Shown: positions 1-64,000 of the stretch, in pieces
How the letters are laid out: each line of letters starts with the position of its first letter
How positions within the stretch are numbered: position 1 is the first letter of the stretch
Assembly (NCBI GenBank): GCA_028278405.1
Contig: JANQEK010000041.1
Location: 1 to 64,000, forward strand
Direction: 5' to 3'
Length of the DNA: 64,000 bases
Source of the DNA: Nitrospinaceae bacterium
GTDB taxonomy: Bacteria; Nitrospinota; Nitrospinia; Nitrospinales; Nitrospinaceae
Position numbers and translations under genes: made by a program
The notes under the pieces: model-generated
Seen by the model: only the letters and a program-made list of their open reading frames with translations
Told to the model about the DNA's origin: nothing
Database searches by the model: none

Positions 1-283
1 TGTCACGGTGAAAACTGTTCAGGAGGGTAACGGGTTCCTGGTGTTGCTGGACTCTTATTTTCCGGGTTGGACGGTGACGGTGGATGGAGAAGAGCAGTCG
101 ATATTACAGGCCAATCACTTCTACCGTGCGGTTCAGCTGGATTCAGGGTCTCATACCCTGGAGTTTGATTACTTCCCCGAAGGCTTCAAAATGGGATTGG
201 TCATCAGCTCCATCGTGTCCGTTCTGCTGATGGTTTTGTTGCTGTGGAAGTGGCGGAAAACCGACCCGACTCCGACTACATAG
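1..283 (+). CDS. YfhO-family membrane protein, C-terminal end (partial)
   Basis: This is the last 93 codons of a gene entering from the left edge; the reading frame is open from base 2 to the TAG at 281-283. It encodes the C-terminal extracytoplasmic domain (PGWTVTVDG, ANHFYRAVQL, LEFDYFPEGFK) followed by one membrane helix and a basic tail. The same domain closes the three complete YfhO paralogs that follow, so this is a fourth copy of the array. YfhO proteins are polytopic glycosyltransferase-like proteins thought to move sugars from a polyprenyl-phosphate carrier onto envelope polymers. The catalytic half is outside the window. Confidence 0.85.
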   Translation, partial: VTVKTVQEGNGFLVLLDSYFPGWTVTVDGEEQSILQANHFYRAVQLDSGSHTLEFDYFPEGFKMGLVISSIVSVLLMVLLLWKWRKTDPTPTT

Positions 284-337
284 GAAATAAGTTCCAGACC
301 GGGCTAGATTCCCCAATATCATCAAAAAACCCTTTTT

Positions 338-365
338 TTGCCGGATGGATTCGTTACCATAATAG
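338..365 (+). promoter_or_regulatory. Possible promoter of the GT2 gene
   Basis: A TTGCCG hexamer (338-343) and TAATAG (360-365) are separated by 16 bases, about 55 bases before the ATG at 421. Matches to the sigma-70 consensus are moderate. No clear Shine-Dalgarno sequence precedes the ATG. Confidence 0.3.
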
Positions 366-420
366 ATGAGGGTTTTGCATTCTCAGCCGGTCTCTAACCT
401 CTTTAGAAATCCAAAAAAGC

Positions 421-1371
421 ATGTACAAAAATAAATCGGTTGCCGTCGTGGTAACTGCGCATAACGAAGAAAAGCTGGTCGTCAAGGTCCTTGAGACTTT
501 ACCGCATTGGGTCGACAAAGTGTTTGTTGTCGACGATTGCAGTGACGACAAAACTGTTGAAGTTGTTGAGAAGTATATGAAGGTGGATGTTCGGGTGGAA
601 TTAATTCGCCATGCGGAGAACCGAGGTGTGGGTGGGGCCATTCAATCAGGGTACCGGGCATGCCTGGAAAACAATATGGATGTCACCGTGGTGATGAACG
701 GTGACGCTCAGATGCATCCTGACGATCTGCCACACATTGTTGATCCCGTCGCCACAGACATCGCCGATTACTCGAAGGGCAATCGCCTGTTTCACGGCGA
801 AGCATGGGAATTGATTCCGCGGTATCGGTATATCGGCAATGCCATTCTTTCGCTCATGACAAAAATTGCCGGCGGGTATTGGCATGTGGCCGATTCCCAA
901 TGCGGCTTCACCGCAATTTCCCTGAAGGCATTAAAATGTATCAATATAGATAAAATTTTCCAGCGATACGGAGTACCCAACGATATTCTTTTAAAACTCA
1001 ATATCGAGAATATGCGGGTGGTGGACGTGCCGATTCGCCCGGTTTACGGAGTGGGAGAGCAATCCGGAATACGCTTGTATAAAGTGATTCCGGATATTTC
1101 ATTTCTGCTCTTTAAAGGATTTTTCAGCAGGATGTTTGGGAAGTATGTCATCCGGGATTTTCATCCCCTGGTATTTTTTTACATTATGGGGTTCATCGCT
1201 TTTCCTTTGGGCTCCGGTATGGGGCTGTACTATTTCTTTTACCGGATTTTTGTCGGACCCGTGACTCCCATAACGGCGTTGTTCGCCGCTTTCCTTACCC
1301 TGATGGGTTTGTTGTTTCTATTGTTCGCCATGTTGTTTGATATGGAATACAACCGTAATCTCAAAGAATAA
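421..1371 (+). CDS. GT2 polyprenyl-phosphate glycosyltransferase (DPM1/CsbB-like)
   Basis: The 316-residue protein starts with a GT-A fold: VVVTAHNEEKLV at about 8-20, VDDCSDDKT (nucleotide-sugar binding) at about 38-46, and MNGDAQMHPDD (DxD-like metal site) near 92-102. The tail carries two predicted membrane helices (about 243-267 and 275-305). This matches polyprenyl-phosphate mannose/GlcNAc synthases such as DPM1, GtrB and CsbB, which load a sugar onto undecaprenyl phosphate on the cytoplasmic face. It sits inside the YfhO array. In Bacillus, CsbB works with YfhO, so the two probably form a donor-maker and transferase pair here; the sugar cannot be read from the sequence. Confidence 0.85.
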   Translation: MYKNKSVAVVVTAHNEEKLVVKVLETLPHWVDKVFVVDDCSDDKTVEVVEKYMKVDVRVELIRHAENRGVGGAIQSGYRACLENNMDVTVVMNGDAQMHPDDLPHIVDPVATDIADYSKGNRLFHGEAWELIPRYRYIGNAILSLMTKIAGGYWHVADSQCGFTAISLKALKCINIDKIFQRYGVPNDILLKLNIENMRVVDVPIRPVYGVGEQSGIRLYKVIPDISFLLFKGFFSRMFGKYVIRDFHPLVFFYIMGFIAFPLGSGMGLYYFFYRIFVGPVTPITALFAAFLTLMGLLFLLFAMLFDMEYNRNLKE

Positions 1372-1434
1372 TTTTTAATGGTTTCCAGGTGTAGCTCGGC
1401 TGTGGTCCGATGAGGATAAACAAACTGACTACCA

Positions 1435-3849
1435 ATGAATTGGCACCTCCGAAATTTATACAATATGCAGACCACAGATGGTTCCGTTATCAATGATCGT
1501 TCAAGATCGAAAATAAACCTTCTGGGTATCGGTATATTGCTATTGATAACGGCGGCGTTTTTCTACCCGATGTTGTTCGACGGTAAAGTGATTTTTTACC
1601 GCGACTACAACCTGATCACTTACCCTATCCGCTATTTCCTCGGTCAATCATTCAATCAATGGGCCATTCCCTTTTGGGTGCCGTATGCCAATGGAGGGAT
1701 GCCGTTCATGGCCACCTTTCATCCCGGCGTATTTTATCCTCCCAGCCTTTTGTTCCTTCTGGATGACACTACCTATGCCCTGAATTTGTTTTATGTTCTG
1801 CATTTTGTGATTCTCGGAGTTTTTACGTTCCTCCTCGCGCGCAGCTGGAAAATTTCTTTTGTCGCCGCCTTGTGTTCCGCCGTAACGGCCATGTTGAGTG
1901 GTTATATCGTGGCCTCTACCCTGATCAGCAATTATTTTATTTCTGCAGTCTGGTTGCCCCTGGTGTTCTGGATGTTCCACCGGTTCTGGACGCGAAAGCA
2001 TGTCGGTTACTTTATTGGATTGGTGCTGGCCATTGCTACGCAAACATTGGCGGCTTGTCCGGAAATCAATGTTATGACCATGTGCCTGCTGTATGCACAT
2101 TCGCTTTATTTTTTGCCCAGGGCACCGGGATTCCCCGGGATTGCACGCATGACGGCTGCCCTGGCGTTGGCGGTGGCTCTGGCTTTGGGTTTGTCGGCAT
2201 TGCAATTGGTTCCCACAGCCAAGCTCCTCAAGCATTCTTTCAGAGATGGCGGATTAAGCTATGAAGACCACACTCGATGGTCTATGGATCAGAAGGAATT
2301 GCTTTCTCTGGTGATATCCCCCGATTATGAGGGTTATTTTGACAGGCCACTGCGCCACCCTCCTGCAGCAGAAACGAAGGATAAAGTTTTGTCCGGATTG
2401 GAAACCGGTTCTGAAGCTTCTTCAAACTCAACTCTCCAAACGGCGCCTCCTCAAACTTCCAGGTTACTGTACACAATGTATTTGGGTTTGATTGCCCTGG
2501 TTTTTGTCTTTTTTGGTTTTCTGGTTCGACGGGAAAAAGTAATGGGTTTTTGGCTGGTGGTGTTTCTCTTCGGCCTCTTCTTTGCGTTTGGAAAGTACAA
2601 CCCTGTTTACAAAGTGTTTTATTTTTTGATTCCTATCTTAAATCTGTTTCGTTATCCGGAAAAGTATACTTATTTGTCTGCTTTTGCCGCCGTATTCATG
2701 ACCGGCTACGGTTTGGATAGTTTAATTCGCTACACCCGGGAACGTCGAATCAAGATTTATCCTGTGCTGACTATAGTGATCATTTTGTTCGGCGTGATCG
2801 GGCTGGGAACGTTGGACAAATCCCATTTCAATCCTGTTTTTTCCATGGGTTTACTGGCAGTGTTCGGCTTTGTTTATATCCTGTACTATTTTGGAAAAAT
2901 GAAAGAAGGCGTATTTGCGGTTATGGTTCTGGCGGTGATTCTCCTGGACTTGTCGGTCAAAGGGATCAAACTCTTGCCATTGATCGATCGCAAGTATTAT
3001 GAGGAAAAACCGGTCCTTCTGGAACAGCTGGATGAAGCATACGGAAAATACCGGATCTATTCCGGAAACCTCAACAAGCAACCTCAACCCTTAAGTTATC
3101 CTCTGGGTCCGACCCGATTGTCACAGATTCTCGCCAGTAAGCAGCATTTGATACCGTATGCAGGGATGGTGTACCAATTGGAGCATGTCAACGGAATTAC
3201 CGGCTTAGCTCTTACCCTGAAAAATAACATCATGTGGGGGCAAATATTTACCAAGAGCCCGGCAGAAAGAAGAAGACGCATCCTGGCACGGAGCAACACG
3301 CGGTATTGGATTGACGGTGAAACGTTGACACACTATCTGGAAGACTATCCCGTCATTCTGCCGAACCGGCTCAAAGTGCTGGATGGCACTCTACCCAGAG
3401 CTTATCTCGTTCCCAGAATGAAAGTGCCGACTGAAGACGGACATTTGCTCAACACCTACTACAAAGAGTCATTCGATCCACTCAAGGAAGTCCTGTTTTA
3501 CGAGGCAGTTGATTTCGAGGAATCGCCTCACTTTAAAGGAACTGTGGAGAACGTGGAGTATCGACCCAATCATGCGACGGTCAAAACCTTTCAGGAAGGA
3601 AACGGATTTCTGGTTTTAATGGATTCGTATTTTCCAGGCTGGACGGTCAAGGTCGATGGTGAAAAACAACCTGTTTTGCAAGCCAATCATTTTTACCGTG
3701 CCGTTCAACTGGGGCCGGGACGGCATACCCTGGAATTTGATTATGTGCCGGAGGGCTTCAGGGTGGGACTGACCATCAGCGGCGTTTGTGTATTTCTTAT
3801 AATTCTCATGGGTTTGTTTTCTGGAAAATATGTAAGAAAGATCGTTTGA
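1435..3849 (+). CDS. YfhO-family membrane glycosyltransferase-like protein (copy 2)
   Basis: An 804-residue polytopic protein with about 12 hydrophobic segments, a first periplasmic loop with the family signature (VIFYRDYNLITYPIR, GGMPFMATFHPGVFYPPS) and a soluble C-terminal domain (PGWTVKVDG, LEFDYVPEGF) before a last helix. The acidic/aromatic first loop is typical of GT-C enzymes that use polyprenyl-linked sugars. It differs from the other copies by an extra Ser/Thr/Pro-rich loop of about 40 residues (codons about 302-343). The ATG at 1435 gives the longest frame; ATG 1465 is an alternative and neither has a strong ribosome site. Acceptor unknown. Confidence 0.82.
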   Translation: MNWHLRNLYNMQTTDGSVINDRSRSKINLLGIGILLLITAAFFYPMLFDGKVIFYRDYNLITYPIRYFLGQSFNQWAIPFWVPYANGGMPFMATFHPGVFYPPSLLFLLDDTTYALNLFYVLHFVILGVFTFLLARSWKISFVAALCSAVTAMLSGYIVASTLISNYFISAVWLPLVFWMFHRFWTRKHVGYFIGLVLAIATQTLAACPEINVMTMCLLYAHSLYFLPRAPGFPGIARMTAALALAVALALGLSALQLVPTAKLLKHSFRDGGLSYEDHTRWSMDQKELLSLVISPDYEGYFDRPLRHPPAAETKDKVLSGLETGSEASSNSTLQTAPPQTSRLLYTMYLGLIALVFVFFGFLVRREKVMGFWLVVFLFGLFFAFGKYNPVYKVFYFLIPILNLFRYPEKYTYLSAFAAVFMTGYGLDSLIRYTRERRIKIYPVLTIVIILFGVIGLGTLDKSHFNPVFSMGLLAVFGFVYILYYFGKMKEGVFAVMVLAVILLDLSVKGIKLLPLIDRKYYEEKPVLLEQLDEAYGKYRIYSGNLNKQPQPLSYPLGPTRLSQILASKQHLIPYAGMVYQLEHVNGITGLALTLKNNIMWGQIFTKSPAERRRRILARSNTRYWIDGETLTHYLEDYPVILPNRLKVLDGTLPRAYLVPRMKVPTEDGHLLNTYYKESFDPLKEVLFYEAVDFEESPHFKGTVENVEYRPNHATVKTFQEGNGFLVLMDSYFPGWTVKVDGEKQPVLQANHFYRAVQLGPGRHTLEFDYVPEGFRVGLTISGVCVFLIILMGLFSGKYVRKIV

Positions 3850-3858
3850 AAGTAAAAA

Positions 3859-6156
3859 ATGCAATTTATTGATATTCAAACAAATCAGGAAATATCCGAA
3901 TCAAATAAAAATATGCTGGGCATTTTCCTTTTGTTTGTGATAGCAATAGCTTTTTTTTATCCCTTGCTGTTTAACGGCAAAGTTATTTTCTATCGCGATT
4001 TTCAATTTATTACCTATCCTGTACGCTATTTCCTTGCCCAGGCCTATCAGCAGGGCGTGCTTCCTTATTGGACCACCAATACATTTGGGGGAGCACCCTT
4101 TATGGCCACCCTGCACCCCGGAGTGTTTTATCCTCCAAGTATTATTTTTTTCCTGGATAACTTCACGCTGGCTTTAAATGTGTTTTATGTTTTTCATTTT
4201 CTGGTGATGGGGATTTTTGTCTTTCTGCTGGTCCGTCAATGGAATCTTTCGTGGTCCACCGCATTGTGCTGCGGTGTTACAGGTATGTTGGGCGGACTGA
4301 TAGTTGCTTCCACTCTCTGCAGTAATTATTTCCTGTCGTCGGTTTGGCTACCGTTAATCTTCTGGCTGTACTACCGGTTTGAGGAGAAAAAACAAGTCGG
4401 CTGGTTTGTCGGACTGGTGCTGGCTATAGCCACTCAAACACTTGCGGCCTGTCCGGAAATCAGCGTTATGACCATGGTCCTGCTTTATTTTCATTCAATC
4501 GCGTTTACAGCAGAAGCAGGGGGAAAATCAGATTATGTGCGTATTACGGCTACCCTCGGTTTGGCGGTTTTGCTGGCTTTGGGTCTTACTGCGTTTCAGC
4601 TGGCGCCGACCGCTCAACTGCTGAAACATACGTTCAGGGAAGGAGGCCTGGATTACGCGTCCCATGTCAATTGGTCTCTGGCGCCTTCGAAGTTGACGAC
4701 GATCGTATTGACTCCGGAGTATGACGATTATTTGAGTGCTACGGTTCATGGCAAGTATTCAAACTTTTCAGGATTGCTGCATACCCTGTATATGGGGATT
4801 TTTGGTTTCCTCTTTGTTGCCCTGAGCTTCATGTTTCGAAAGGAAAAATCAGTCGGTTTCTGGCTGGCAGTTTTTCTTTTTGGAATTTTCTTTGCTTTAG
4901 GAAAATACAATCCGTTTTATAAGCTGGTGTACCATTCGGTTCCGTTTTTGAGTTTCTTCCGATACCCGGAAAAGTTTATTTTTATTTCTTCGATAGCGGC
5001 CATTTTTCTGCTGGGTTTCTGTCTGGATACCTTGATGCGTGTTACTCGAGAGCGAAAAATCAAAATATCTAAAATTCTGATTTTTCTTATTCTGATTTTT
5101 GGAATTACCTTGGCTTTAGCCGTGTGGGATCGCAATCTGGAACCACAGTATCCAATCACTTTTCTGATTATCTTCAGCGTGGCTTATGTATTTTTCTACT
5201 ATGGGAAAATAGAAAGAAAAGCTTTTGTTGCTCTTCTTTTTATTATGATTTTATTGGATCTGTTTATAAAAGATTTTGGTCTACTCCCTTTGATCGACCA
5301 CAAATTTTATGAAAAGAAACCGCTTTTAATGGATATCGCAGGAGGCTCTGCTGGGAAATACCGGATCTATTCGGGGGGTATAGAAACAAAACCTGATCCC
5401 ATGTCCTATCCCCGCGGACCCAATCTTTTGATGGGGGTGCGGGCGGCGAGACAACAGTTGTATCCTTTGCAGGGGATGGTCTTTGGACTCGAGCATGCGG
5501 GAGGAGCTCCCGGACTCGCCTTGGACCTCCAGAATCATTTGATATGGTATCAATTTCTCATTCAATCCGAACCCGAGCGCAGAAGAGCCATATTGAAAAG
5601 AACTAATGTCAGGTATTGGATTGATGGGGATTCTCCGATGTTGTATTCGAAGGAAGGATTTCCAGTGATATTGCCGGACCGGATGAAGGTTTTTCAGGAT
5701 GCTTTGCCTCGGGCGTTTCTGGTACCCAAAATGCGGGTTCCGGAAAAAGGCCGGATTCTTTTTGATTACTATGATGTGTCTTTTGATCCCCTTAAAGAAG
5801 TCCTGCTGAGTCAATCCGTTGAGTTTCAGGAATCCGCTCGCTTTAAAGGGGAGGTCGAAGAAGTAACCTACCGTCCCAACCATGTGACAGTGAAAACCAG
5901 GCAAGAGGGAAACGGGTTTCTGGTGCTGCTGGATACTTATCTTCCCGGTTGGACGGTGAAAGTAGACGGCCAGCAACAAACCATTCTGCGAGCCTATGGT
6001 TTTTACCGCGCCGTTCAGCTGGGACCGGGTGACCATATCCTGGAGTTCGATTACTTCCCGGACGGATTCAAGGAAGGCTTGATCGTTACCGGTGTGACCC
6101 CCGTGCTGGGTCTGGCTGTGTATGTGTTTTGGAGAAGACGCCTGAAAGTTGTATAG
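3859..6156 (+). CDS. YfhO-family membrane glycosyltransferase-like protein (copy 3)
   Basis: This 765-residue paralog starts 9 bases after copy 2, so the two are probably cotranscribed. It keeps the first-loop signature (VIFYRDFQFITYPVR, GGAPFMATLHPGVFYPPS), the conserved QTLAACPEISVMTM helix and the C-terminal domain (LPGWTVKVDG, ILEFDYFPDGFK). It ends with one helix and a basic tail. The likely role is sugar transfer from a polyprenyl-phosphate carrier to an envelope acceptor outside the cytoplasmic membrane. Why the genome keeps several copies side by side is unknown; different acceptors or sugars are the obvious options. Confidence 0.82.
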   Translation: MQFIDIQTNQEISESNKNMLGIFLLFVIAIAFFYPLLFNGKVIFYRDFQFITYPVRYFLAQAYQQGVLPYWTTNTFGGAPFMATLHPGVFYPPSIIFFLDNFTLALNVFYVFHFLVMGIFVFLLVRQWNLSWSTALCCGVTGMLGGLIVASTLCSNYFLSSVWLPLIFWLYYRFEEKKQVGWFVGLVLAIATQTLAACPEISVMTMVLLYFHSIAFTAEAGGKSDYVRITATLGLAVLLALGLTAFQLAPTAQLLKHTFREGGLDYASHVNWSLAPSKLTTIVLTPEYDDYLSATVHGKYSNFSGLLHTLYMGIFGFLFVALSFMFRKEKSVGFWLAVFLFGIFFALGKYNPFYKLVYHSVPFLSFFRYPEKFIFISSIAAIFLLGFCLDTLMRVTRERKIKISKILIFLILIFGITLALAVWDRNLEPQYPITFLIIFSVAYVFFYYGKIERKAFVALLFIMILLDLFIKDFGLLPLIDHKFYEKKPLLMDIAGGSAGKYRIYSGGIETKPDPMSYPRGPNLLMGVRAARQQLYPLQGMVFGLEHAGGAPGLALDLQNHLIWYQFLIQSEPERRRAILKRTNVRYWIDGDSPMLYSKEGFPVILPDRMKVFQDALPRAFLVPKMRVPEKGRILFDYYDVSFDPLKEVLLSQSVEFQESARFKGEVEEVTYRPNHVTVKTRQEGNGFLVLLDTYLPGWTVKVDGQQQTILRAYGFYRAVQLGPGDHILEFDYFPDGFKEGLIVTGVTPVLGLAVYVFWRRRLKVV

Positions 6157-6246
6157 GTTTCCTGGATACGTCAGGCCAGGGTTTTGGTACAGAAATTTCC
6201 GGACAATCGGATAATCACTTTTCTACAAATTATTCGTGTTTCATCC

Positions 6247-8601
6247 ATGTCGGCCCGTAAAAGTTCACTTCAAAATTTAAAATTCAATGCCGGGTTTTTG
6301 CAAGAGCTATCCGGAGTGGCATTGTTGTTCCTGGCGGCTCTCAATATTTTTTCCCCGGCGCTCTTTATGGATAAAGCAATTTTCCATAGGGATTTCCATT
6401 TCATTACCTATCCTTTCAGGTATTTGCTGGGCCAGGCCTATCAGCAGGGGGTTATTCCATACTGGTCTCCTCACGTCTACGGTGGTATGCCGTTCATGTC
6501 CCTGTTTCATCCGGGTGTGTTTTACCCGCCCAGTCTCCTTTTCTTATTGCAGGATACGGTTTTAGCGATCAACCTTTTCTACTTTTTACATTTTCTGGTA
6601 TTGGGAATTTCTTTGTTCCTACTGGGAAAGCTCTGGAAATTTTCTTTTGCAGCGCGATTGTGTTCCAGTGTGACCGGGATGTTGAGTGGATTTATAGTTG
6701 GATCAGTACTACTCAGCAATTATTTTATGGCTGCCGTGTGGCTTCCCGTAATTTTTTGGTTGTATCTGAAATATCGGCAAGAAAAGCGTATCAGTTATTT
6801 TGTCGGAACCGTGTTGGCTATTGCCGCTCAAACGCTGGCGGCTTGTCCTGAAATCAGTATTATGACCGTGGGACTTCTATTTCTTCATGAGCTCTGGTTC
6901 ATCCCTAAAGGGCAGGGGTTTGCGTCTTACCTTCGATTGACCGTTTCGCTGGGATTGGCAGTGGTACTGGCTTTGGGTCTCTCGGCACTCCAGCTATGGC
7001 CTGCCGCCGAGCTTCTTCCTCATTCACCCCGAGAGGCGGGGATGAGTCTTGATGCTCATACTGTGTGGTCCCTGGAATTTTCAAAGCTCGCCACCTTGGT
7101 GTTGTCTCCTTTTTATATAGGAAATTCAGGTTCGGGTGATTTTTTTACTGGTTTTCTGCACACCCTTTATATGGGACTTGTAAGCCTGGCGTTCATCTTT
7201 ATAGCCTTCTTTTTAAAAAAGGAGAAACCCGTCGCTTTCTGGCTGGTGATCTTTGTGCTTGGAATATTTTTTGCTCTCGGTCGGTACAACCCACTCTACA
7301 AGTATTTCTATCATGTAGTGCCTTTAACACACCTATTCCGGTTTCCGTCCAAATATTATTTTGTATCCTCGTTTGCCGCCGTTTTCCTCACCGGATACGT
7401 TCTGGATTATATTTTGAAGCATACGGAAAGCCGGTATTTCAAAATTGTTCCGGTTTTGTCTGTATGCATTTTTCTTTTTGGAATTGTGTGCGGGGTTGGT
7501 TTGTGGCAACCGGCACTGGATATGGAAAATGCACTGGTCATCCTGTTCGTTTTTGGACTCGCTTACATTTTGTTTTATTTCAGAAAGATCAGGAAGCCCG
7601 TATTTGCAGTTGTTGTTTTTCTTTTGATTTTTATCGATTTGAGTTTGAAAGACTTCAAGCTGCTCCCTCTTATCGATAGAAAGTTTTATGATGAATCGCC
7701 TGTATTTATGAAGTATCTGAAAGACTCTCCCGGAGAGTACCGCGTTTACACGGGACGGATACAACGGGAGCCCGGAGCCATGGATGCTCTCGAAGCCCCG
7801 TCCGCCCTGCATCGCCTCAAGATGCTGAAGCAATATTTAACCCCCTATACCGGGATGGTTTACGGGATTGAACACGCGGCGGGAAAACCCGGCCTGGGGT
7901 TGGGATTAAAATATCAATTGATCTGGATGTCGGTATTGAGACAATCCGATCCTGAAACAAGATTGCGTATCTTGAATCGCAGCAACGTCGGATACTGGAT
8001 TAATCTGGATCAAGAGACCCGTTTCGACTCGAAGGGGGAACCGGAGATTCTCCCCGGTCGTATCTATGCCTTGGAAGATGCTTTGCCCCGAGCTTACTTT
8101 GCTCCCAAAATGAGGGTTCTGAAAGAAAAAGCCGTTCTCCAAACCTATTACGCCGCATCTTTCGATCCACTCCAGGAAGTGCTGCTGACCGAGCCGGTGG
8201 AATTCCAGCCTTCCGAGTCCTTTCAAGGACAGGTCGAACAGGTGAATTATCGGCCCAATCACGTGACCCTCAAGACCCGCCAGGACGGAAACGGATTCCT
8301 GGTACTGAATGACACCCACTTCCCCGGCTGGACCGTGACGGTGGATGGCAAAGAGGGGAAAATCTTGAAGGCCAATCACTTCTACAGGGCGGTGCAATTG
8401 GGATCCGGGGAGCATATTGTGGAATTCGATTACTTCCCGCAAGGTCTCAAGGAGGGGCTGATCGTCAGCTCGATTTCCCTGCTTATTTTGATCGCCCTGC
8501 CGCTCATCAGGCCTGCAAAAAGACTCCAGATTGAGTCTGCCATTCCCTCTTCTTCAGCCCCTAAAAAGCCGTCTGAGGAGGACACAACGTCTTATAAATA
8601 A
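6247..8601 (+). CDS. YfhO-family membrane glycosyltransferase-like protein (copy 4)
   Basis: This is the last member of the tandem array (784 residues from ATG 6247; a TTG at 6184 would add 21 residues of poor quality). It shows the same signatures (AIFHRDFHFITYPFR, GGMPFMSLFHPGVFYPPS, QTLAACPEISIMTV) and C-terminal domain (FPGWTVTVDG, VEFDYFPQGLK). The tail after the last helix is Ser/Pro/Lys-rich. There are about 90 bases between copy 3 and this start, less tight than the copy 2-3 junction. Function is inferred as for the other copies. Confidence 0.82.
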   Translation: MSARKSSLQNLKFNAGFLQELSGVALLFLAALNIFSPALFMDKAIFHRDFHFITYPFRYLLGQAYQQGVIPYWSPHVYGGMPFMSLFHPGVFYPPSLLFLLQDTVLAINLFYFLHFLVLGISLFLLGKLWKFSFAARLCSSVTGMLSGFIVGSVLLSNYFMAAVWLPVIFWLYLKYRQEKRISYFVGTVLAIAAQTLAACPEISIMTVGLLFLHELWFIPKGQGFASYLRLTVSLGLAVVLALGLSALQLWPAAELLPHSPREAGMSLDAHTVWSLEFSKLATLVLSPFYIGNSGSGDFFTGFLHTLYMGLVSLAFIFIAFFLKKEKPVAFWLVIFVLGIFFALGRYNPLYKYFYHVVPLTHLFRFPSKYYFVSSFAAVFLTGYVLDYILKHTESRYFKIVPVLSVCIFLFGIVCGVGLWQPALDMENALVILFVFGLAYILFYFRKIRKPVFAVVVFLLIFIDLSLKDFKLLPLIDRKFYDESPVFMKYLKDSPGEYRVYTGRIQREPGAMDALEAPSALHRLKMLKQYLTPYTGMVYGIEHAAGKPGLGLGLKYQLIWMSVLRQSDPETRLRILNRSNVGYWINLDQETRFDSKGEPEILPGRIYALEDALPRAYFAPKMRVLKEKAVLQTYYAASFDPLQEVLLTEPVEFQPSESFQGQVEQVNYRPNHVTLKTRQDGNGFLVLNDTHFPGWTVTVDGKEGKILKANHFYRAVQLGSGEHIVEFDYFPQGLKEGLIVSSISLLILIALPLIRPAKRLQIESAIPSSSAPKKPSEEDTTSYK

Positions 8602-8682
8602 AGGCATTTTCTGGTTTTTTGATCTCTCAATCTATCCCCCCGTCCTCATTTTCTTCGTAACCGGCGATTTATCAATATCTTA

Positions 8683-8711
8683 TTGATTTTAAAGGCTTAA
8701 CTCCATATAAT
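8683..8711 (+). promoter_or_regulatory. Strong sigma-70-like promoter of nadB, placed for a leaderless transcript
   Basis: TTGATT (8683-8688) and a perfect TATAAT (8706-8711) are 17 bases apart. Seven bases separate the -10 box from the ATG at 8719, so transcription should begin at or next to the A of that start codon. The ATG at 8710 lies inside the -10 box and is therefore unlikely to be used. Confidence 0.6.
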
Positions 8712-8718
8712 GGCGGGT

Positions 8719-10377
8719 ATGAAAATCGCTCGGGATTACATTGTTATTGGCAGCGGTCTCGCCGGCCTCACATTTGCCCTGAAAATCGCCGAATACGGCT
8801 CGGTCGCCCTGATCACCAAAGATGAAGTGGAGGAGTCGGCCACCCGGTATGCTCAGGGAGGAATCGCCTCGGTGATGGCGGAGGATGATTCGGTCGACCT
8901 GCATGTGACGGATACCATCGAAGCTGGCCGCGGGCTGTGCCAGGAAGATGTGGTTCGCTGTATTGTTCGCGAAGGACCCGCCCGGGTCCGCGAATTAATC
9001 CAACTGGGCGCCCGGTTTACCCGTACTCAGGGAGAGGACAGCTTTCACTTGACGCAGGAGGGGGGGCATTCCAAACGTCGAATCCTGCATGCGGACGACC
9101 TCACCGGGTGGGAGATCGAGCGCGCGTTGATCGAAGCCGTTCGCGCCAAACCGAATATCGAAATCTACCCCTATCATATGGGGATCGACATTATTACTCG
9201 TTCCAATATCGACCCTGCCGTTCAACCGGGGGACAAAAAGGACGAGGCTCTGGGTCTGTACGCGTTGAATGAACAAACCGGCGAAGTAGTCACATTCACC
9301 GGCAAAGCCGTTTTACTGGCCACGGGCGGGGCGGGCAAAGTCTATCTGTACACTTCCAATCCCGACACCGCGACCGGCGATGGCATCGCATTGGCGTATC
9401 GAGCCGGCGCCAGGATTGCCAATATGGAGTTTTTCCAGTTCCATCCCACCTGCCTGTACCATCCGCAGGCGAAATCGTTTTTGATTTCAGAAGCAGTGCG
9501 TGGAGAAGGCGGTGTCCTCCGCATGAAAAACGGCGACACGTTCATGGAAAATTATCATTCCCTGGGATGTCTGGCTCCACGCGATGTGGTGGCCCGGGCG
9601 ATCGACTATGAAATGAAAAAGAGCGGCGACGACTGCGTGTACCTGGATGTGACCCATCTGGAAGGTTACCGTACCCGGGAGCGCTTCCCAAATATTTACA
9701 AGACCTGCAAATCGTTCGGTTACGACATGACCGAACAGCCGATTCCCGTTGTTCCGGCAGCCCATTACATGTGCGGCGGAGTGATGGTCGATTTGAACGG
9801 ACAAACCAGCATCCCCCGCCTGTTCGCCTCGGGTGAAGTGTGTTACTCCGGATTACACGGGGCCAACCGTCTGGCCAGCAATTCCCTGTTGGAGGGGCTG
9901 GTGTTGTCACACCGCGCAGCCGCTAAGGCCGCCGAATTAAATCAATCCTCCAAAAAACTCGAGTCAATTCAGGAACGCCTGCCGGAATGGGACAGTGGAG
10001 ATGCGGTTGAAAGCGATGAATCGGTTGTGGTCTCCCATAACTGGGACGAAATTAGACGGCTGATGTGGAATTATGTCGGCATCGTGCGTTCCGACAAGCG
10101 GTTGTCCCGGGCGCGCCGCCGGGTAGAAATGCTGCTGGAGGAGATTAAGGAGTATTACTGGAGTTTTAATATCACGCGCGACACACTGGAGTTGCGCAAC
10201 ATCGCGCTCACGGCTCAACTGATTATCAACGGAGCTCTGGAGCGGAAGGAAAGCCGCGGCTTGCACTACAATCTGGATTACCCACGGCCGGATGACACCC
10301 GCGAAGTGCAGAACACGATTTTTCAGGACACCGTTCAACGATTGATAACCTCTCAAAAAAATGTGAGTTCAAAATAA
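8719..10377 (+). CDS. nadB: L-aspartate oxidase
   Basis: NadB oxidises L-aspartate to iminoaspartate, the first step of de novo NAD synthesis, in the cytoplasm with FAD. The protein has the FAD dinucleotide motif VIGSGLAGL near the N terminus, RYAQGGIAS, the catalytic-domain signature EFFQFHPTCL, and the FAD-contacting ASGEVCYSGLHGANRLASNSLLEG, followed by the helical C-terminal domain. The length (552 residues) is slightly above the usual 530-540. The start at 8719 is preferred because the preceding promoter would start transcription there. The stop overlaps the ftsK start by one base (TAATG). nadA and nadC are not in the window. Confidence 0.95.
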   Translation: MKIARDYIVIGSGLAGLTFALKIAEYGSVALITKDEVEESATRYAQGGIASVMAEDDSVDLHVTDTIEAGRGLCQEDVVRCIVREGPARVRELIQLGARFTRTQGEDSFHLTQEGGHSKRRILHADDLTGWEIERALIEAVRAKPNIEIYPYHMGIDIITRSNIDPAVQPGDKKDEALGLYALNEQTGEVVTFTGKAVLLATGGAGKVYLYTSNPDTATGDGIALAYRAGARIANMEFFQFHPTCLYHPQAKSFLISEAVRGEGGVLRMKNGDTFMENYHSLGCLAPRDVVARAIDYEMKKSGDDCVYLDVTHLEGYRTRERFPNIYKTCKSFGYDMTEQPIPVVPAAHYMCGGVMVDLNGQTSIPRLFASGEVCYSGLHGANRLASNSLLEGLVLSHRAAAKAAELNQSSKKLESIQERLPEWDSGDAVESDESVVVSHNWDEIRRLMWNYVGIVRSDKRLSRARRRVEMLLEEIKEYYWSFNITRDTLELRNIALTAQLIINGALERKESRGLHYNLDYPRPDDTREVQNTIFQDTVQRLITSQKNVSSK

Positions 10378-12782
10378 TGAGTGGAAAAAAATCCCCTGAT
10401 CCCGAACTGAATGAACACACGCTGACCCGCGATTTCCTGGGAATCGGAATTGCCGGGTTCGCGCTGTTTGCACTGATTTCAATGATTTCCTATTCACCCC
10501 ATGACCCTTCTTTTTATCAGTTCTCTTCGCAGGAAAGCGAAATACAGAACTATGGAGGTTTGGTGGGTTCCTATCTTGCCGATGGGCTGGTCCGGGTTTT
10601 CGGTACCGGAGCGTTTGCATTTCCTCTCGTAGCCCTGCTGGTGGGCTGGGCGGTCATTCGTGGCCAGGAGTTCCGCCGCTGGCCGCTGGTTTTGTTTTTT
10701 GGTTCGATTTTTCTGGTTACTCTCTGTTCTTTACTGGCCCTGCAGTTTGACCACGATCCCTTTTTTGGAAACGATGTTGAAACCGGAGGTGTTGTGGGAA
10801 CACAGGTTTCAAATAGTCTGGTTCTTTGGTTGAGCGTCATCGGTGCGCACCTGGTATTGATCCTGGTCATGTTTGTTTCCACCCTGGCGATGACCGGTGT
10901 TCCAGCGAACAAATTATTTCAAACCACAGGTCTCGCTTTTGCGGTTTTGTTTCGATGGGGATTGAGAAGTGTTCGTGCGGTGGGATCTCTGCTGATGAAG
11001 ATCGCACGGGAATTCAGGGATTGGTTGTGGGAAACGGTGCGTATCTGGAAATCAGCCCGTAGGGAGAAAAGCAAACTTCGGAAATTAAGCGAACCGGTCA
11101 TCGTCTCTCGGGAACTGTTGAGTCCTTCCCCGAAAACACTGGAAGACTTTCCCGAAACCCACAAAAAGGAAAAAGTGCAGGAAACTGAAAAGAAGGAAGA
11201 ATTTGCAGTGCAGGAAAATTTCCCGTTTGCCAAGGAGACGGGAGAGTATCAGTTGCCTCCGGTCAGCCTGCTCAATGATCCTTTGGAAATACGGGACGCA
11301 GGGAAAATGAGAGAAGAGTTGATGCTCAACTCCACCATTCTGGAAAAGAAACTGTCCGACTTCGGAGTGGATGGCCGAGTGGTGCAGGTGTTGCCGGGTC
11401 CGGTAATCACCTTGTACGAATTTGAACCGGCGCCGGGGATCAAGGTGAGCCGTATCCTGTCGCTGACGGACGACTTGGCCCTGGCCATGCGTGCACCGAG
11501 CGTTCGTATTCTGGCCCCGGTGCCTGGCAAGTCAGTCGTGGGGATCGAACTTCCCAATCCGAAGCGTGAAACCGTTTCATTCAAGGAAATCATCTGCTCC
11601 GAATCATTTCAGGAAACTCATTCCAAGATAGCGTTGGCGGTCGGCAAGGATCACATCGGCCGTCCGGTGACGGAGGACTTGGCCCAGGTACCGCATCTAT
11701 TGATGGCGGGTTCCACCGGTTCCGGCAAATCGGTGGGTATCAACACGATGATCTGCAGTCTGCTTCTCAATGCGACTCCGGAAGAAGTCAAAATGATCAT
11801 GATCGATCCCAAAATGCTGGAACTGAACATGTATGACGGTCTTCCTCACCTGATTGCACCCGTGGTTACCAACCCCAAGAAAGCCGCAGCGGCCCTGCAA
11901 TGGGCGGTATCGGAAATGGAGCGGCGTTACAAGCTAATGGCCGATAATTCTGTGCGTAACATCTCCGGCTTCAATCAAATGGTGGATAAAATTTCTCACG
12001 AGGGTGATCGCAGGAGGAAGTCTAAGAACGCCAAAAACAAAAGAATTGCCTCAGCGGGCGAGGATTCAGAAAATTCCGATTCGGAAAACCAAAATCCAGA
12101 GGTGGAAATTCTAGCTAAACTCCCTTACATTGTTATTATAATCGATGAGTTAGCCGATTTGATGATGGTTGCCTGTAAGGGCGTAGAAGACTCGTTGACG
12201 CGCCTGGCGCAGATGGCCCGGGCGGCGGGAATTCACCTGATTGTGGCGACCCAAAGACCGTCCGTAGACGTATTGACGGGTATCATCAAGGCCAATTTTC
12301 CGGCGCGGATTTCCTATCAGGTCACTTCGCGCGTGGATTCGCGGACGATTCTGGACTGTGCGGGTGCAGAGAAACTGCTGGGCAAAGGCGACATGCTGTT
12401 TCTCCCACCAGGCACTTCCAAAATACATCGAATCCATGGATCCATGGTCAGTGACGAGGAAATTAACCGGATTATTAAATTCATCAAGGATCAGGATAAA
12501 AAGCCGGAATACGAAGACGATGTGTTTGAGCAGGTTGTCGAGGCAACCCGCGAAAAAGAGGACGAAGACGAGTTCGACGAAAAATATGATGAAGCCGTTG
12601 CTCTTGTCGCACGGGAACGGCAAGCTTCGATTTCGATGATTCAGAGGAAACTGCGCGTCGGCTACAACCGGGCGGCGCGCATGGTGGAAATTATGGAACG
12701 AGAAGGCGTGGTTGGGCCTTCAGATGGAATCAAACCGCGAGATGTTTATGTCAAACCCATACCCTTTGAGACCATGGATTAA
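10377..12782 (+). CDS. ftsK: DNA translocase FtsK/SpoIIIE
   Basis: An 801-residue hexameric ATP-driven DNA pump that clears chromosome termini at the division septum. Four N-terminal membrane helices (about 20-175) are followed by a charged linker, the alpha/beta motor with Walker A (AGSTGSGKSV, near residue 445) and Walker B (IIIDELADLMM, near 585), and the C-terminal winged-helix gamma domain (ISMIQRKLRVGYNRAARM) that reads KOPS-type sites. The compact linker resembles SpoIIIE/short FtsK rather than the E. coli protein. A hydrophilic, Ser/Asn/Lys-rich insert lies between the two Walker motifs (about 545-575). Its start overlaps the nadB stop by one base. Confidence 0.95.
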   Translation: MSGKKSPDPELNEHTLTRDFLGIGIAGFALFALISMISYSPHDPSFYQFSSQESEIQNYGGLVGSYLADGLVRVFGTGAFAFPLVALLVGWAVIRGQEFRRWPLVLFFGSIFLVTLCSLLALQFDHDPFFGNDVETGGVVGTQVSNSLVLWLSVIGAHLVLILVMFVSTLAMTGVPANKLFQTTGLAFAVLFRWGLRSVRAVGSLLMKIAREFRDWLWETVRIWKSARREKSKLRKLSEPVIVSRELLSPSPKTLEDFPETHKKEKVQETEKKEEFAVQENFPFAKETGEYQLPPVSLLNDPLEIRDAGKMREELMLNSTILEKKLSDFGVDGRVVQVLPGPVITLYEFEPAPGIKVSRILSLTDDLALAMRAPSVRILAPVPGKSVVGIELPNPKRETVSFKEIICSESFQETHSKIALAVGKDHIGRPVTEDLAQVPHLLMAGSTGSGKSVGINTMICSLLLNATPEEVKMIMIDPKMLELNMYDGLPHLIAPVVTNPKKAAAALQWAVSEMERRYKLMADNSVRNISGFNQMVDKISHEGDRRRKSKNAKNKRIASAGEDSENSDSENQNPEVEILAKLPYIVIIIDELADLMMVACKGVEDSLTRLAQMARAAGIHLIVATQRPSVDVLTGIIKANFPARISYQVTSRVDSRTILDCAGAEKLLGKGDMLFLPPGTSKIHRIHGSMVSDEEINRIIKFIKDQDKKPEYEDDVFEQVVEATREKEDEDEFDEKYDEAVALVARERQASISMIQRKLRVGYNRAARMVEIMEREGVVGPSDGIKPRDVYVKPIPFETMD

Positions 12783-13617
12783 GTTTTCCTGTGTTTTAGG
12801 TGTATTGGTGTTTTTGATTCTGGCATCTCCGTCCCACTCCGCGATCTACAAGTGGAAAGACAGCAAAGGCAAAACACACTTTACCGATAGTCTTTCCAAA
12901 ATTCCTCCTCAATACCGGAAAAAAGGCGAACTCAAGAACCTGGATGGCGAAACGGTTAAGTCCCAGGATTTTTCGAAGTTGTCGGCTTCGAAAGGGAGAT
13001 TCACCCATGTGATTAAAGCCAAGGAGGCTCCCGGCGATCATTATGTCGTTGAGGTACTCCTCAATGGTTCGATCAAGGCAAATTTGATCGTTGATACCGG
13101 TGCAACCATGGTGGTTCTTTCCGATCGAATCGGTAAACGCCTGGGTATTCATTCCAAATCCGATCTTCCTACAATTGGAATGAACACTGCCGGCGGCACG
13201 ATACAAGCTCCGTTGTTTATTTTGGATTCGGTGAAAATCGGCACGGCCGAAGTCCTGAACGTCGAGACCACCACCAATCCGTATATGGGAGATATGGATG
13301 GTCTGCTGGGTATGAGTTTTCTCGGCGAATTCAAAGTGGAGATGGACCGGCAAAACTGGGAGCTGACCCTGAAACCGCTGGGTACTCCGGATGATGAGTT
13401 GTGGGAGGGAAAGAACAAAACCTGGTGGAAGAAAAAGTATGAGACCTACGCGAACAACCTTCACGAATTGTATCGGGCGGCACGCCATGTCCGCCACGAC
13501 AAACGTAAATTGAGACGCGTTGAACGGCTGATCGCCCACTACGAAAAACTCCATAAAGGACTGGAAGCCCGCGCCAACCGCGCTAACCTCCCTAATACTT
13601 TCCGCTCTTATCCCTGA
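12748..13617 (+). CDS. Membrane-linked retropepsin-like aspartic protease with DUF4124
   Basis: From ATG 12748 the 289-residue protein has a signal peptide or anchor, a DUF4124-type segment (AIYKWKDSKGKTHFTD), and a single-lobe aspartic protease domain of clan AA with the catalytic motif LIVDTGATMVVLS and a second conserved patch (GLLGMSFLG). A basic coiled-coil-like tail follows. Single-lobe proteases of this kind act as dimers, here probably in the periplasm. The frame is open from 12712, but the start that gives a good signal sequence is at 12748; it overlaps the end of ftsK. The substrate is unknown. Confidence 0.75.
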   Translation: MSNPYPLRPWIKFSCVLGVLVFLILASPSHSAIYKWKDSKGKTHFTDSLSKIPPQYRKKGELKNLDGETVKSQDFSKLSASKGRFTHVIKAKEAPGDHYVVEVLLNGSIKANLIVDTGATMVVLSDRIGKRLGIHSKSDLPTIGMNTAGGTIQAPLFILDSVKIGTAEVLNVETTTNPYMGDMDGLLGMSFLGEFKVEMDRQNWELTLKPLGTPDDELWEGKNKTWWKKKYETYANNLHELYRAARHVRHDKRKLRRVERLIAHYEKLHKGLEARANRANLPNTFRSYP

Positions 13618-13705
13618 CGCTTTCGAGCAGCAGCTTTCCCTTGAAAATCGTTTAATGTATATTGAATAGATGCTTGTTTCATCCGGCCGCTAATCCTGAG
13701 GATTC

Positions 13706-14506
13706 ATGACGGTTACCCTTGATGAGAAGTCGGCAAACGTTACCTCTCTTCATCCGGAATCACCGGTTTTGTTGATATTGCTGGGAGCCAGTAATCTGTC
13801 TCGCGGGTGTTTTGCTTTTGCCCGACACTTGAGAAACTGCCTGCAGCCTCGTCCGGTCGAAGTATTGTTTGCCTCCGGTCCCGGCCGGGGATATTGTGCT
13901 CCCGGCGGATTGTTGACTATCAACTATCCGCCTATTTGCTCCAGCGACATATTCAAGGTGGCGCAAGACAAATCCGAATCCGGCTACCGGGTGATTGCCC
14001 TGGTGACGGATATCGGCAACGACATCATGTATGATGTGCCGGCTGATAAGCTGATTGCAATCTTGCAAGAAATCTTTGCCAGACTTCGATCGATGAATGC
14101 GGAGATTTTTTACACCACTCTACCGGCCGCTTTTGAAAAAAAAGTTCATCCTGCTTGGTTTTATATTCTTCGATCGATCCTGCTTCCTTTCTCTCGGATT
14201 TCCTATGATAAAGCCACTAAGGGAATTATTGCCGTTAATCAATTCTTAAGAGAAGCCGGCTCAGAGCATTGTCATTTGATACCGGGAATGGATCGCTATT
14301 TCGGCTATGATGAAATTCATTACGGATGGCTGCGCGCACACCATGCTTGGTCCCACGTAGCGAAGGTGATGCTGGAAACTATGGGAGTTGAGATCACAAA
14401 GAAAATTCCCCTGTCTGGAATGCTACTATCCTACTGGGATGAGTTTCATCAGGTGATTTTGGGAGATATGATGGGACTCAAAAATAAAAGTCCGGAATAT
14501 TTTTAA
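13706..14506 (+). CDS. SGNH/GDSL hydrolase-like protein
   Basis: No named family was recognised, but the 266 residues show the block pattern of SGNH hydrolases: LLGASNLSRG (block I with the candidate Ser), VTDIGNDIMYD (block III, GxND-like) and GYDEIHYG (block V, DxxH). There is no signal peptide, so the enzyme looks cytoplasmic. An AGGATTC ribosome site precedes ATG 13706. The PlsC-like acyltransferase starts 17 bases after it, which suggests a shared acyl-ester or lipid role. The catalytic assignment is inference from motif order. Confidence 0.6.
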   Translation: MTVTLDEKSANVTSLHPESPVLLILLGASNLSRGCFAFARHLRNCLQPRPVEVLFASGPGRGYCAPGGLLTINYPPICSSDIFKVAQDKSESGYRVIALVTDIGNDIMYDVPADKLIAILQEIFARLRSMNAEIFYTTLPAAFEKKVHPAWFYILRSILLPFSRISYDKATKGIIAVNQFLREAGSEHCHLIPGMDRYFGYDEIHYGWLRAHHAWSHVAKVMLETMGVEITKKIPLSGMLLSYWDEFHQVILGDMMGLKNKSPEYF

Positions 14507-14523
14507 CGGGAAATTTTAAGGGA

Positions 14524-15297
14524 ATGACTTATTGTCGCTTGGTTTATAGATTAACCGGTTTGGTGTTGGTTCAACTCATATTGGGTTTGGCGGGCTTGGT
14601 GACGGTAATTGTGCTGAGTCCTTTCTTTCGCGCTCGCAATACGATGGTACCGTACATCATGCAGCTGTGGGGCAAATGGTGCTGTTGGGTGCTGAATATT
14701 CACATTCACCAGGTGGGTTCGGTTGAACGGTTTAACCGGGGAGCGCTTGTTGTTTCCAATCATGTTGGGTCAGTGGATATCTTTGTATTGGCGGCGTGTT
14801 TTCGGGTTTCCTTTGTATCCAAGAGTGATGTCCGGTCCTGGCCCTTGATCGGATTCCTTACCCGCATAGCGAATACCATTTTTATTGATCGCAATCGACG
14901 AAGTGAGCTGGCAGAAATGGTGCGAGCTGTCGCTGATCGCCTGCGCTTGGGATATTCCGTGGCCGTATTTCCGGAGGGAGGAGCCACACCCGGTCATCAA
15001 GTCGAGCGTTTTAAGTCTTCCGTATTTGAAGCGGTAATACAGGCACAGAGTTCTGTTCTGCCAGTCACCATCCGGTATTATGATAAGGGAGAACCTTCAG
15101 TGGCGTGCTGGCCACCGGGGATATCGTTCATGGCCAATCTGAAGCGCCTGTTGATACATCCCCGCTTGAATGTCAATGTATGGGTCTTGCCTGAAGTAAC
15201 GGGAGAAACCGATCGCCAAGTCCTGGCGCAAAAAAGCCGTGCGCTGATCAGCGAAAAGTATCAGGAAACAGGGGAAAAATCGGCAGCAAGGCCATGA
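14524..15297 (+). CDS. 1-acyl-sn-glycerol-3-phosphate acyltransferase-like (PlsC family)
   Basis: The 257-residue protein has one or two N-terminal membrane helices, the acyltransferase motif NHVGSVD (HX4D, near residue 79) and the substrate-binding FPEGGATPG (near 151). These define the PlsC/LPLAT superfamily, which moves an acyl chain from acyl-ACP or acyl-CoA to a lysophospholipid or similar acceptor at the inner membrane. It is probably cotranscribed with the SGNH-like gene just upstream. The true phosphatidate-making PlsC could be elsewhere, and this copy may acylate another lipid. Confidence 0.82.
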   Translation: MTYCRLVYRLTGLVLVQLILGLAGLVTVIVLSPFFRARNTMVPYIMQLWGKWCCWVLNIHIHQVGSVERFNRGALVVSNHVGSVDIFVLAACFRVSFVSKSDVRSWPLIGFLTRIANTIFIDRNRRSELAEMVRAVADRLRLGYSVAVFPEGGATPGHQVERFKSSVFEAVIQAQSSVLPVTIRYYDKGEPSVACWPPGISFMANLKRLLIHPRLNVNVWVLPEVTGETDRQVLAQKSRALISEKYQETGEKSAARP

Positions 15298-15326
15298 GCT
15301 TGAAAGACATCAAAAGAGGTGTGCAA

Positions 15327-17183
15327 TCATAGAACGGGAATAGCGGTTTTCAGTTTATACAGATGAATCCCGAATCCCTTTCCTTTGAGGGGATCGTGAC
15401 CGATCACTTTGAAGGATACGTAGTCTTTTGATATCCATTGGTAGATATCTATCCCGAAATCCTTCCCGAAAAAGCGGTAGCCGAATTCAAGAAAATCGTG
15501 ATACACAATAGCGATATAGGTTGGAGGCGTGGCCTGCAAGTCCTTGAGAACCCGTTGTTCACCCAGTAGTTTCCAGGTTCCCGGGTTGTAACTGATACTG
15601 TCTATCGAATTTTCCTTTCGCGCCAGATAGTTCAGCAGGGTACCAGTTGGAAAGGTGGCTAAAGTTTCGCCCTCCTTCATTTCCTGATTCAGGATATCCA
15701 GGGTGATTTGGAAAATCATCCCATGAGGAATCACTTCAGGGTTGTAGCCGATCAGCCTGTCTCCGTTCGCGGCTACAGGGAAATTCTTTTTGGAATACCA
15801 GCCTGCCGAAACCAAGAAATGTGTAAAGATATAAAGACTGATCCCGGCAGCCACAGCTCCCTTGAAAAACAAATAATCACCGGAAACTTTTTTTGTTTTT
15901 TCCGGAAGATCATCTATCAGGAATTTAAAAAGAATTAAAACTCCGGGCATGGCTAAAGCGGTGCCATAATGATAAACATGGGCGTTGAAAAATATTTTCA
16001 ATAGAAGAACGGTTGAAAACAGAGTCAATGTGGTTAAGACCAAAGCCGTTCCAGGGTACGGAGCGTCGTGGTCCCTTTTCCAGAGCTTGAAGATCAAAAC
16101 GGCTGCAGCGCCCAGCAAGACCAAAGGCAGAGGCCTCATCAATTGCAGCCATGGAATATCCGACTGAAAAGCTTGCAATCCTAAGAGGAACAAAATAATG
16201 GCCAATATTCCAAGCAAGGGGAACCGCGCCAGAGGTTTGCGCAGGGCATGATTGAGGATTCCCAAAGCCGTGAGGAACAACACCCAGACAAGAAGATATT
16301 TGAAAATAATGATCAGGTTTTTATCCAGAGCATTGGTTCCCATAAGGCTCTTGTAAAATGCGAGCGATTTAACCGACGTCGTCAACACATAAGTCCATGG
16401 GCCGAACATGACTTGCAGACCCTGATTCCAGCCCATGTGGAATGCAAAGTAAAAGGTAAACATTAGAAAAGGAAGCAATAGGCCCAGGCCAAACAACCCT
16501 CCATATCTCCACAATTCACGACGTGTCAACCTCCAGGTTCGGAACAAAAGAAATAATCCGATAAGGACTGCCGTCGTCCAGGCCAGAGACACTTCAATTT
16601 TGGTCAGCAAAACCAATCCACTGAACAATCCCAGAAGCACTAATCTTTTTGTGCTTCGGTTTTGTGTGAGTCCCATGTATTGATTTGCGGAAAGAAAACT
16701 CAGGAAAATTCCATGCACGACATCATAGACATAGGGACACACGAAATTGTAGTTACCTATCCACAAATATTGAGCGAAAGCGAATACGACCAGAAACGTC
16801 AGCCCGGCAATCAATGCGGACAGTCGGGATCCTACGAACAAAAAAAGTTTGTAGATTAAAACAGTCAGCGCCGCCACCAGGGCGAGATTAAAAATGATCA
16901 GTACGATCAGCTGAGGTCCGAATACACTAAATAAAAATGCATGAACGTAGGAGGAGAGAGGGCCATAAAAATAAACTATATCCCTATAAAGAACCGCTCC
17001 TTCCGAAAGTCTCCAGGCGATATAGGCCTGTTCCCCGAAATCGATTACCAGATCCGGCCATTTGAGCCAACTGATACTGGCCATAAATATCCCTGATAGC
17101 AGCAGCAGCCAGGGTTCCCACGGGATTGTCTGAATTCGGTTTCTAAGGAAAGCCGCGAATTGATTTTGATTTATCTCATTCAT
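15327..17183 (-). CDS. GT-C/GT39-like polytopic membrane protein (second of pair)
   Basis: A 618-residue membrane protein with about 12 hydrophobic segments. The first periplasmic loop reads WPDLVIDFGEQAYIAWRL and DIVYFYGPLSSYVHA, which resembles the acidic first loop of PMT/ArnT-type (GT39, GT-C fold) enzymes that use polyprenyl-phosphate sugars. The C-terminal part is a soluble domain. Its ATG overlaps the TGA of the upstream paralog (ATGA), so the two are translationally coupled. The paralog shares the same loop and C-terminal motifs (RFFGKDFG, KGFGIHLYK). Substrate unknown. Confidence 0.68.
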   Translation of the reverse strand: MNEINQNQFAAFLRNRIQTIPWEPWLLLLSGIFMASISWLKWPDLVIDFGEQAYIAWRLSEGAVLYRDIVYFYGPLSSYVHAFLFSVFGPQLIVLIIFNLALVAALTVLIYKLFLFVGSRLSALIAGLTFLVVFAFAQYLWIGNYNFVCPYVYDVVHGIFLSFLSANQYMGLTQNRSTKRLVLLGLFSGLVLLTKIEVSLAWTTAVLIGLFLLFRTWRLTRRELWRYGGLFGLGLLLPFLMFTFYFAFHMGWNQGLQVMFGPWTYVLTTSVKSLAFYKSLMGTNALDKNLIIIFKYLLVWVLFLTALGILNHALRKPLARFPLLGILAIILFLLGLQAFQSDIPWLQLMRPLPLVLLGAAAVLIFKLWKRDHDAPYPGTALVLTTLTLFSTVLLLKIFFNAHVYHYGTALAMPGVLILFKFLIDDLPEKTKKVSGDYLFFKGAVAAGISLYIFTHFLVSAGWYSKKNFPVAANGDRLIGYNPEVIPHGMIFQITLDILNQEMKEGETLATFPTGTLLNYLARKENSIDSISYNPGTWKLLGEQRVLKDLQATPPTYIAIVYHDFLEFGYRFFGKDFGIDIYQWISKDYVSFKVIGHDPLKGKGFGIHLYKLKTAIPVL

Positions 17184-19060
17184 TGATCTGTATTGAAAGA
17201 TTTTCTTTTTAACAGTTGGATGCCAAAACCCTTTTCAGAAAAGGGAACTTGACCGAATTGCTTTTCCAAAACGTAGTTTTCCATAATCCAGGCAAAAGTG
17301 TTTTTACCGTAGTCCTTACCGAAAAATCGTTTCCCCCATACCTGAATACCGGCATCGTTGTGCACCAGCAGAATGAAGGGGCTGGAAGCTTTCCTCATGG
17401 AATCCAGATAGGCTTGTTCTCCGAACAAAGCCTCGTTATAAGGATTGAACATAAGGGCAGGTATGGGATGGGGATGACGGGACAGATAATTGATCAAGCT
17501 TCCATCAGGGACTGTGGCGATTTCAACACCCGGCTTGATTTTTCGATTCAGGTATTCTAATGTTTGATTCACTATGACGCCTCGACTTTCCAGCTCGGGA
17601 TCGTAGTCCAGCAAAAGATCACGTCCTTGGGATATCGGCAGGGTTTTAAATTGATACACTTGGTATTCCACCCGAACATGGATGTAGACAAAAAACAGGA
17701 TCAATGTAAGCGCGGCGGTTTTGTAAAATCCCTGTGAGTTTTTTAATGCGCTGAAATACTCGGGAATCAAAAACAGGAGCGCATGAATCGTTAGCAGGGT
17801 GGCCGGTAAAGCCAGTGCAAAGCCATAATGAAAAAGGTGGGTATTCAAAATAATTTTTAAAAGAATCAATGTGCAGAAAATCGAGAAAATCGTTAAGAAT
17901 AATTCATTTCCTGTATTTCGGTTTTCTCTAAAGGCTCGAATCAGACGGAAAGCGTAGTATCCAGTAAGCATGATAGAGATCAAGGGAAGAGGCCGGCCTA
18001 GATAGAGCCAGGGTATATGCGAGGATGCAACATACAGCAGGGAGAACAGGGAAACCAAAAAAAGTAGAGACAGCCGTTTGACATGTTTCCAGGGACCCGA
18101 CAGTAGAAAGTCGAGCCCAATGATCAACCCCAACACCACAGCCAACACCAAAAAATACTGAAACAGCTTAATAAGATTGAAAGCGGGTTGGTCAAATCCC
18201 AAGATCCATTGATTGAGTTTGTATTGTTGTAACGAACCCACATCGCTCAGAAATGAAAAAGGGCTCGGAATGATGAGGAGCACCTCTTTCAACGGCATCT
18301 TTGTTAGAAAATAAAAATAAAATAGAACAACAGGGATCAAGAAAGCTGTCAGCGTGGTGAGAAGTTCCCGGACCGCTTCTTTTTTGTTGAGCCGACGTTG
18401 AAACCAGGACGCTAGAAGACCCAAAAAAAGAGGAAGGGCCAATGCAACAAATACCTCCATTTTGGTCCAGTACACCAACCCCGTAACGACAGCGGAAAGT
18501 CCCAGATATTTGAATTGCGGGTTTTCCAAAAACTTAAGAAACAGGAAGAGCGCTAAAAAACTTAGAGCCACTCCATGTGGAAGGGAGTAAACGTAAGCAC
18601 AAATAAAATTATAATTTCCACCGCCTTGGTACTGGCCGAAGGCAAAAAGCGTTAAAAACGCGAACGCACAAAAAAATCCGGTTAAAGGATTAGCCAGTTT
18701 TCTAAAGAGAAAATAAATCAGGACGGTGAGTCCGGTGACGACCAGTACATTAAACCCTATCAGAACATCAATTCCCGGACCGAATATTTTAAATAAGAGA
18801 GCGTGCACGTAAGACGATAGCGGTCCGTAAATGTAAACGATGTCCTTGTAGAGGACCTCGCCTTCTGACAAACGCCACGGGATGTAGACTTGTGCCCCGA
18901 AATCGACCACAAGGTCGGGCCATTTCAGCCAACTGACAGACATCATGAAAATCCCAGCCGCGATAAGAACGGGGACATGCCAAATGAGATTCAGCTTTAA
19001 TTTGGAGAGAGGAATCCAGGGAATATTGTTTGCGAGTGTTGAAGATTTGTCTTCAGGCAT
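17180..19060 (-). CDS. GT-C/GT39-like polytopic membrane protein (first of pair)
   Basis: A 626-residue paralog of the gene downstream, with the same architecture: N-terminal helix, a loop with DLVVDFGAQVYIPWRLSEG and DIVYIYGPLSSYVHA, many helices, and a soluble C-terminal domain ending KGFGIQLLKRK. It belongs with GT-C type lipid-linked-sugar transferases by loop pattern, but the family call is by eye. Both genes run against the SGNH-plsC pair and could serve the same envelope glycosylation as the YfhO array 10 kb away; this link is inference. Confidence 0.68.
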   Translation of the reverse strand: MPEDKSSTLANNIPWIPLSKLKLNLIWHVPVLIAAGIFMMSVSWLKWPDLVVDFGAQVYIPWRLSEGEVLYKDIVYIYGPLSSYVHALLFKIFGPGIDVLIGFNVLVVTGLTVLIYFLFRKLANPLTGFFCAFAFLTLFAFGQYQGGGNYNFICAYVYSLPHGVALSFLALFLFLKFLENPQFKYLGLSAVVTGLVYWTKMEVFVALALPLFLGLLASWFQRRLNKKEAVRELLTTLTAFLIPVVLFYFYFLTKMPLKEVLLIIPSPFSFLSDVGSLQQYKLNQWILGFDQPAFNLIKLFQYFLVLAVVLGLIIGLDFLLSGPWKHVKRLSLLFLVSLFSLLYVASSHIPWLYLGRPLPLISIMLTGYYAFRLIRAFRENRNTGNELFLTIFSIFCTLILLKIILNTHLFHYGFALALPATLLTIHALLFLIPEYFSALKNSQGFYKTAALTLILFFVYIHVRVEYQVYQFKTLPISQGRDLLLDYDPELESRGVIVNQTLEYLNRKIKPGVEIATVPDGSLINYLSRHPHPIPALMFNPYNEALFGEQAYLDSMRKASSPFILLVHNDAGIQVWGKRFFGKDYGKNTFAWIMENYVLEKQFGQVPFSEKGFGIQLLKRKSFNTDQ

Positions 19061-19097
19061 GCCAGTGCAATGAAGGATTTTGGAGAATTAGAAAATC

Positions 19098-19127
19098 TTG
19101 ATCAAAATCAATAATTTAAGATATAGT
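19098..19127 (+). promoter_or_regulatory. Promoter upstream of the gamma carbonic anhydrase gene
   Basis: TTGATC (19098-19103) and TATAGT (19122-19127) are 18 bases apart. Transcription from here would give a leader of about 130 bases before ATG 19266. Confidence 0.5.
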
Positions 19128-19146
19128 GTCCTCTATTTAAGATTAA

Positions 19147-19209
19147 GGGTATACTACCCGAATTGCAATTGAAAGCCGGAGCCGGAAAGCCGTCCCGAAA
19201 GAAGGATGG
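19147..19209 (+). promoter_or_regulatory. Structured 5' leader, two small hairpins
   Basis: Within the leader, GGGTA and TACCC (19147-19159) form a five-pair hairpin, and CCGTCC with GGATGG (19190-19209) form a six-pair hairpin around CGAAAGAA. No known riboswitch consensus could be matched. The segment shares short motifs (AATTG, CGGAAAGC, CCGAAAGAA, in that order) with the candidate RNA near 57.8 kb. Confidence 0.3.
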
Positions 19210-19265
19210 TTGTATGCAGGATTTAACGCGAATTTATAGATTCAAACAGAAATGGTTGGCTGAAA

Positions 19266-19772
19266 ATGATTCATACGTTTAAAGATACAACTCCCGAAAT
19301 TCATTCCTCCGCCTGGGTGACCGAAAGCGCGCACGTGATCGGCGACGTGATCATCGGTGAAGAAAGCAGCGTTTGGTTCAATGCCGTGATCCGGGGGGAC
19401 GTTAATTACATTCGCATTGGAAAGCGGACCAATATCCAGGATGGATGTGTTTTGCACGTTGCGCGCCGCACGTTGCCGCTGATGGTCGGTGACGAAGTAA
19501 CCGTCGGACACAATGTGACCCTGCATGCATGCACCATTGGCAACCGATGCCTGATTGGCATGGGAGCTGTGGTGATGGATGGCGCCGAAGTGGGAGAGAA
19601 TTCCATTGTGGGCGCCGGTTCCCTGGTGACCCCGGGAACCAAGATTCCGCCGGGCAGTCTGGTCATGGGATCACCGGCTCGGGTCAAACGGCCGCTCACC
19701 GATGAAGAATCGCGAAGCATTCGTGAATCCGCCGCGCATTATGTGGGCGATATCGAAACCTACCTGGATTGA
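19266..19772 (+). CDS. Gamma-class carbonic anhydrase / hexapeptide-repeat protein
   Basis: A 168-residue left-handed beta-helix protein with hexapeptide repeats (ADVIIGEESSVWFNAVIRGD type) and the metal-ligand region of gamma carbonic anhydrases: the His of CVLHVA and the two His of VGHNVTLHA. The family (YrdA/PaaY/CaiE-like) forms trimers and hydrates CO2 or binds related ligands. The C-terminal helix (RSIRESAAHYVGDIETYL) is typical. The mtnP-like gene starts 12 bases downstream, so they are likely one transcript. No strong ribosome site precedes the ATG. Confidence 0.88.
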   Translation: MIHTFKDTTPEIHSSAWVTESAHVIGDVIIGEESSVWFNAVIRGDVNYIRIGKRTNIQDGCVLHVARRTLPLMVGDEVTVGHNVTLHACTIGNRCLIGMGAVVMDGAEVGENSIVGAGSLVTPGTKIPPGSLVMGSPARVKRPLTDEESRSIRESAAHYVGDIETYLD

Positions 19773-19784
19773 TCACCACGCATC

Positions 19785-20660
19785 ATGAAAGAACGTCTGG
19801 CTGTCATCGGAGGAAGTGGAGCCTATCATTTGTTGACCCAGAACCACCTGGGTGAAGAAACTGAATGTCAAACTCTCGATACGCCATTCGGTTCCAGCGC
19901 TCCCATTCACCGATTTAAGGCTGGGGATATTGGGTTTTTATTTTTGTCCCGCCACGGCGAGACCGATTACTCGATCACCGCACCTTTCGTAAATTACCGA
20001 GCCAATATTTACGCACTCAAAGAATGTGGAGTAGAACGTATTATTTCCTGGTCGGGACCCGGCATCATCAACACCGCGTTCAAGCCGGGAGATTTTGTTG
20101 TTCCTCACGACGTCATCGACGAAACCCGCAACCGGGAATCCACCTTCTTCAAGAACAGCGGTGTCGGTTTCATCCGGCAGCGCCATCCATTTTGTCCGGA
20201 AGTACGCGAAGTTCTTCACGATGCAGTTCACCACTCCGGAGTTCCCCATCATGAACAAGGCGTGTACGCATGCACGGAAGGACCGCGTCTTGAATCGCCG
20301 GCGGAGATCAAAAAGTTTCGAATCATTGGAGCCGATCTGGTAGGAATGACACTTGTGCCGGAAACTTTTCTCGCGCGGGAGTTGGAAATGTGCTACGCAC
20401 CGGTATGTTACCTCACCAATTATGCCGAAGGAGTCACTGACCGAGAATTCAAAACCGGACAGTTGTTCGAAGGCATGCAAACGGAACAGGAAAAATCCGT
20501 TGTCGAGAAATCTGTATTGCAATTTCCCGCTATCCTCGCCGCCAGTTTAACCCTGTTGAATGGCCGGGAGCGTGCCTGTCATTGTAAGGAGGCCCTCCAG
20601 CGTTACCGGAAAAAAGGTATGATCGGCGACGATTGGAGAACCTGGATCGGTCCCGCCTGA
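19785..20660 (+). CDS. 5'-methylthioadenosine/inosine phosphorylase-like protein
   Basis: The 291-residue protein matches the MTAP branch of purine nucleoside phosphorylases: VIGGSGAYHLL (phosphate loop), SRHGETDYSITAPFVNYRAN, YACTEGPRLESPAEI and GADLVGMTLVPE (ribose/base site). These enzymes phosphorolyse 5'-methylthio-nucleosides in methionine salvage. The central motif is diverged (WSGPGIIN where A-x-GSL is usual, TDYSI instead of the usual H-containing stretch), so the substrate may be methylthioinosine or another deoxynucleoside. It follows the carbonic anhydrase gene by 12 bases. The amidohydrolase at 56432 could supply a deaminated substrate. Confidence 0.8.
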   Translation: MKERLAVIGGSGAYHLLTQNHLGEETECQTLDTPFGSSAPIHRFKAGDIGFLFLSRHGETDYSITAPFVNYRANIYALKECGVERIISWSGPGIINTAFKPGDFVVPHDVIDETRNRESTFFKNSGVGFIRQRHPFCPEVREVLHDAVHHSGVPHHEQGVYACTEGPRLESPAEIKKFRIIGADLVGMTLVPETFLARELEMCYAPVCYLTNYAEGVTDREFKTGQLFEGMQTEQEKSVVEKSVLQFPAILAASLTLLNGRERACHCKEALQRYRKKGMIGDDWRTWIGPA

Positions 20661-20801
20661 CATTTAGTTCCCGCATCCTAAATTTCACTCTTCCAATTTT
20701 CTTCCATCGTCCTTACAATATTTATATCAATGGTTTTCGTGGAAATTGTTGACGGTCCGTTATTCTTTTACAAAAGCCCCAGGTGACTGGCTAAGTCTCT
20801 T

Positions 20802-21794
20802 ATGAAAATTATTGAAGTCATGGCTGACGTCAGCTATCAGGACATCATTACCACCATAGCAGACCAGCATGAAGTTCGGGACTGCTGGCTGGGCCCGAAG
20901 GGCGAAGATGGCCGTCGCATGATCCGTTTGATCCTCGGCGACGAAAAGAGACAGGAAGTGTTGGACGCGTTGCAGGGGGCCTTGGGCAACAGCGCCAAGG
21001 CCAAGATCGTCGTTTCAGCTGCGGAAGCAGTTTTACCGCGGGTGGATACGAACGGGGATAAAAACAAAAGTGCAAAGACGTCTGGATCTACCACGCGTGA
21101 AGAACTTTATAACAGTATTGAAAAAAACGCGCGGTTGAACAGTACCTATGTGATTCTGGTTATCTTGTCGACAATTGTCGTAGCAATCGGCCTGTTGGAA
21201 GATAATGTGGCGGTGGTGATTGGTGCCATGGTGATTGCCCCTCTGCTAGGACCCAATATTGCGCTCGCGCTGGCGACCGCGCTGGGGGATACGGAGTTGA
21301 TCTGGAAGTCGCTGAAGACCGGCGCCATCGGTTTCTTCGTAGCTCTCGGGCTTTCGGTTTTGATCGGAAAATTGTGGCATCTTAATTTTGACAGCCGCGA
21401 ACTGCTCGCACGGACAGATGTTGGACTGGATTCGGTTGCGCTGGCATTGGCGGCGGGTGCGGCGGCTGTGTTATCGATATCCACGGGTTTACCGAGTGTT
21501 CTCGTCGGAGTGATGGTGGCGGTGGCTTTGCTTCCTCCGACCGCTACCATGGGATTGATGCTGGGTGCGGGCAAATGGAAATTGGCAGTGGGCGCAGGAT
21601 TACTCTTGGCTGTCAATGTGGTTTCGGTCAACCTGTCCGCGAAAGTCACGTTTCTGGCGCGCGGTATCAAACCACGCACTGGATTGGAAAAATTACGGGC
21701 CAGGCAATCCATGACGACCTATATCGTCCTCTGGGTGGTGACTTTGTCAATATTGATAGTCGCAATCTATCTGCGTCATCGAACTCTTCCCTAG
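20802..21794 (+). CDS. DUF389 family membrane protein
   Basis: A 330-residue protein with a soluble ferredoxin-like N-terminal part (about 1-85), then a helical membrane region with the family motif NVAVVIGAMVIAPLLGPN and repeated Gly/Ala-rich helices (LPSVLVGVMVAVALLPPTATMG). DUF389 proteins are widespread, with no settled function; transport has been suggested. The gene stands alone, with about 140 bases before it and an HDOD gene after it. Confidence 0.85.
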   Translation: MKIIEVMADVSYQDIITTIADQHEVRDCWLGPKGEDGRRMIRLILGDEKRQEVLDALQGALGNSAKAKIVVSAAEAVLPRVDTNGDKNKSAKTSGSTTREELYNSIEKNARLNSTYVILVILSTIVVAIGLLEDNVAVVIGAMVIAPLLGPNIALALATALGDTELIWKSLKTGAIGFFVALGLSVLIGKLWHLNFDSRELLARTDVGLDSVALALAAGAAAVLSISTGLPSVLVGVMVAVALLPPTATMGLMLGAGKWKLAVGAGLLLAVNVVSVNLSAKVTFLARGIKPRTGLEKLRARQSMTTYIVLWVVTLSILIVAIYLRHRTLP

Positions 21795-21847
21795 TGTGTG
21801 TCTGGTGAAATATGCATGATCGGCTTCAAACAGGAGTGATTTGAGAT

Positions 21848-22696
21848 ATGGAAAAGGCGAATGCCGTATTTAATGATGTGGTAACGGATTGGATCGGTTC
21901 TCCTCCTCCGATTTACCACAAACTCCATCAAGCCATGCAGAATTCGGATACATCCTTTGCTGATTTCGGAGAAATTATCAGCGCCGATCCCAGTCTGGCC
22001 GCGCGTTTGTTACGTATTGCCAACAGTCCTTTTTATGGAATCGGTTCCCGGGTGGAAACAATTGTTCATGCTCTGGGAATAATCGGCATCGAACAGTTAA
22101 CGGAATTGGCTCTGGCCACGGTAATGGTCAACCAGTTTAAGGGAATCGACAACGACCTGGTCAATATGCAGTCCTTCTGGATGCATAGTATCGGCTGTGG
22201 TTTGGCCGCACGCGCTATCGCCAAAAACATGGGCGAGCGGCAAGTGGAGACGTACTATACCGCCAGCATGCTTCATGATATCGGCAGCCTGATCCTTTAC
22301 AAAGAGTCTCCTGAAAAATCACGTGAAATTCTGACCCGGTGCACTTTCGAAGGCTTGTCGCTGTCTACTGTGGAGCAGGAAGTTTTAGGCTTTACGCATG
22401 CCGAGGTGGGTGCTGTCGTTTTTACCAAATGGGGACTTCCCCGAAGTCTGGTTGCTGCTGTGCAGTATCATCATCGTCCCTCTGAAGCGAAGGATCACGT
22501 TTTGTACCCGACCATCGTTCATCTGGCCGATATTATTGCCTATGAAATGGATTTGGGAACGGGAGGGGAGCCCACCATACCGGAATTGGACCCCACCGCC
22601 ATACAGCGAACCGGTCTCACACGTTCATTTTTAACGGAAATCCAGGATCAAATCCGCGAACAGGTGGATGAGGCCGTCGGTCTTTTCTTCGACTGA
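21848..22696 (+). CDS. HDOD domain signalling protein
   Basis: The 282-residue protein is essentially one HDOD domain: LAARLLRIANSPFYG, a central MLHDIGSLIL and HAEVGAVVFTKWGLP, then VQYHHRP. HDOD proteins are HD-superfamily relatives that usually lack full catalytic ligands and link to chemotaxis, c-di-GMP or cell-cycle signalling. No extra output domain is attached. Upstream spacing is about 50 bases from DUF389, so cotranscription is possible. Confidence 0.88.
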   Translation: MEKANAVFNDVVTDWIGSPPPIYHKLHQAMQNSDTSFADFGEIISADPSLAARLLRIANSPFYGIGSRVETIVHALGIIGIEQLTELALATVMVNQFKGIDNDLVNMQSFWMHSIGCGLAARAIAKNMGERQVETYYTASMLHDIGSLILYKESPEKSREILTRCTFEGLSLSTVEQEVLGFTHAEVGAVVFTKWGLPRSLVAAVQYHHRPSEAKDHVLYPTIVHLADIIAYEMDLGTGGEPTIPELDPTAIQRTGLTRSFLTEIQDQIREQVDEAVGLFFD

Positions 22697-22835
22697 GGTT
22701 TTATCACGGTTGTTTTCTCTCCCCATGATCTTCTCAGGATTGTATACTTCTTCCGCAAATACAATGCGCCGAATTTCACTTTTGGCATCATTCCCACTGA
22801 AAGACTTCGTTTAAACTTGCGAAGGTAAATAGAAG

Positions 22836-23348
22836 ATGAAAGATTGTCCCTGCGGATTGCAGTCTCCCTATGCGGATTGTTGCGGACCTTTAATCCGCGG
22901 TACCGGTTATGCCGACACAGCCGAAGATTTGATGCGCTCGCGCTACACCGCCTACACGCAAAGGAACTGGGATTACCTAATCCAAACCACGCACTCCACT
23001 GAACGCTCCGGAAAAAACCGACAGACCTTCGAAAAGTGGGGCAAAGGCGTGGAGTGGCTAAAGTTGGAAGTGCTGGGCTCCAAAAAGGGGGGTGTGCAGG
23101 ATGACGAAGGGGAGGTGACCTTCGTTGCATTTTACCAGGAAGATGGTGAAGAACATTCCATTCGCGAATCGTCTAAATTTCTGAGAGAAAACGGTCGGTG
23201 GACTTACAGCGAGAAGCAGTCCACCATTCACAAAAAGGTCTATGCAGAACCTCAAAAGCCCGTGGTACGCGAAGGTCCTAAAGTAGGCCGCAACGACCCC
23301 TGCCTGTGTGGCAGCGGCAAGAAATTCAAGAAATGCTGTGGGAAGTAG
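22836..23348 (+). CDS. ychJ: YchJ family protein with two SEC-C zinc motifs
   Basis: A 170-residue protein with an SEC-C-like cysteine motif at each end ([16 protein letters not shown] at 4-19 and [17 protein letters not shown] at the C terminus) around an NTF2-like middle domain ([15 protein letters not shown]). This is the UPF0225/YchJ layout; SEC-C motifs bind zinc and also occur at the end of SecA. A GAAGG-type ribosome site precedes ATG 22836. Function is not established. Confidence 0.88.
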
Positions 23349-23351
23349 GTT

Positions 23352-23546
23352 ATGTCACTGTTCGGATGGAACATCCCTTACTACATGATTACCGCAGGAT
23401 TATTCATCCTGTTCGTAGGGGCCTTCATTGCTTCCCGCTTCAGCAAGCATTGGGAAAATGTTTTTTTCAAGGCTGCCGTGTCCGGATTCTGGGCTCTGGT
23501 TACCCTTTGGGCCGTCAGCAGCCTCATCCATTTTTTCAATGAGTAG
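23352..23546 (+). CDS. Small two-helix membrane protein
   Basis: A 64-residue protein with two hydrophobic helices (about 9-26 and 37-58) separated by a short basic/aromatic loop. It starts three bases after the ychJ stop, which supports cotranscription. The family was not recognised. Confidence 0.6.
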   Translation: MSLFGWNIPYYMITAGLFILFVGAFIASRFSKHWENVFFKAAVSGFWALVTLWAVSSLIHFFNE

Positions 23547-23560
23547 AATTACGATCTATC

Positions 23561-23791
23561 TTAAAGGCGCTCATTTTTATACTGATCCGAGGGCTCCAGA
23601 TCCGCCGGCGGATTCTGTCCTTCGAAGCGCAATTTTTTCCATTTTCGGAACGATTCCTCGTTTAAAAGCTCCTGCATTCGCAGTGAATTTTTGATTCTCA
23701 GGTTCCGTTCATACAGCTTGGACCGCTGGTCCAGATGCTCATTTAAGCCGTTGTAATCCATTTTTTCGTCTTTCAGCCGTAAGTGGGCCAT
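23561..23791 (-). CDS. Small hydrophilic hypothetical protein
   Basis: This 76-residue frame encodes a highly charged, helical, probably coiled-coil protein (LYERNLRIKNSLRMQELL). A good ribosome site (GGGGAG, about 8 bases before ATG) and a TATAAA-like box upstream on the minus strand support it. It lies convergent to the membrane miniprotein gene. No family recognised. Confidence 0.5.
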   Translation of the reverse strand: MAHLRLKDEKMDYNGLNEHLDQRSKLYERNLRIKNSLRMQELLNEESFRKWKKLRFEGQNPPADLEPSDQYKNERL

Positions 23792-24091
23792 AGCGTGGTC
23801 TCCCCGTAAGTTTTATAACATATTGAAAAATAAAGCAAAACCCATGCCAGACAGAGCCCGTCCAGGTACTTGGGAGATGAAAGCCATTAAACATAAAGGC
23901 TTACCGGTTTGTCTTCAAAGGAAGGAAAAAATTCGATGGGTAATTTTTTGATCGATAGAGGAGAAAGAGCGGAAAATTTGACTACCCCGGATGTGGGTCC
24001 GGCTGTTGCGCTCACTCCGGAAATATATTTTTGACCCGAAGAGGAAGGAGGTATAGATTAAAATCCATTGAAACTTTTTCCGGGTTGAACC
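23792..24091. other. Intergenic stretch with no clear gene
   Basis: About 300 bases between the minus-strand small gene and the 59-codon frame at 24092. Only frames of about 35 codons or fewer were seen on the plus strand, without ribosome sites. The right part contains a GGAGG (near 24045) that is followed by an immediate stop rather than a gene. Confidence 0.4.
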
Positions 24092-24271
24092 ATGATGCCC
24101 AACCGCATTGTCCGCTATTTCATGTTTCTGGGATATGCTCTCGGCCACGGAGGGTGGACCTCGTTTCCCACATTTCAGAACGGTATCATTCAATTCTATT
24201 TTGAATATCTTCACCAGCACTACTATTTGAAACAGCCCGCCTACTATCCGAAAAACTATGGTGTGAATTAA
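24092..24271 (+). CDS. Possible 59-residue aromatic-rich small protein
   Basis: ATG 24092 to TAA 24269-24271 encodes 59 residues with unusual composition: about one residue in three is aromatic (Tyr, Phe, Trp, His), with stretches such as FQNGIIQFYFEYLHQHYYLK. The N-terminal end is basic and moderately hydrophobic. The ribosome site is weak, so this may be chance. It is listed because the composition is not that of an antisense shadow and the surrounding 500 bases hold no other gene. Confidence 0.33.
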   Translation: MMPNRIVRYFMFLGYALGHGGWTSFPTFQNGIIQFYFEYLHQHYYLKQPAYYPKNYGVN

Positions 24272-24339
24272 CCTCGGTTTTCTGGTTTTGAATCCTTCGG
24301 TTTCTGTGAGAAAATTTTCCGTGCCTGAAGGAGGTTTCC

Positions 24340-24549
24340 ATGACGCAACGGATACTGATTTCTTTGGGAGTGGGGCTGGTTGTCATCGGCCTGCTGTGGC
24401 CGTATCTGGCAAAGCTTGGTCTCGGGAAACTGCCGGGTGATATCGTCATTCGACGCGACAATTTTAATTTCTATTTCCCCATCACGACCTGCATCCTGAT
24501 CAGTGTCGTTCTAACCGGATTGTTCTGGTTGGTCGGAAAGTTTAAATGA
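24340..24549 (+). CDS. DUF2905 family small membrane protein
   Basis: A 69-residue protein with two membrane helices around the conserved loop LGKLPGDIVIRRDNFNFYFP, the signature of DUF2905. A strong ribosome site (GAAGGAGG) precedes the ATG. Proteins of this family are widespread in bacteria; the role is unknown. Confidence 0.85.
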   Translation: MTQRILISLGVGLVVIGLLWPYLAKLGLGKLPGDIVIRRDNFNFYFPITTCILISVVLTGLFWLVGKFK

Positions 24550-24671
24550 AAATAAAATCAGACAGAGTCGCAAAGTAAAACCGGATCAGGAAAATCATGG
24601 CGGCTCCCTCAAAACAAGCGGCAGGCCTGTTAAAGAGAAACCGATCAATAATCATTTGAGGAAATGAAACG

Positions 24672-25367
24672 ATGACTAGTCGAAAGCACACGTTAAACAT
24701 GTATCGGTTCCGCCCTGTGTGGGCGGTTTTGGTTGGATGGGCGCTGGCTCTTGCCGGATGCAATATGTGGGACAAACCTCCCACACATTCGGTTGGTCAT
24801 AAACATAAACACGTTGGAGTAGAGGAAGGGACACACCTTCGCTACCAGGAGCCGGATCGTTACACCTGGCAATATCCCGAACGCGTGATCAAGGCACTGA
24901 AATTGGAACCCGGCATGAAAGTGGCGGATCTCGGCTCCGGCACGGGTTACTTTACCTTCCGCCTTGCGGAAGCGATCGGTTCCTCAGGCAAGGTATTCGC
25001 AATCGACATCGACGCAGAGATGAACGCCAGCATCGACAAGCAGGCGGTGGCCAAGCAGATGGATAATGTGAAAACCATTCTGGCGGTAGAGCACGACCCG
25101 TTGATTCCGGAAAAGGTGGATCTTATTTTTTCGGTCAACGCGTACCACCATTTAAAAGATCGTGCCGATTATTTCAAAAATGCAGCACGATATCTCAAGC
25201 CGGGTGGACGGGTGGCGATTATCGATTTCCGTGAAGGCGCGTTTCGCCATTTCACCGCGCGCTCGGTCCTGCTCCAGGAGTTCAAAACTGCGGGATACGC
25301 CTTGGACAAATCACACGGCTTCCTGCCCCGCCAGAATTTTTTCGTATTTTCCCGGGCTAAGAATTGA
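24672..25367 (+). CDS. Lipoprotein-like SAM-dependent methyltransferase
   Basis: The 231-residue protein begins with a lipoprotein-type signal (hydrophobic stretch ending ALALAGC, Cys30), followed by a His-rich linker (HSVGHKHKHVG) and a class I methyltransferase domain with motif I VADLGSGTGYFTFRL and motif post-I VFAIDID. Downstream motifs (VNAYHHLKD, LKPGGRVAIIDF) are intact. A GAGGAAA ribosome site supports ATG 24672. A methyltransferase anchored outside the cytoplasm would lack SAM, so either the Cys is not lipidated or SAM is available there; this is odd but seen in similar bacterial proteins. Confidence 0.8.
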   Translation: MTSRKHTLNMYRFRPVWAVLVGWALALAGCNMWDKPPTHSVGHKHKHVGVEEGTHLRYQEPDRYTWQYPERVIKALKLEPGMKVADLGSGTGYFTFRLAEAIGSSGKVFAIDIDAEMNASIDKQAVAKQMDNVKTILAVEHDPLIPEKVDLIFSVNAYHHLKDRADYFKNAARYLKPGGRVAIIDFREGAFRHFTARSVLLQEFKTAGYALDKSHGFLPRQNFFVFSRAKN

Positions 25368-25400
25368 ACCCCTAAAACCTGCTTTGAGTTCGATATGACC

Positions 25401-25429
25401 TTGACAATCCGGTCTGCAGATTTTATTCT
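25401..25429 (+). promoter_or_regulatory. Promoter of the ArsR-type regulator gene
   Basis: A consensus TTGACA (25401-25406) is followed after 17 bases by TATTCT (25424-25429). The start would lie near 25436, inside the inverted repeat that follows, which fits autorepression. Confidence 0.6.
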
Positions 25430-25455
25430 ATAGTACGAGAACAATAGAACTATTG
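25429..25455 (+). promoter_or_regulatory. Candidate ArsR operator 1
   Basis: TATAGTACG (25429-25437) and GAACTATTG (25447-25455) form an imperfect inverted repeat of the half-site ATAGTTC, overlapping the expected transcription start. The same half-site recurs in operator 2. Confidence 0.5.
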
Positions 25456-25473
25456 AGTTAAGGATGAATTGTA

Positions 25474-25788
25474 ATGAAAAATGAGAATTTGGCTAAAGTT
25501 TTCAAAGCTTTATCAAATCAGCACCGGCTCGAGCTGTTCCGGCTGATTTATAGTCAATGTCAGCTGGAAGAGAGCCGGTCCAGGAAAGAGGGGAAAAGAT
25601 GCTGCGAGGGCATTGAAAAGGCCTTCACGATGGCTTGCGGATGCCTGGATCTGTCCCGCTCCACAATTTCCCATCATTTTAAGGAGTTGCAGGGGGCCGG
25701 GCTCATCACCTGCACGCGCCAGGGACAAACCTTCATGTGTCAGGTGAATGAGGAATATGTGGAGGCGGTAAGAGGCTTTTTGAGCTAA
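25474..25788 (+). CDS. ArsR/SmtB family transcriptional regulator
   Basis: A 104-residue winged-helix protein: FKALSNQHRLELFRLI (N-terminal helix), the recognition region LSRSTISHHFKELQGAGLI and a beta-wing (TRQGQTFMCQVN). It has seven Cys (29, 43, 44, 55, 57, 80, 89), with a 43/44 pair and a CGC just before the recognition helix, where thiol sensors often bind metal or react with oxidants. The gene is preceded by an inverted repeat and a second copy lies directly after it, in front of the next gene. Ligand not known; a metal or metalloid is the simplest guess. Confidence 0.85.
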   Translation: MKNENLAKVFKALSNQHRLELFRLIYSQCQLEESRSRKEGKRCCEGIEKAFTMACGCLDLSRSTISHHFKELQGAGLITCTRQGQTFMCQVNEEYVEAVRGFLS

Positions 25789-25800
25789 AAAAATTTAACC

Positions 25801-25827
25801 TATAAGTTCGAAAGTTATCGAACTATA
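25801..25827 (+). promoter_or_regulatory. Candidate ArsR operator 2
   Basis: TATAAGTTCG (25801-25810) and CGAACTATA (25819-25827) form an inverted repeat with an eight-base centre, matching operator 1. A TATAAA box (25824-25829) overlaps its right arm, and ATG 25845 with GGAGG follows. Confidence 0.55.
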
Positions 25828-25844
25828 AAATAAAGGAGGATGCC

Positions 25845-26306
25845 ATGAAACGCATCGTTTTCTCCATCATTCTGATCATTGCCCTGCTGGGTTTCAGTGC
25901 TACCACTTGGTCGGGAAATGAAATGCCGCACACCGAACCGGCGATGGAATTTCGCACGGGTTGGAATCTGGAACCGAGCGGCATGCTGAGCGTTGGCTAC
26001 GATCTCAATCACAACGGCCGATCCGATTTCTTTACGGTCCGGATCGTACTGGACAAATATATCACTACGGAGTCTATCGAAACCGTTGCCCGCTACCATC
26101 CGAACCATCCGGTTTTCCGTGTCGGCTATGGAGCAGACGGATTTTACTACATCACTGCACGCTATCCATTGTTCTATGCCGTAGACGTGAATGAAGACGG
26201 CGCCTGGGACGTCCTCTACAAGGATGTGCTGGAAGACGGCGTGAACGGTAATGAGGAGCTTTACGACCGCCCGTCCGGAGGATTCGGCGCTCTACCTGTC
26301 AGTTGA
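25845..26306 (+). CDS. Secreted protein with EF-hand/dockerin-like Asp loops
   Basis: The 153-residue protein has a clear signal peptide (about 1-24) and two Asp/Asn-rich loops typical of calcium sites: DLNHNGRSDFF (about 50-60) and DVNEDGAWDVLYKD (about 112-125). A GGAGG ribosome site and an ArsR-type operator precede it. It is probably periplasmic or exported, and cotranscribed with the Cys-rich gene 40 bases downstream. No named family was recognised; the job in the ArsR regulon may be metal binding. Confidence 0.7.
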   Translation: MKRIVFSIILIIALLGFSATTWSGNEMPHTEPAMEFRTGWNLEPSGMLSVGYDLNHNGRSDFFTVRIVLDKYITTESIETVARYHPNHPVFRVGYGADGFYYITARYPLFYAVDVNEDGAWDVLYKDVLEDGVNGNEELYDRPSGGFGALPVS

Positions 26307-26346
26307 ACCCGGACGGATTATTCACCTCTCTTTAAAGGAGAACATT

Positions 26347-26538
26347 ATGTTTGATTGTTGTTGCAACTTCCATGGGAGCGAATTTATGAAGGACAAGCTG
26401 GAATACAAAGTGGAAGAGACAGAGAAAGGCGTTCGCATTGATGTGATGCCGAAAGATCCGGAAAAAAAGAAAGCCTTTCAGGATATGATGAAAGCCTGCA
26501 AGGATTTTTGCGGAACTGAAAATTCCAGCTGCTGTTGA
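26347..26538 (+). CDS. Cysteine-rich 63-residue protein in the ArsR unit
   Basis: The start at 26347 is set by an AAAGGAG ribosome site; the longer upstream frame has none. The protein has seven Cys arranged as a CCC triplet at 4-6, C-x3-C at 51/55 and a CC pair at the very end (62-63), around a charged helical middle (EYKVEETEKGVRIDV, KDPEKKKAFQDMMK). The Cys clusters suggest cytosolic metal binding, like a small chaperone or metallothionein-type protein. It lies downstream of the secreted protein and the regulator. Confidence 0.65.
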   Translation: MFDCCCNFHGSEFMKDKLEYKVEETEKGVRIDVMPKDPEKKKAFQDMMKACKDFCGTENSSCC

Positions 26539-26549
26539 TGGTGACCGGT

Positions 26550-26642
26550 GACCGCGCGGTGGAGTACCTCCGTTTGACATGGACTCTAGGAGTTCCGGGC
26601 CACTTTGGCTTGAGTCGCCTTGGGGGAATTCCCTCCGCGGTC
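26550..26642. repeat. Long-range inverted repeat between convergent genes
   Basis: GACCGCG (26550-26556) and CGCGGTC (26636-26642) pair over 79 bases; GGAG and CTCC near each arm could extend the stem, and GGGAATTCCC lies just inside the right arm. It may fold as a bidirectional end structure between the Cys-rich gene and the minus-strand gene. Confidence 0.3.
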
Positions 26643-26658
26643 ATTAGGTAGAAACAAG

Positions 26659-26838
26659 TTAGGCCAGTTTAGCCTGTTTACTCTTTTTGGTAGGAATAGG
26701 CTGCGGCTTGGCTTTTTTCTTACTTTTGGCGTAACCGCCGGGGAAAAGAACCTGCCGATCGGCTCTTGCTTTCAAGGTTTTCTCGGAAATGACCTTTTTA
26801 AGGGCACCCGAACTGTCGTAAACCCGAACTTCATGCAT
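26659..26838 (-). CDS. Small basic hypothetical protein
   Basis: From ATG at 26838 the frame encodes 59 residues, beginning MHEVRVYDSSGALKK and ending in a Lys/Pro-rich tail (SKKKAKPQPIPTKKSKQ). A good GGAAGGAG ribosome site precedes this start, which argues against the longer frame. It lies downstream of the cold-shock gene, past a terminator hairpin. The tail resembles nucleic-acid-binding tails; no family recognised. Confidence 0.55.
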   Translation of the reverse strand: MHEVRVYDSSGALKKVISEKTLKARADRQVLFPGGYAKSKKKAKPQPIPTKKSKQAKLA

Positions 26839-26889
26839 GGTTTTGTTTCTCCTTCCGGTGCCTTGTCCACCCATTGTTGATTAAAAACT

Positions 26890-26913
26890 CCGGCAGGGCA
26901 TATGCCCTGCCGG
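26890..26913 (-). terminator. Palindromic terminator after the cold-shock gene
   Basis: A perfect 24-base palindrome (CCGGCAGGGCAT and its complement) begins 20 bases past the cold-shock stop. On the minus strand it is followed by AGTTTTTAA, consistent with Rho-independent termination; read the other way it is followed by AAAAACG. Confidence 0.7.
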
Positions 26914-26933
26914 AAAAACGATCAATGTATCGT

Positions 26934-27134
26934 TTATTGAGGTACGACCTTAGAAGCCTGCGGACCCTTTTGGCCCATGGATTCCTGAAACTCAACGGTT
27001 TGGCCTTCGTGCAGGGTTTTAAAGCCTTCACTTTGAATCTCCGAAAAATGAACGAACAGGTCCTGCCCGTTCTCGGATTCAATAAAACCATAACCTTTGC
27101 TTTCGTTAAACCACTTTACTTTACCTACTGACAT
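26934..27134 (-). CDS. Cold-shock protein (CspA family)
   Basis: From the ATG at 27134 the protein has 66 residues: [19 protein letters not shown] with RNP1 (KGYGFI) and RNP2 (DLFVHFSEI). It is a single OB-fold single-strand RNA/DNA chaperone. A GGAG ribosome site precedes this start; the longer frame adds 18 unlikely residues. The leader upstream is about 150 bases free of genes, in keeping with cold-shock mRNAs that have long regulatory leaders. Confidence 0.95.
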
Positions 27135-27188
27135 ATAAATACTCCATTTATTACAATTGGTCAGGCGTACTCCGGATTTTTCCGGCAC

Positions 27189-27493
27189 GACTTACCTGTT
27201 TTTACAAGGGTTGGGTCCTTGGGAGGGTTTCTGCAGGCCACATGGGGGCAAAAAAAAACCAACCATCAGGTTGGCTGGTCCGTCAAAAAAAAATCGCTTG
27301 AACTCTTGTCCCTAGACAGGGGTTACAATGATCCGCTACTCAATGACTTCTAACAACCCTAATTTCATTTCCCAACATATCATATACAGAGGCAATGTCC
27401 ATACAAATAAAATGCTGTATTCAGGATGTTGAAGTACGGGAATAGGGACGACAATTCCCCTTTTATAATTGTAATCCAGTCAATTGAGCAAGA
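27189..27493. other. Gene-free stretch between csp and DoxX gene
   Basis: About 305 bases with no supportable gene. It holds the leader/promoter region of the cold-shock gene at the left and a terminator-like hairpin at 27257-27276. The right part (27300-27490) shows no recognisable signal. Confidence 0.5.
27249..27276 (-). terminator. Hairpin with U-tract, minus strand
   Basis: AACCAACC-loop-GGTTGG (core pairs 27259-27264 with 27269-27274) is flanked by A-runs on the plus strand, so on the minus strand it ends in a T-run. It would terminate transcripts arriving from the DoxX gene, although it is about 220 bases from that stop. Confidence 0.5.
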
Positions 27494-27958
27494 TCAGGCG
27501 GTATTGAGGAATTTTTTTTCAACGATCTGGTCGACTGAAAACTTGCCGCCGCCATAGATAATTAATGGAATAGCCAACCCAAGCGCCAGTAAGTGATACT
27601 CGAATCCTTCGCCGGCCTGCTTGCCCGCCCAGTTCATGAAAATCCCGTTATTCCAGTGAACCATGAATATCGCCCCCAGCATGATCATGGCCACACCCGC
27701 GGCACTCAACCGGGTCAGAAAACCGGTAATCAGACCCAAGGCTCCAAACGACTCGCCAATAATCACCAGAAAGGCGATCAGAGCGGGGATGCCCAGCTTT
27801 TCCGTGAAAAATCCCATGGTACCGTCGAATCCATGGCCGCCGAACCAACCCATGAGTTTTTGCGCACCATGGAAAAATATTACGAGACCCAGAATGATGC
27901 GAATGATTAAGTGAGTGGTGGAATCATCGGTATGAAAAAACGATTTCAGGAAATTCAT
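27494..27958 (-). CDS. DoxX family membrane protein
   Basis: A 154-residue, four-helix protein with the DoxX signature (LGLVIFFHGAQKLMGWFGG near 20-40, IAFLVIIGESFGALGLI). Members are small inner-membrane proteins linked to quinone or thiol redox stress. An AAGGAGGG ribosome site precedes the ATG. Stands alone, reading away from the Sel1 gene. Confidence 0.9.
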   Translation of the reverse strand: MNFLKSFFHTDDSTTHLIIRIILGLVIFFHGAQKLMGWFGGHGFDGTMGFFTEKLGIPALIAFLVIIGESFGALGLITGFLTRLSAAGVAMIMLGAIFMVHWNNGIFMNWAGKQAGEGFEYHLLALGLAIPLIIYGGGKFSVDQIVEKKFLNTA

Positions 27959-28153
27959 AGACCCTCCTTAATTAAGAGAAACGAATCCTGGCTTTATTAT
28001 AAAGGAAAACCCTGGTTCGTTAAAAGGATATAAAGAGTGATTGTTTTATCTGGTTTTAGAACTGGATGACAGTGACAGGGTGTTGACCCCAACAGGTTTC
28101 CCTTTATCCTTAAAGTAAGAGAAACAAAAGAAATTTTCAGGACGTGGGAAAAT

Positions 28154-28843
28154 ATGAGACTCGGAAGAATATTGATAATAGCGGTTCTGTTTTTAATTAC
28201 CCAGCAACATAGTGGGTACAGCTCGGAGGCGGACGAAGCTGAAAAAGCATATAGAACATACGACTCTGAAAAGGCTCTGGCCAAAGGCCTCCCCTGCGCC
28301 AGAAAAGGAAACGCCCGATGCCAGTATATTGTCGGAGAAGTCTATTATATCTATAAAAACAACAAGAGAGAGGCCTTAAAATGGTATGAAAAATCGGTTG
28401 CTCAGGGATATGCGGAAGCCCAGGACCAACTCGCCCGTGTCATATTAAAGAACAATCCCAAACGTGGATTTAAACTGTTTCAGCAGGCGGCAAAACAGGG
28501 ACATTCGCAAGCTAAACACTTTCTGGGTAAACTCTATATTTCAGGCAAGGCAGGGACAAAAGATGTCAAGAAAGGTTTTCAATTGATACACGAAATTGCG
28601 TTGACCGGAGATGAATGGGCTCAATATGATCTGGGTACTCTGTATGAAAAGGGTTTGGGGACTAAAAAGGATTTAATCGAAGCCTACAAGTGGTATCTGA
28701 TTGCACGAGAGGGGAGTACAGGTATTGATGACTCCACGGGCCAGGCAGCGGAAGATGCCATTATAGGTTTGTGGAGGAAACTTTCCAAAAAACAGATTAA
28801 AGAAGCTAAAGTCCGTGCTGACAAGTTCTTCAAGAAAAAGTAA
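28154..28843 (+). CDS. Secreted Sel1-repeat protein
   Basis: A 229-residue protein with a signal peptide (about 1-24) and four or more Sel1-like repeats of about 36 residues (ALKWYEKSVAQGYAEAQ, GFKLFQQAAKQGHSQAK, YDLGTLYEKGLGTKKD, EAYKWYLIAREG). Sel1 repeats form helical-solenoid scaffolds for protein-protein contacts, here likely in the periplasm. Partner unknown. Confidence 0.85.
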   Translation: MRLGRILIIAVLFLITQQHSGYSSEADEAEKAYRTYDSEKALAKGLPCARKGNARCQYIVGEVYYIYKNNKREALKWYEKSVAQGYAEAQDQLARVILKNNPKRGFKLFQQAAKQGHSQAKHFLGKLYISGKAGTKDVKKGFQLIHEIALTGDEWAQYDLGTLYEKGLGTKKDLIEAYKWYLIAREGSTGIDDSTGQAAEDAIIGLWRKLSKKQIKEAKVRADKFFKKK

Positions 28844-28900
28844 ATTAACCTATAACCTTTTTGAAGAACCTATTCACTGTGTTCTAACTTCAGGGCCAAA

Positions 28901-29314
28901 TTAACTACCAGGCTTCCCGGAGGGACAGCGGATTTCAAGCGAATTACCGTCGGGGTCGGCGAAGTGCACCGACTCGCCTTTGCCCATCACCAGCGGTCCT
29001 TTAAAGCTCACGCCATTTTTCTGTAACTCCTCAATAATTCCCGGGAATCGTTCGCGTGTGGTGCCGAAAGCGATATGGGCGTATCCCTCGCTGCTCAGGG
29101 TTTCGAGGGCCGCTTGCATGTCCAGGTCCTTGGCCTCAAACAGGTGGACCTTGGCGGTTGCCGAAGGTTCTCCCGGGGAAGCCAGCATGATGTGGCGGAT
29201 GCTTTCTGCGTAGCGTTCTGTGACTTCGAACCCCAGCACCTGGGTATAGAACGCTTCCGCGCGATCAAGGTCGCGTACGTTCAGACCGATGTGGTGTACT
29301 CCATCGAGATCCAT
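28901..29314 (-). CDS. VOC family (glyoxalase-like) protein
   Basis: A 137-residue vicinal-oxygen-chelate domain: VHHIGLNVRDLDRAEAFY, AHIAFGTTRE and FADPDGNSLEIRC, which give the His/His/Glu pattern of the metal centre. The fold covers glyoxalases, dioxygenases and resistance proteins, and nothing narrows the substrate. It starts 14 bases after the PepSY-like gene, so the two form an operon. Confidence 0.88.
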   Translation of the reverse strand: MDLDGVHHIGLNVRDLDRAEAFYTQVLGFEVTERYAESIRHIMLASPGEPSATAKVHLFEAKDLDMQAALETLSSEGYAHIAFGTTRERFPGIIEELQKNGVSFKGPLVMGKGESVHFADPDGNSLEIRCPSGKPGS

Positions 29315-29328
29315 GATAATTGGAAAAT

Positions 29329-29799
29329 TTACTCGGTTTCGCGTTCCAGAATGGTGCCGTCTTCCGCGATTTTGACTTCGTGCTCCTTGCCGTCTTTTTC
29401 ATACTCGAATTCGTAGAAGGTTTTACCATCCTCGGTTTCCAGAGCGAGTTCCTTGATTTTACCGCCAGCGCTTTCGGTTTTTACGATTTCCTGAACCGCC
29501 GGGGGCAAATCTTCCATTGCCATGATTTCTTCCATTTCCATCACTTCACCGTTGTCGTCGACTTCAAGTTCGAATTCCCGGTTGCCCTTCATATATGTCA
29601 CTTTATAGAAATGTTCTCCGTCTTCCTTTTCGCAGGTGATTTTTTCAATCGTGCCCCCGGAAGTTTGGGACTGAATCGCGGCCTGAGCCGCTTCCGGGAC
29701 GTCCTGCAATTTCACCTCTTTGGAGAACAGAGCGCAACCGTTTAGTAACGCCGATAGAATCAACACAACAGTTGGGACCATCAATAAACGAACAAACAT
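29329..29799 (-). CDS. Lipoprotein with two PepSY-like repeats
   Basis: The 156-residue protein begins with a lipoprotein signal (ALLNGC, then ALFSK) and contains two related PepSY-like units: LQDVPEAAQAAIQSQTSGG...FYKVTYMKG and MEDLPPAVQEIVKTESAGG...FYEFEYEKD. Such domains inhibit or bind periplasmic proteins in other bacteria. An AAAGGAG ribosome site precedes the ATG. The acidic surface (many Glu/Asp) is typical. Confidence 0.8.
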   Translation of the reverse strand: MFVRLLMVPTVVLILSALLNGCALFSKEVKLQDVPEAAQAAIQSQTSGGTIEKITCEKEDGEHFYKVTYMKGNREFELEVDDNGEVMEMEEIMAMEDLPPAVQEIVKTESAGGKIKELALETEDGKTFYEFEYEKDGKEHEVKIAEDGTILERETE

Positions 29800-30004
29800 A
29801 AATTTCTCCTTTGTGACCGGATGACCTGAATTGATTATAGCCTACACCATCAAGACCGCCTATTTCCTTAAAATATTCCGGAATTCGGTTTCCCATTTGA
29901 AATGATTTGGCTTTGGTGGCACAATAATTGGTGCGGAAACCGGGCTTCTTTTATTCTTTCCTCCCATCACAAGCCGAACTTCCAATTCCTACCCGGGTTT
30001 CATA

Positions 30005-30565
30005 ATGAAGAAATTTTCCAGGTTTTTTGCCCTATTCACAGTCCTGTACCTCGTAATTTGGTTCGTTTTTTCGGGAACCGAAGTGGGGGTCCTGACGCTG
30101 CAAATCGGCGCCAAACAGAACAGTGCATCCCTGACCCGCGTGTTCCTGGCGTTGGGTGCTAACCCGAAGGACACAGGTCAGGATGGGATGTCGGCTTTGC
30201 ATGTTGCGGCTTATCTGGGTGCGGATCAGGTGATACCCTTGTTGATTGAAAAAGGCGCGCCGATCAATTTACAGGACGAAGAGGGGCGCACGGCTCTTCA
30301 TTTGGCGGCGCAAGTGGGCCAAACATCCGCCGTGACCACGTTACTGGAACATCAGGCAAACCCCGAGATCAAAGAAAAAGCGGGCGAAATGACTGCTTTG
30401 CATCTGGCCGTGATCCAAAAACACGCCGGGACCGTTCAGCTTCTTCTGGAAAAAGGGGCGAAACCCAGCCCTATGGAAAAAAACGGATACACGCCTCTGT
30501 TTATTGCGGAACAGGAAGGCTTCGAGGAAATCGTAGCTATTCTCAAGAAACACGATGCGGAATAA
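30005..30565 (+). CDS. Ankyrin-repeat protein with N-terminal membrane helix
   Basis: A 186-residue protein with one N-terminal hydrophobic helix (about 5-27) and four ankyrin repeats (GMSALHVAAYLGADQVIPLL, GRTALHLAAQVGQ, EMTALHLAVIQKHAG, GYTPLFIAEQEG). It is probably anchored with the repeats in the periplasm and acts by protein binding. Monocistronic; partner unknown. Confidence 0.85.
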   Translation: MKKFSRFFALFTVLYLVIWFVFSGTEVGVLTLQIGAKQNSASLTRVFLALGANPKDTGQDGMSALHVAAYLGADQVIPLLIEKGAPINLQDEEGRTALHLAAQVGQTSAVTTLLEHQANPEIKEKAGEMTALHLAVIQKHAGTVQLLLEKGAKPSPMEKNGYTPLFIAEQEGFEEIVAILKKHDAE

Positions 30566-30709
30566 ACAAATTTTCTTATGTGCACTCCGCCTGCATTCTT
30601 CACTCTTTATTTAAAAAATCAGTTTTTTCAGCCCACAATGCCTCAAGGGGCTGGTATTCCTGATGGATAAGCGTACACTGCAATGAGAACAACCAACGGT
30701 GAAAATCGA

Positions 30710-31531
30710 ATGATTCCGAAAACTTTAATCAAGATTGTAATTGCCGGCATCCTGTTATTGATGGTGAACGAGGTTTGGGCCCACGGTATGTCGGAAGCCG
30801 ACCGGCAGGCCATGCTGGACGGCGGATATCTGCAGTATCTGTGGCTGGGCGCGACCCATATGCTGACGGGATACGATCACCTGCTGTTCGTGTTCGGCAT
30901 TGTGTTTTTCCTGACCACGTTTATGGATGTGGTCAAGTACATCACTGTATTCACCGTAGGCCACAGCATCACCCTGATCTCTGCCACTCTCATGGGCATC
31001 ACCGCCAATTACTATTTGATCGACGCGGTGATAGCGCTCAGTGTGTGTTATATCGGATTTGAAAATACCGGAGGCTTCCGGAAGTATTTCGAAAAACCCC
31101 CGAATCTTCTGTTGGCGGTTTTCCTGTTCGGATTCATTCACGGTTTTGGACTGTCTACGCGCCTGCAACAACTCCCGTTGGGAGACGAGGGTTTGATCTG
31201 GCGGATTCTTTCCTTCAATGTGGGGATCGAGTTGGGACAGGTGGGAGCCCTGTGCATCATGGTGGCTCTGCTGTTCAAATGGCGGCGAACCCAGTCGTTT
31301 CTGCAGATCAGTAACGTTTCCAATAACGGGTTGATCGCAGCGGGGGCTTTGCTGTTCCTGACGCAGATGCACGGCTATCTACACACGGTGAACCCCGACG
31401 AGTTTGGCTTCTCGGAGGACAGCCATTTCCACGCCCACGAAGCCATGGAAGCTCAATCCACTCCCCCCGGCAGTGAATATGGAATCTCTCAGGAAGAGGA
31501 GCCTCAGGATTTATTGTCGCGTCCCCGTTAA
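30710..31531 (+). CDS. HupE/UreJ family membrane protein
   Basis: The 273-residue protein starts with a signal peptide (MIPKTLIKI to about VWA), then AHGM and GATHMLTGYDHLLFVFGIVFFL, the His/Asp-rich first helix region of HupE/UreJ_2 proteins, and six or seven helices with VGHSITLISA and FGFIHGFGLSTRLQ. Members transport or bind nickel/cobalt, or serve in metal-cofactor assembly. ATG 30710 is chosen because it gives a clean signal sequence; ATG 30683 lies just ahead. The C-terminal tail is His-rich (HFHAHEAM). Confidence 0.82.
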   Translation: MIPKTLIKIVIAGILLLMVNEVWAHGMSEADRQAMLDGGYLQYLWLGATHMLTGYDHLLFVFGIVFFLTTFMDVVKYITVFTVGHSITLISATLMGITANYYLIDAVIALSVCYIGFENTGGFRKYFEKPPNLLLAVFLFGFIHGFGLSTRLQQLPLGDEGLIWRILSFNVGIELGQVGALCIMVALLFKWRRTQSFLQISNVSNNGLIAAGALLFLTQMHGYLHTVNPDEFGFSEDSHFHAHEAMEAQSTPPGSEYGISQEEEPQDLLSRPR

Positions 31532-31540
31532 AATACCCTT

Positions 31541-31879
31541 ATGACCTCAGAGGAAAGACAGGAATTAAAACGGGGTATTGAGGAGGCGATTGAGGCACAG
31601 AAGACATTGATTGCCAGTCTCTCCGAAACCTCGAAACCCGTCGCGCCAGACAACGCCATCGGACGCCTGTCCCGCATGGAGGCACTGAACGATCGCGCCG
31701 TCAGTGAAGCTTCGCTCAACGCCGCCCGGCTCAAACTGTCGCGCCTGGAAACGGCGCTCGGCAAAGTGGACCAAGCCGATTTCGGCCTCTGCGTCAGTTG
31801 CGACAACCCCATCCCACCAGGCCGTATACTGCTCATGCCCGAGGTGACCCTCTGTGTCCCCTGTGCAGAGAAGGATTAA
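31541..31879 (+). CDS. DksA/TraR family zinc-finger protein
   Basis: A 112-residue protein with an N-terminal coiled coil and the C4 zinc finger CVSC-x17-CVPC at the C terminus. The family (DksA, TraR, YbiI) binds RNA polymerase through its secondary channel. The coiled-coil tip lacks a clear DxxDxA motif, so it may not modulate initiation as DksA does. It starts 9 bases after hupE. No ribosome site is seen, but a TAAAAT six bases before the ATG hints at a leaderless start. Confidence 0.85.
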   Translation: MTSEERQELKRGIEEAIEAQKTLIASLSETSKPVAPDNAIGRLSRMEALNDRAVSEASLNAARLKLSRLETALGKVDQADFGLCVSCDNPIPPGRILLMPEVTLCVPCAEKD

Positions 31880-31985
31880 TAAAACAAAATCTGATTCTTT
31901 TTCTTGATCTGAAAGCAATTTTTATCTACCTTACGGGCTCAATAGAAAATTTTGGCGGAAACTCCGCCGGTTTGAGGAGAATAGA

Positions 31986-32531
31986 ATGAAAGCGGAAGAA
32001 TGTACGTTGTTCAGCGGCGGGGCCAAGGGAGCCGAGGCGGAATTCGGCGCGCAAGCCGAAAAGGCAGGTCTGGAAGAAATCAATTTTACCTTTGAGGGGC
32101 ATGCAGTCGATCGGCAACGCGGCCTGCGTCACCTGACGCAGGAAGAACTCCTGCATGGCGATGTCAGCTTATCTTATGTTTCCAAGCTGATGCACCGGAC
32201 TTATACCCAGGGACCCCTCTTGAGAAAAGTTTTGCAAAGCATCTGGCACCAGATCAACAGCGCCGAGGAGGTATTTGTGGTGGGTAAGATTCTGGATGAT
32301 GATACGGTCAAAGGCGGTACCGGCTGGGGTGCGGAATTTGCGAAGCTTTGCAACAAACCCCTGCATGTGTTCGATCAGGATCAAAAAAAATGGTTTTGGT
32401 GGAACGGGGACAAGTGGGAGCCTGGCAATCCCAAAATTCAGAAACGGCACATCGCCGGTACAGGCACCCGTTTCCTCAACGACGCCGGAAAAAAAGCCAT
32501 CGCCGACTTATTTACTTCTTCGTTTGCGTGA
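31986..32531 (+). CDS. SLOG-superfamily Rossmann-like protein
   Basis: The 181-residue protein opens with LFSGGAKGAEAEFGAQAEKAG, has VFVVGKI, and a GGTGWGAEFAKLCNKPLHVFDQ element, with TGTRFLNDAGKKAI at the end. These glycine-rich patches resemble the SLOG superfamily (YspA/LOG-like nucleotide binders), some of which sense or process nucleotide derivatives. A GAGGAG ribosome site precedes ATG 31986. The 3' end overlaps the convergent lipoprotein gene by 24 bases. Confidence 0.6.
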   Translation: MKAEECTLFSGGAKGAEAEFGAQAEKAGLEEINFTFEGHAVDRQRGLRHLTQEELLHGDVSLSYVSKLMHRTYTQGPLLRKVLQSIWHQINSAEEVFVVGKILDDDTVKGGTGWGAEFAKLCNKPLHVFDQDQKKWFWWNGDKWEPGNPKIQKRHIAGTGTRFLNDAGKKAIADLFTSSFA

Positions 32532-33098
32532 AAGCGTTTTATCTTTCCAGTCTTTTTCCACCAGTTTCACACGAAACCGGGCAGTGACGTCTTCGGTGCG
32601 GGACGGTTTCTTTTTTTTCGAAACATACTCGAGTTGTGTGCCGGAAAATGAGCCTTCGACATAGCCTTTTTCAATCCGGTCAATCTTGAACTGAATGTTC
32701 GAGTGGCTTCGGCTTTGCAGAGTCAGGTCTTCGGTCAATCTCAGAAAAATGGTTGCCTCCACCTTGTTGGGGTCCACGAGTTTGAGGTCCAGACTCTGTC
32801 CCACCAGTTCTTCAGGAGATTCGATTTTCATTCGCCACTGAACGATGGCTCCCGGAACTTTGGACAAGGGGAGATAAGTCAAATCAAAAAAGTGAACTCC
32901 TTCCACCAGGCGAGTGATCACAAGAGCCGGGTCCTTTACTACGTAGGTTTCTCCTCCCGCCTTAAACCGGACAAAGGTATCGGAACCGTTGCCACATCCA
33001 AGTAGCAAACCGACCCATATTGTTCCTGCAAATAAACAAATGCCGTTTCGCAGCCACTTGGGACGAACGGAAGAATTTTGTGAGTAGTTGTTAATCAT
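32508..33098 (-). CDS. Hypothetical lipoprotein
   Basis: From ATG 33098 the protein has 196 residues with a lipoprotein signal (GLLLGC, then GNGSD). The mature part is beta-rich, with no recognised domain. The frame is open further upstream to 33158, but that start gives no signal peptide at the N terminus. The stop region overlaps the SLOG gene on the other strand. Confidence 0.6.
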   Translation of the reverse strand: MINNYSQNSSVRPKWLRNGICLFAGTIWVGLLLGCGNGSDTFVRFKAGGETYVVKDPALVITRLVEGVHFFDLTYLPLSKVPGAIVQWRMKIESPEELVGQSLDLKLVDPNKVEATIFLRLTEDLTLQSRSHSNIQFKIDRIEKGYVEGSFSGTQLEYVSKKKKPSRTEDVTARFRVKLVEKDWKDKTLSRKRRSK

Positions 33099-33163
33099 AT
33101 CTCCAGTGTAAGAGATCGCGTAAAACAATTCACAGGAAAAATGCAGGACGGGTTCCAACGTTC

Positions 33164-33742
33164 TTAGTGGTCATCATCTTTATCGTCGTGGTCTTCATCT
33201 TCATCGTCGTGGTCTTCATCGTCCTCATGTTCGTGATCCCCTTCTTTATGGAGTTCCAGAATGGTCCCGGACCGGATGGCTGCTTTGTGATCGGGCGGAA
33301 GGTGCGCAAACCCGGCGCCATGTTCATAAACCAGCTCTCCTCCGGTGTGGCCGGCATTAATGAGGGGGGCAACTCCAGCCAAGCTCAGGACGATCATGGC
33401 CACTTTTGCCTGCTTGGAATACTTGACGGTAAAGCCGCCCAGAGATACTAGAAACAGGGTGCCCGCAAGCCAGGGGATCAATTCTCCCGCTTCCTCATGT
33501 TCTTCGATCACTTCCTCGGAGATTACCTTTTCAACTTTCTCTTCGTCTTCCTCACCCAACTGTACGGCGATCATGGCAGACAGGCTGTACACCAGAGCCA
33601 CGGCGCTGACCAGTGCCCAGACCTTCGGGGTCCACTGCCATTTTTTGATAGCCCACCACAGAACAAGCGCCAGAGCGGGAAGCAGGGATCCGAGCACGAT
33701 GGGGAAATGGACCGCGATGGGATGTAACGGCAAATCAAACAT
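33164..33742 (-). CDS. DUF2231-type membrane protein with Asp/His-rich tail
   Basis: The 192-residue protein starts MFDLPLHPIAVHFPIVLGSLLP, the His-containing signature of DUF2231, and has four predicted helices. It ends in about 30 residues of Asp, His and Glu (EGDHEHEDDEDHDDEDEDH) that look like a metal-binding or calcium-binding tail. A strong AGGAGG ribosome site fixes the start. The corresponding DNA is an imperfect tandem repeat. The gene is divergent from the LuxR-type gene. Confidence 0.78.
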   Translation of the reverse strand: MFDLPLHPIAVHFPIVLGSLLPALALVLWWAIKKWQWTPKVWALVSAVALVYSLSAMIAVQLGEEDEEKVEKVISEEVIEEHEEAGELIPWLAGTLFLVSLGGFTVKYSKQAKVAMIVLSLAGVAPLINAGHTGGELVYEHGAGFAHLPPDHKAAIRSGTILELHKEGDHEHEDDEDHDDEDEDHDDKDDDH

Positions 33743-33874
33743 GGTATCCTCCTGTTCCTGAATCATTCTTTCTTACCTGTACAATTTTGGGCGTTTGAGT
33801 GAAAAGAACCATCCGGACTTTGGCGGATAAGCAAGTCCTTATGAAATAAAACTTTGGATGGGGCCATAGGTCAA

Positions 33875-34393
33875 ATGGAGGATACCCGAAAATTAACCTG
33901 GATAATGCTGGTAGGATCCGGAGTCTTCGCCGTGTTGGTGGCGATGGATCTGGTCAATGATTACCAGAGCGGAAGTTCGGGACTCCACCTCATACTGGAG
34001 GGTATTCTGTTTGCCATCAGTGGCGGTGTGTTCGTGATGGGGATAGGACAGTTGATTCGTGCCCGGCAACAGGTCACAGTGCTTAAAGGTGACCTAAACC
34101 GTGTCCGCCATGAAAAGGAGCAGTGGAAGAAGGAAACCCATCAACTGCTGGTGGGCCTGTCGCAGAAAATTGAGGATCAGTTCAAACAGTGGAAATTAAC
34201 CCCGGCGGAAATGGAAGTCGGGTTTTTGCTCCTTAAGGGAATTACCCTCAAAGAGATTGCCGATATCCGCCAGACCCAACTGAAAACCGTGCAACAGCAA
34301 TCGCAGTCCATCTACCAGAAAACCGGCCTTGCCAGCCGCTCCGAACTTGCCGCTTTTTTTCTGGAAGATTTGCTGCCACCGCAAGACAGCTAA
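33875..34393 (+). CDS. Membrane-anchored LuxR/GerE-type HTH protein
   Basis: A 172-residue protein with two N-terminal helices (about 6-55), a coiled-coil stretch and a C-terminal GerE-like HTH (LTPAEMEVGFLLLKG and IRQTQLKTVQQQSQSIYQKTGLASRSEL). The HTH motif is good but has three Gln where basic residues are usual. There is no receiver or ligand domain, so it could respond to membrane state. ATG 33875 is chosen over a TTG at 33854. Divergent from the DUF2231 gene (132 bases). Confidence 0.75.
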   Translation: MEDTRKLTWIMLVGSGVFAVLVAMDLVNDYQSGSSGLHLILEGILFAISGGVFVMGIGQLIRARQQVTVLKGDLNRVRHEKEQWKKETHQLLVGLSQKIEDQFKQWKLTPAEMEVGFLLLKGITLKEIADIRQTQLKTVQQQSQSIYQKTGLASRSELAAFFLEDLLPPQDS

Positions 34394-34449
34394 ACTTATA
34401 GTAGTAGCCTGCTCCTGGGATTAGTGAATCCATTTGAATCTATCCTGAA

Positions 34450-34478
34450 TTGACCCGCCGAGTTTATCCTCTTAAACT
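34450..34478 (+). promoter_or_regulatory. Promoter of the secreted hypothetical gene
   Basis: TTGACC (34450-34455) and TAAACT (34473-34478) are spaced 17 bases apart, about 33 bases before ATG 34511. AGAGG lies just before the ATG. Confidence 0.55.
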
Positions 34479-34510
34479 GAAAATACAACTTCAATACGCA
34501 AAGAGGCCTT

Positions 34511-35122
34511 ATGAGTTTTAACAAAGAAACAAGCTGGGTTGTCGTGGTGATGGTTTTTGCGGTTATTTTGAGTTTTTCAACAATAAGCCTGGCTCAGGAA
34601 ATACAGACCAATGAAGAGGAAAATAAAATTATTTCCATCGTATTGGATCAATATAAAGGGAAAAATATTAACTTAGTCAGCTACAAAACATGGAATTTAA
34701 ATGGTTACTTGAAGAAAGATAGCTTGGAAGAATTGAAAGAAAAAATGAAAAACAAATTGAAGCTTCCTGAAGATAAGGCGTCCTCTATAACAGAGGCCTT
34801 TTTTAAATTAAATAAAAAGCCTGCGATTATCACTCTCAAGACTAATCGATCCAAAGGTTATGTGATTGATCGCAAGTATTCAAATTTGAAAGGAGGTCTT
34901 TTCAATTGGTTTTTTTTAGTAAGACAAGAAGGGCAAGAATATGAGGGTGCAGAGGCAAGTTTTATAATTTCAAGGCCGTATTATCATCAAGAGACGGGAA
35001 CCGTGTTGTTGTACATTGGTTGGGTAGCCGGCCCTCTCTATGCGCAGGGAGAGATTATTCAGTACCAATATCGAAATGGGAACTTGACTAAAGTGGACAG
35101 AGTTATCCTTTGGGTGTCCTAG
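34511..35122 (+). CDS. Secreted hypothetical protein, AT-rich
   Basis: The 203-residue protein has a signal peptide (about 1-29, ending SLAQ) and a mature part without recognised domains, rich in Lys, Asn and Tyr. Base composition is clearly more AT-rich than neighbours (codons such as AAA, AAT, ATA), which may mean recent acquisition. It is a single gene with its own promoter; nothing about function can be read. Confidence 0.65.
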   Translation: MSFNKETSWVVVVMVFAVILSFSTISLAQEIQTNEEENKIISIVLDQYKGKNINLVSYKTWNLNGYLKKDSLEELKEKMKNKLKLPEDKASSITEAFFKLNKKPAIITLKTNRSKGYVIDRKYSNLKGGLFNWFFLVRQEGQEYEGAEASFIISRPYYHQETGTVLLYIGWVAGPLYAQGEIIQYQYRNGNLTKVDRVILWVS

Positions 35123-35523
35123 TTGACTGAGAGCTTTTATCGAACGTTGGTATTATTCAGATCGAGCGGGACCATCCTATTTTCTTGAAAGAGATGCGCC
35201 ACTACCCCGGAATACCACGTCGAAATGCAACTCAACTGTTCCGCTTGCCAAAAAGTTTTAACAACAGTACTGCCTTGTCTCGCAAGGCACAGATTCCTGA
35301 GAAGAACCACATATCCCATTATTTTATAAGTAGTTATACCCTTCGGCTAAGAGTTTAAAATACCTGTTGCAACGATTGTTAAAGCACCTTGCCGTAAAAA
35401 TATGGCTTCACCCATAAAAATTAAATTCTCGAACAGTGCCTGTTCACTTTTTGAACTTTCCCCTTATACTAAAAATCTAGGGACCCCAACAATATATTGA
35501 AAATCATAATAGGAAATATCTGA
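35123..35523. other. Intergenic region before the cyclase gene
   Basis: About 400 bases. Open frames on both strands near 35140-35350 have no ribosome site or known motif. A seven-pair hairpin (TGCCTTG with CAAGGCA, 35271-35289) lies in the middle, and a promoter/operator lies at the right end. Confidence 0.5.
35431..35470 (+). promoter_or_regulatory. Promoter with overlapping palindrome upstream of the cyclase gene
   Basis: GAACAG-TGC-CTGTTC (35431-35445) is a perfect palindrome. It overlaps a -35-like TTCACT (35443-35448), which is 16 bases from TATACT (35465-35470). The position fits a repressor site that blocks polymerase. The spacing matches neither the common LexA nor CRP form. Confidence 0.42.
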
Positions 35524-37611
35524 ATGATGGAACAGGATTCGCAGGTGCAGTTGGAAGTCCAATCCGATACTAAAGATACTGCCGAAGAAGTAGAAATCGA
35601 AATCCTAAGAAAGAGCGACGCCTTCAACTCGATGGGCGCCATCAGGGATTATATATTCAGGAATTTTGAAGGAATATTTATCCTTTTAATTCTGGTCAGC
35701 GTCAGTCTCATCAATTACTTTATTTACTCCAAAGTCGCATTTCTCAATTTTTATTTCCTTCCTATACTGACCGCGGGATATTTTCTTGGAAAAAAGACAG
35801 CCGTTCTGGGTGCTTTCTTTGCCACCCTGATGATCTGGGTGTTTGTCCTGGTCGACAAGGAAAATTATCTGGTGCAAACCGGAGAGTTCGACTTGTATTT
35901 CAATCTAATCGTTTGGGGCGGTTTTTTGATTTTATCCGCCTGGTGGATCGGAAGCTTATCCGAACGGTTTCGGTTGGAACTGAAAAACAATAAAAAACTG
36001 CAAAACGATCTGGCCAAAGAAAAGAATCTGCTGAAAATTTCCAATGAGGAATTAAACAAGCATACGGATAATCTGGCTTTGCAGGTTCAGGAGAGAACCA
36101 GAGAACTGGAGCGATCCCACAGAACTATTGAGACTTTGAAAACCAAGGTGGAAGACACCTTGTTTTCCGTTATGGACGGTAATGTGGCGCGCATGATGAT
36201 CGAAGGCAAACTGCGCACGGAAAAAAGACGTATTTCGATTCTCTTTTCAGATCTCAAGGACTTTACTTCCTATTCCGATACCCATCCACCGGAACAGGTG
36301 GTTGATGAATTGAATACCTACCTGAACAAAATGGAAAAAAGCATCATCAAATATTTTGGACATATTGATAAATATATGGGCGACGGGATCATGGTTGAAT
36401 TTGGAGCCCCCATCAATTACCAGATGCATGCTCTCATGGCTGTTCTTGCCGCGCTCAATATGCAGAATTGTTTGAAGGAATTAAATACCAATTGGGAAAT
36501 GCGGATTGGGATTGCGACCGGTCCTTCGGTTATTGGCTTGTTCGGATCCAAAAGAAAAAATTATTCCTGTATCGGAGATACCGCCAACCTGGCGTCCCGA
36601 TTGGAAAATATTTGTGATCCGGGCGGAGTGTTCATTGATGAAGAAACGTATTCCGATGTCAAACCGTACATCCTGGCGGCACAGGTAAACAATTTCGCCG
36701 GCCAACGGTCTTCGGATGAAGCCGCTGAAAATAAAATCAAGAAGCTGGAAGAGGATTTGGCCAAGGCCCCCGATGACATCGACAAATTGAATACCCTGGG
36801 AAGTGCTTATTTCGAGATGAAAGCGGCTACCGCTGCCATTGATTGTTTTCAGAAGGTCTTAAAGCTAGATCCCGATAACACCAAGGCCAAGCTGGGCTTT
36901 GCGGACGCTAATCTGAAGAAAGAGGAATTTGAGAAGATCGCTATAAAAGGAAAAAAAGATCGTATGTCCGTTTACCGGGTTATCGGTTTAATCGACAATG
37001 CCCTCAATCGATCCAAAATTCCGGAGGTTTTTTACGAAAGATACAATGAAATCGTACCTAAAATAAATATCCCCGATGACGTGATTCTTCCCATTGAAAG
37101 TATCGATGGACGGGTGGGTCATGGAAAAATAGTAGCCGCCATTGCTTACGCCATGGCGGATGAAATGGAGTTGTCTCTGGAGGATAAGGAAAACCTTTTG
37201 ATCGCCGCATTCTTACACGACATCGGAAATGCCATTATTCCTTCTGAATTGCTGGACAATAATAGAAAGCTCACCCCGACAGAGTATGAGATTTTTAAAA
37301 AGCATCCCTCAGAAAGTTGCCGACTCATTCGACAGATGGGATATCACTCTGAATCCCTGTTGGAAATGGTCGCCTCACACCACGAACGATGGAATGGATC
37401 GGGGTACCCCAAGGGATTGAAAGGAGATGAAATTCCTGTGGGAGGAAGAATCCTGGCAATTGCAGACACGTTTGATGCCATGACATCGAAGCGCTTGTAT
37501 GCTGAAACCTGGGAATACAAGAGCGCCATCCGTGAAATCGAAAAAGAAACCAAACTCGGATTGTATGATCCCAAATGTTTTGAAGCCCTGAAGAAACTGT
37601 TCGGGATTTAA
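35524..37611 (+). CDS. Membrane class III adenylate/guanylate cyclase with TPR and HD-GYP domains
   Basis: This 695-residue protein has four N-terminal helices (about 45-145), a coiled coil, a class III cyclase domain (about 235-400), TPR-like repeats (about 415-470) and an HD-GYP domain (about 520-695). Cyclase metal residues D243 and D287, K283, and transition-state N355 and R359 are present. The HD pair (H565, D566) is followed by IGN instead of IGK; HHERWNGSGYPKG (from H619) is intact. It may make cAMP or cGMP and break down c-di-GMP, in one membrane protein. A GGAAATA ribosome site precedes the ATG. Confidence 0.85.
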   Translation: MMEQDSQVQLEVQSDTKDTAEEVEIEILRKSDAFNSMGAIRDYIFRNFEGIFILLILVSVSLINYFIYSKVAFLNFYFLPILTAGYFLGKKTAVLGAFFATLMIWVFVLVDKENYLVQTGEFDLYFNLIVWGGFLILSAWWIGSLSERFRLELKNNKKLQNDLAKEKNLLKISNEELNKHTDNLALQVQERTRELERSHRTIETLKTKVEDTLFSVMDGNVARMMIEGKLRTEKRRISILFSDLKDFTSYSDTHPPEQVVDELNTYLNKMEKSIIKYFGHIDKYMGDGIMVEFGAPINYQMHALMAVLAALNMQNCLKELNTNWEMRIGIATGPSVIGLFGSKRKNYSCIGDTANLASRLENICDPGGVFIDEETYSDVKPYILAAQVNNFAGQRSSDEAAENKIKKLEEDLAKAPDDIDKLNTLGSAYFEMKAATAAIDCFQKVLKLDPDNTKAKLGFADANLKKEEFEKIAIKGKKDRMSVYRVIGLIDNALNRSKIPEVFYERYNEIVPKINIPDDVILPIESIDGRVGHGKIVAAIAYAMADEMELSLEDKENLLIAAFLHDIGNAIIPSELLDNNRKLTPTEYEIFKKHPSESCRLIRQMGYHSESLLEMVASHHERWNGSGYPKGLKGDEIPVGGRILAIADTFDAMTSKRLYAETWEYKSAIREIEKETKLGLYDPKCFEALKKLFGI

Positions 37612-37645
37612 AAACTCTGGAATCGGCGCACGTTGTTAGTCGAAG

Positions 37646-38209
37646 CTATGCCGTGCGCTTCAAAGTATTTTTGTCGATGTGATGAAAAAGGTCTTTCCCG
37701 CCCTTGATTTCGAGTTGAGTGTCCTCCTCATAGCTGAAACTTTGATCGTCGTGAATCGTTACCTTCAACTCGTATCGTACGGTTTTGAATTCCTTGTCTA
37801 GGAATTGATTGGAGCAAATACCATAAGTCTCTGAGCCGACGTCCGCGGCAAGCTCGAAAGATCGGGCATTCGGTTCCACAGTGCCTCCGGCAATGACCGT
37901 GACTCCCCGCGGTACGATAAAGCAACGAAGTACCTGCATTGCTTGAGCATCCCACAGCCAGTAACCCAACTCTTCATGAAAAGGTTCACTCGCCCCCGAT
38001 GGCCAGGCCGTGGTGCTGTAGCGCAGACCGTACAGCATTTGCTCGTGATTGTTTACCGGTCCCATGGGTTCGAAGGTGATGCGTTCGCGGAATTTGTTGG
38101 TTTCCGTCCCGCGGTCTTTGGAAGGCGCCGTGTCGTCTCCCTTGTCGCCTTCCCAGATTCCTGCCAGAGGCGCCAATGGTCCCAGATTTTTGATAATTTC
38201 ATCAGACAT
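37646..38209 (-). CDS. Nitrobindin/THAP4-like heme-binding beta-barrel protein
   Basis: A 187-residue cytoplasmic protein with LGPLAPLAGIWEGDKG at the start and FHHIDKNTLKR at the end, the signatures of the DUF1794/THAP4 heme-binding ten-stranded barrel. The conserved C-terminal His of HHIDKNTL is the candidate axial heme ligand. Nitrobindins bind ferric heme and react with NO or peroxynitrite. It is upstream of nothing obvious; the lipoprotein gene follows on the same strand upstream (9 bases). Confidence 0.85.
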   Translation of the reverse strand: MSDEIIKNLGPLAPLAGIWEGDKGDDTAPSKDRGTETNKFRERITFEPMGPVNNHEQMLYGLRYSTTAWPSGASEPFHEELGYWLWDAQAMQVLRCFIVPRGVTVIAGGTVEPNARSFELAADVGSETYGICSNQFLDKEFKTVRYELKVTIHDDQSFSYEEDTQLEIKGGKDLFHHIDKNTLKRTA

Positions 38210-38218
38210 GCGTTGATC

Positions 38219-38851
38219 TCACTTTCTTTCGTGTTCTTCGTTTAACCACTGAGTCAGCCTTACCGCCCAACGGTCGATGACGTTCTTGGCGTTTTCGTAT
38301 TCGTTGGAGCCCGGCTTTGTTATTTTGCCTCTTTGTGATTCCATCACTGCCACAACAACTTCACCCGAAACGGCATCGACGAACTCCGCTTCAATAGAGG
38401 CGCCCCCCAGGCTGATATTCATCAGAAACGAACGGGGTTTGAGCTCGCTCGGCGCGACTTCCGTAAGAGCGCTCCGTAATATCAAGGTTCCGGGTCCTGG
38501 GCTGGTGACCACTTCATACCCGGCTCCTTGCAACGCGGTGATGAATTGTTGATGAGCATACTGTGACATTTCCTGCTGCTTCGCCGGATCTGCCGCCCGG
38601 TGGGCTCCCAGGGATGATAATCGAATTTGCACCGGCTTCACGATGAATCGTGAATAGTTCCTCACCGGTTTCTCTGGATTCGTGTAAATTCGCGATCCTT
38701 CGTGCCGGGGATTCTTCTGCAGTTTGGAATAGTCGCTTAAAAAACCATTGCCGGCCTTGGGCTGGCTGCCGCAGGCATAAAGCCCGATACAAACCGTAAA
38801 GCATCCCAATAACATAAAACCGATATTATTTTTGAAGGTTTCCTGAATCAT
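38219..38851 (-). CDS. DUF3313-like lipoprotein
   Basis: From ATG 38851 the protein has 210 residues: a lipoprotein signal (LGCFTVCIGLYAC, then GSQPK) and a mature beta/alpha part (SQYAHQQFITALQGAGYEV, TLILRSALTEVAPSE, ASIEAEFVDAVSGEVV) that looks like the DUF3313 family. The start codon overlaps the TGA of the upstream SpoIIAA-like gene (ATGA), so translation is coupled. The nitrobindin-like gene follows 9 bases downstream. Likely periplasmic; role unknown. Confidence 0.7.
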   Translation of the reverse strand: MIQETFKNNIGFMLLGCFTVCIGLYACGSQPKAGNGFLSDYSKLQKNPRHEGSRIYTNPEKPVRNYSRFIVKPVQIRLSSLGAHRAADPAKQQEMSQYAHQQFITALQGAGYEVVTSPGPGTLILRSALTEVAPSELKPRSFLMNISLGGASIEAEFVDAVSGEVVVAVMESQRGKITKPGSNEYENAKNVIDRWAVRLTQWLNEEHERK

Positions 38852-39213
38852 GAGGCGCCGATCCAATTCATGGCTGATTTCTCCTGATGGTATCTGAAGT
38901 ACCGGGCTTCCGGATTGACAAAGTATTTCACAATAGAAATGACGAGCTTTACAATTTTAGAGTTGGTGACAAACGCCACTTTTTTGATTTTCCGGTGATG
39001 CTCTCGAACGAACCGGATGTGGGAACAAAGACCCTTTATATTTTTCCAGCCGGGAAACTTTTCAAAACAGAGCATCAATCCATTCAACCCACCATGCGAC
39101 TCGATATAACCGTCGGCTTCACGGGAAATGACCATGAAATCCTCTGATGACAGCGGCTCCAGCGGTTTCACGATCAAGACCCCTTTATCGCTTTGCAATT
39201 CCAGCTGAACCAT
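38848..39213 (-). CDS. SpoIIAA/STAS-like protein (DUF3478 type)
   Basis: A 121-residue protein with the fold pattern of SpoIIAA-like PF11964 members: LVKPLEPLSSEDF-type start, an amphipathic helix and MLCFEKFPGWKNIKGL, then IKKVAFVTNSK. These small proteins are often encoded near lipid or stress genes, with unknown activity. It opens a three-gene minus-strand unit ending with the nitrobindin-like gene. Confidence 0.75.
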   Translation of the reverse strand: MVQLELQSDKGVLIVKPLEPLSSEDFMVISREADGYIESHGGLNGLMLCFEKFPGWKNIKGLCSHIRFVREHHRKIKKVAFVTNSKIVKLVISIVKYFVNPEARYFRYHQEKSAMNWIGAS

Positions 39214-39418
39214 GGAAATGCCTCAATCCCAGAATATATCCTTAAACATATATTGGCTCGGTATCTTTGTCAACGGGCAGGGAACCACCGCTGGAAATTT
39301 CAAAACCTCAGTGGGTTATGGAAACTTGTAGATCGGATAATCACAACTTCGTTGAAGTTGAAAGTGGAATTTAATTTTCCAGTAGAGTAAGAGGACTTGA
39401 AAATACGGTTTCCAAGCA

Positions 39419-39446
39419 GGCGAGGCCCGCTTTCACAGGCCTCGCC
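39419..39446 (-). terminator. Strong hairpin after the subtilase gene
   Basis: GGCGAGGCC (39419-39427) pairs perfectly with GGCCTCGCC (39438-39446) over a ten-base loop, 44 bases past the subtilase stop. No T-run follows on the minus strand, so it may protect the 3' end or terminate with Rho. Confidence 0.5.
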
Positions 39447-39489
39447 ACAATCTATAGTGCTTTCCTCGAAATGCTCGCTTTATTTCGTT

Positions 39490-41388
39490 CTAATACTTCA
39501 GTTCCAGGGACAAACTGCGAATTTCTCCTTCGTCATCGTCTGCATTATCGGCAACTTCCAACATCCAATTTCCCTGCAAATTTTTACCGACAAAGCGTCT
39601 CAGGTCCGGCGTATTGTTAACATCGTAGGTCATGACCAAGTCATCCTGATCTCCTCCCTCTCCGTCATGAAGAGTTACGGGAAGTTCTGATGAGTTTGCC
39701 GGGGGCAGCAGGTTGACCGACAAATCCCCCACATAAGAATGCTTGATGTCCAGATGAACTTTGATGTCTCTGGATATTTTCGTATCTCCAACCGCAACGC
39801 TGACGCGTCCGGTTTCCATATCCTTGATCGGCACCTTTTTAATCACCTTGTGTACGGTCAAATAATCATCCGATGTAGATGTAGAGGGAGGCTGTGCTTT
39901 TCGCACTGCGGCTAGAACATTCAATCGTCCGTGGCCGAATTGGTCGTTGCGTCCATCCACATAAGGTTCGGAACCGACTTTATCCGCAGTATCTTTCAGG
40001 ATTTTACGCACCTCTCGCTCATTGAGGTCATTGTTTGCGGAAAGCACCAGGGCGGCCGCACCGGCTACGATGGGTGTGGCCGAAGAAGTTCCGTTAAAGT
40101 CGGTATAATCTGTGTTGGTATAACCTCCGTCTTCAGATATGTCCGTGGTGAAGTTATGAACTCCGGGAGCAGCCAGGTCCACTTCAGGCCCGAAACAGGA
40201 GCCCCACCAATCTTCCCCGTCCGAACTGGTTGTGGTTTTAAATTCGTCGAATTCATTGCTGGCGGATACGGCCAGTAACGAGGGTAAATTGGCGGGATAA
40301 AGGACCTCACCGGAATGATTACCCGCGGCGGCTACAATGACACATCCCTTACCGTTTCGGCCTTCGGTTCGCGCACGTTCGAAGGCATTAAAGATGGCCG
40401 AAGAGGGGGCTCCCCCTCCCCAACTGTTACTGAGAACACTGGCACCATTCCTCCAGGCCCAATCGATCGCCCGGGATACCCAGGAATTTCGACTCACCCA
40501 TTTCGCTCCTCTTTGGGGCGAATGAGCAATTCTGATGGCCTGGATGGAACATCCTCCGCCGATCCCCCGTATGCCTTCATTATTATCGGGAATGGCGGCG
40601 GCCAGACCAGCGCAGGCGGTGCCATGCCCATCCCAGGGGTGGGGATCCTGAAACGTATCATTATCCACTCCGTCAAACGTGCCGTTGATCGCGGTTGCCA
40701 GATCTTTGTGATCCACATCCACTCCTTCATCCAGGATGGCGATAACGATCTCGGGTTTGCCTGATTGCAATTGCCAGGCGTCTACCGCCTTGGTGATTTT
40801 TGGCGCATATTGTTTCGATTCACCCGGATCTAAAGGAGCGGCGTTGGTTGTGGATGTCTGACGTAGCGCCACATGCGAGCCGATAGTTACGAAATCCGGT
40901 TCCGCATAATCGACATTCTTTTCCTTTAACAACTGGGATGCGACTTTCAAGGGATCGGCATCCTCCGGCAGTTGCACCACATGTTCATCTTTACCCAAAC
41001 TTTCGATAACGGTTCCCTTAAACTTCTTCAGGAGACCCTTGATACTTTTTGTGCCCGGTTTGAATCCGACCAGCACGCGATCGGTGGTTATCACGGACTT
41101 GTCCCCGAATTTGTATACATCTGAAGTTCGAGCGACTTCTTTTTCCCGACCCAGAGACTTAATGGTTTTTTTGTGGCGGACACTTCTTGGCTCTGCTGCG
41201 GGCCCAACGGGCAGGATGGTGAATTTTTCATTTGGAACTTCATTTCGATCCCGATAGTTTCCCAGTCCGCATTTTTTTGAAATCGCCAGACGGGTACTTT
41301 GCTTTGCAGGTTCCTTGAAGCGAACTGCAATTAAATCCTCATCAATGATTAATTCAATATTTTTGTTTCCCACTTTATAGTGTGCCAT
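39490..41388 (-). CDS. Subtilisin-like serine protease (S8) with P-domain
   Basis: The 632-residue protein has an N-terminal propeptide-like region with a VLVGFKPG core (about 105-165), then the S8 catalytic domain: AILDEGVDVDHKDL (Asp), DGHGTACAGLAAA (His) and NGTSSATPIVAGAAAL (Ser), and a C-terminal P-domain (HLDIKHSYVGDLSVNL, GNWMLEVADNADDDEG). P-domains also end kexin-type and many bacterial proteases. No signal peptide is visible at the N terminus, so it may act inside the cell or be exported by another route. An AAGGAGG ribosome site fixes the ATG. Confidence 0.93.
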   Translation of the reverse strand: MAHYKVGNKNIELIIDEDLIAVRFKEPAKQSTRLAISKKCGLGNYRDRNEVPNEKFTILPVGPAAEPRSVRHKKTIKSLGREKEVARTSDVYKFGDKSVITTDRVLVGFKPGTKSIKGLLKKFKGTVIESLGKDEHVVQLPEDADPLKVASQLLKEKNVDYAEPDFVTIGSHVALRQTSTTNAAPLDPGESKQYAPKITKAVDAWQLQSGKPEIVIAILDEGVDVDHKDLATAINGTFDGVDNDTFQDPHPWDGHGTACAGLAAAIPDNNEGIRGIGGGCSIQAIRIAHSPQRGAKWVSRNSWVSRAIDWAWRNGASVLSNSWGGGAPSSAIFNAFERARTEGRNGKGCVIVAAAGNHSGEVLYPANLPSLLAVSASNEFDEFKTTTSSDGEDWWGSCFGPEVDLAAPGVHNFTTDISEDGGYTNTDYTDFNGTSSATPIVAGAAALVLSANNDLNEREVRKILKDTADKVGSEPYVDGRNDQFGHGRLNVLAAVRKAQPPSTSTSDDYLTVHKVIKKVPIKDMETGRVSVAVGDTKISRDIKVHLDIKHSYVGDLSVNLLPPANSSELPVTLHDGEGGDQDDLVMTYDVNNTPDLRRFVGKNLQGNWMLEVADNADDDEGEIRSLSLELKY

Positions 41389-41696
41389 GGTGTCCTCCTT
41401 GGAAGATGGATTCCATTTTCAATCCTGAGTTTTTGGCAGGCCGATCGGTTTTGGTATTCGAACAAATCTGAAAAAACAGATTATTGCTCCCGAGATGTGA
41501 AATCAGGAATTGAGCTGTCCGGTCACTGCGGAAAATTATGTATATGGAAAATTTTACAAAAATTTATCGTAATTCCGAATACAAGTCAACCTCTCCACAA
41601 ATCTAAGGCAATAGCATTGTTTAATAATGTGGTAAGGGTTAGTGCAACGGTAGAAAACTGCTTGAGGAGAGTTGCCGCGCCTATTTCGTGGTCAGG
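41389..41696. other. Intergenic region upstream of the subtilase gene
   Basis: About 308 bases of AT-rich sequence with no gene. It includes the ribosome site of the subtilase at the left edge and presumably its promoter; no convincing -35/-10 pair could be picked. Confidence 0.45.
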
Positions 41697-42662
41697 TTAC
41701 ACATGGTTACGCAGCATCAGTTCTTTCGGATGGGGGTTGAGATAGACTTGATCAGCGAGGTAGGCAACTTTGTGTACGAGGACATGATGACGGATCAACG
41801 TCACTGGAACGATCAGCGGCACTAATTCCCTGCGGTAATCTTCGATGGCTTCGATCACAACTTTTTTTTCCTCGGCAGAAAGCAGTTTTTTAAAAAACCC
41901 CAGCATGTGGTACAGCACATCAGCGTTCTTTTTTGCGGAAGTCTTGAAGGACAGGGTCTGCATGAAAGCTTCGGCGTAGCGGTGTTTCAACTCCGATGGA
42001 GAGAATTGTTTGGCGGTGGCAACCAGTTTTCCCAAGGCATCATAATGTTTCCGATTGTGGGCCAACAGCTGGAATTTGTGCGTTGTATGAAACTCCACCA
42101 GCGCTTTGCGGGAAAACCGGCCGTTCAGCAGATTGGACAGACGGTGATAGGCAAACACGCGGGTGATGAAGTTTTCACGAATGCGGGGATCATGCAGCCG
42201 ACCTTCGTCTTCTACCGGGACCAGGGCACACTGTTGCATAAATGCATCGGCGAACAGGCCGGTTCCATTCGGAGTGGAATTGCCGTCCTCTTTGTATACT
42301 TTGATACGGGCGATGCCGCAGGAGGGTGACCGGTTTTTAAATATGTAACCGCACAAGTTCAGCTTTGCCAACTCCATGGATCGTTTTTTGGAATAACGGT
42401 TCATGTGCGCCGTCCAGTCGGTTCCAGTGGAACTACCAACCATGCGGGGAGACTTGGGACTTCCGGTCAATTGAACCGTTTCGCGGGGAATACCCATACC
42501 GATTTCCACCTCGGGGCAGGTCGGTACCCATTCAAAGAACCTGCCCAGGAGATCTTTCACAAAGAGGTCCTGTTTGTGGTCCCCGTTCCAGCGCACTTTT
42601 TCCCCTAACAGGCAACTGCTGACACCCACTTTGATCCTGGTTTTTGGATTTATTGTTGTCAT
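41697..42662 (-). CDS. DUF523-DUF1722 protein
   Basis: The 321-residue protein joins a DUF523 domain (VGVSSCLLGEKVRWNGDHK, FKNRSPSCGIARIKVY; about 10-160) with a DUF1722/YbgA-like domain (FHTTHKFQLLAHNRKHYDALG, about 195-310). The fused form is common in Gram-negative bacteria. Conserved Cys suggest a metal or thiol role; there is no firm function. The start faces the response-regulator-like gene, 239 bases away. Confidence 0.88.
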   Translation of the reverse strand: MTTINPKTRIKVGVSSCLLGEKVRWNGDHKQDLFVKDLLGRFFEWVPTCPEVEIGMGIPRETVQLTGSPKSPRMVGSSTGTDWTAHMNRYSKKRSMELAKLNLCGYIFKNRSPSCGIARIKVYKEDGNSTPNGTGLFADAFMQQCALVPVEDEGRLHDPRIRENFITRVFAYHRLSNLLNGRFSRKALVEFHTTHKFQLLAHNRKHYDALGKLVATAKQFSPSELKHRYAEAFMQTLSFKTSAKKNADVLYHMLGFFKKLLSAEEKKVVIEAIEDYRRELVPLIVPVTLIRHHVLVHKVAYLADQVYLNPHPKELMLRNHV

Positions 42663-42901
42663 GGAAGTTCACTCTGGGGTGAAAATACTGTTCCGATTAT
42701 CATATCAGAACGCGGGAGAACGTGAATCGGAAACCGAATATTCCAAAATTATACTTGCCACCCGCTGCTGGGGGCGTTATTTTGAAAATAACAGGCGTGC
42801 GCTTTTCGGGCAAAGACGGATGCCCCACAATCTTTGAGAACAGATATAACATTCAGGGGCATTCTCCCATCCCCTCTTCTGCCAGGTGTATTTTACCCTT
42901 C

Positions 42902-43591
42902 ATGAAAATTCTGGTCATTGACAACGACAGCGAACGGTTCGGCACTATCAAGTCTCTGGAACACAACGGGCATTTGGTTCAGGCGACCGGGGCTTTATCT
43001 GATGTAGCAGAAGTTCTGGATCGATCCTTTTGTCAGATGCTGGTATTGGGTCCGGAGCAGGTTTCAGGCGATTCGCTCAAAGCGCTTTCCGAATGGCGGC
43101 AAGCTCTTGAAGGAGATATCTCTCCCCTGGTGGTGGGATTGGGAGTTCAACCGGATGCGGCGACTGGAATCGACCATGGGTTTTCCATTCCTTTTGACCA
43201 GGTAGATGTGATTGAATTGCCGGGTTTGAGCGGAGTCCCCTTGGAACCGGAGATCATCGATTATAATGCTGCCCTTGAAATTTGCGACGAAGACGAGGAG
43301 TTGCTTCGCGAAATCATGGGCATTTTTCTCAAGGACGGTCCCGGACGTATCGAACGGTTGAAAGATGGCATGAACAACAAAAATTGGAAAGCTGTTATGG
43401 AATCCGCTCACCTGATGAAAGGATCAGCCTTGAATCTGTCTGCGGGATCTTTCCGTCTTGCCACTTTAAACCTGGAGAAGGTTGCGGAAGCTGGGAATAC
43501 CGTTCTTATTCCCCTTTGGTTTGAGCAGGTGGTTTATGAATACGGGCGGTTGGAACAGCACATGAAGGATCTGGTCGGGGGTTCGTCGTAA
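42902..43591 (+). CDS. Degenerate receiver plus Hpt domain protein
   Basis: From ATG 42902 the 229-residue protein has a receiver-like N-terminal half (MKILVIDNDSERFG, acidic pair present) in which the phospho-acceptor Asp is missing (VLGPEQ at 48-53 where D is expected). An Hpt domain follows (about 120-225) with the phosphorylatable His at 170 (SAHLMKGSALNLSA). It may pass phosphate through the His while the receiver half serves as a docking or sensing domain. No histidine kinase is nearby. Confidence 0.75.
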   Translation: MKILVIDNDSERFGTIKSLEHNGHLVQATGALSDVAEVLDRSFCQMLVLGPEQVSGDSLKALSEWRQALEGDISPLVVGLGVQPDAATGIDHGFSIPFDQVDVIELPGLSGVPLEPEIIDYNAALEICDEDEELLREIMGIFLKDGPGRIERLKDGMNNKNWKAVMESAHLMKGSALNLSAGSFRLATLNLEKVAEAGNTVLIPLWFEQVVYEYGRLEQHMKDLVGGSS

Positions 43592-43764
43592 GCGCCATAA
43601 CCTGTTTTAATAAAAAGGTTTGTGGGTTGCTTCCATCTCGATGGTTTGAAAACACTTGCAACCACTTCCGGGAACGTGTAAAAAACTAAACTCTGTTCTA
43701 ATCCCGACGAATCAGATACAATAATTTCTTTCGTTGGAAATGTTTATCCGTTATGGAGGTTTAA

Positions 43765-44037
43765 TTGGCAAATCATAAGTCTGCTCTCAAACGCAATCGG
43801 CAGAATGAGAAACGCAGTGAGCGCAACCGGGGTCTCCGCACCCAGGTCAAAAGTCATATCAAAAAAGTGCTTACGGCTGTAGATCAGAAGAATGTAAAAG
43901 AAGCTCAGAAGAGTTTACTCGAAGCTGAAACGGTTATTGCGAAAGTGTCCAGCAAGGGAGTGCTTCATTCCCGTGCCGCGTCCCGTAAAATTTCCGGTCT
44001 CGCCAAAAAGGTTCATCAGCTATCATCCGCCGGCTGA
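43765..44037 (+). CDS. rpsT: 30S ribosomal protein S20
   Basis: The 90-residue protein starts with a TTG codon preceded by a strong ATGGAGG ribosome site. It begins MANHKSALKRNRQNEK, is very basic and helical, and ends SRKISGLAKKVHQLSSAG. The 3' end overlaps the convergent holA gene by 15 bases. Confidence 0.97.
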   Translation: MANHKSALKRNRQNEKRSERNRGLRTQVKSHIKKVLTAVDQKNVKEAQKSLLEAETVIAKVSSKGVLHSRAASRKISGLAKKVHQLSSAG

Positions 44038-45027
44038 GCATAACCGCAGCACCAGAGTTTCGAGAATTCCCTCCGGCGTTTTGCCGGAGCCTTTCAGTTC
44101 CCGATCCGCCCGGAACAAACTTCGAAAACCTTCCCGCAACTGTTGTTCGCTGAATTTTCCCGTATGACGCAAAGCCTGTTCGGCTTGAAAAGGCGCCACT
44201 CCCATTTTTTGTGCAATTCTTGAAGGCGGCGTGCCTGTGGTTTGGTGGTGCTTGACTTCCCAGATCAAACGAAACTGCCAGGCGATCATTCCCAGCAGTT
44301 GGACCGGTTGCTCGCCGTGCTCCAGGTGATTGCGCAGGATGCGCAGGGCCTTGGACGGGTTTTTGGCTTTTAAAGCATCAGTCAGATCAAATATTTTTTC
44401 GAGTTTGGTTTCTCCAACCACTTCCATCACGGCCTGCTCATCAATGGATTTGGTTTTTCCGTTGAAAGTGATGACCTTTTCCAGTTCGCCTGCCAGCAGA
44501 CCCGGTTTGGGTCCCACCCGTTCGACCATCAATCGTGCCGCTCCCGGGCTCAACGTGTGTCCCGATTCCTGGGCGCGTTTGCGGAGCCATGGTATCAGAG
44601 CTGCATCGCGGGGAGCGGTGCATTCTCCAGCGCCTTTGATTTTGGTTAAAGCTTTATAGATTTTCCGTTTGCGGTCGGCCTTGCGGGCAGTCAATACCAG
44701 GCAGGCGTCCGGCACGGGATCAGAGGTGTAATCGAGTAACGGCGGAACGTTGGTGTCGTCCCATTTGAATTCATCCACCCCGCGCACGATGACCAGTTTT
44801 TCTCCGCCAAAGAATGAAAGGGTTTTGCAGGCGCCGATCCATTCCTGTACCGAGCTGGTTTTCGCCTCAAAAGTTTCGAGATTAAAATCCCTGTTCTCGG
44901 GAGTGATCCAGCGTCGTGTCAGCGATCCGATCAACTCTCTCTGGAAAAAATCCTCTTCTCCGTAAAGAAAATATACCGGGTGTGTGGTGCCCGATTCGAG
45001 TTGTTGAATCAATTCCAATGCCGTCAC
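44023..45027 (-). CDS. holA: DNA polymerase III delta subunit
   Basis: The 334-residue delta subunit is the clamp-loader arm that opens the sliding clamp. It has the N-terminal AAA+-like fold (VYFLYGEEDFFQRELI) without a true Walker A and the C-terminal collar (HLEHGEQPVQLLGMIAWQFR). It is the third gene of leuS-lptE-holA, an order conserved in E. coli and relatives; the gap to lptE is 12 bases. The 3' end overlaps rpsT. Confidence 0.93.
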   Translation of the reverse strand: MTALELIQQLESGTTHPVYFLYGEEDFFQRELIGSLTRRWITPENRDFNLETFEAKTSSVQEWIGACKTLSFFGGEKLVIVRGVDEFKWDDTNVPPLLDYTSDPVPDACLVLTARKADRKRKIYKALTKIKGAGECTAPRDAALIPWLRKRAQESGHTLSPGAARLMVERVGPKPGLLAGELEKVITFNGKTKSIDEQAVMEVVGETKLEKIFDLTDALKAKNPSKALRILRNHLEHGEQPVQLLGMIAWQFRLIWEVKHHQTTGTPPSRIAQKMGVAPFQAEQALRHTGKFSEQQLREGFRSLFRADRELKGSGKTPEGILETLVLRLCSAGG

Positions 45028-45039
45028 GTTCGGCTCTCT

Positions 45040-45561
45040 TTAGAATTTGTCGTTGACCAGGCTGACCAGGCGTTGGGACAGCACACGGTAGGTTTGAATC
45101 AGGGCTTCCTGCCGCGCAATTTCAGACGTCGTCACAACTACATCCGCCTGGTAATCCCAGCGTGTTTTCAGTTTTTGCTTGAGGTAAGTCTTGTTTTTCA
45201 CCTGATCCTTAACCAGAACATCCGCTTCCAAATACACCCAATATTCAGTTGCGATATCAAACTGGTTGAAGGCAACAGCGCGAATCCAGTACTTGGTGAG
45301 AGTGCCGGTCATTACCAGATCAGCCCCGCTTTTGTCGTTCACCAACCGCAACCGTCCATCGGTGATGAATGCGCGCCTGAGAGTTTCGGTGAAAGGCCGC
45401 TGGATCGTGGGTTCTGCAGAAATATTTTCGAATACGGGAATGGAGATGGTCCTCAGGTGCGGTGGCAACTGGGTGACGCCCCGGCCGGCCATTTGATAAC
45501 CGCATCCCCACAAGGTCAGTGACAACAGTAAGCCAAACCATACCAGTTTACGGGCGATCAT
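45040..45561 (-). CDS. lptE: LPS-assembly lipoprotein LptE
   Basis: A 173-residue lipoprotein (signal ending LWGC, then GYQMAGRG) with the LptE signatures LPPHLRTISIPVFENIS and FTETLRRAFITDG. LptE plugs the LptD barrel and helps insert LPS into the outer membrane. It lies between leuS and holA with gaps of 10 and 12 bases. Its presence confirms a Gram-negative LPS pathway. Confidence 0.92.
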   Translation of the reverse strand: MIARKLVWFGLLLSLTLWGCGYQMAGRGVTQLPPHLRTISIPVFENISAEPTIQRPFTETLRRAFITDGRLRLVNDKSGADLVMTGTLTKYWIRAVAFNQFDIATEYWVYLEADVLVKDQVKNKTYLKQKLKTRWDYQADVVVTTSEIARQEALIQTYRVLSQRLVSLVNDKF

Positions 45562-45571
45562 ATGTTCTCCC

Positions 45572-48088
45572 TTATTTCACGACGATGTTGATCAGTTTTT
45601 TGGGAACCACGATGACTTTTTTAACTTCTTTGCCATTTGTCCATTCCTGGATACGCGGGTCCCCCAGACTTTTTGCTTTAAGCGACTCCTCGTCAATGCT
45701 GGAGGGCACGGACAGTTTTTGCCGTACCTTGCCGTTCACTTGAACAACGATTTCGATTTCATCGGCCTTGAGAAATTCTTCATTGTGCTTCGGCCAGGCG
45801 GTTTGATGGGTGGTTTCCGAATGACCCATCCGTTGCCACATCTCTTCGGCGATATGCGGGGCGAACGGCGCGAGCAGTAAAATCAATGTGTCCATGGCTT
45901 CCTTGAGAAGAAAGCAACCCAGAACCGGCGGCTCCTCATGTTCATCCCACCATTCCCGGAAAGTATACAGATGATTTACAAACTCCATGATTGCGGCGAT
46001 GGCAGTGTTGAACTGCATGCGCTTTTCAATATCTTCCGTGACACGCTTGATTGCAGTATGGATCTGGCGCCGCAGCTCCTTCAACTCTTTCGTAAGCTCT
46101 TCCGGAAAGTCATCTCCCAGGGAATCCTTATCGAAGGGCATTACCCGTAGGAAGTTGACCATTTCGTCAAACAAACGCCATACGCGTTTCAAAAATCGTG
46201 AGCTGCCTTCGACTCCCTGATCGCTCCACTCCAATTGCTTGGTGGGAGGTGCGGCAAACAGGATGAACAACCGTGCCGTGTCCGCACCGTAGCGACCGAT
46301 GATGTGGTCCGGATCCACCACATTGCCTTTCGATTTAGACATCTTTGCGCCGTCCTTGATCACCATACCCTGCGTTAACAGGTGGGCAAACGGCTCCTTC
46401 GATTCGATGAGTTCCAGATCGCGGAACACCTGGTGAAAAAACCGCGAATACAAAAGATGCAGAATGGCATGCTCGATACCGCCGATGTACTGATCCACCG
46501 GCATCCAGTACTGTACGCTTTTTTTCGAAAACGCTTCTTTATCGTTATGCGGCGAGGTGAAGCGATCGAAATACCATGACGAACAGATAAAGGTGTCGAG
46601 GGTATCGGTCTCGCGTTTCGCCGGTGCTTTGCATTTCGGGCAGGGCACATTGATAAACGAATCGAGCGACTTGAGGGGAGACTGGCCTTTGTCTCCCAGT
46701 TGTGCATCGAGCGGTAGAATCACCGGCAGGTCTTCGTAAGGCACCGGCACAGTGCCGCATTTTTCGCAGAAGATGATCGGCACCGGAGTTCCCCAGTAAC
46801 GCTGACGGGAAACCCCCCAGTCGCGCAGGCGAAACTGGACCGTCGCTTTGCCGATGTTGTTCGATTGTAAATGCTCGCAGACCTTCTGTTTGGCTTCGTC
46901 CCCTGCCAGACCGTCGAACGTGCCGGACTGGGTCATGGGACCCAACTCGGTCATGGCTTCCTTCAAGTCGTCGGCATTCGTATTGCCGTCGGGCGGCAGG
47001 ATGACCACGCGAATGGGCAGTTTATATTTCTTGGCGAATTCGAAATCGCGGTGATCGTGCGCCGGTACGGACATGATGGCGCCGGTGCCGTAATCCATGA
47101 GTACGAAGTTGGCCGTCCACACCGGAAGGGTCTCGCCGTTCAGCGGATTGACGGCGTACGCCCCGGTAAAGACACCGAGCTTTTCGCCGCCCTCGCTGGT
47201 GCGGTCGATCTTGTCCTGGGATTTCACCTTCTTAATAAAGGTATCAATCGCTTTTTCCTGTTCCGTCCCACGCGACAGGGAATGCGTCAGCGGATGTTCC
47301 GGCGCCAGCACCATGAAGGTTGCTCCGTACAGCGTGTCCGGGCGAGTGGTGAACACCGTGATGGATTCCTTCGCATCTTTGATTTGGAAATTGACTTCGG
47401 CGCCATAGCTCTTGCCGATCCAGTTGGATTGCATGGTCAGTACCTGCTCCGGCCATCCCTGTTCCAAATCTTTAAGACCTTCAAGCAGGCGGTCGGCGTA
47501 ATCCGTGATTTTGAAAAACCAGCCTTCCTGCAGTTTGGTGATCACCTCGTTGTCACACCGCCAGCACAGGCCGTCCACCACCTGCTCGTTGGCCAGTACC
47601 GTGTTGCAGGATTCACACCAGTTGACCTCGGAGTTTTTGCGGTAGACAAGACCGCGTTCCAGAAATTTTAAAAAACACCATTGGTTCCATTGGTAATACT
47701 CCGGTTCGCAGGTGGCGATTTCCCGGTCCCAATCGTAACTGAGTCCGAGTCGCTTGATCTGTTCGGTCATTGCTTTAATATTCGCATGCGTCCAGGTATT
47801 GGGATGGGACTTGTTCTGGATCGCCGCATTTTCCGCAGGCATGCCAAACGAATCCCACCCGATCGGATGCAGGACGTTGTACCCTTTCATCCATTTGAAA
47901 CGGGCAAGAGCATCGCCGATGGTGTAGTTGCGTACATGGCCCATGTGGATGCGGCCGGAGGGATAGGGGAACATCTCCAACAGATAATACTTTTCCTTTG
48001 AGGGGTCATCTTTCACCTGGAAGGATTTCTCATTTTCCCAATGTTGCTGCCACTTGGCTTCGATGGTTTTGGGATCGTAATCCGGCAT
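45572..48088 (-). CDS. leuS: Leucyl-tRNA synthetase
   Basis: An 838-residue class I synthetase. HIGH motif PYPSGRIHMGHVRNY (about 37-50), the editing domain with the T-rich region FTTRPDTLYGATF, the KMSKS motif KMSKSKGNVVDPD, and two Cys-pair zinc sites (CESCNTVL/CWRC and CEKCGTVP/CPKCKAP). Full-length family member, first gene of the leuS-lptE-holA operon; the promoter must lie in the 48089-48200 gap shared with the symporter gene. Confidence 0.97.
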   Translation of the reverse strand: MPDYDPKTIEAKWQQHWENEKSFQVKDDPSKEKYYLLEMFPYPSGRIHMGHVRNYTIGDALARFKWMKGYNVLHPIGWDSFGMPAENAAIQNKSHPNTWTHANIKAMTEQIKRLGLSYDWDREIATCEPEYYQWNQWCFLKFLERGLVYRKNSEVNWCESCNTVLANEQVVDGLCWRCDNEVITKLQEGWFFKITDYADRLLEGLKDLEQGWPEQVLTMQSNWIGKSYGAEVNFQIKDAKESITVFTTRPDTLYGATFMVLAPEHPLTHSLSRGTEQEKAIDTFIKKVKSQDKIDRTSEGGEKLGVFTGAYAVNPLNGETLPVWTANFVLMDYGTGAIMSVPAHDHRDFEFAKKYKLPIRVVILPPDGNTNADDLKEAMTELGPMTQSGTFDGLAGDEAKQKVCEHLQSNNIGKATVQFRLRDWGVSRQRYWGTPVPIIFCEKCGTVPVPYEDLPVILPLDAQLGDKGQSPLKSLDSFINVPCPKCKAPAKRETDTLDTFICSSWYFDRFTSPHNDKEAFSKKSVQYWMPVDQYIGGIEHAILHLLYSRFFHQVFRDLELIESKEPFAHLLTQGMVIKDGAKMSKSKGNVVDPDHIIGRYGADTARLFILFAAPPTKQLEWSDQGVEGSSRFLKRVWRLFDEMVNFLRVMPFDKDSLGDDFPEELTKELKELRRQIHTAIKRVTEDIEKRMQFNTAIAAIMEFVNHLYTFREWWDEHEEPPVLGCFLLKEAMDTLILLLAPFAPHIAEEMWQRMGHSETTHQTAWPKHNEEFLKADEIEIVVQVNGKVRQKLSVPSSIDEESLKAKSLGDPRIQEWTNGKEVKKVIVVPKKLINIVVK

Positions 48089-48215
48089 GGGTATGAATTC
48101 CTCAGGGGTTGGAGCGTTCAGTCAGAACGCCGTAGTGTAGCGAAAATTCCGCTAATAATCCACCGGACTTCAAGATGGGGTTTTGCGTTGTCCGTCAATG
48201 CCTTACAATATTACT

Positions 48216-49685
48216 ATGACCGAATTGTCCGGTGTCATCAGCGTTGTTTTTATCTTGTATGTGATCCTGATGCTGGGGATCGGCTGGGTGACGTCGCGCA
48301 AGGCGACTTCGCCTTCCCAGTTCTTCCTGGCGGACCGGTCGCTCAAGGCCTGGGTGACGGCGGTGTCCTCCACCGCTTCATCGGAAAGCGCCTGGGCGGT
48401 CCTGGGTACAGTGGGTCTCGTTTATAAGGAAGGACTGGCCGCCATCTGGTTCCTGCCGGGATGCCTCCTGGGTTACGCCGTCAACTGGATGTTCCTTGCC
48501 GAACGGTTACGCAAACATTCGCACGAAACCCACGCCATCACCATTCCCGATTATCTGGAAGCCCATTTTAAAGACACAACGAACGTGCTCCGCCTGATTT
48601 CCGTGGTCATTATTTTCGCTTGCATGATGGCTTACGTGGGTGCTCAGTTCGCCGCCATCGGCAAGACCTTCGACGCCATCTTCGGTGTGCCTCATCATGT
48701 CAGCATCCCCATCGGTGCCGCCATCATTATTTTGTACACGATGCTGGGTGGTTTTCTGGCGGTGGCGTGGACCGACTTCGTTCAGGGTCTCATCATGGTG
48801 TTCGGTTTGGTGATGTTGTCCATCGTGGCACTGGTGAGCCTCGGTGGGTTCGGCGGCATGTTTGAACACTTGAGTCAGTCGCATCCGCAGACGCTGGACT
48901 GGATGGGTGACCGAACCGTGGCAGGCTTTTTCGGATTCATGATCGGCCTGCTCGGCATCGGCCTGGGTTATCCGGGACAACCGCATGTGTTGAACCGCTA
49001 CATGGCCGCGAAGGATACCCAGGTAATTCGTCACGGACTCTGGATCGCCCTGGGTTGGGGACTGCTGGTTTACGGGTCATCGATTCTGCTTGGTTTGTGC
49101 GGACACGCGCTGTTTCCTGGATTAGATGATCCCGAACATTTGTTTCCGAAAGCGGCAGATGCGTTGCTTCCCACGGTAGTTTCGGCGGTGGTGTTGACGG
49201 GCGTGCTGGCGGCGATTATGTCCACGGTGTCCGCGCAGATCATCGTCGCTGCGTCCGCCGTAGCGCATGATGTTTATACCAAAATGATCAGCCGTGACAT
49301 GACCCACAAGCAAATCATCCTCATCAGCCGTATGACCATTTTGCTGTTAGGTATCGGCGCGATGATCATCTCTCTGTTGAAGGTAAAAGTAATTTTCTGG
49401 TTTGTGTTGCTGGCGTGGTCGGGGTTGGGAGCGAGTTTCGGTCCGGTGATCCTGTTCACGTTGTATTCCAAGCAAGTGACACGGGCGGGAGCCATCGCCG
49501 GCATGATTACGGGATTCGGCACGACATTGATCTGGAAAGTCTCAGGTTGGTCCGATTCGATGATTTATGAATTGGTGCCGGCGTTTCTTTTGGCGTCACT
49601 GGCGGTCTGGGGTGTCAGCCGATGGACTATAGATAAAGCGGCTGAAACTACCGGGATAATTCGGGAAGCGGACGAATCCCCCTGA
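48216..49685 (+). CDS. Sodium:solute symporter (SSS family)
   Basis: From ATG 48216 the protein has 489 residues and about 13 helices in the LeuT-like fold, with RKATSPSQFFLADRSLKAW, SSTASSESAWAVLGTVGLVY and YTMLGGFLAVAWTDFVQG, the helix pattern of PutP-like symporters. The solute is probably a small organic acid or amino acid carried with Na+. A TACAAT box six bases before the ATG and the lack of a ribosome site suggest a leaderless start; ATG 48198 is the alternative. Confidence 0.85.
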   Translation: MTELSGVISVVFILYVILMLGIGWVTSRKATSPSQFFLADRSLKAWVTAVSSTASSESAWAVLGTVGLVYKEGLAAIWFLPGCLLGYAVNWMFLAERLRKHSHETHAITIPDYLEAHFKDTTNVLRLISVVIIFACMMAYVGAQFAAIGKTFDAIFGVPHHVSIPIGAAIIILYTMLGGFLAVAWTDFVQGLIMVFGLVMLSIVALVSLGGFGGMFEHLSQSHPQTLDWMGDRTVAGFFGFMIGLLGIGLGYPGQPHVLNRYMAAKDTQVIRHGLWIALGWGLLVYGSSILLGLCGHALFPGLDDPEHLFPKAADALLPTVVSAVVLTGVLAAIMSTVSAQIIVAASAVAHDVYTKMISRDMTHKQIILISRMTILLLGIGAMIISLLKVKVIFWFVLLAWSGLGASFGPVILFTLYSKQVTRAGAIAGMITGFGTTLIWKVSGWSDSMIYELVPAFLLASLAVWGVSRWTIDKAAETTGIIREADESP

Positions 49686-49699
49686 GAAAGAGATCAGCC

Positions 49700-51067
49700 T
49701 TACTTCAAAATCGCTACGATATATTTGGCGATCTCGAGAGCGGAGCCTCTTTTGCTTTGCACGTAAGCGGCGGCTTTTTTGTGGAGTTGGGGAAGTTCTT
49801 CGGCTTGCATCAGCAATTTTCTCACCACGGCAAACAAATTCTGATCGTCGGATACGGGAAACGCCAGCCCCTGGGTCTTCAGTTCGCCGGCGGTTTTCTG
49901 GTTATTTTCAATATAAGGTCCGTGTAGAACCGGTTTGCCCTGAGCGACCGGTTCCAGAAGGTTATGGCCTCCGCCGGGAGGGAACAGGCTTCTACCGACG
50001 AATGCTATATCGGCGATGGAATATACTTTGGCCAGTTCCCCGTGTGTGTCGAGCAATACGATGTTGGTTGAAAGTTTGGCACGCGGATCAATTTTTGACC
50101 GCAAAACGAATTTAATATTTTCCTTTTCAAGGTATTTAGCGATTTCCCCAACACGTTCCAGCCTTCGTGGAGCGATCACCATGGAGAGCTTGGGGAATTT
50201 CCGGCACAGCTTCAAGTAAGCGTTGACGCAAACCTTTTCCTCTCCTTCATGGGTGCTCCCTGCGACCCACACCTGTCCGTCACGCGGGAATCGGAATCGT
50301 TCGAGGATGCGGATCCGTTCTGCCTGCTGAACGATTTGCAAGGCGTCGAACTTGGTGTCTCCGACGATACGTACACGTTGTGGCGGCGCTCCCAGGTTCT
50401 GAATCGTGGTGCGTCCGCGTTCACTTTGCATACAAATGACTGCAAACGATTGCAACAGGGGTTTGACCATGGTGGCAATCTGTTTGTAACGGGCCTGGGA
50501 TTTTTCCGAAATTCTTCCGTTGAACACCATGGGGGGGATACGCCGTTCTTTCAAGCTCATGAGCATACTGGGCCAGAACCCGGTATCGGTGAGAACGTAT
50601 AAATCCGGCTTGATTCGATCCAGTGCCCGGTTGATGAACGGCCAGGAGTCCAGGGGATGAAAAAAGATGTGGTCTACAAATGGCAGCATCCGTTGGGCGG
50701 CGTCATAGCCGGCATCGGTGGTGACCGAAACCGCAAGAGCGATGCTGGGACGTTTCTCGTGGATGATTTTGAGGACCGGCGCAGCGCCGTTGACTTCTCC
50801 CAGAGACAGGGCATGCAGCCAGACCAGTTTCTGTCCGGGTTTTTTTTCTACCTTGGGTACCCAGCCGAAATGATGTTTAAGACCTCGCCGTTTTTTCCCG
50901 GTGACCAGGGAATACACCGTGAAAGCAGGCATCAAGACAAAAGAAGCGATTCTGGAGACAAATTTAAGAACCCTGATTTTTTTGCCTGCCTTGGCGCTCT
51001 TGTTTCTTTTTTGAGTTCCGGTTCCCCTGTTGTTTGCCGGTTGCTTGGATGGGGCTTTCATGTTCAA
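49700..51067 (-). CDS. WaaA-like Kdo transferase paralog, altered active-site region
   Basis: A 455-residue member of the WaaA/KdtA GT30 family with a basic N-terminal extension (about 40 residues) and a membrane helix. HALSLGEVNG keeps the catalytic Glu (E91), and GGHNLLEPVAQGKPVLHGP is intact. The normally invariant METELWPN motif is LTDTGFWPS (D161, G163), so both Glu are changed. It overlaps the end of the intact paralog upstream (ATGA). It may act on another sugar or be a non-canonical Kdo transferase. Confidence 0.8.
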   Translation of the reverse strand: MNMKAPSKQPANNRGTGTQKRNKSAKAGKKIRVLKFVSRIASFVLMPAFTVYSLVTGKKRRGLKHHFGWVPKVEKKPGQKLVWLHALSLGEVNGAAPVLKIIHEKRPSIALAVSVTTDAGYDAAQRMLPFVDHIFFHPLDSWPFINRALDRIKPDLYVLTDTGFWPSMLMSLKERRIPPMVFNGRISEKSQARYKQIATMVKPLLQSFAVICMQSERGRTTIQNLGAPPQRVRIVGDTKFDALQIVQQAERIRILERFRFPRDGQVWVAGSTHEGEEKVCVNAYLKLCRKFPKLSMVIAPRRLERVGEIAKYLEKENIKFVLRSKIDPRAKLSTNIVLLDTHGELAKVYSIADIAFVGRSLFPPGGGHNLLEPVAQGKPVLHGPYIENNQKTAGELKTQGLAFPVSDDQNLFAVVRKLLMQAEELPQLHKKAAAYVQSKRGSALEIAKYIVAILK

Positions 51068-52332
51068 GTTGGATTTCCTTTTTCTACGAGCGATTCGATC
51101 AGATCCAGGTTGCGGTTAACTGCTCCCTTTTGCCGCCGGACCGCTTCCGCAGCGAGAGCGCCGCGCTTTAAGATTTCTTTCGGGTCGCTCAGCAATGTTT
51201 CCAATACAGACGTCAAATCCTCCGGCCGGTCGATTTGAATACCGCCTCCGGATTCGGTCAGTAATCGGGCTTCCTCTTCGAAGTTGCCCATGTGCCGACC
51301 GTAAATTACCGGCAATCCTAAAATTGCAGGTTCGAGGATATTGTGCCCACCATGATTGGGATCGAATCCTCCGCCCACAAAGGCGACCTGCCCCTGACGG
51401 TAGTAATCGTTCAACACGCCCAAAGCATCCACCAGCAGGACGGGCGATGTCCAATCGTCCGCGAAATCCTTCCGCTCTGAATGGAGCATGACCGACAATC
51501 CCGCGTTTTTCAAAATGTTTGCCACTTCAGGGCACCGCTGCACATGCCGGGGTGCGACTATGAACTTATAGTCTAAAGGGTTTTGGCTCAATTGAGAAAT
51601 GGCTTTTGCCACGGCGGCTTCCTCACCCGGCCGGGTGGAACCAAAAATAACAGTGATTTCATTAAGTTGCGTTGGTCTGGGAGCACGATCCTCATCGGCG
51701 ACAAGCCCGTCGAATTTAACATTACCGGTTACCTGGATTCGGGCCGGATCGATGCCCAATTGCTGAAGGCGGTTCGCTTCCGCCTGGGCACGCATGGAAA
51801 ACAGGGAGATCGGTTTGGTGATCCAAATAAACCAGGGCTTCAGTTTCCGGTAGCGGGTAAAGGATTTGGCCGACAGACGTCCGTTGGTCAGGAGTACGGG
51901 AATTCTTTTCTGCGAGCAGGCGTGGAGCAGGTTGGGCCAGTATTCCGCTTCGATCAGAATCAGGATTGCCGGGTCCAGCCGTTTCAGCAGGGGAAGGATA
52001 AGAAAGGACAAATCCAGCGGTAGCCGGAACACGGGGCACTCCAGTATTTTTTTTGCCAGCTCAAATCCCGTTGCTGTGAAGGTGGACAAAACAACCGGAC
52101 GGTTCGGCAGACGTTGTTGCAAAGCCCGAACCAGCAGTTCCGCCGCCCGCACCTCGCCTACGGAAGACGCATGAACCCAGAGACATCCCGTTTGCTGGGG
52201 GATGGATTTCCATTGACGCGTTCTTTGAATGATCTCGGAACGGAACGACGAGTCCAGCCCCATGCGGATGATCCAGTAGGGAGAAGTCAGTAGAAGGGCG
52301 GTGGCTATGATAATATTGTATGCGAACTTCAT
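51064..52332 (-). CDS. waaA: 3-deoxy-D-manno-octulosonic acid transferase
   Basis: The 422-residue protein adds Kdo from CMP-Kdo to lipid IVA at the inner membrane. An N-terminal helix, HASSVGEVRAAE (catalytic E60), IEAEYWPNLL (E128/E130) and GGHNILEPAILGLPVIYG are all present. It is the first gene of a two-gene unit with the altered paralog, whose start overlaps its stop by four bases. lpxK starts divergently about 65 bases away. Confidence 0.9.
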   Translation of the reverse strand: MKFAYNIIIATALLLTSPYWIIRMGLDSSFRSEIIQRTRQWKSIPQQTGCLWVHASSVGEVRAAELLVRALQQRLPNRPVVLSTFTATGFELAKKILECPVFRLPLDLSFLILPLLKRLDPAILILIEAEYWPNLLHACSQKRIPVLLTNGRLSAKSFTRYRKLKPWFIWITKPISLFSMRAQAEANRLQQLGIDPARIQVTGNVKFDGLVADEDRAPRPTQLNEITVIFGSTRPGEEAAVAKAISQLSQNPLDYKFIVAPRHVQRCPEVANILKNAGLSVMLHSERKDFADDWTSPVLLVDALGVLNDYYRQGQVAFVGGGFDPNHGGHNILEPAILGLPVIYGRHMGNFEEEARLLTESGGGIQIDRPEDLTSVLETLLSDPKEILKRGALAAEAVRRQKGAVNRNLDLIESLVEKGNPT

Positions 52333-52396
52333 TATTAATGATTATAAACCAGACACGGACCATCTGCATGGAGAGAAAGGAGAGCGGAAAAATTCC

Positions 52397-53494
52397 ATGA
52401 GCCTCGAATCCTTTTTCCATGAGGTCATTTCTCCCAAGCGCGCTCTTCATCTGATGCCTGTTTACGGAGTGTTGCGTCTGGTTTCGATATTTTACGCATT
52501 GGGTCAGCGGATGCGCGCGCGGTTGTACAGCCGGAAAATTTTCCGTTCCCGCCGACTGAATTGCCGGGTGATCAGTATCGGCAACTTGACGCTTGGTGGA
52601 ACGGGGAAAACGCCAACGGTGATCATGGTGGCGGAAACCCTGCGTCGCAAAGGTTTCAAGCCGGCTGTTCTGAGTCGCGGCTACGGGGGTCGATCCCCGG
52701 AATCCGTCAACGTGGTGAATGACGGTCGGCAAACCCTTCTTTCTCCCGAGGCGGCTGGGGATGAGCCGGTGATGATGGCCCGGCGGCTCAAGGATGTTCC
52801 GGTGCTGACCGGCCGCAACCGATATGAAACGGGAAAGTATGCCATCAAGCATTTTGGAGTCGACGTACTGATTCTGGACGACGGGTATCAACATTTGGCT
52901 CTCCATAGGGATTTGAATATTCTTTTGTGTGACGCTTCCTATCCATTCGGGAATGGAGTTGTGTTTCCGGCGGGTGAATTAAGAGAACCGTTGACGGCAA
53001 TGAGCCGGGCGGATGCGATCTGTCTGACCCGCTGGCACAAAAACAATACCCAAGACGGAATCGACGGAGTGAACTGCAAACGGGTGCCGGTGATTAAAAC
53101 CGGAATGCGGGTGCAGTCGGTGATTGAATTGGATTCGGGAAAAGAAACGGGGATCGAGATTCTCCAAAACATACCGGTTGCAGCGTTTTGTGGCATCGCC
53201 CGTCCACTCGATTTTTTTGAGACATTGAAACAGACATCGGTGCAAATTGTGAATCAAAACTCTTTTCCAGATCATCACCCCTATTCCCCCGCTGAATTAA
53301 AAGCCATCGAGGATCAAGGGAAACAGGTGGGAGCGAAAGCGATCGTTACGACGGAAAAGGATGCGGTCAAGTTGAAGGACCGTGCGTTCGGTTTGCCGGT
53401 GTACGCGGTGCGGGTTGATCAGGAAATTCTAGAGGGTCAGGAAGAGTGGGACCGGCTCCTGCAATTGCTCCTGCCTGCAGGGGGAACCGGATGA
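52397..53494 (+). CDS. lpxK: Tetraacyldisaccharide 4'-kinase
   Basis: A 365-residue kinase that phosphorylates the 4' position of the lipid A disaccharide. N-terminal helix, P-loop NLTLGGTGKTPTV, VLSRGYGG, LDDGYQHLALHRD, DHHPYSPAEL and TTEKDAVKL are present. ATG 52397 is chosen (AAAGGAG upstream); a longer frame from 52301 runs into the waaA promoter region. The stop overlaps the next ATG (ATGA). With the divergent waaA gene this forms a lipid A/Kdo cluster. Confidence 0.93.
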   Translation: MSLESFFHEVISPKRALHLMPVYGVLRLVSIFYALGQRMRARLYSRKIFRSRRLNCRVISIGNLTLGGTGKTPTVIMVAETLRRKGFKPAVLSRGYGGRSPESVNVVNDGRQTLLSPEAAGDEPVMMARRLKDVPVLTGRNRYETGKYAIKHFGVDVLILDDGYQHLALHRDLNILLCDASYPFGNGVVFPAGELREPLTAMSRADAICLTRWHKNNTQDGIDGVNCKRVPVIKTGMRVQSVIELDSGKETGIEILQNIPVAAFCGIARPLDFFETLKQTSVQIVNQNSFPDHHPYSPAELKAIEDQGKQVGAKAIVTTEKDAVKLKDRAFGLPVYAVRVDQEILEGQEEWDRLLQLLLPAGGTG

Positions 53495-53964
53495 GTGAAA
53501 CTAAACCTGATTTTTGGGAATCGCTTTCTCCTGCCAAGGCGGCAGTGGTCACAGTGGTGGTGCCTTCCCTTTATTTGCTGGCGCTGGTGGTGGCGTGGTT
53601 TTCTTCCAAACATTTTGGTTTCGGGTTTCGCCCACTCGTATATGTGGGGGTGATAGTCGGTTTGTCCGGTGTGGTGTTATGGATTGTGGCGATGGTCCAA
53701 CTGGGGAAATCCCTGGCAGTTCTACCGGGAGGAGATCGGCTGGTGACGCAGGGGGTATACCGCTACCTCAGGCACCCGGTATATCTGGGAATCGATATGA
53801 CCCTGTTCGGCCTGTTCCTGGCGGTGGGGACGACATCGGGAATGATCTATTTTTTTGTGGTCGTGTTACCTTTGAATATTATTCGCTCACGTCTTGAGGA
53901 AAAAGCCCTCCTTCGGAAATTTGGCAAACCCTATGAGACTTATCGTCAACAAACCTGGTTTTAA
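53491..53964 (+). CDS. ICMT/PEMT-like integral membrane methyltransferase
   Basis: A 157-residue, four- or five-helix protein with LVTQGVYRYLRHPVYLGIDM and RLEEKALLRKFGKPYETY, the signatures of isoprenylcysteine carboxyl methyltransferase-like enzymes that use SAM to methylate lipid or protein termini. It is coupled to lpxK by an ATGA overlap and sits six bases before the PDZ protein gene, so it may modify an envelope lipid. Confidence 0.8.
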   Translation: MSETKPDFWESLSPAKAAVVTVVVPSLYLLALVVAWFSSKHFGFGFRPLVYVGVIVGLSGVVLWIVAMVQLGKSLAVLPGGDRLVTQGVYRYLRHPVYLGIDMTLFGLFLAVGTTSGMIYFFVVVLPLNIIRSRLEEKALLRKFGKPYETYRQQTWF

Positions 53965-53969
53965 CTTTC

Positions 53970-56411
53970 ATGCAATCCAATCTGTTTGAAATACTGTTCC
54001 GGGCGGGATGGGGTTTTGTTTTCCTGGCAATCTTCTTTGGAACTTCTCTTTCTCACGCCGAGCCGGAGGATGCTTCTCTGTATTGGAAACCGCCGGCACA
54101 GGAATTAAGTGAAGAAAACATTTCAGGCCCGGCTCTATTGCAACGATTGTTCGCCATGCCACCGGACGTCATGGAGGAAGTAGAAATCCCGGTTCGACCT
54201 CCGCGGACCCCAAGAGCCTGGCTGGGAATCACCATGCAGGAAGGTCCGCCACTATTCCTGAAAGATGCCGAGGATTTTTCTCCCACCCTTCAGATACGTG
54301 ACGTCTTTCCCCATTCCTCCGCTCATCGTGCCGGGTTGCAGCCCGGCGATACGATTCTGGCGACCGACGGCCAGGAACTGTCCCTCGGAAAAGAAAATTC
54401 GCTGATGATGAATTTTCGTCGAAGGGTGCAGGATGCCGGTGTCGGTAATATCTTTCAATTAAAAATTAAACGCGCATCTCAGGAAATGGAATTGCCAGTA
54501 GAGCTTTCTCCCAAGCCCATCGTACCGGAGCCTTTGGAATCTCCTACACCCGTGCAAATGACTGCATTGCCGTCGGAGGATTCTCTTTTTCATCGCATTC
54601 TGCTTCGTCACCAGAGGTTGGAGGATTACTCTGTCGTCGTTGAAGAAATCCGCGAGCGTACCCGGCAGGCAGTGACCACAGCGGTTAAAGGAAACACCTA
54701 TAGTCCATTTCGCATGCAGGGAATGAACTCCATTCTCAGGCAACCTCTGGATTTGCCGCTCGCCTCTCAGGAACTGACGGCTGCACTGCGCCGGAATTTT
54801 ATCGGAGCCCGGTTGAATACGGGGGGCATCATCCGTTCCGCCATGCAGGCGCTGGAATTTGAAGCGGACAAGTCATCTCCGGAACAAAAATCCACCGAAT
54901 TGACCGTTCTACTGGATCGAATCCTGGAAGCTCTGGCGAACGCGGGTGCCGCCAGCGATACCGCCCTGCAGGCCCTCACTTTAGAAGAAAGAAGTTTGCT
55001 GGTTCAAGGGATCCATCATTTGATGGTAGGAAGCTTGAAGTCTCGCGATTCGATTGCGGACAAAACCAATAACACTCAACCTTCTGTAACGGAGTTTCTC
55101 AACACCGCTTTGAAATTGGATACGCGTCTTTTACTCACGGCAGGTTTAAAAGTGGCACAGGAGATCAACCTGGAAACTCTTGTGGAGTGGGCTCAGAACC
55201 TGGATCAGTTTTCTCTATCCCATGAAGGTTGGGTAACCGAAAACGTGGGCGATGTCACCTATGTGTACACCCGGCATGGGTTGATGATTGTGGGCGGGAC
55301 TGGAGACAACGACTACGATCAGGAGGCCTTGTTGATTGTTGACTTGGGCGGCAATGACCGCTATCGCAATGGTGCTGGGGCCAGCCGGGAAGGACATCCC
55401 TTCAGCATGGTGATCGATTTTTCCGGTAACGATGTCTACCGCACCGGTGAAGACTATGCGCAAGGCGCCGGAATTCTGGGCGGAGGATTTTTAGTCGACC
55501 TGGGAGGAAACGACCAATACCTTTCGCAAAGTTTCGGACAGGGCGCCGGAGTGATGGGTGTGGGAATGCTGATTGACATCGGAGGGGATGATCTTTATCA
55601 GTGCCACTCTTTTTGCCAGGGAGCGGGATTTTTTGGTATCGGTTTGATTGCGGAGTCGGGTGGCAACGATCAGTACTCTGCGGCCATCTATTCCCAGGGG
55701 TTCGGATTCATCCGCGGCTTGGGTATGATTCTCGAAGGCGAAGGCAATGACCGGTTTTTTGCGGGCGGTGTGTACCAGGATTACCGCGAACCCGGTAAGG
55801 CGTACCTCTCTATGTCACAGGGATTCGGGTTTGGCCTTCGCCCCTGGGGAACCCTCGCCGGAGCTTCCGGCGGGATCGGGATACTGGATGATTTCCAGGG
55901 GAACGACCATTACCTCAGCGATTATTTTTCCCAGGGGGCAGGCTATTGGTACAGCCTGGGTATTTTAAATGACACGGACGGACATGATTTCTATGCGGCC
56001 GGACGCTATTCGCAGGGTGCGGGTATTCATCTTGCGGCCGGGATGTTGCACGACAATGCAGGAGACGATCATTACATCGCCCGCTACGGAGTGTCACAAG
56101 GGTGCGGGCATGATCTCGCAATCGGTTTTCTTTTGGACAACAACGGCAATGATCGATATGTTGGAGGCACCTTGTCCCAGGGAGCAGGCAATGCTAATGG
56201 TTTCGGTGTGCTCAACGACAATGGCGGCAGCGACGAATATTATCTGCATGACGAGGGACAAGGCCACGGCAACACCGAAGTCTTTCGACAACTCGACAGC
56301 TTCGGTATTTTGTTCGACACCGGCGGCAGCGAAGACCACTATTCCTTGGGAGGTCTGAACAACCAAGTCAACCTCCACACTCAATGGGGCATTCAGGCTG
56401 ACCTGCCTTAA
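53970..56411 (+). CDS. Exported PDZ protein with SQGAG...GND repeats
   Basis: The 813-residue protein has a signal peptide (about 1-30), a PDZ domain (about 78-185; LGITMQEGPPLFL, AGLQPGDTILATDGQ), a helical middle (about 205-420) and, from about 440, eleven or so degenerate units of 25-35 residues: D-x-x-G-N-D-x-Y, a variable turn, S-Q-G-A-G, then a hydrophobic G-x-L-x-D segment. The repeats look like a solenoid or calcium-binding roll. It is the last gene of the lpxK unit, so it likely works in the periplasm or outer membrane. No family was recognised. Confidence 0.75.
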   Translation: MQSNLFEILFRAGWGFVFLAIFFGTSLSHAEPEDASLYWKPPAQELSEENISGPALLQRLFAMPPDVMEEVEIPVRPPRTPRAWLGITMQEGPPLFLKDAEDFSPTLQIRDVFPHSSAHRAGLQPGDTILATDGQELSLGKENSLMMNFRRRVQDAGVGNIFQLKIKRASQEMELPVELSPKPIVPEPLESPTPVQMTALPSEDSLFHRILLRHQRLEDYSVVVEEIRERTRQAVTTAVKGNTYSPFRMQGMNSILRQPLDLPLASQELTAALRRNFIGARLNTGGIIRSAMQALEFEADKSSPEQKSTELTVLLDRILEALANAGAASDTALQALTLEERSLLVQGIHHLMVGSLKSRDSIADKTNNTQPSVTEFLNTALKLDTRLLLTAGLKVAQEINLETLVEWAQNLDQFSLSHEGWVTENVGDVTYVYTRHGLMIVGGTGDNDYDQEALLIVDLGGNDRYRNGAGASREGHPFSMVIDFSGNDVYRTGEDYAQGAGILGGGFLVDLGGNDQYLSQSFGQGAGVMGVGMLIDIGGDDLYQCHSFCQGAGFFGIGLIAESGGNDQYSAAIYSQGFGFIRGLGMILEGEGNDRFFAGGVYQDYREPGKAYLSMSQGFGFGLRPWGTLAGASGGIGILDDFQGNDHYLSDYFSQGAGYWYSLGILNDTDGHDFYAAGRYSQGAGIHLAAGMLHDNAGDDHYIARYGVSQGCGHDLAIGFLLDNNGNDRYVGGTLSQGAGNANGFGVLNDNGGSDEYYLHDEGQGHGNTEVFRQLDSFGILFDTGGSEDHYSLGGLNNQVNLHTQWGIQADLP

Positions 56412-56431
56412 GCTGCATTGACTCAATTGTT

Positions 56432-57682
56432 ATGTCCGACACATTGACCCGAATTTTGTTTCATAAACTCGTGACCCTGAGCGGTGAGGATTATGAAAGG
56501 GGTGAACTGATCATCAATCAGGGTCGTATTGTGGATGTGCGTTCGGGAGCCAATAAATCGTTCGAGGGGACCACGCACGACTGGTCGGACTGCCTGATTC
56601 TTCCCGGATTTGTCAACGCCCATTGCCATCTGTCTCTGTCCGGATTGCAGGGGAAAGTTACTCGACACCCGAGGTTTGTCGATTGGATCGAATCGGTGGT
56701 GACGGAGAATGCGGCTCTCCCCTGGCGTGACCGGGTGGATGCGATGCACCGGGAAGCTCAGGTGCTGATAAGATCTGGAGTGACAGCCCTGGGGGATTAC
56801 TTTTCTCATCCGGAGCTTCTGGTGGAATACCAGGCTCTGCCGTTTAGACAGTTATTGTTTCTGGAAACGCTCGGCTTTCAGTCTACCCTGGCGGGCGAAA
56901 AAGTCCGCTCGGTTGAAAAGCTTTTACAGGAGCATCTGTCGGGAGCCGGTTCCTCCACCCGGCTCGCGGTGGCACCCCATGCCCCGTATTCTGTTTCTCC
57001 AGCTCTATTTAAAGCATTGAAACAACTGGCGGACAAGCTGGACTGCGGCTACTCATGCCATGTTGCAGAAGTCGAGGAAGAAACCCGGTTTTTAGGCCAG
57101 GGAGACGGCGATTTTCTTGAGCTTCTCAAAAAACGGGAGGTTTTCGATACCTCCTGGAAACTTCCCGGCGTGAGTCCCGTCCAGTACCTGGGGCAATTGG
57201 GTGTGCTGCAGAATATGATGGCTATCCATTTGAATTGTTTGGAGGAAATGGATATCGAGCGATTGGCGGAAAGCAATGCCAGTGCTGTGTTTTGTCCCGG
57301 CAGTACCCGCTGGTTTGGACGAAACACCTGGATGCCGGTGAGGGATTTGCTGGATCGGGGAATTCCCGTGGGACTCGGCACCGACTCGTTGGCCAGCAAC
57401 GATTCACTGGATTTCCTCCATGAAATCAGAAATTCGGATGAAATGTTGCCCGAATTGCATCGTTCCGAGATCCTCTGGCTCGCGACGATAGGGGGGAGTC
57501 AGGCCTTAAATATTGAAAAACTTGGGCTTGAGCCCGGTCAACCGGCAGACCTGATTGCTTTCCGGTTTCGCAATGCAGAGGACGACTGGTGGGATCTTCC
57601 GTTTGACCCGGAGTGCCACCAAGTCGATTTTTCGATGGTCTCCGGAGAGGTTATTTTTCAGAATTCCGATAAAACGGCGTAA
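56432..57682 (+). CDS. Amidohydrolase, adenosine/aminofutalosine deaminase-like
   Basis: A 416-residue metal-dependent deaminase: GFVNAHCHLSLSG (HxH), APHAPYSVSP, SCHVAEVEEE (His), MAIHLNCLE and GLGTDSLASND (Asp). This order matches the MTA/SAH and 6-aminodeoxyfutalosine deaminase branch. Given the NAHCHLSLS start, aminofutalosine (menaquinone) or MTA are both possible; the MTAP-like gene at 19785 would fit MTA. It stands 20 bases after the PDZ protein gene. Confidence 0.82.
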   Translation: MSDTLTRILFHKLVTLSGEDYERGELIINQGRIVDVRSGANKSFEGTTHDWSDCLILPGFVNAHCHLSLSGLQGKVTRHPRFVDWIESVVTENAALPWRDRVDAMHREAQVLIRSGVTALGDYFSHPELLVEYQALPFRQLLFLETLGFQSTLAGEKVRSVEKLLQEHLSGAGSSTRLAVAPHAPYSVSPALFKALKQLADKLDCGYSCHVAEVEEETRFLGQGDGDFLELLKKREVFDTSWKLPGVSPVQYLGQLGVLQNMMAIHLNCLEEMDIERLAESNASAVFCPGSTRWFGRNTWMPVRDLLDRGIPVGLGTDSLASNDSLDFLHEIRNSDEMLPELHRSEILWLATIGGSQALNIEKLGLEPGQPADLIAFRFRNAEDDWWDLPFDPECHQVDFSMVSGEVIFQNSDKTA

Positions 57683-57773
57683 AACCAACAACCCCTTTTT
57701 TTAAACAGGCTTAGGATATTTCGAGCAAAAAATGAGTTTCAGGAAGAAAAAACGGATAAACCCTTAAAAAAAC
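57683..57773. other. AT-rich gap after the amidohydrolase
   Basis: About 90 bases with no gene and no clear hairpin, bridging to the promoter at 57774. Confidence 0.4.
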
Positions 57774-57803
57774 TTGTCCTTCCCTAAATGTTCATGATAA
57801 AGT
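57774..57803 (+). promoter_or_regulatory. Possible promoter of a small RNA
   Basis: TTGTCC (57774-57779) and TAAAGT (57798-57803) are 18 bases apart. Matches to consensus are four of six in each box. Confidence 0.35.
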
Positions 57804-57810
57804 ATACCCT

Positions 57811-57997
57811 GCCAATTGTAGCGGAAAGCTGGGGGCTTCTTGCCGAAAGAATTAATTCTCTTTTTTATTGCACAAATCGCAAACAAAAAGTAAGATAGCC
57901 GTTTTCATTTTAATCGCTAGCAGGCATAACTCAATGAATTGAGATGCCGATTCGTAATCAGCCGGTCGGGGATCGTGTCCCCATGCCAGCTTTTTTT
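57811..57997 (+). ncRNA. Candidate structured RNA (about 180 nt), possibly 6S-like
   Basis: No protein fits here. AAGCTGG (57826-57832) can pair with CCAGCTT (57986-57992) to close the whole element. Inside, GGCAT-AA-CTCAAT pairs with ATTGAG-ATGCC (57921-57948), a strong hairpin, and GGGGA pairs with TCCCC (57968-57982) next to a T-run. The outer pairing competes with the last hairpin. Length, outer closure and position are compatible with 6S RNA or an attenuated leader of the tRNA operon. No conserved sequence confirms either. Confidence 0.4.
57959..57997 (+). terminator. Rho-independent terminator at the end of the candidate RNA
   Basis: The stem (AGC..GG plus GGGGA with TCCCC and CC.GCT, 57959-57991) is followed by seven T (57991-57997). 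It would end the candidate RNA or a read-through transcript before the tRNA genes. Confidence 0.6.
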
Positions 57998-58095
57998 GTT
58001 TTATGTGGTGTTGGTGTCAGGGTGCGACCTGTTGAATCAGGATTTTTTCTTATAGTGAGCAACACAAAGCAGGGGGATAAATACCTCTAGAAGCT

Positions 58096-58180
58096 GGGGA
58101 GATTCCCGAGTGGCCAAAGGGAACAGACTGTAAATCTGTCGGCTCAGCCTTCGGAGGTTCGAATCCTCCTCTCCCCACCA
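58096..58180 (+). tRNA. tRNA-Tyr (GTA)
   Basis: Cloverleaf with a GGGGAGA/TCTCCCC acceptor stem, an ACAGA/TCTGT anticodon stem and anticodon GTA (loop CTGTAAA). It has a long variable arm, as expected for bacterial tRNA-Tyr, and an encoded CCA. Confidence 0.97.
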
Positions 58181-58197
58181 TTAATTTAATAAAATAT

Positions 58198-58274
58198 GCG
58201 GGAATAGCTCAGTTGGCTAGAGCGTCAGCCTTCCAAGCTGAGGGTCGAGGGTTCGAGTCCCTTTTCCCGCTCCA
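58198..58274 (+). tRNA. tRNA-Gly (TCC)
   Basis: GCGGGAA/TTCCCGC acceptor stem, anticodon loop CTTCCAA (TCC), T-arm GGTTCGAGTC, encoded CCA. It follows tRNA-Tyr by 17 bases. Confidence 0.97.
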
Positions 58275-58326
58275 AGGCACAACCCTTTTGGAATCGGGTT
58301 AATTGGTGAGTCGTTGACATTAAAAT

Positions 58327-58401
58327 GCCCACGTAGCTCAGTGGTGGAGCACTTCCTTGGTAAGGAAGAGGTCATCGGTTCAATCCCGATCGTGGGCTCC
58401 A
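58327..58401 (+). tRNA. tRNA-Thr (GGT)
   Basis: GCCCACG/CGTGGGC acceptor stem, anticodon loop TTGGTAA (GGT), encoded CCA. In the usual order tuf follows this tRNA, but here it does not. Confidence 0.96.
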
Positions 58402-58501
58402 TATCGATATATTGATTGAGGGTATTGGAACCAACCTTTGGGTAGTTTAACGGAAGTCATGTTGGGTCTGTTTGGAGCAGGCCGGGAACGGATTTAGGAC
58501 G

Positions 58502-58651
58502 ATGAGGGACATTATTCATTTGGCGTGCGGCGAGTGCAAGCGTAGAAATTATTCCACAACCAAGAATAAAAAGAAGACTACGGATCGACTGGAGTTTAAG
58601 AAGTACTGCCGTTTCTGCCGAAAGCACACACCTCACAAAGAAACGAAGTAA
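58502..58651 (+). CDS. rpmG: 50S ribosomal protein L33
   Basis: A 49-residue basic protein, too short for most gene callers: [17 protein letters not shown], then CRFC near the C terminus. The two Cys pairs form the zinc-binding form of L33. It lies between tRNA-Thr and tRNA-Trp, the normal place, but directly after tRNA-Thr without tuf between. Confidence 0.95.
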
Positions 58652-58754
58652 TGGATCGACGGTGTTGCCCTGACCGGACGCACGCGGATCGGGTGAACCG
58701 TTTTTTGGCCGGGTGTTTCCCAACCTGAGTTGGCCTTGTTATGAACAGTTGAAT

Positions 58755-58829
58755 AGGCCAGTAGCTCTAATTGGTTAGAGCGCCAGACTCCAAATCTGGA
58801 TGTTGGGGGTTCGAGTCCCTCCTGGCCTG
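58755..58829 (+). tRNA. tRNA-Trp (CCA)
   Basis: AGGCCAG/CTGGCCT acceptor stem, anticodon loop CTCCAAA (CCA). Unlike the three tRNAs before it, the 3' CCA is not encoded (GTATAT follows), so CCA must be added. secE begins 22 bases after it. Confidence 0.96.
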
Positions 58830-58851
58830 TATATTTAGACACGCGGGAACG

Positions 58852-59040
58852 ATGCTGGGAAAAGCGAAAGATTTTTTAGGTGAGGTTAAAGTCGAGGTCA
58901 AGAAAGTCACTTGGCCCTCCCGCAAGGATGCCATGGGTGGAACCATTGTGGTTGTGGTTGTAGTGGTTATCGTGTCCATTTTTCTGGGGATCGTTGACAC
59001 GCTCCTTTCCAAAATTGTGGAAGCATTGATTGCAGGTTGA
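58852..59040 (+). CDS. secE: Preprotein translocase subunit SecE
   Basis: A 62-residue single-helix SecE: a charged amphipathic N-terminal part (DFLGEVKVEVKKVTWPSR) and a C-terminal transmembrane helix. It stabilises SecY in the inner-membrane translocon. ATG 58852 is chosen; the longer frame starts inside tRNA-Trp. The stop overlaps the nusG region by two bases of spacing. Confidence 0.95.
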   Translation: MLGKAKDFLGEVKVEVKKVTWPSRKDAMGGTIVVVVVVVIVSIFLGIVDTLLSKIVEALIAG

Positions 59041-59042
59041 TT

Positions 59043-59789
59043 ATGGCGAGTGACGTGACCAATGAAAAAAATGACGTGGATCAAGAAGAAAACGCTGTGA
59101 CCAAGGAAGAGGGTTCCGCGGTTCAAGAAGAAAATGATGTGGTCAAAGAAGAGGAAGCTGTGACTGAAGAAGAGGTCGTCGCGGTTCCGGAAGAAAATAA
59201 AATACCGGCAGCAGAAGAAACGGTTGTGGCTGAAGAAAGCACTCCTGCGGCCGGACAGGATTCCGCCAAGCAGTGGTATGTCATTCATACCTACTCCGGT
59301 TTCGAAAACAAAGTCAAGTTGAGCTTGGAAGAGCGGTTCGCTCATTCCGGTTTAACCGATAAGCTGGGAGATATTATTATTCCCACGGAAGAAGTGGTCG
59401 AAATTCGCGGCGGCAAAAAAAAGATCAGTTCGCGCAAGTTTTATCCGGGTTATGTTTTGATCAATGTCGAAATGGATCAGGACATCTGGTATCTGATTAA
59501 AAATACATCCAAGGTCACCGGGTTCCCCGGTGGAGCGACCCCCGCGCCTTTGTCGGCTGCGGAAGTCAAGGATGTGATGGATCAGATCAAGGGCGAAGCG
59601 AAGACTCCCAAACCGAAATTTATTTTCGAAAAGGGAGAGAATGTGCGGGTGATCGAAGGACCGTTTATGAATTTCAACGGTGTGGTGGAGGAAGTCAATC
59701 CCGACAAGGGCAAGGTTAAGGTGATGGTGTCGATTTTTGGCCGGGCCACGCCGGTGGAATTGGAATTCCCCCAGATCGAGCGCGTGTAA
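59043..59789 (+). CDS. nusG: Transcription antitermination factor NusG with acidic extension
   Basis: The conserved NusG part starts at about residue 77 ([17 protein letters not shown]) and includes [12 protein letters not shown] and the C-terminal KOW domain ([20 protein letters not shown]). It binds RNA polymerase clamp and, through KOW, S10 or Rho. Before it lies a 77-residue Glu/Val-rich extension with imperfect repeats (QEENxVxKEE type), which most NusG proteins lack. Total 248 residues against the usual 175-185. ATG 59043 is 2 bases after the secE stop. Confidence 0.95.
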
Positions 59790-59820
59790 ATTTAAGAGCA
59801 GTTTGGAAGGATTGTGAAGC

Positions 59821-60246
59821 ATGGCGAAAAAAGTTACAGGTCAGGTTAAGTTGCAAATTCCGGCGGGACAGGCCACGCCTTCCCCTCCCGTAGGGCCGGC
59901 GCTGGGTCAGGCCGGGATCAATATCATGGATTTCTGCAAGGCGTTTAATGCGGATACGCAGGGCCAGGAGGGAATGATCATTCCGGTGGTGATCTCCGTT
60001 TTCGAGGACAAGAGTTTTAGTTTTATCACCAAGTCTCCGCCGGCGTCGGTGTTGTTGAAGCGCGCGGCGGGTATTGCCAAAGGGTCTTCCCATCCCAGTA
60101 AGGAAAACGTGGGGAAGGTGACCCGTGAGCAGGTGAAAGAAATCGCCGAAATCAAAAAAGCGGATTTGAACGCTTTCAATGTTGAAGCCGCCATGAAGAT
60201 CATCGAAGGCTCTGCTCACAGTATGGGAATCGAAGTAGAAGGTTAG
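59821..60246 (+). CDS. rplK: 50S ribosomal protein L11
   Basis: A 141-residue protein with [19 protein letters not shown] and [17 protein letters not shown], standard L11. It binds 23S rRNA in the GTPase centre. First gene of rplKAJL; a GGAAGG ribosome site precedes ATG. Confidence 0.98.
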
Positions 60247-60267
60247 TTTCAGGAAGGGTAAAGAGTT

Positions 60268-60954
60268 ATGGCAAAGCATGGGAAAAATTATAACGCCCTG
60301 GCGGAAAAAATCGATCGCCTCAAAAGCTACGATTTGAATGAAGCGCTCGGTCTGGCCAAAGAAGGTGCAACGACCAAATTTGATTCGTCTGTGGATGTTG
60401 CGGTGAACCTGGGGGTAGATCCCCGGAAGGCCGACCAGAATATTCGCGGCAGTGTGGTGTTGCCCAAGGGGACCGGAAAGAAATTCCGGATTCTGGTGTT
60501 CGCCAAGGGTGAAAAGGAGAAAGAAGCAGCGGATGCCGGTGCGGAGTTTGTCGGCAACGACGACCTCGTCAAGAAAATCCAGGAGGGCTGGACGGATTTC
60601 GACCGCGTGGTTGCGACTCCCGATATGATGGGAACGGTGGGTAAGCTCGGCAAGGTTCTTGGGCCGAGAGGATTGATGCCCAATCCCAAAACCGGGACAG
60701 TGACGTTCGATATCAAGCAGGCGATCGAACAGATTCAGGCGGGGAAGGTGGATTTCCGCGTGGACAAGGCCGGGATCATCCACGCTTCCGTCGGTAAAGC
60801 CAGTTTTTCGGTGGAAGACTTGGCCGTAAATTTCAAGGAATTTATGGGCACTCTGGTCAAGATGAAACCTTCGACCGCAAAGGGGACTTATATCAAGGGC
60901 GTTTCATTGTCCACCACCATGGGTCCGGGAATCAAGGTGGCGTATACCACGTAG
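60268..60954 (+). CDS. rplA: 50S ribosomal protein L1
   Basis: A 228-residue L1 with [18 protein letters not shown] and [19 protein letters not shown]. It forms the mobile L1 stalk on 23S rRNA and in many bacteria represses its own operon. It follows rplK by 21 bases. Confidence 0.98.
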
Positions 60955-61015
60955 CAGTTCCCTTGAGAGTAAAAATTTTCAGTGTTGTGGATTTTGTTAA
61001 GAAAGGATCGGAATT

Positions 61016-61543
61016 TTGCCTACACCAGCGAAGCAGGAAACCATTGATGAATTGAACGACTTATTCACCCGTGCCAAGTCTGCGCTTCTGGCGCACTACC
61101 ATGGAATTTCCGCGGAGAATATGACCGCGTTGCGCGCCCATATGCGGGAGCGTTCAGTCGATTTTCGGGTGATCAAAAATACACTGGCTCAGAAAGCGGC
61201 AAAGAACACGCCTCTTGAAGTTCTGGAAAAGGAATTCAGCGGGCCTGTTTCCCTGTTGGTGAGTTTTGATGATGCGGTGGCTCCGGCCAAAGCGCTTTCC
61301 GATTATGCCAAATCGGGTGTGGAGAAAAGTCCTGATGTGGTGGCTGGAGTTGTTGAAGGCAAGCAGGTATCGCCCGAGGAAGTGAAGGCGCTGGCCGATC
61401 TTCCTTCAAAAGATGCATTAATTTCCCAGATGTTGTCCGTTATGAACGGGCCGACTACCAATTTCGTGGGCGTATTCAGTTCTCTGTTGCGGAAATTGGT
61501 GGGTACTCTGGATGCGATCAAAGATAAAAAAGCCCAGGGCTGA
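61016..61543 (+). CDS. rplJ: 50S ribosomal protein L10
   Basis: A 175-residue L10, the stalk base that carries L7/L12, starting at TTG 61016 after AGAAAGGAT. Conserved ALLAHYHGISAENM and FRVIKNTLAQKA are present. Only 61 bases separate it from rplA, so the L10-leader found in many bacteria has little room here. Confidence 0.97.
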   Translation: MPTPAKQETIDELNDLFTRAKSALLAHYHGISAENMTALRAHMRERSVDFRVIKNTLAQKAAKNTPLEVLEKEFSGPVSLLVSFDDAVAPAKALSDYAKSGVEKSPDVVAGVVEGKQVSPEEVKALADLPSKDALISQMLSVMNGPTTNFVGVFSSLLRKLVGTLDAIKDKKAQG

Positions 61544-61621
61544 CCGAATCAAACGGTCGAAGGGCTGAGATATATTTTACAAACGTTTTGTTTTGATTTT
61601 AAGTTGAGAAAGGAGTTCGAA

Positions 61622-61999
61622 ATGGCTGTAACCAAGGACGATGTTGTTTCTTTTATCGACAATATGTCGGTTCTGGAGATGTCTGAATTTGTCAAGGAAT
61701 TGGAAGATAAGTATGGAGTCACTGCCGCTGCGCCGACCATGGTCGCCGCTGCGCCCGGAGGTGGAGAAGCCGCCGCCGCTGAAGAAAAGACCGAGTTCGA
61801 TGTTGTTCTGACTGCTGTAGGTGACAAAAAGATTCAGGTGATCAAGGAAGTTCGTGGAATCACCAACTTGGGATTGAAAGACGCTAAAGACCTGGTTGAA
61901 GGGGCCCCGAAAGCAATCAAAGAGGGTGTCAAAAAGGAAGAAGCCGATGAGATCAAAGCAAAGATCGAAGCGGCGGGTGGATCGGTCGAGATCAAGTAA
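61622..61999 (+). CDS. rplL: 50S ribosomal protein L7/L12
   Basis: A 125-residue L7/L12 with the helical N-terminal dimer region, an Ala/Gly/Glu-rich hinge ([18 protein letters not shown]) and the C-terminal domain ([20 protein letters not shown]). ATG 61622 is the natural start, after AGAAAGGAG. Recruits translation factors to the stalk. Confidence 0.98.
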
Positions 62000-62072
62000 C
62001 GCGGTCTCGTGCGGATTTACATTTGTTTTTGGCAGGCGTTTATTAATTCAACCCAAGGGAATCTAAAACCTT

Positions 62073-64000
62073 ATGACAAAAACAACCACCGAGCGGACGC
62101 AAGTCAATCCCACGCCCAGGTTGAATTTCTCGAAAATCCCAGCGGTTATTGAGATCCCCAACCTGATCGAGATACAGGTCAAGTCATTTGAGTACTTTTT
62201 GCAAAGCGAGGTTGCACCCGAGAAACGAAACCTCCAGGGATTAGAGGAAGTGTTCAGTGATGTTTTCCCGATATCCGACCTGAATATCAATGCCCGTCTG
62301 GAATATGTGGGCTATGAAGTAGGTGTATGGGAATGCGGGTGCGGCGAGTACAAAGAACTGGGCGGCGTAGGTGTGATTTGCGAAACCTGCGGCCAGGAAG
62401 TCATTTATAAAGAAAAATTCAAACTGAGTGAATGCCGGCAAAAAGGGCTGACGTATTCTGATCCGATCAAGATCATGGTGCGCATGGTCCTGTTCGACCG
62501 CGAGCGCATCGGTTTGGGCGCCCGTGTCCTGAAAGAACTCCCGGGAAAATACATTGTAGAAGAGGTCAAGCACCCGCAAACCGGGAAACCGCTGATTCCT
62601 GCCCGGACTTTGATCGACTCCAAGATCATCAGCCTTCTGGAAAAAGAGAAGGTTTCTGAAGTCGTGATCAACTCTGTCCGGGAAGTGAAGGAGCAGAAGA
62701 TTTTCCTGGGCGAAATGCCGGTTATGAGTCCTACGGGAACCTTCATGATCAACGGCGTCGAGCGGGTCATCGTCAGCCAGATGCACCGATCACCCGGCGC
62801 ATTCTTTTCCCACGATAAAGGCAAGTCCCACGTCAGCGGCAAAATCCTCCATTCGGCGCGCGTCATTCCCGACCGTGGCTCCTGGTTGGATTTTGAATTC
62901 GACATCAAGGATATCCTGCACGTCAAAATCGATCGCCGACGCAAGATGCCTGCCACAATTCTGCTCAATGCCTTCGGTATGAACCAGGAAGAAATTCTTT
63001 CCACGTTTTATCCGGTCGAAAAAATTTCCTGTACCCGCGATGGCAGGTTTTCCATGGGTGGAAAAGGCCTGATGGTGGGCATCAAGGTATTGGATGATGT
63101 CGTGGATTCCAAGACCAATGAGGTGATCGTTAAGTCGGGCAAAAAAGTTGGCGCGGCCAATATCAAAAAATTAGGCCGGATGTCCCGGTCGCCCAAGGTG
63201 GAGATCGATCCGGAAGGACTGATTGGAACCATTCTTGCCAACGATCTCATCGATAAGGAGACCGGTGAGGTGATGGTGGAGTCCAATACGGAGATCACCG
63301 AGGAAATATTCGAAAAAATTACCGAGCATAAGATTTCAGAGTTTGGGATTCTGCACATTGATGAGGAAAGTCCGGATACCACGATTCGCGATACGCTGAT
63401 TCTTGGCAAGATTAAAACCCAGGAAGACGCCATCCGCGAAATCTACAAGCGTTTGCGCCCGGGGGATCCTCCCACTGCTGAAATCGCCAAAACACTGTTC
63501 TCCAATCTGTTTTTTAACCCGAAGCGATACAACCTTTCGGTAGTGGGTCGAATCAAGATGAACCAGAAGTTCGGCCTAGATATTCCTGAGGATAATCGGT
63601 TGTTGACGCTTGAGGATGTGATTTCCGTCGTCCGGTACATTGTCGATCTTCGCAACGGCATCGGTACCATCGACGATATTGATCACCTCGGCAACCGTCG
63701 TGTACGTGCCGTGGGCGAATCCCTGGAAAACCAGTTCCGGGTGGGACTGGTTCGCATGGAGCGCGCCATCATCGAGCGCATGTCTATTCAGGATCTGGAA
63801 GTTTCGATGCCCCATGATCTGATCAACTCCAAGCCTGTTACCGCGGCCATCAAGGAGTTTTACGGCAGCAGCCAGTTGTCCCAGTTCATGGACCAGACCA
63901 ATCCGCTGTCGGAGGTTACTCACAAACGACGGTTGAGCGCTCTGGGTCCGGGTGGGCTGACGCGTGAACGGGCTGGATTCGAAGTGCGGGACGTGCATCC
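62073..64000 (+). CDS. rpoB: RNA polymerase beta subunit (partial, runs off the end)
   Basis: The open frame from ATG 62073 covers the first 642 codons, through the rifampicin-pocket region ([16 protein letters not shown]) and [17 protein letters not shown]. Most of the sequence aligns readily with E. coli RpoB. Two segments do not: about residues 85-119 carry a C-x-C...C-x-x-C ribbon (Cys88, 90, 103, 106), and about 145-201 form a second extra module ([15 protein letters not shown]). Both precede [14 protein letters not shown]. The first strongly resembles the RpoC zinc ribbon. The 3' part is outside the window. Confidence 0.97.

Follow-up and report, generated by a model that had tools for sequence, protein, structure and literature searches.

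A predicted beta-solenoid domain of fixed length with four invariant residues, present in a putatively exported PDZ protein of Nitrospinaceae and in many other phyla

The window, a stretch of 64,000 nucleotides from a Nitrospinaceae bacterium, contains a gene for a putatively exported PDZ protein, in which the repeats of the C-terminal region are well supported by structure prediction as a single beta-solenoid of about 13 rungs and of fixed length. Four residues of this domain, an arginine, a tyrosine, a histidine and an aspartate, are invariant among its relatives. The domain is not specific to Nitrospinota; going beyond the initial annotation of this gene, it defines a family of constant length that occurs in many phyla, mostly located away from lpxK and ICMT-like genes and often lacking the PDZ domain. 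We lean towards a reading in which the protein is a calcium-stapled solenoid of the cell envelope, which has one site for binding or catalysis and is recruited to its partners by PDZ, HEAT or TPR modules.

Layout of the protein and its repeat region

The coding sequence and its parts are located at the following positions of the window:

53970..56411, plus strand: coding sequence of the 813-aa putatively exported PDZ-helical-solenoid protein (P0001); open frame from ATG to stop, orthologues across Nitrospinota
53970..54059, plus strand: putative signal peptide, residues about 1-30, ending at SHA before EPE; recognized by eye from its hydrophobic core and AxA-like end
54204..54515, plus strand: PDZ domain, residues 79-182, HtrA/DegP-like; PF00595 (2e-5), TIGR02037 over 61-187, Foldseek matches to the PDZ regions of DegS, DegP and HhoA
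54567..55265, plus strand: helical domain, residues 200-432, with conserved PFRL (247-249) and P259; AlphaFold2 helices, region HMM and alignment conservation
55278..56402, plus strand: predicted beta-solenoid domain, residues 437-811, rungs of 25-28 aa; motif counts, AlphaFold2 and family alignment
55341..55364, plus strand: first Ca-type turn, DxxGNDxY, residues 458-465; column statistics, 88 proteins x 11 rungs
55758..55913, plus strand: double-length rung of 52 residues (597-648), which carries R624; alignment of the main family

The N-terminal part agrees with the initial annotation, which had described an exported PDZ protein. The PF00595 profile matched with 25.3 bits against a cut-off of 23.2, and the signal-peptide-like N-terminus suggests export. 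The PDZ domain is HtrA-like in its sequence and in its predicted structure, but in contrast to HtrA, DegP and DegS the protein has no trypsin-like protease domain; TIGR02037 matched the PDZ part alone, with 39 of the 416 bits needed, and the assignment as an HtrA protease was rejected. The helical domain had no Pfam match of its own. An HMM of this region showed that it accompanies the solenoid in 83 of 86 proteins, while PDZ is present in 47 of 86 and absent from roughly half of the family, which is another difference from the HtrA-type proteins. The helical domain and the solenoid form the core unit. In other copies there are HEAT repeats at the C-terminus (Eisenbacteria, Ignavibacteria and Planctomycetota), HEAT together with TPR, or N-terminal HEAT, and one divergent planctomycete copy (L137) has a C-terminal stretch that looks TPR-like by eye. 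No catalytic Pfam domain fused to the solenoid was found. Because PDZ, HEAT and TPR are all protein-binding, the common reading of these architectures would be that the solenoid is recruited to partners. PDZ here, and HEAT or TPR elsewhere, could then be exchangeable modules, and the PDZ domain may bind the C-termini of partners or substrates, either presenting them or anchoring the protein near them.

The repeat region spans 375 residues and contains 12 turns of the D/E-x-x-G-(N/D)-D-x-Y type, placed on the family alignment, and 10 QGxG turns; the protein is rich in glycine and aspartate. In residues 437-813 there are 10 QGxG motifs, compared with a mean of 0.9 and a maximum of 5 in 5000 shuffles of the region, and 11 G[NDHS][DE]x[YF] motifs, compared with a mean of 0.26 and a maximum of 3 (5000 shuffles). 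The earlier estimate of about eleven repeats was therefore a fair count (11 GND-type motifs by pattern, 12 turns on the alignment), and the proposed extent, codons about 440-800, was right within about 10 residues. The DxxGNDxY-type turn recurs to residue 757, and a looser last copy ends at Y791. The spacing between the tyrosines of successive rungs is 25-28 residues, apart from the single double-length rung, whose pattern, AGG.Y.D.R.P..Y.S.SQGFG.G.RP...SGGIG, is kept throughout the main family. Over the alignment columns of 11 rungs from 88 proteins, turn position 1 is D in 93% and E in 6%, position 4 is G in 100%, position 5 is N or D in 83%, position 6 is D in 99%, and position 8 is Y in 99%, while position 3 is occupied by G, S, E or A.

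AlphaFold2 gave a confident beta-solenoid, both for the full-length protein with a 49-sequence alignment (pLDDT 88.7, pTM 0.90, and most of the repeat region above 90) and for the solenoid domain alone (pLDDT 92.8, pTM 0.92), and the two runs agree. A rung is predicted to consist of two to three short strands. With perfect repeats, AlphaFold2 has a documented tendency to predict beta-solenoids too readily (PMC11795689); here, in contrast, the repeats are imperfect, with a mean identity of 38%, and sequences from many phyla make up a diverse alignment. The comparison of the model with PDB structures using Foldseek returned as the top match 3p4g (prob 0.80, E 0.49, TM 0.42/0.52), which is weak, with no match at E < 0.001; three more chains of 3p4g were also among the matches. 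The search of BFVD for similar folds gave nothing significant.

The length of the solenoid domain is 355-387 residues, with a median of 378, in 88 proteins, and among the copies found by HMM 40 of 42 are 352-393 residues long, the other two being 320 (possibly cut) and 400. The mean identity of equivalent rungs between twelve distant representatives is 55%, versus 38% between different rungs within one protein. Together, the fixed length and the rung-by-rung likeness argue for one defined domain and rule out a variable, expandable repeat tract. The greater likeness of equivalent rungs suggests that the repeats were fixed before the phyla acquired the gene, and that each rung has constraints of its own.

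The initial annotation had named a known family model covering the repeats, for example RTX or a beta-helix, as the result that would speak against a new solenoid. In searches of the whole protein against Pfam (2025), NCBIfam (2026) and PHROG no model covered the repeats, and PDZ was the sole domain found. Searches of 46 solenoid domains from many phyla against Pfam gave no consistent match, only eleven scattered and mostly single-member ones. When all chain sequences of the PDB were searched with profiles of the domain and of a single rung, nothing was found; a 13-residue match to importin (E 1) in the PDB sequence search was dismissed. No description of SQGAG or GND repeats, or of a planctomycete PDZ/HEAT solenoid, was found in the literature. 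Hence, together with the AlphaFold2 model, these data support the suggestion of a new solenoid, and for its location in the envelope it is the putative export signal that argues.

Invariant residues on rungs 7 to 10

The positions that stand out in the family alignment are encoded as follows:

55839..55841, plus strand: Arg624, invariant
55944..55949, plus strand: Tyr659, invariant, and Trp660, always W, Y or F
56028..56030, plus strand: His687, invariant
56109..56114, plus strand: His714, which is H, W or Y in paralogues, and Asp715, invariant

When glycines and turn positions are excluded, only seven residues are conserved in at least 98% of 129 proteins. Three of them, Q576, Q617 and Q655, belong to the repeat consensus, while the other four are R624, Y659, H687 and D715, each present in 129 of 129. 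These four are located one per rung on the consecutive rungs 7, 8, 9 and 10, and Y659, H687 and D715 sit 4 or 5 residues past the repeat glutamine. A domain of 355-400 aa with R, Y, H and D on rungs 7-10 describes the family, and the present protein conforms to it. Two search patterns of the relatives scan contain H714 and none of the four residues, and 42 of the 129 proteins were found by HMM and not by pattern, although some species may occur in both sets; therefore, the conservation of the four residues is not an artefact of the search.

Judging from the rung register, R624, Y659, H687 and D715 would share one space. Single-copy R, Y, H and D residues on neighbouring rungs are what is expected of a binding or catalytic site, and the conserved patch looks like one such site. 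Each of the rungs 7-10 would contribute one invariant residue, located within or directly after the QGxG turn, and the four, together with the aromatic residue 660 and usually H714, could form one site for binding or chemistry; a glycan or a peptide may be the ligand that it binds or acts on. In right-handed parallel beta-helix enzymes, such as pectate lyases and C5-epimerases, residues of successive rungs can form one active site; the likeness is one of idea only, and no sequence match or significant fold match of the solenoid to these enzymes was found. A bolder form of this reading is a new enzyme family, in which a calcium-stapled, RTX-style beta-solenoid would carry a catalytic Arg-Tyr-His-Asp group on four consecutive rungs, act on an envelope or exported substrate, be recruited by PDZ, HEAT or TPR, and be widespread in Planctomycetota and other Gram-negative phyla; this proposal is tentative, and we regard it as possible rather than probable.

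The same residues bear on the view that the domain is purely structural, a rigid periplasmic spacer or display platform, in which R, Y, H and D would be contacts that maintain the fold, for example near the double-length rung. This would fit with the solenoid being joined to protein-binding modules and never to a known catalytic domain, as well as with the nearest solved folds being scaffolds or binders. However, structural needs recur on every rung, yet each of the four residues occurs once, on rungs 7-10, throughout the family, and a histidine and an aspartate beside an arginine and a tyrosine are unusual for mere packing, which makes a plain scaffold rather unlikely.

Gene neighbourhood and distribution

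The solenoid gene belongs to a same-strand cluster, of which the other members are:

52397..53494, plus strand: lpxK, first gene of the cluster; TIGR00682 (1.6e-70), PF02606
53491..53964, plus strand: ICMT/PEMT-like methyltransferase; PF04191/PF04140, NF040696 below cut-off
56432..57682, plus strand: amidohydrolase, aminofutalosine-deaminase-like; PF01979, best NCBIfam model NF006269 below cut-off

The profile matches of the two upstream genes corroborate the earlier statement that the solenoid gene follows lpxK and an ICMT-like gene. The ATG of the ICMT/PEMT-like gene overlaps the stop of lpxK, its own stop is 5 nt upstream of the solenoid gene, and the amidohydrolase starts 20 nt downstream of it. 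Upstream of the cluster, on the minus strand (49700-52332), there are two tandem, overlapping Kdo-transferase-like (waaA/kdtA) genes, which matched the same NCBIfam models with scores below cut-off. The source genome contains no second copy of the repeats, and its other matches are to PDZ only.

The order lpxK-ICMT-solenoid is kept within Nitrospinota, which could speak for a protein linked to lipid A or LPS. On the other hand, outside Nitrospinota there is no common lpxK neighbour cluster and the neighbours differ by lineage, with pilin and YprB-like genes beside the solenoid genes of Zixibacteria and radical SAM genes in Brocadiales, and in one Nitrospinota family (f2) the solenoid gene is lost while lpxK stays, so that a link to LPS is improbable. 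In this family the solenoid gene has decayed, and lpxK-ICMT is followed only by broken remnants. In one of them (L017, about 1168-2364, minus strand) residues 15-272 and 751-812 remain, with a stop, and in another (L022, 1495-1779, minus strand) just the last 60 residues are left. The presence of these remnants after the ICMT gene indicates that the solenoid gene is dispensable in that lineage. A radical SAM gene lies 3′ of the solenoid gene in 18 loci (L050, at 7074-8051, and 17 others of Planctomycetota), mostly from Brocadiales, and this neighbour is lineage-specific.

Orthologues are present in other members of the genus, the family and the order, with repeats that can be aligned rung by rung. 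When one genome of each species was scanned with patterns, 361 relatives were obtained, and the 80 best of them came from Nitrospinota, Planctomycetota (Brocadiales and others), Zixibacteria, Eisenbacteria, Bacteroidota, Ignavibacteria and Calditrichota, as well as from Myxococcota-type Deltaproteobacteria, Nitrosomonadales, TA06, WOR-3 and one archaeal bin. This bin (G087), labelled as a Thermococci archaeon (1.3 Mb), has two solenoid copies (L105 and L139), which could reflect either archaeal presence or misbinning. Pattern-free surveys with an HMM detected the solenoid in 16 of 77 genomes of Nitrospinota, in 63 of 149 sampled genomes (42%) of Planctomycetota, where a single genome has up to seven copies, and in 13 of 148 genomes of Bacteroidota. 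On the Planctomycetota side, four genomes (G120, G201, G148 and G149) have 5-7 matches to the solenoid model each, some of them maybe pieces of one gene, and the fused modules vary among HEAT, TPR and PDZ. No solenoid relative was found among viral contigs and plasmids, and an origin from a phage or mobile element was rejected on this ground. The tree of 88 solenoid domains groups them mostly by phylum, with the copies of Nitrosomonadales nested among Nitrospinota; those of Gallionella/Nitrosomonadales (L041, L044, L048 and L068) group with one Nitrospinota groundwater copy (SH-aLRT 100). This nesting suggests a transfer, and for the Gallionella/Nitrosomonadales copies horizontal transfer is probable, or else a binning error in L044.

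Relation to RTX and antifreeze solenoids

The initial annotation had noted that the repeats do not match the nine-residue RTX form, and indeed GGxGxD is absent from the protein. PF00353 had no match at E<=1 for any of the 46 solenoid domains, nor at E<=10 anywhere in the genome, and membership in the RTX/HemolysinCabind family was rejected. Still, turn positions 4, 6 and 8 (G, D and a large hydrophobic residue) of the RTX form GGxGxDxUx are 99-100% kept in every rung. In RTX rolls, adjacent turns hold the ions between them by their aspartate side chains and their backbone carbonyl groups (PMC2174480). With the RTX-like positions 4, 6 and 8, a row of Ca2+ along the turns is a natural inference from this, and we consider it likely by analogy. 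The protein would be exported by the general pathway to the cell envelope, where Ca2+ ions would most likely be lined up between acidic side chains of adjacent turns, as they are in the antifreeze solenoid of Marinomonas; uptake of Ca2+ there would mean that the solenoid folds or rigidifies only outside the cytoplasm, as a rigid rod of about 13 rungs.

A surface-layer protein or adhesin of the RTX type, with repeats that can be extended, would share with the present protein an RTX-style turn per rung, the putative export and the richness in glycine and aspartate. In contrast to RTX proteins, however, there is one turn per 25-28 residues and not one per 9, position 1 is acidic, position 2 is free, and no PF00353 match was found. 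Moreover, the number of repeats is nearly constant across phyla and the rungs are individually conserved, and the protein has a putative N-terminal signal peptide, with no C-terminal type I secretion signal or pattern and no long adhesin architecture, all of which leaves such an adhesin quite improbable.

The structure 3p4g is region IV of the Marinomonas primoryensis antifreeze protein (MpAFP RIV), a Ca2+-bound beta-solenoid of thirteen 19-21-residue RTX-like repeats, with the 19-residue repeat xGTGNDxuxuGGxuxGxux (PMC3492233). The present domain is like it in being a beta-solenoid, here a predicted one, with one GND turn per rung, thirteen rungs and a probable extracytoplasmic location. It differs in its rungs of 25-28 residues, in the Asp/Glu at turn position 1 and in the strict, fixed R-Y-H-D residues, and it has no Thr-Asx ice face, no sequence match and no significant fold match. 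An ice-binding or otherwise water-organising protein, for which the top fold match and the shared GND could speak, is very hard to credit when the threonine at turn position 3, which makes the ice face of MpAFP, is replaced by G, S, E or A, and when the family, judged from record titles, occurs in groundwater, anammox and many other non-polar settings.

Pfam 2025, NCBIfam 2026 and the PDB have no entry for this solenoid domain, which occurs in 42% of the Planctomycetota genomes sampled, as well as in anammox bacteria and numerous uncultured phyla. The domain would link the calcium-turn type of RTX and antifreeze proteins to a non-repetitive domain of fixed size with an apparent functional site, and the four named residues make its function directly testable.
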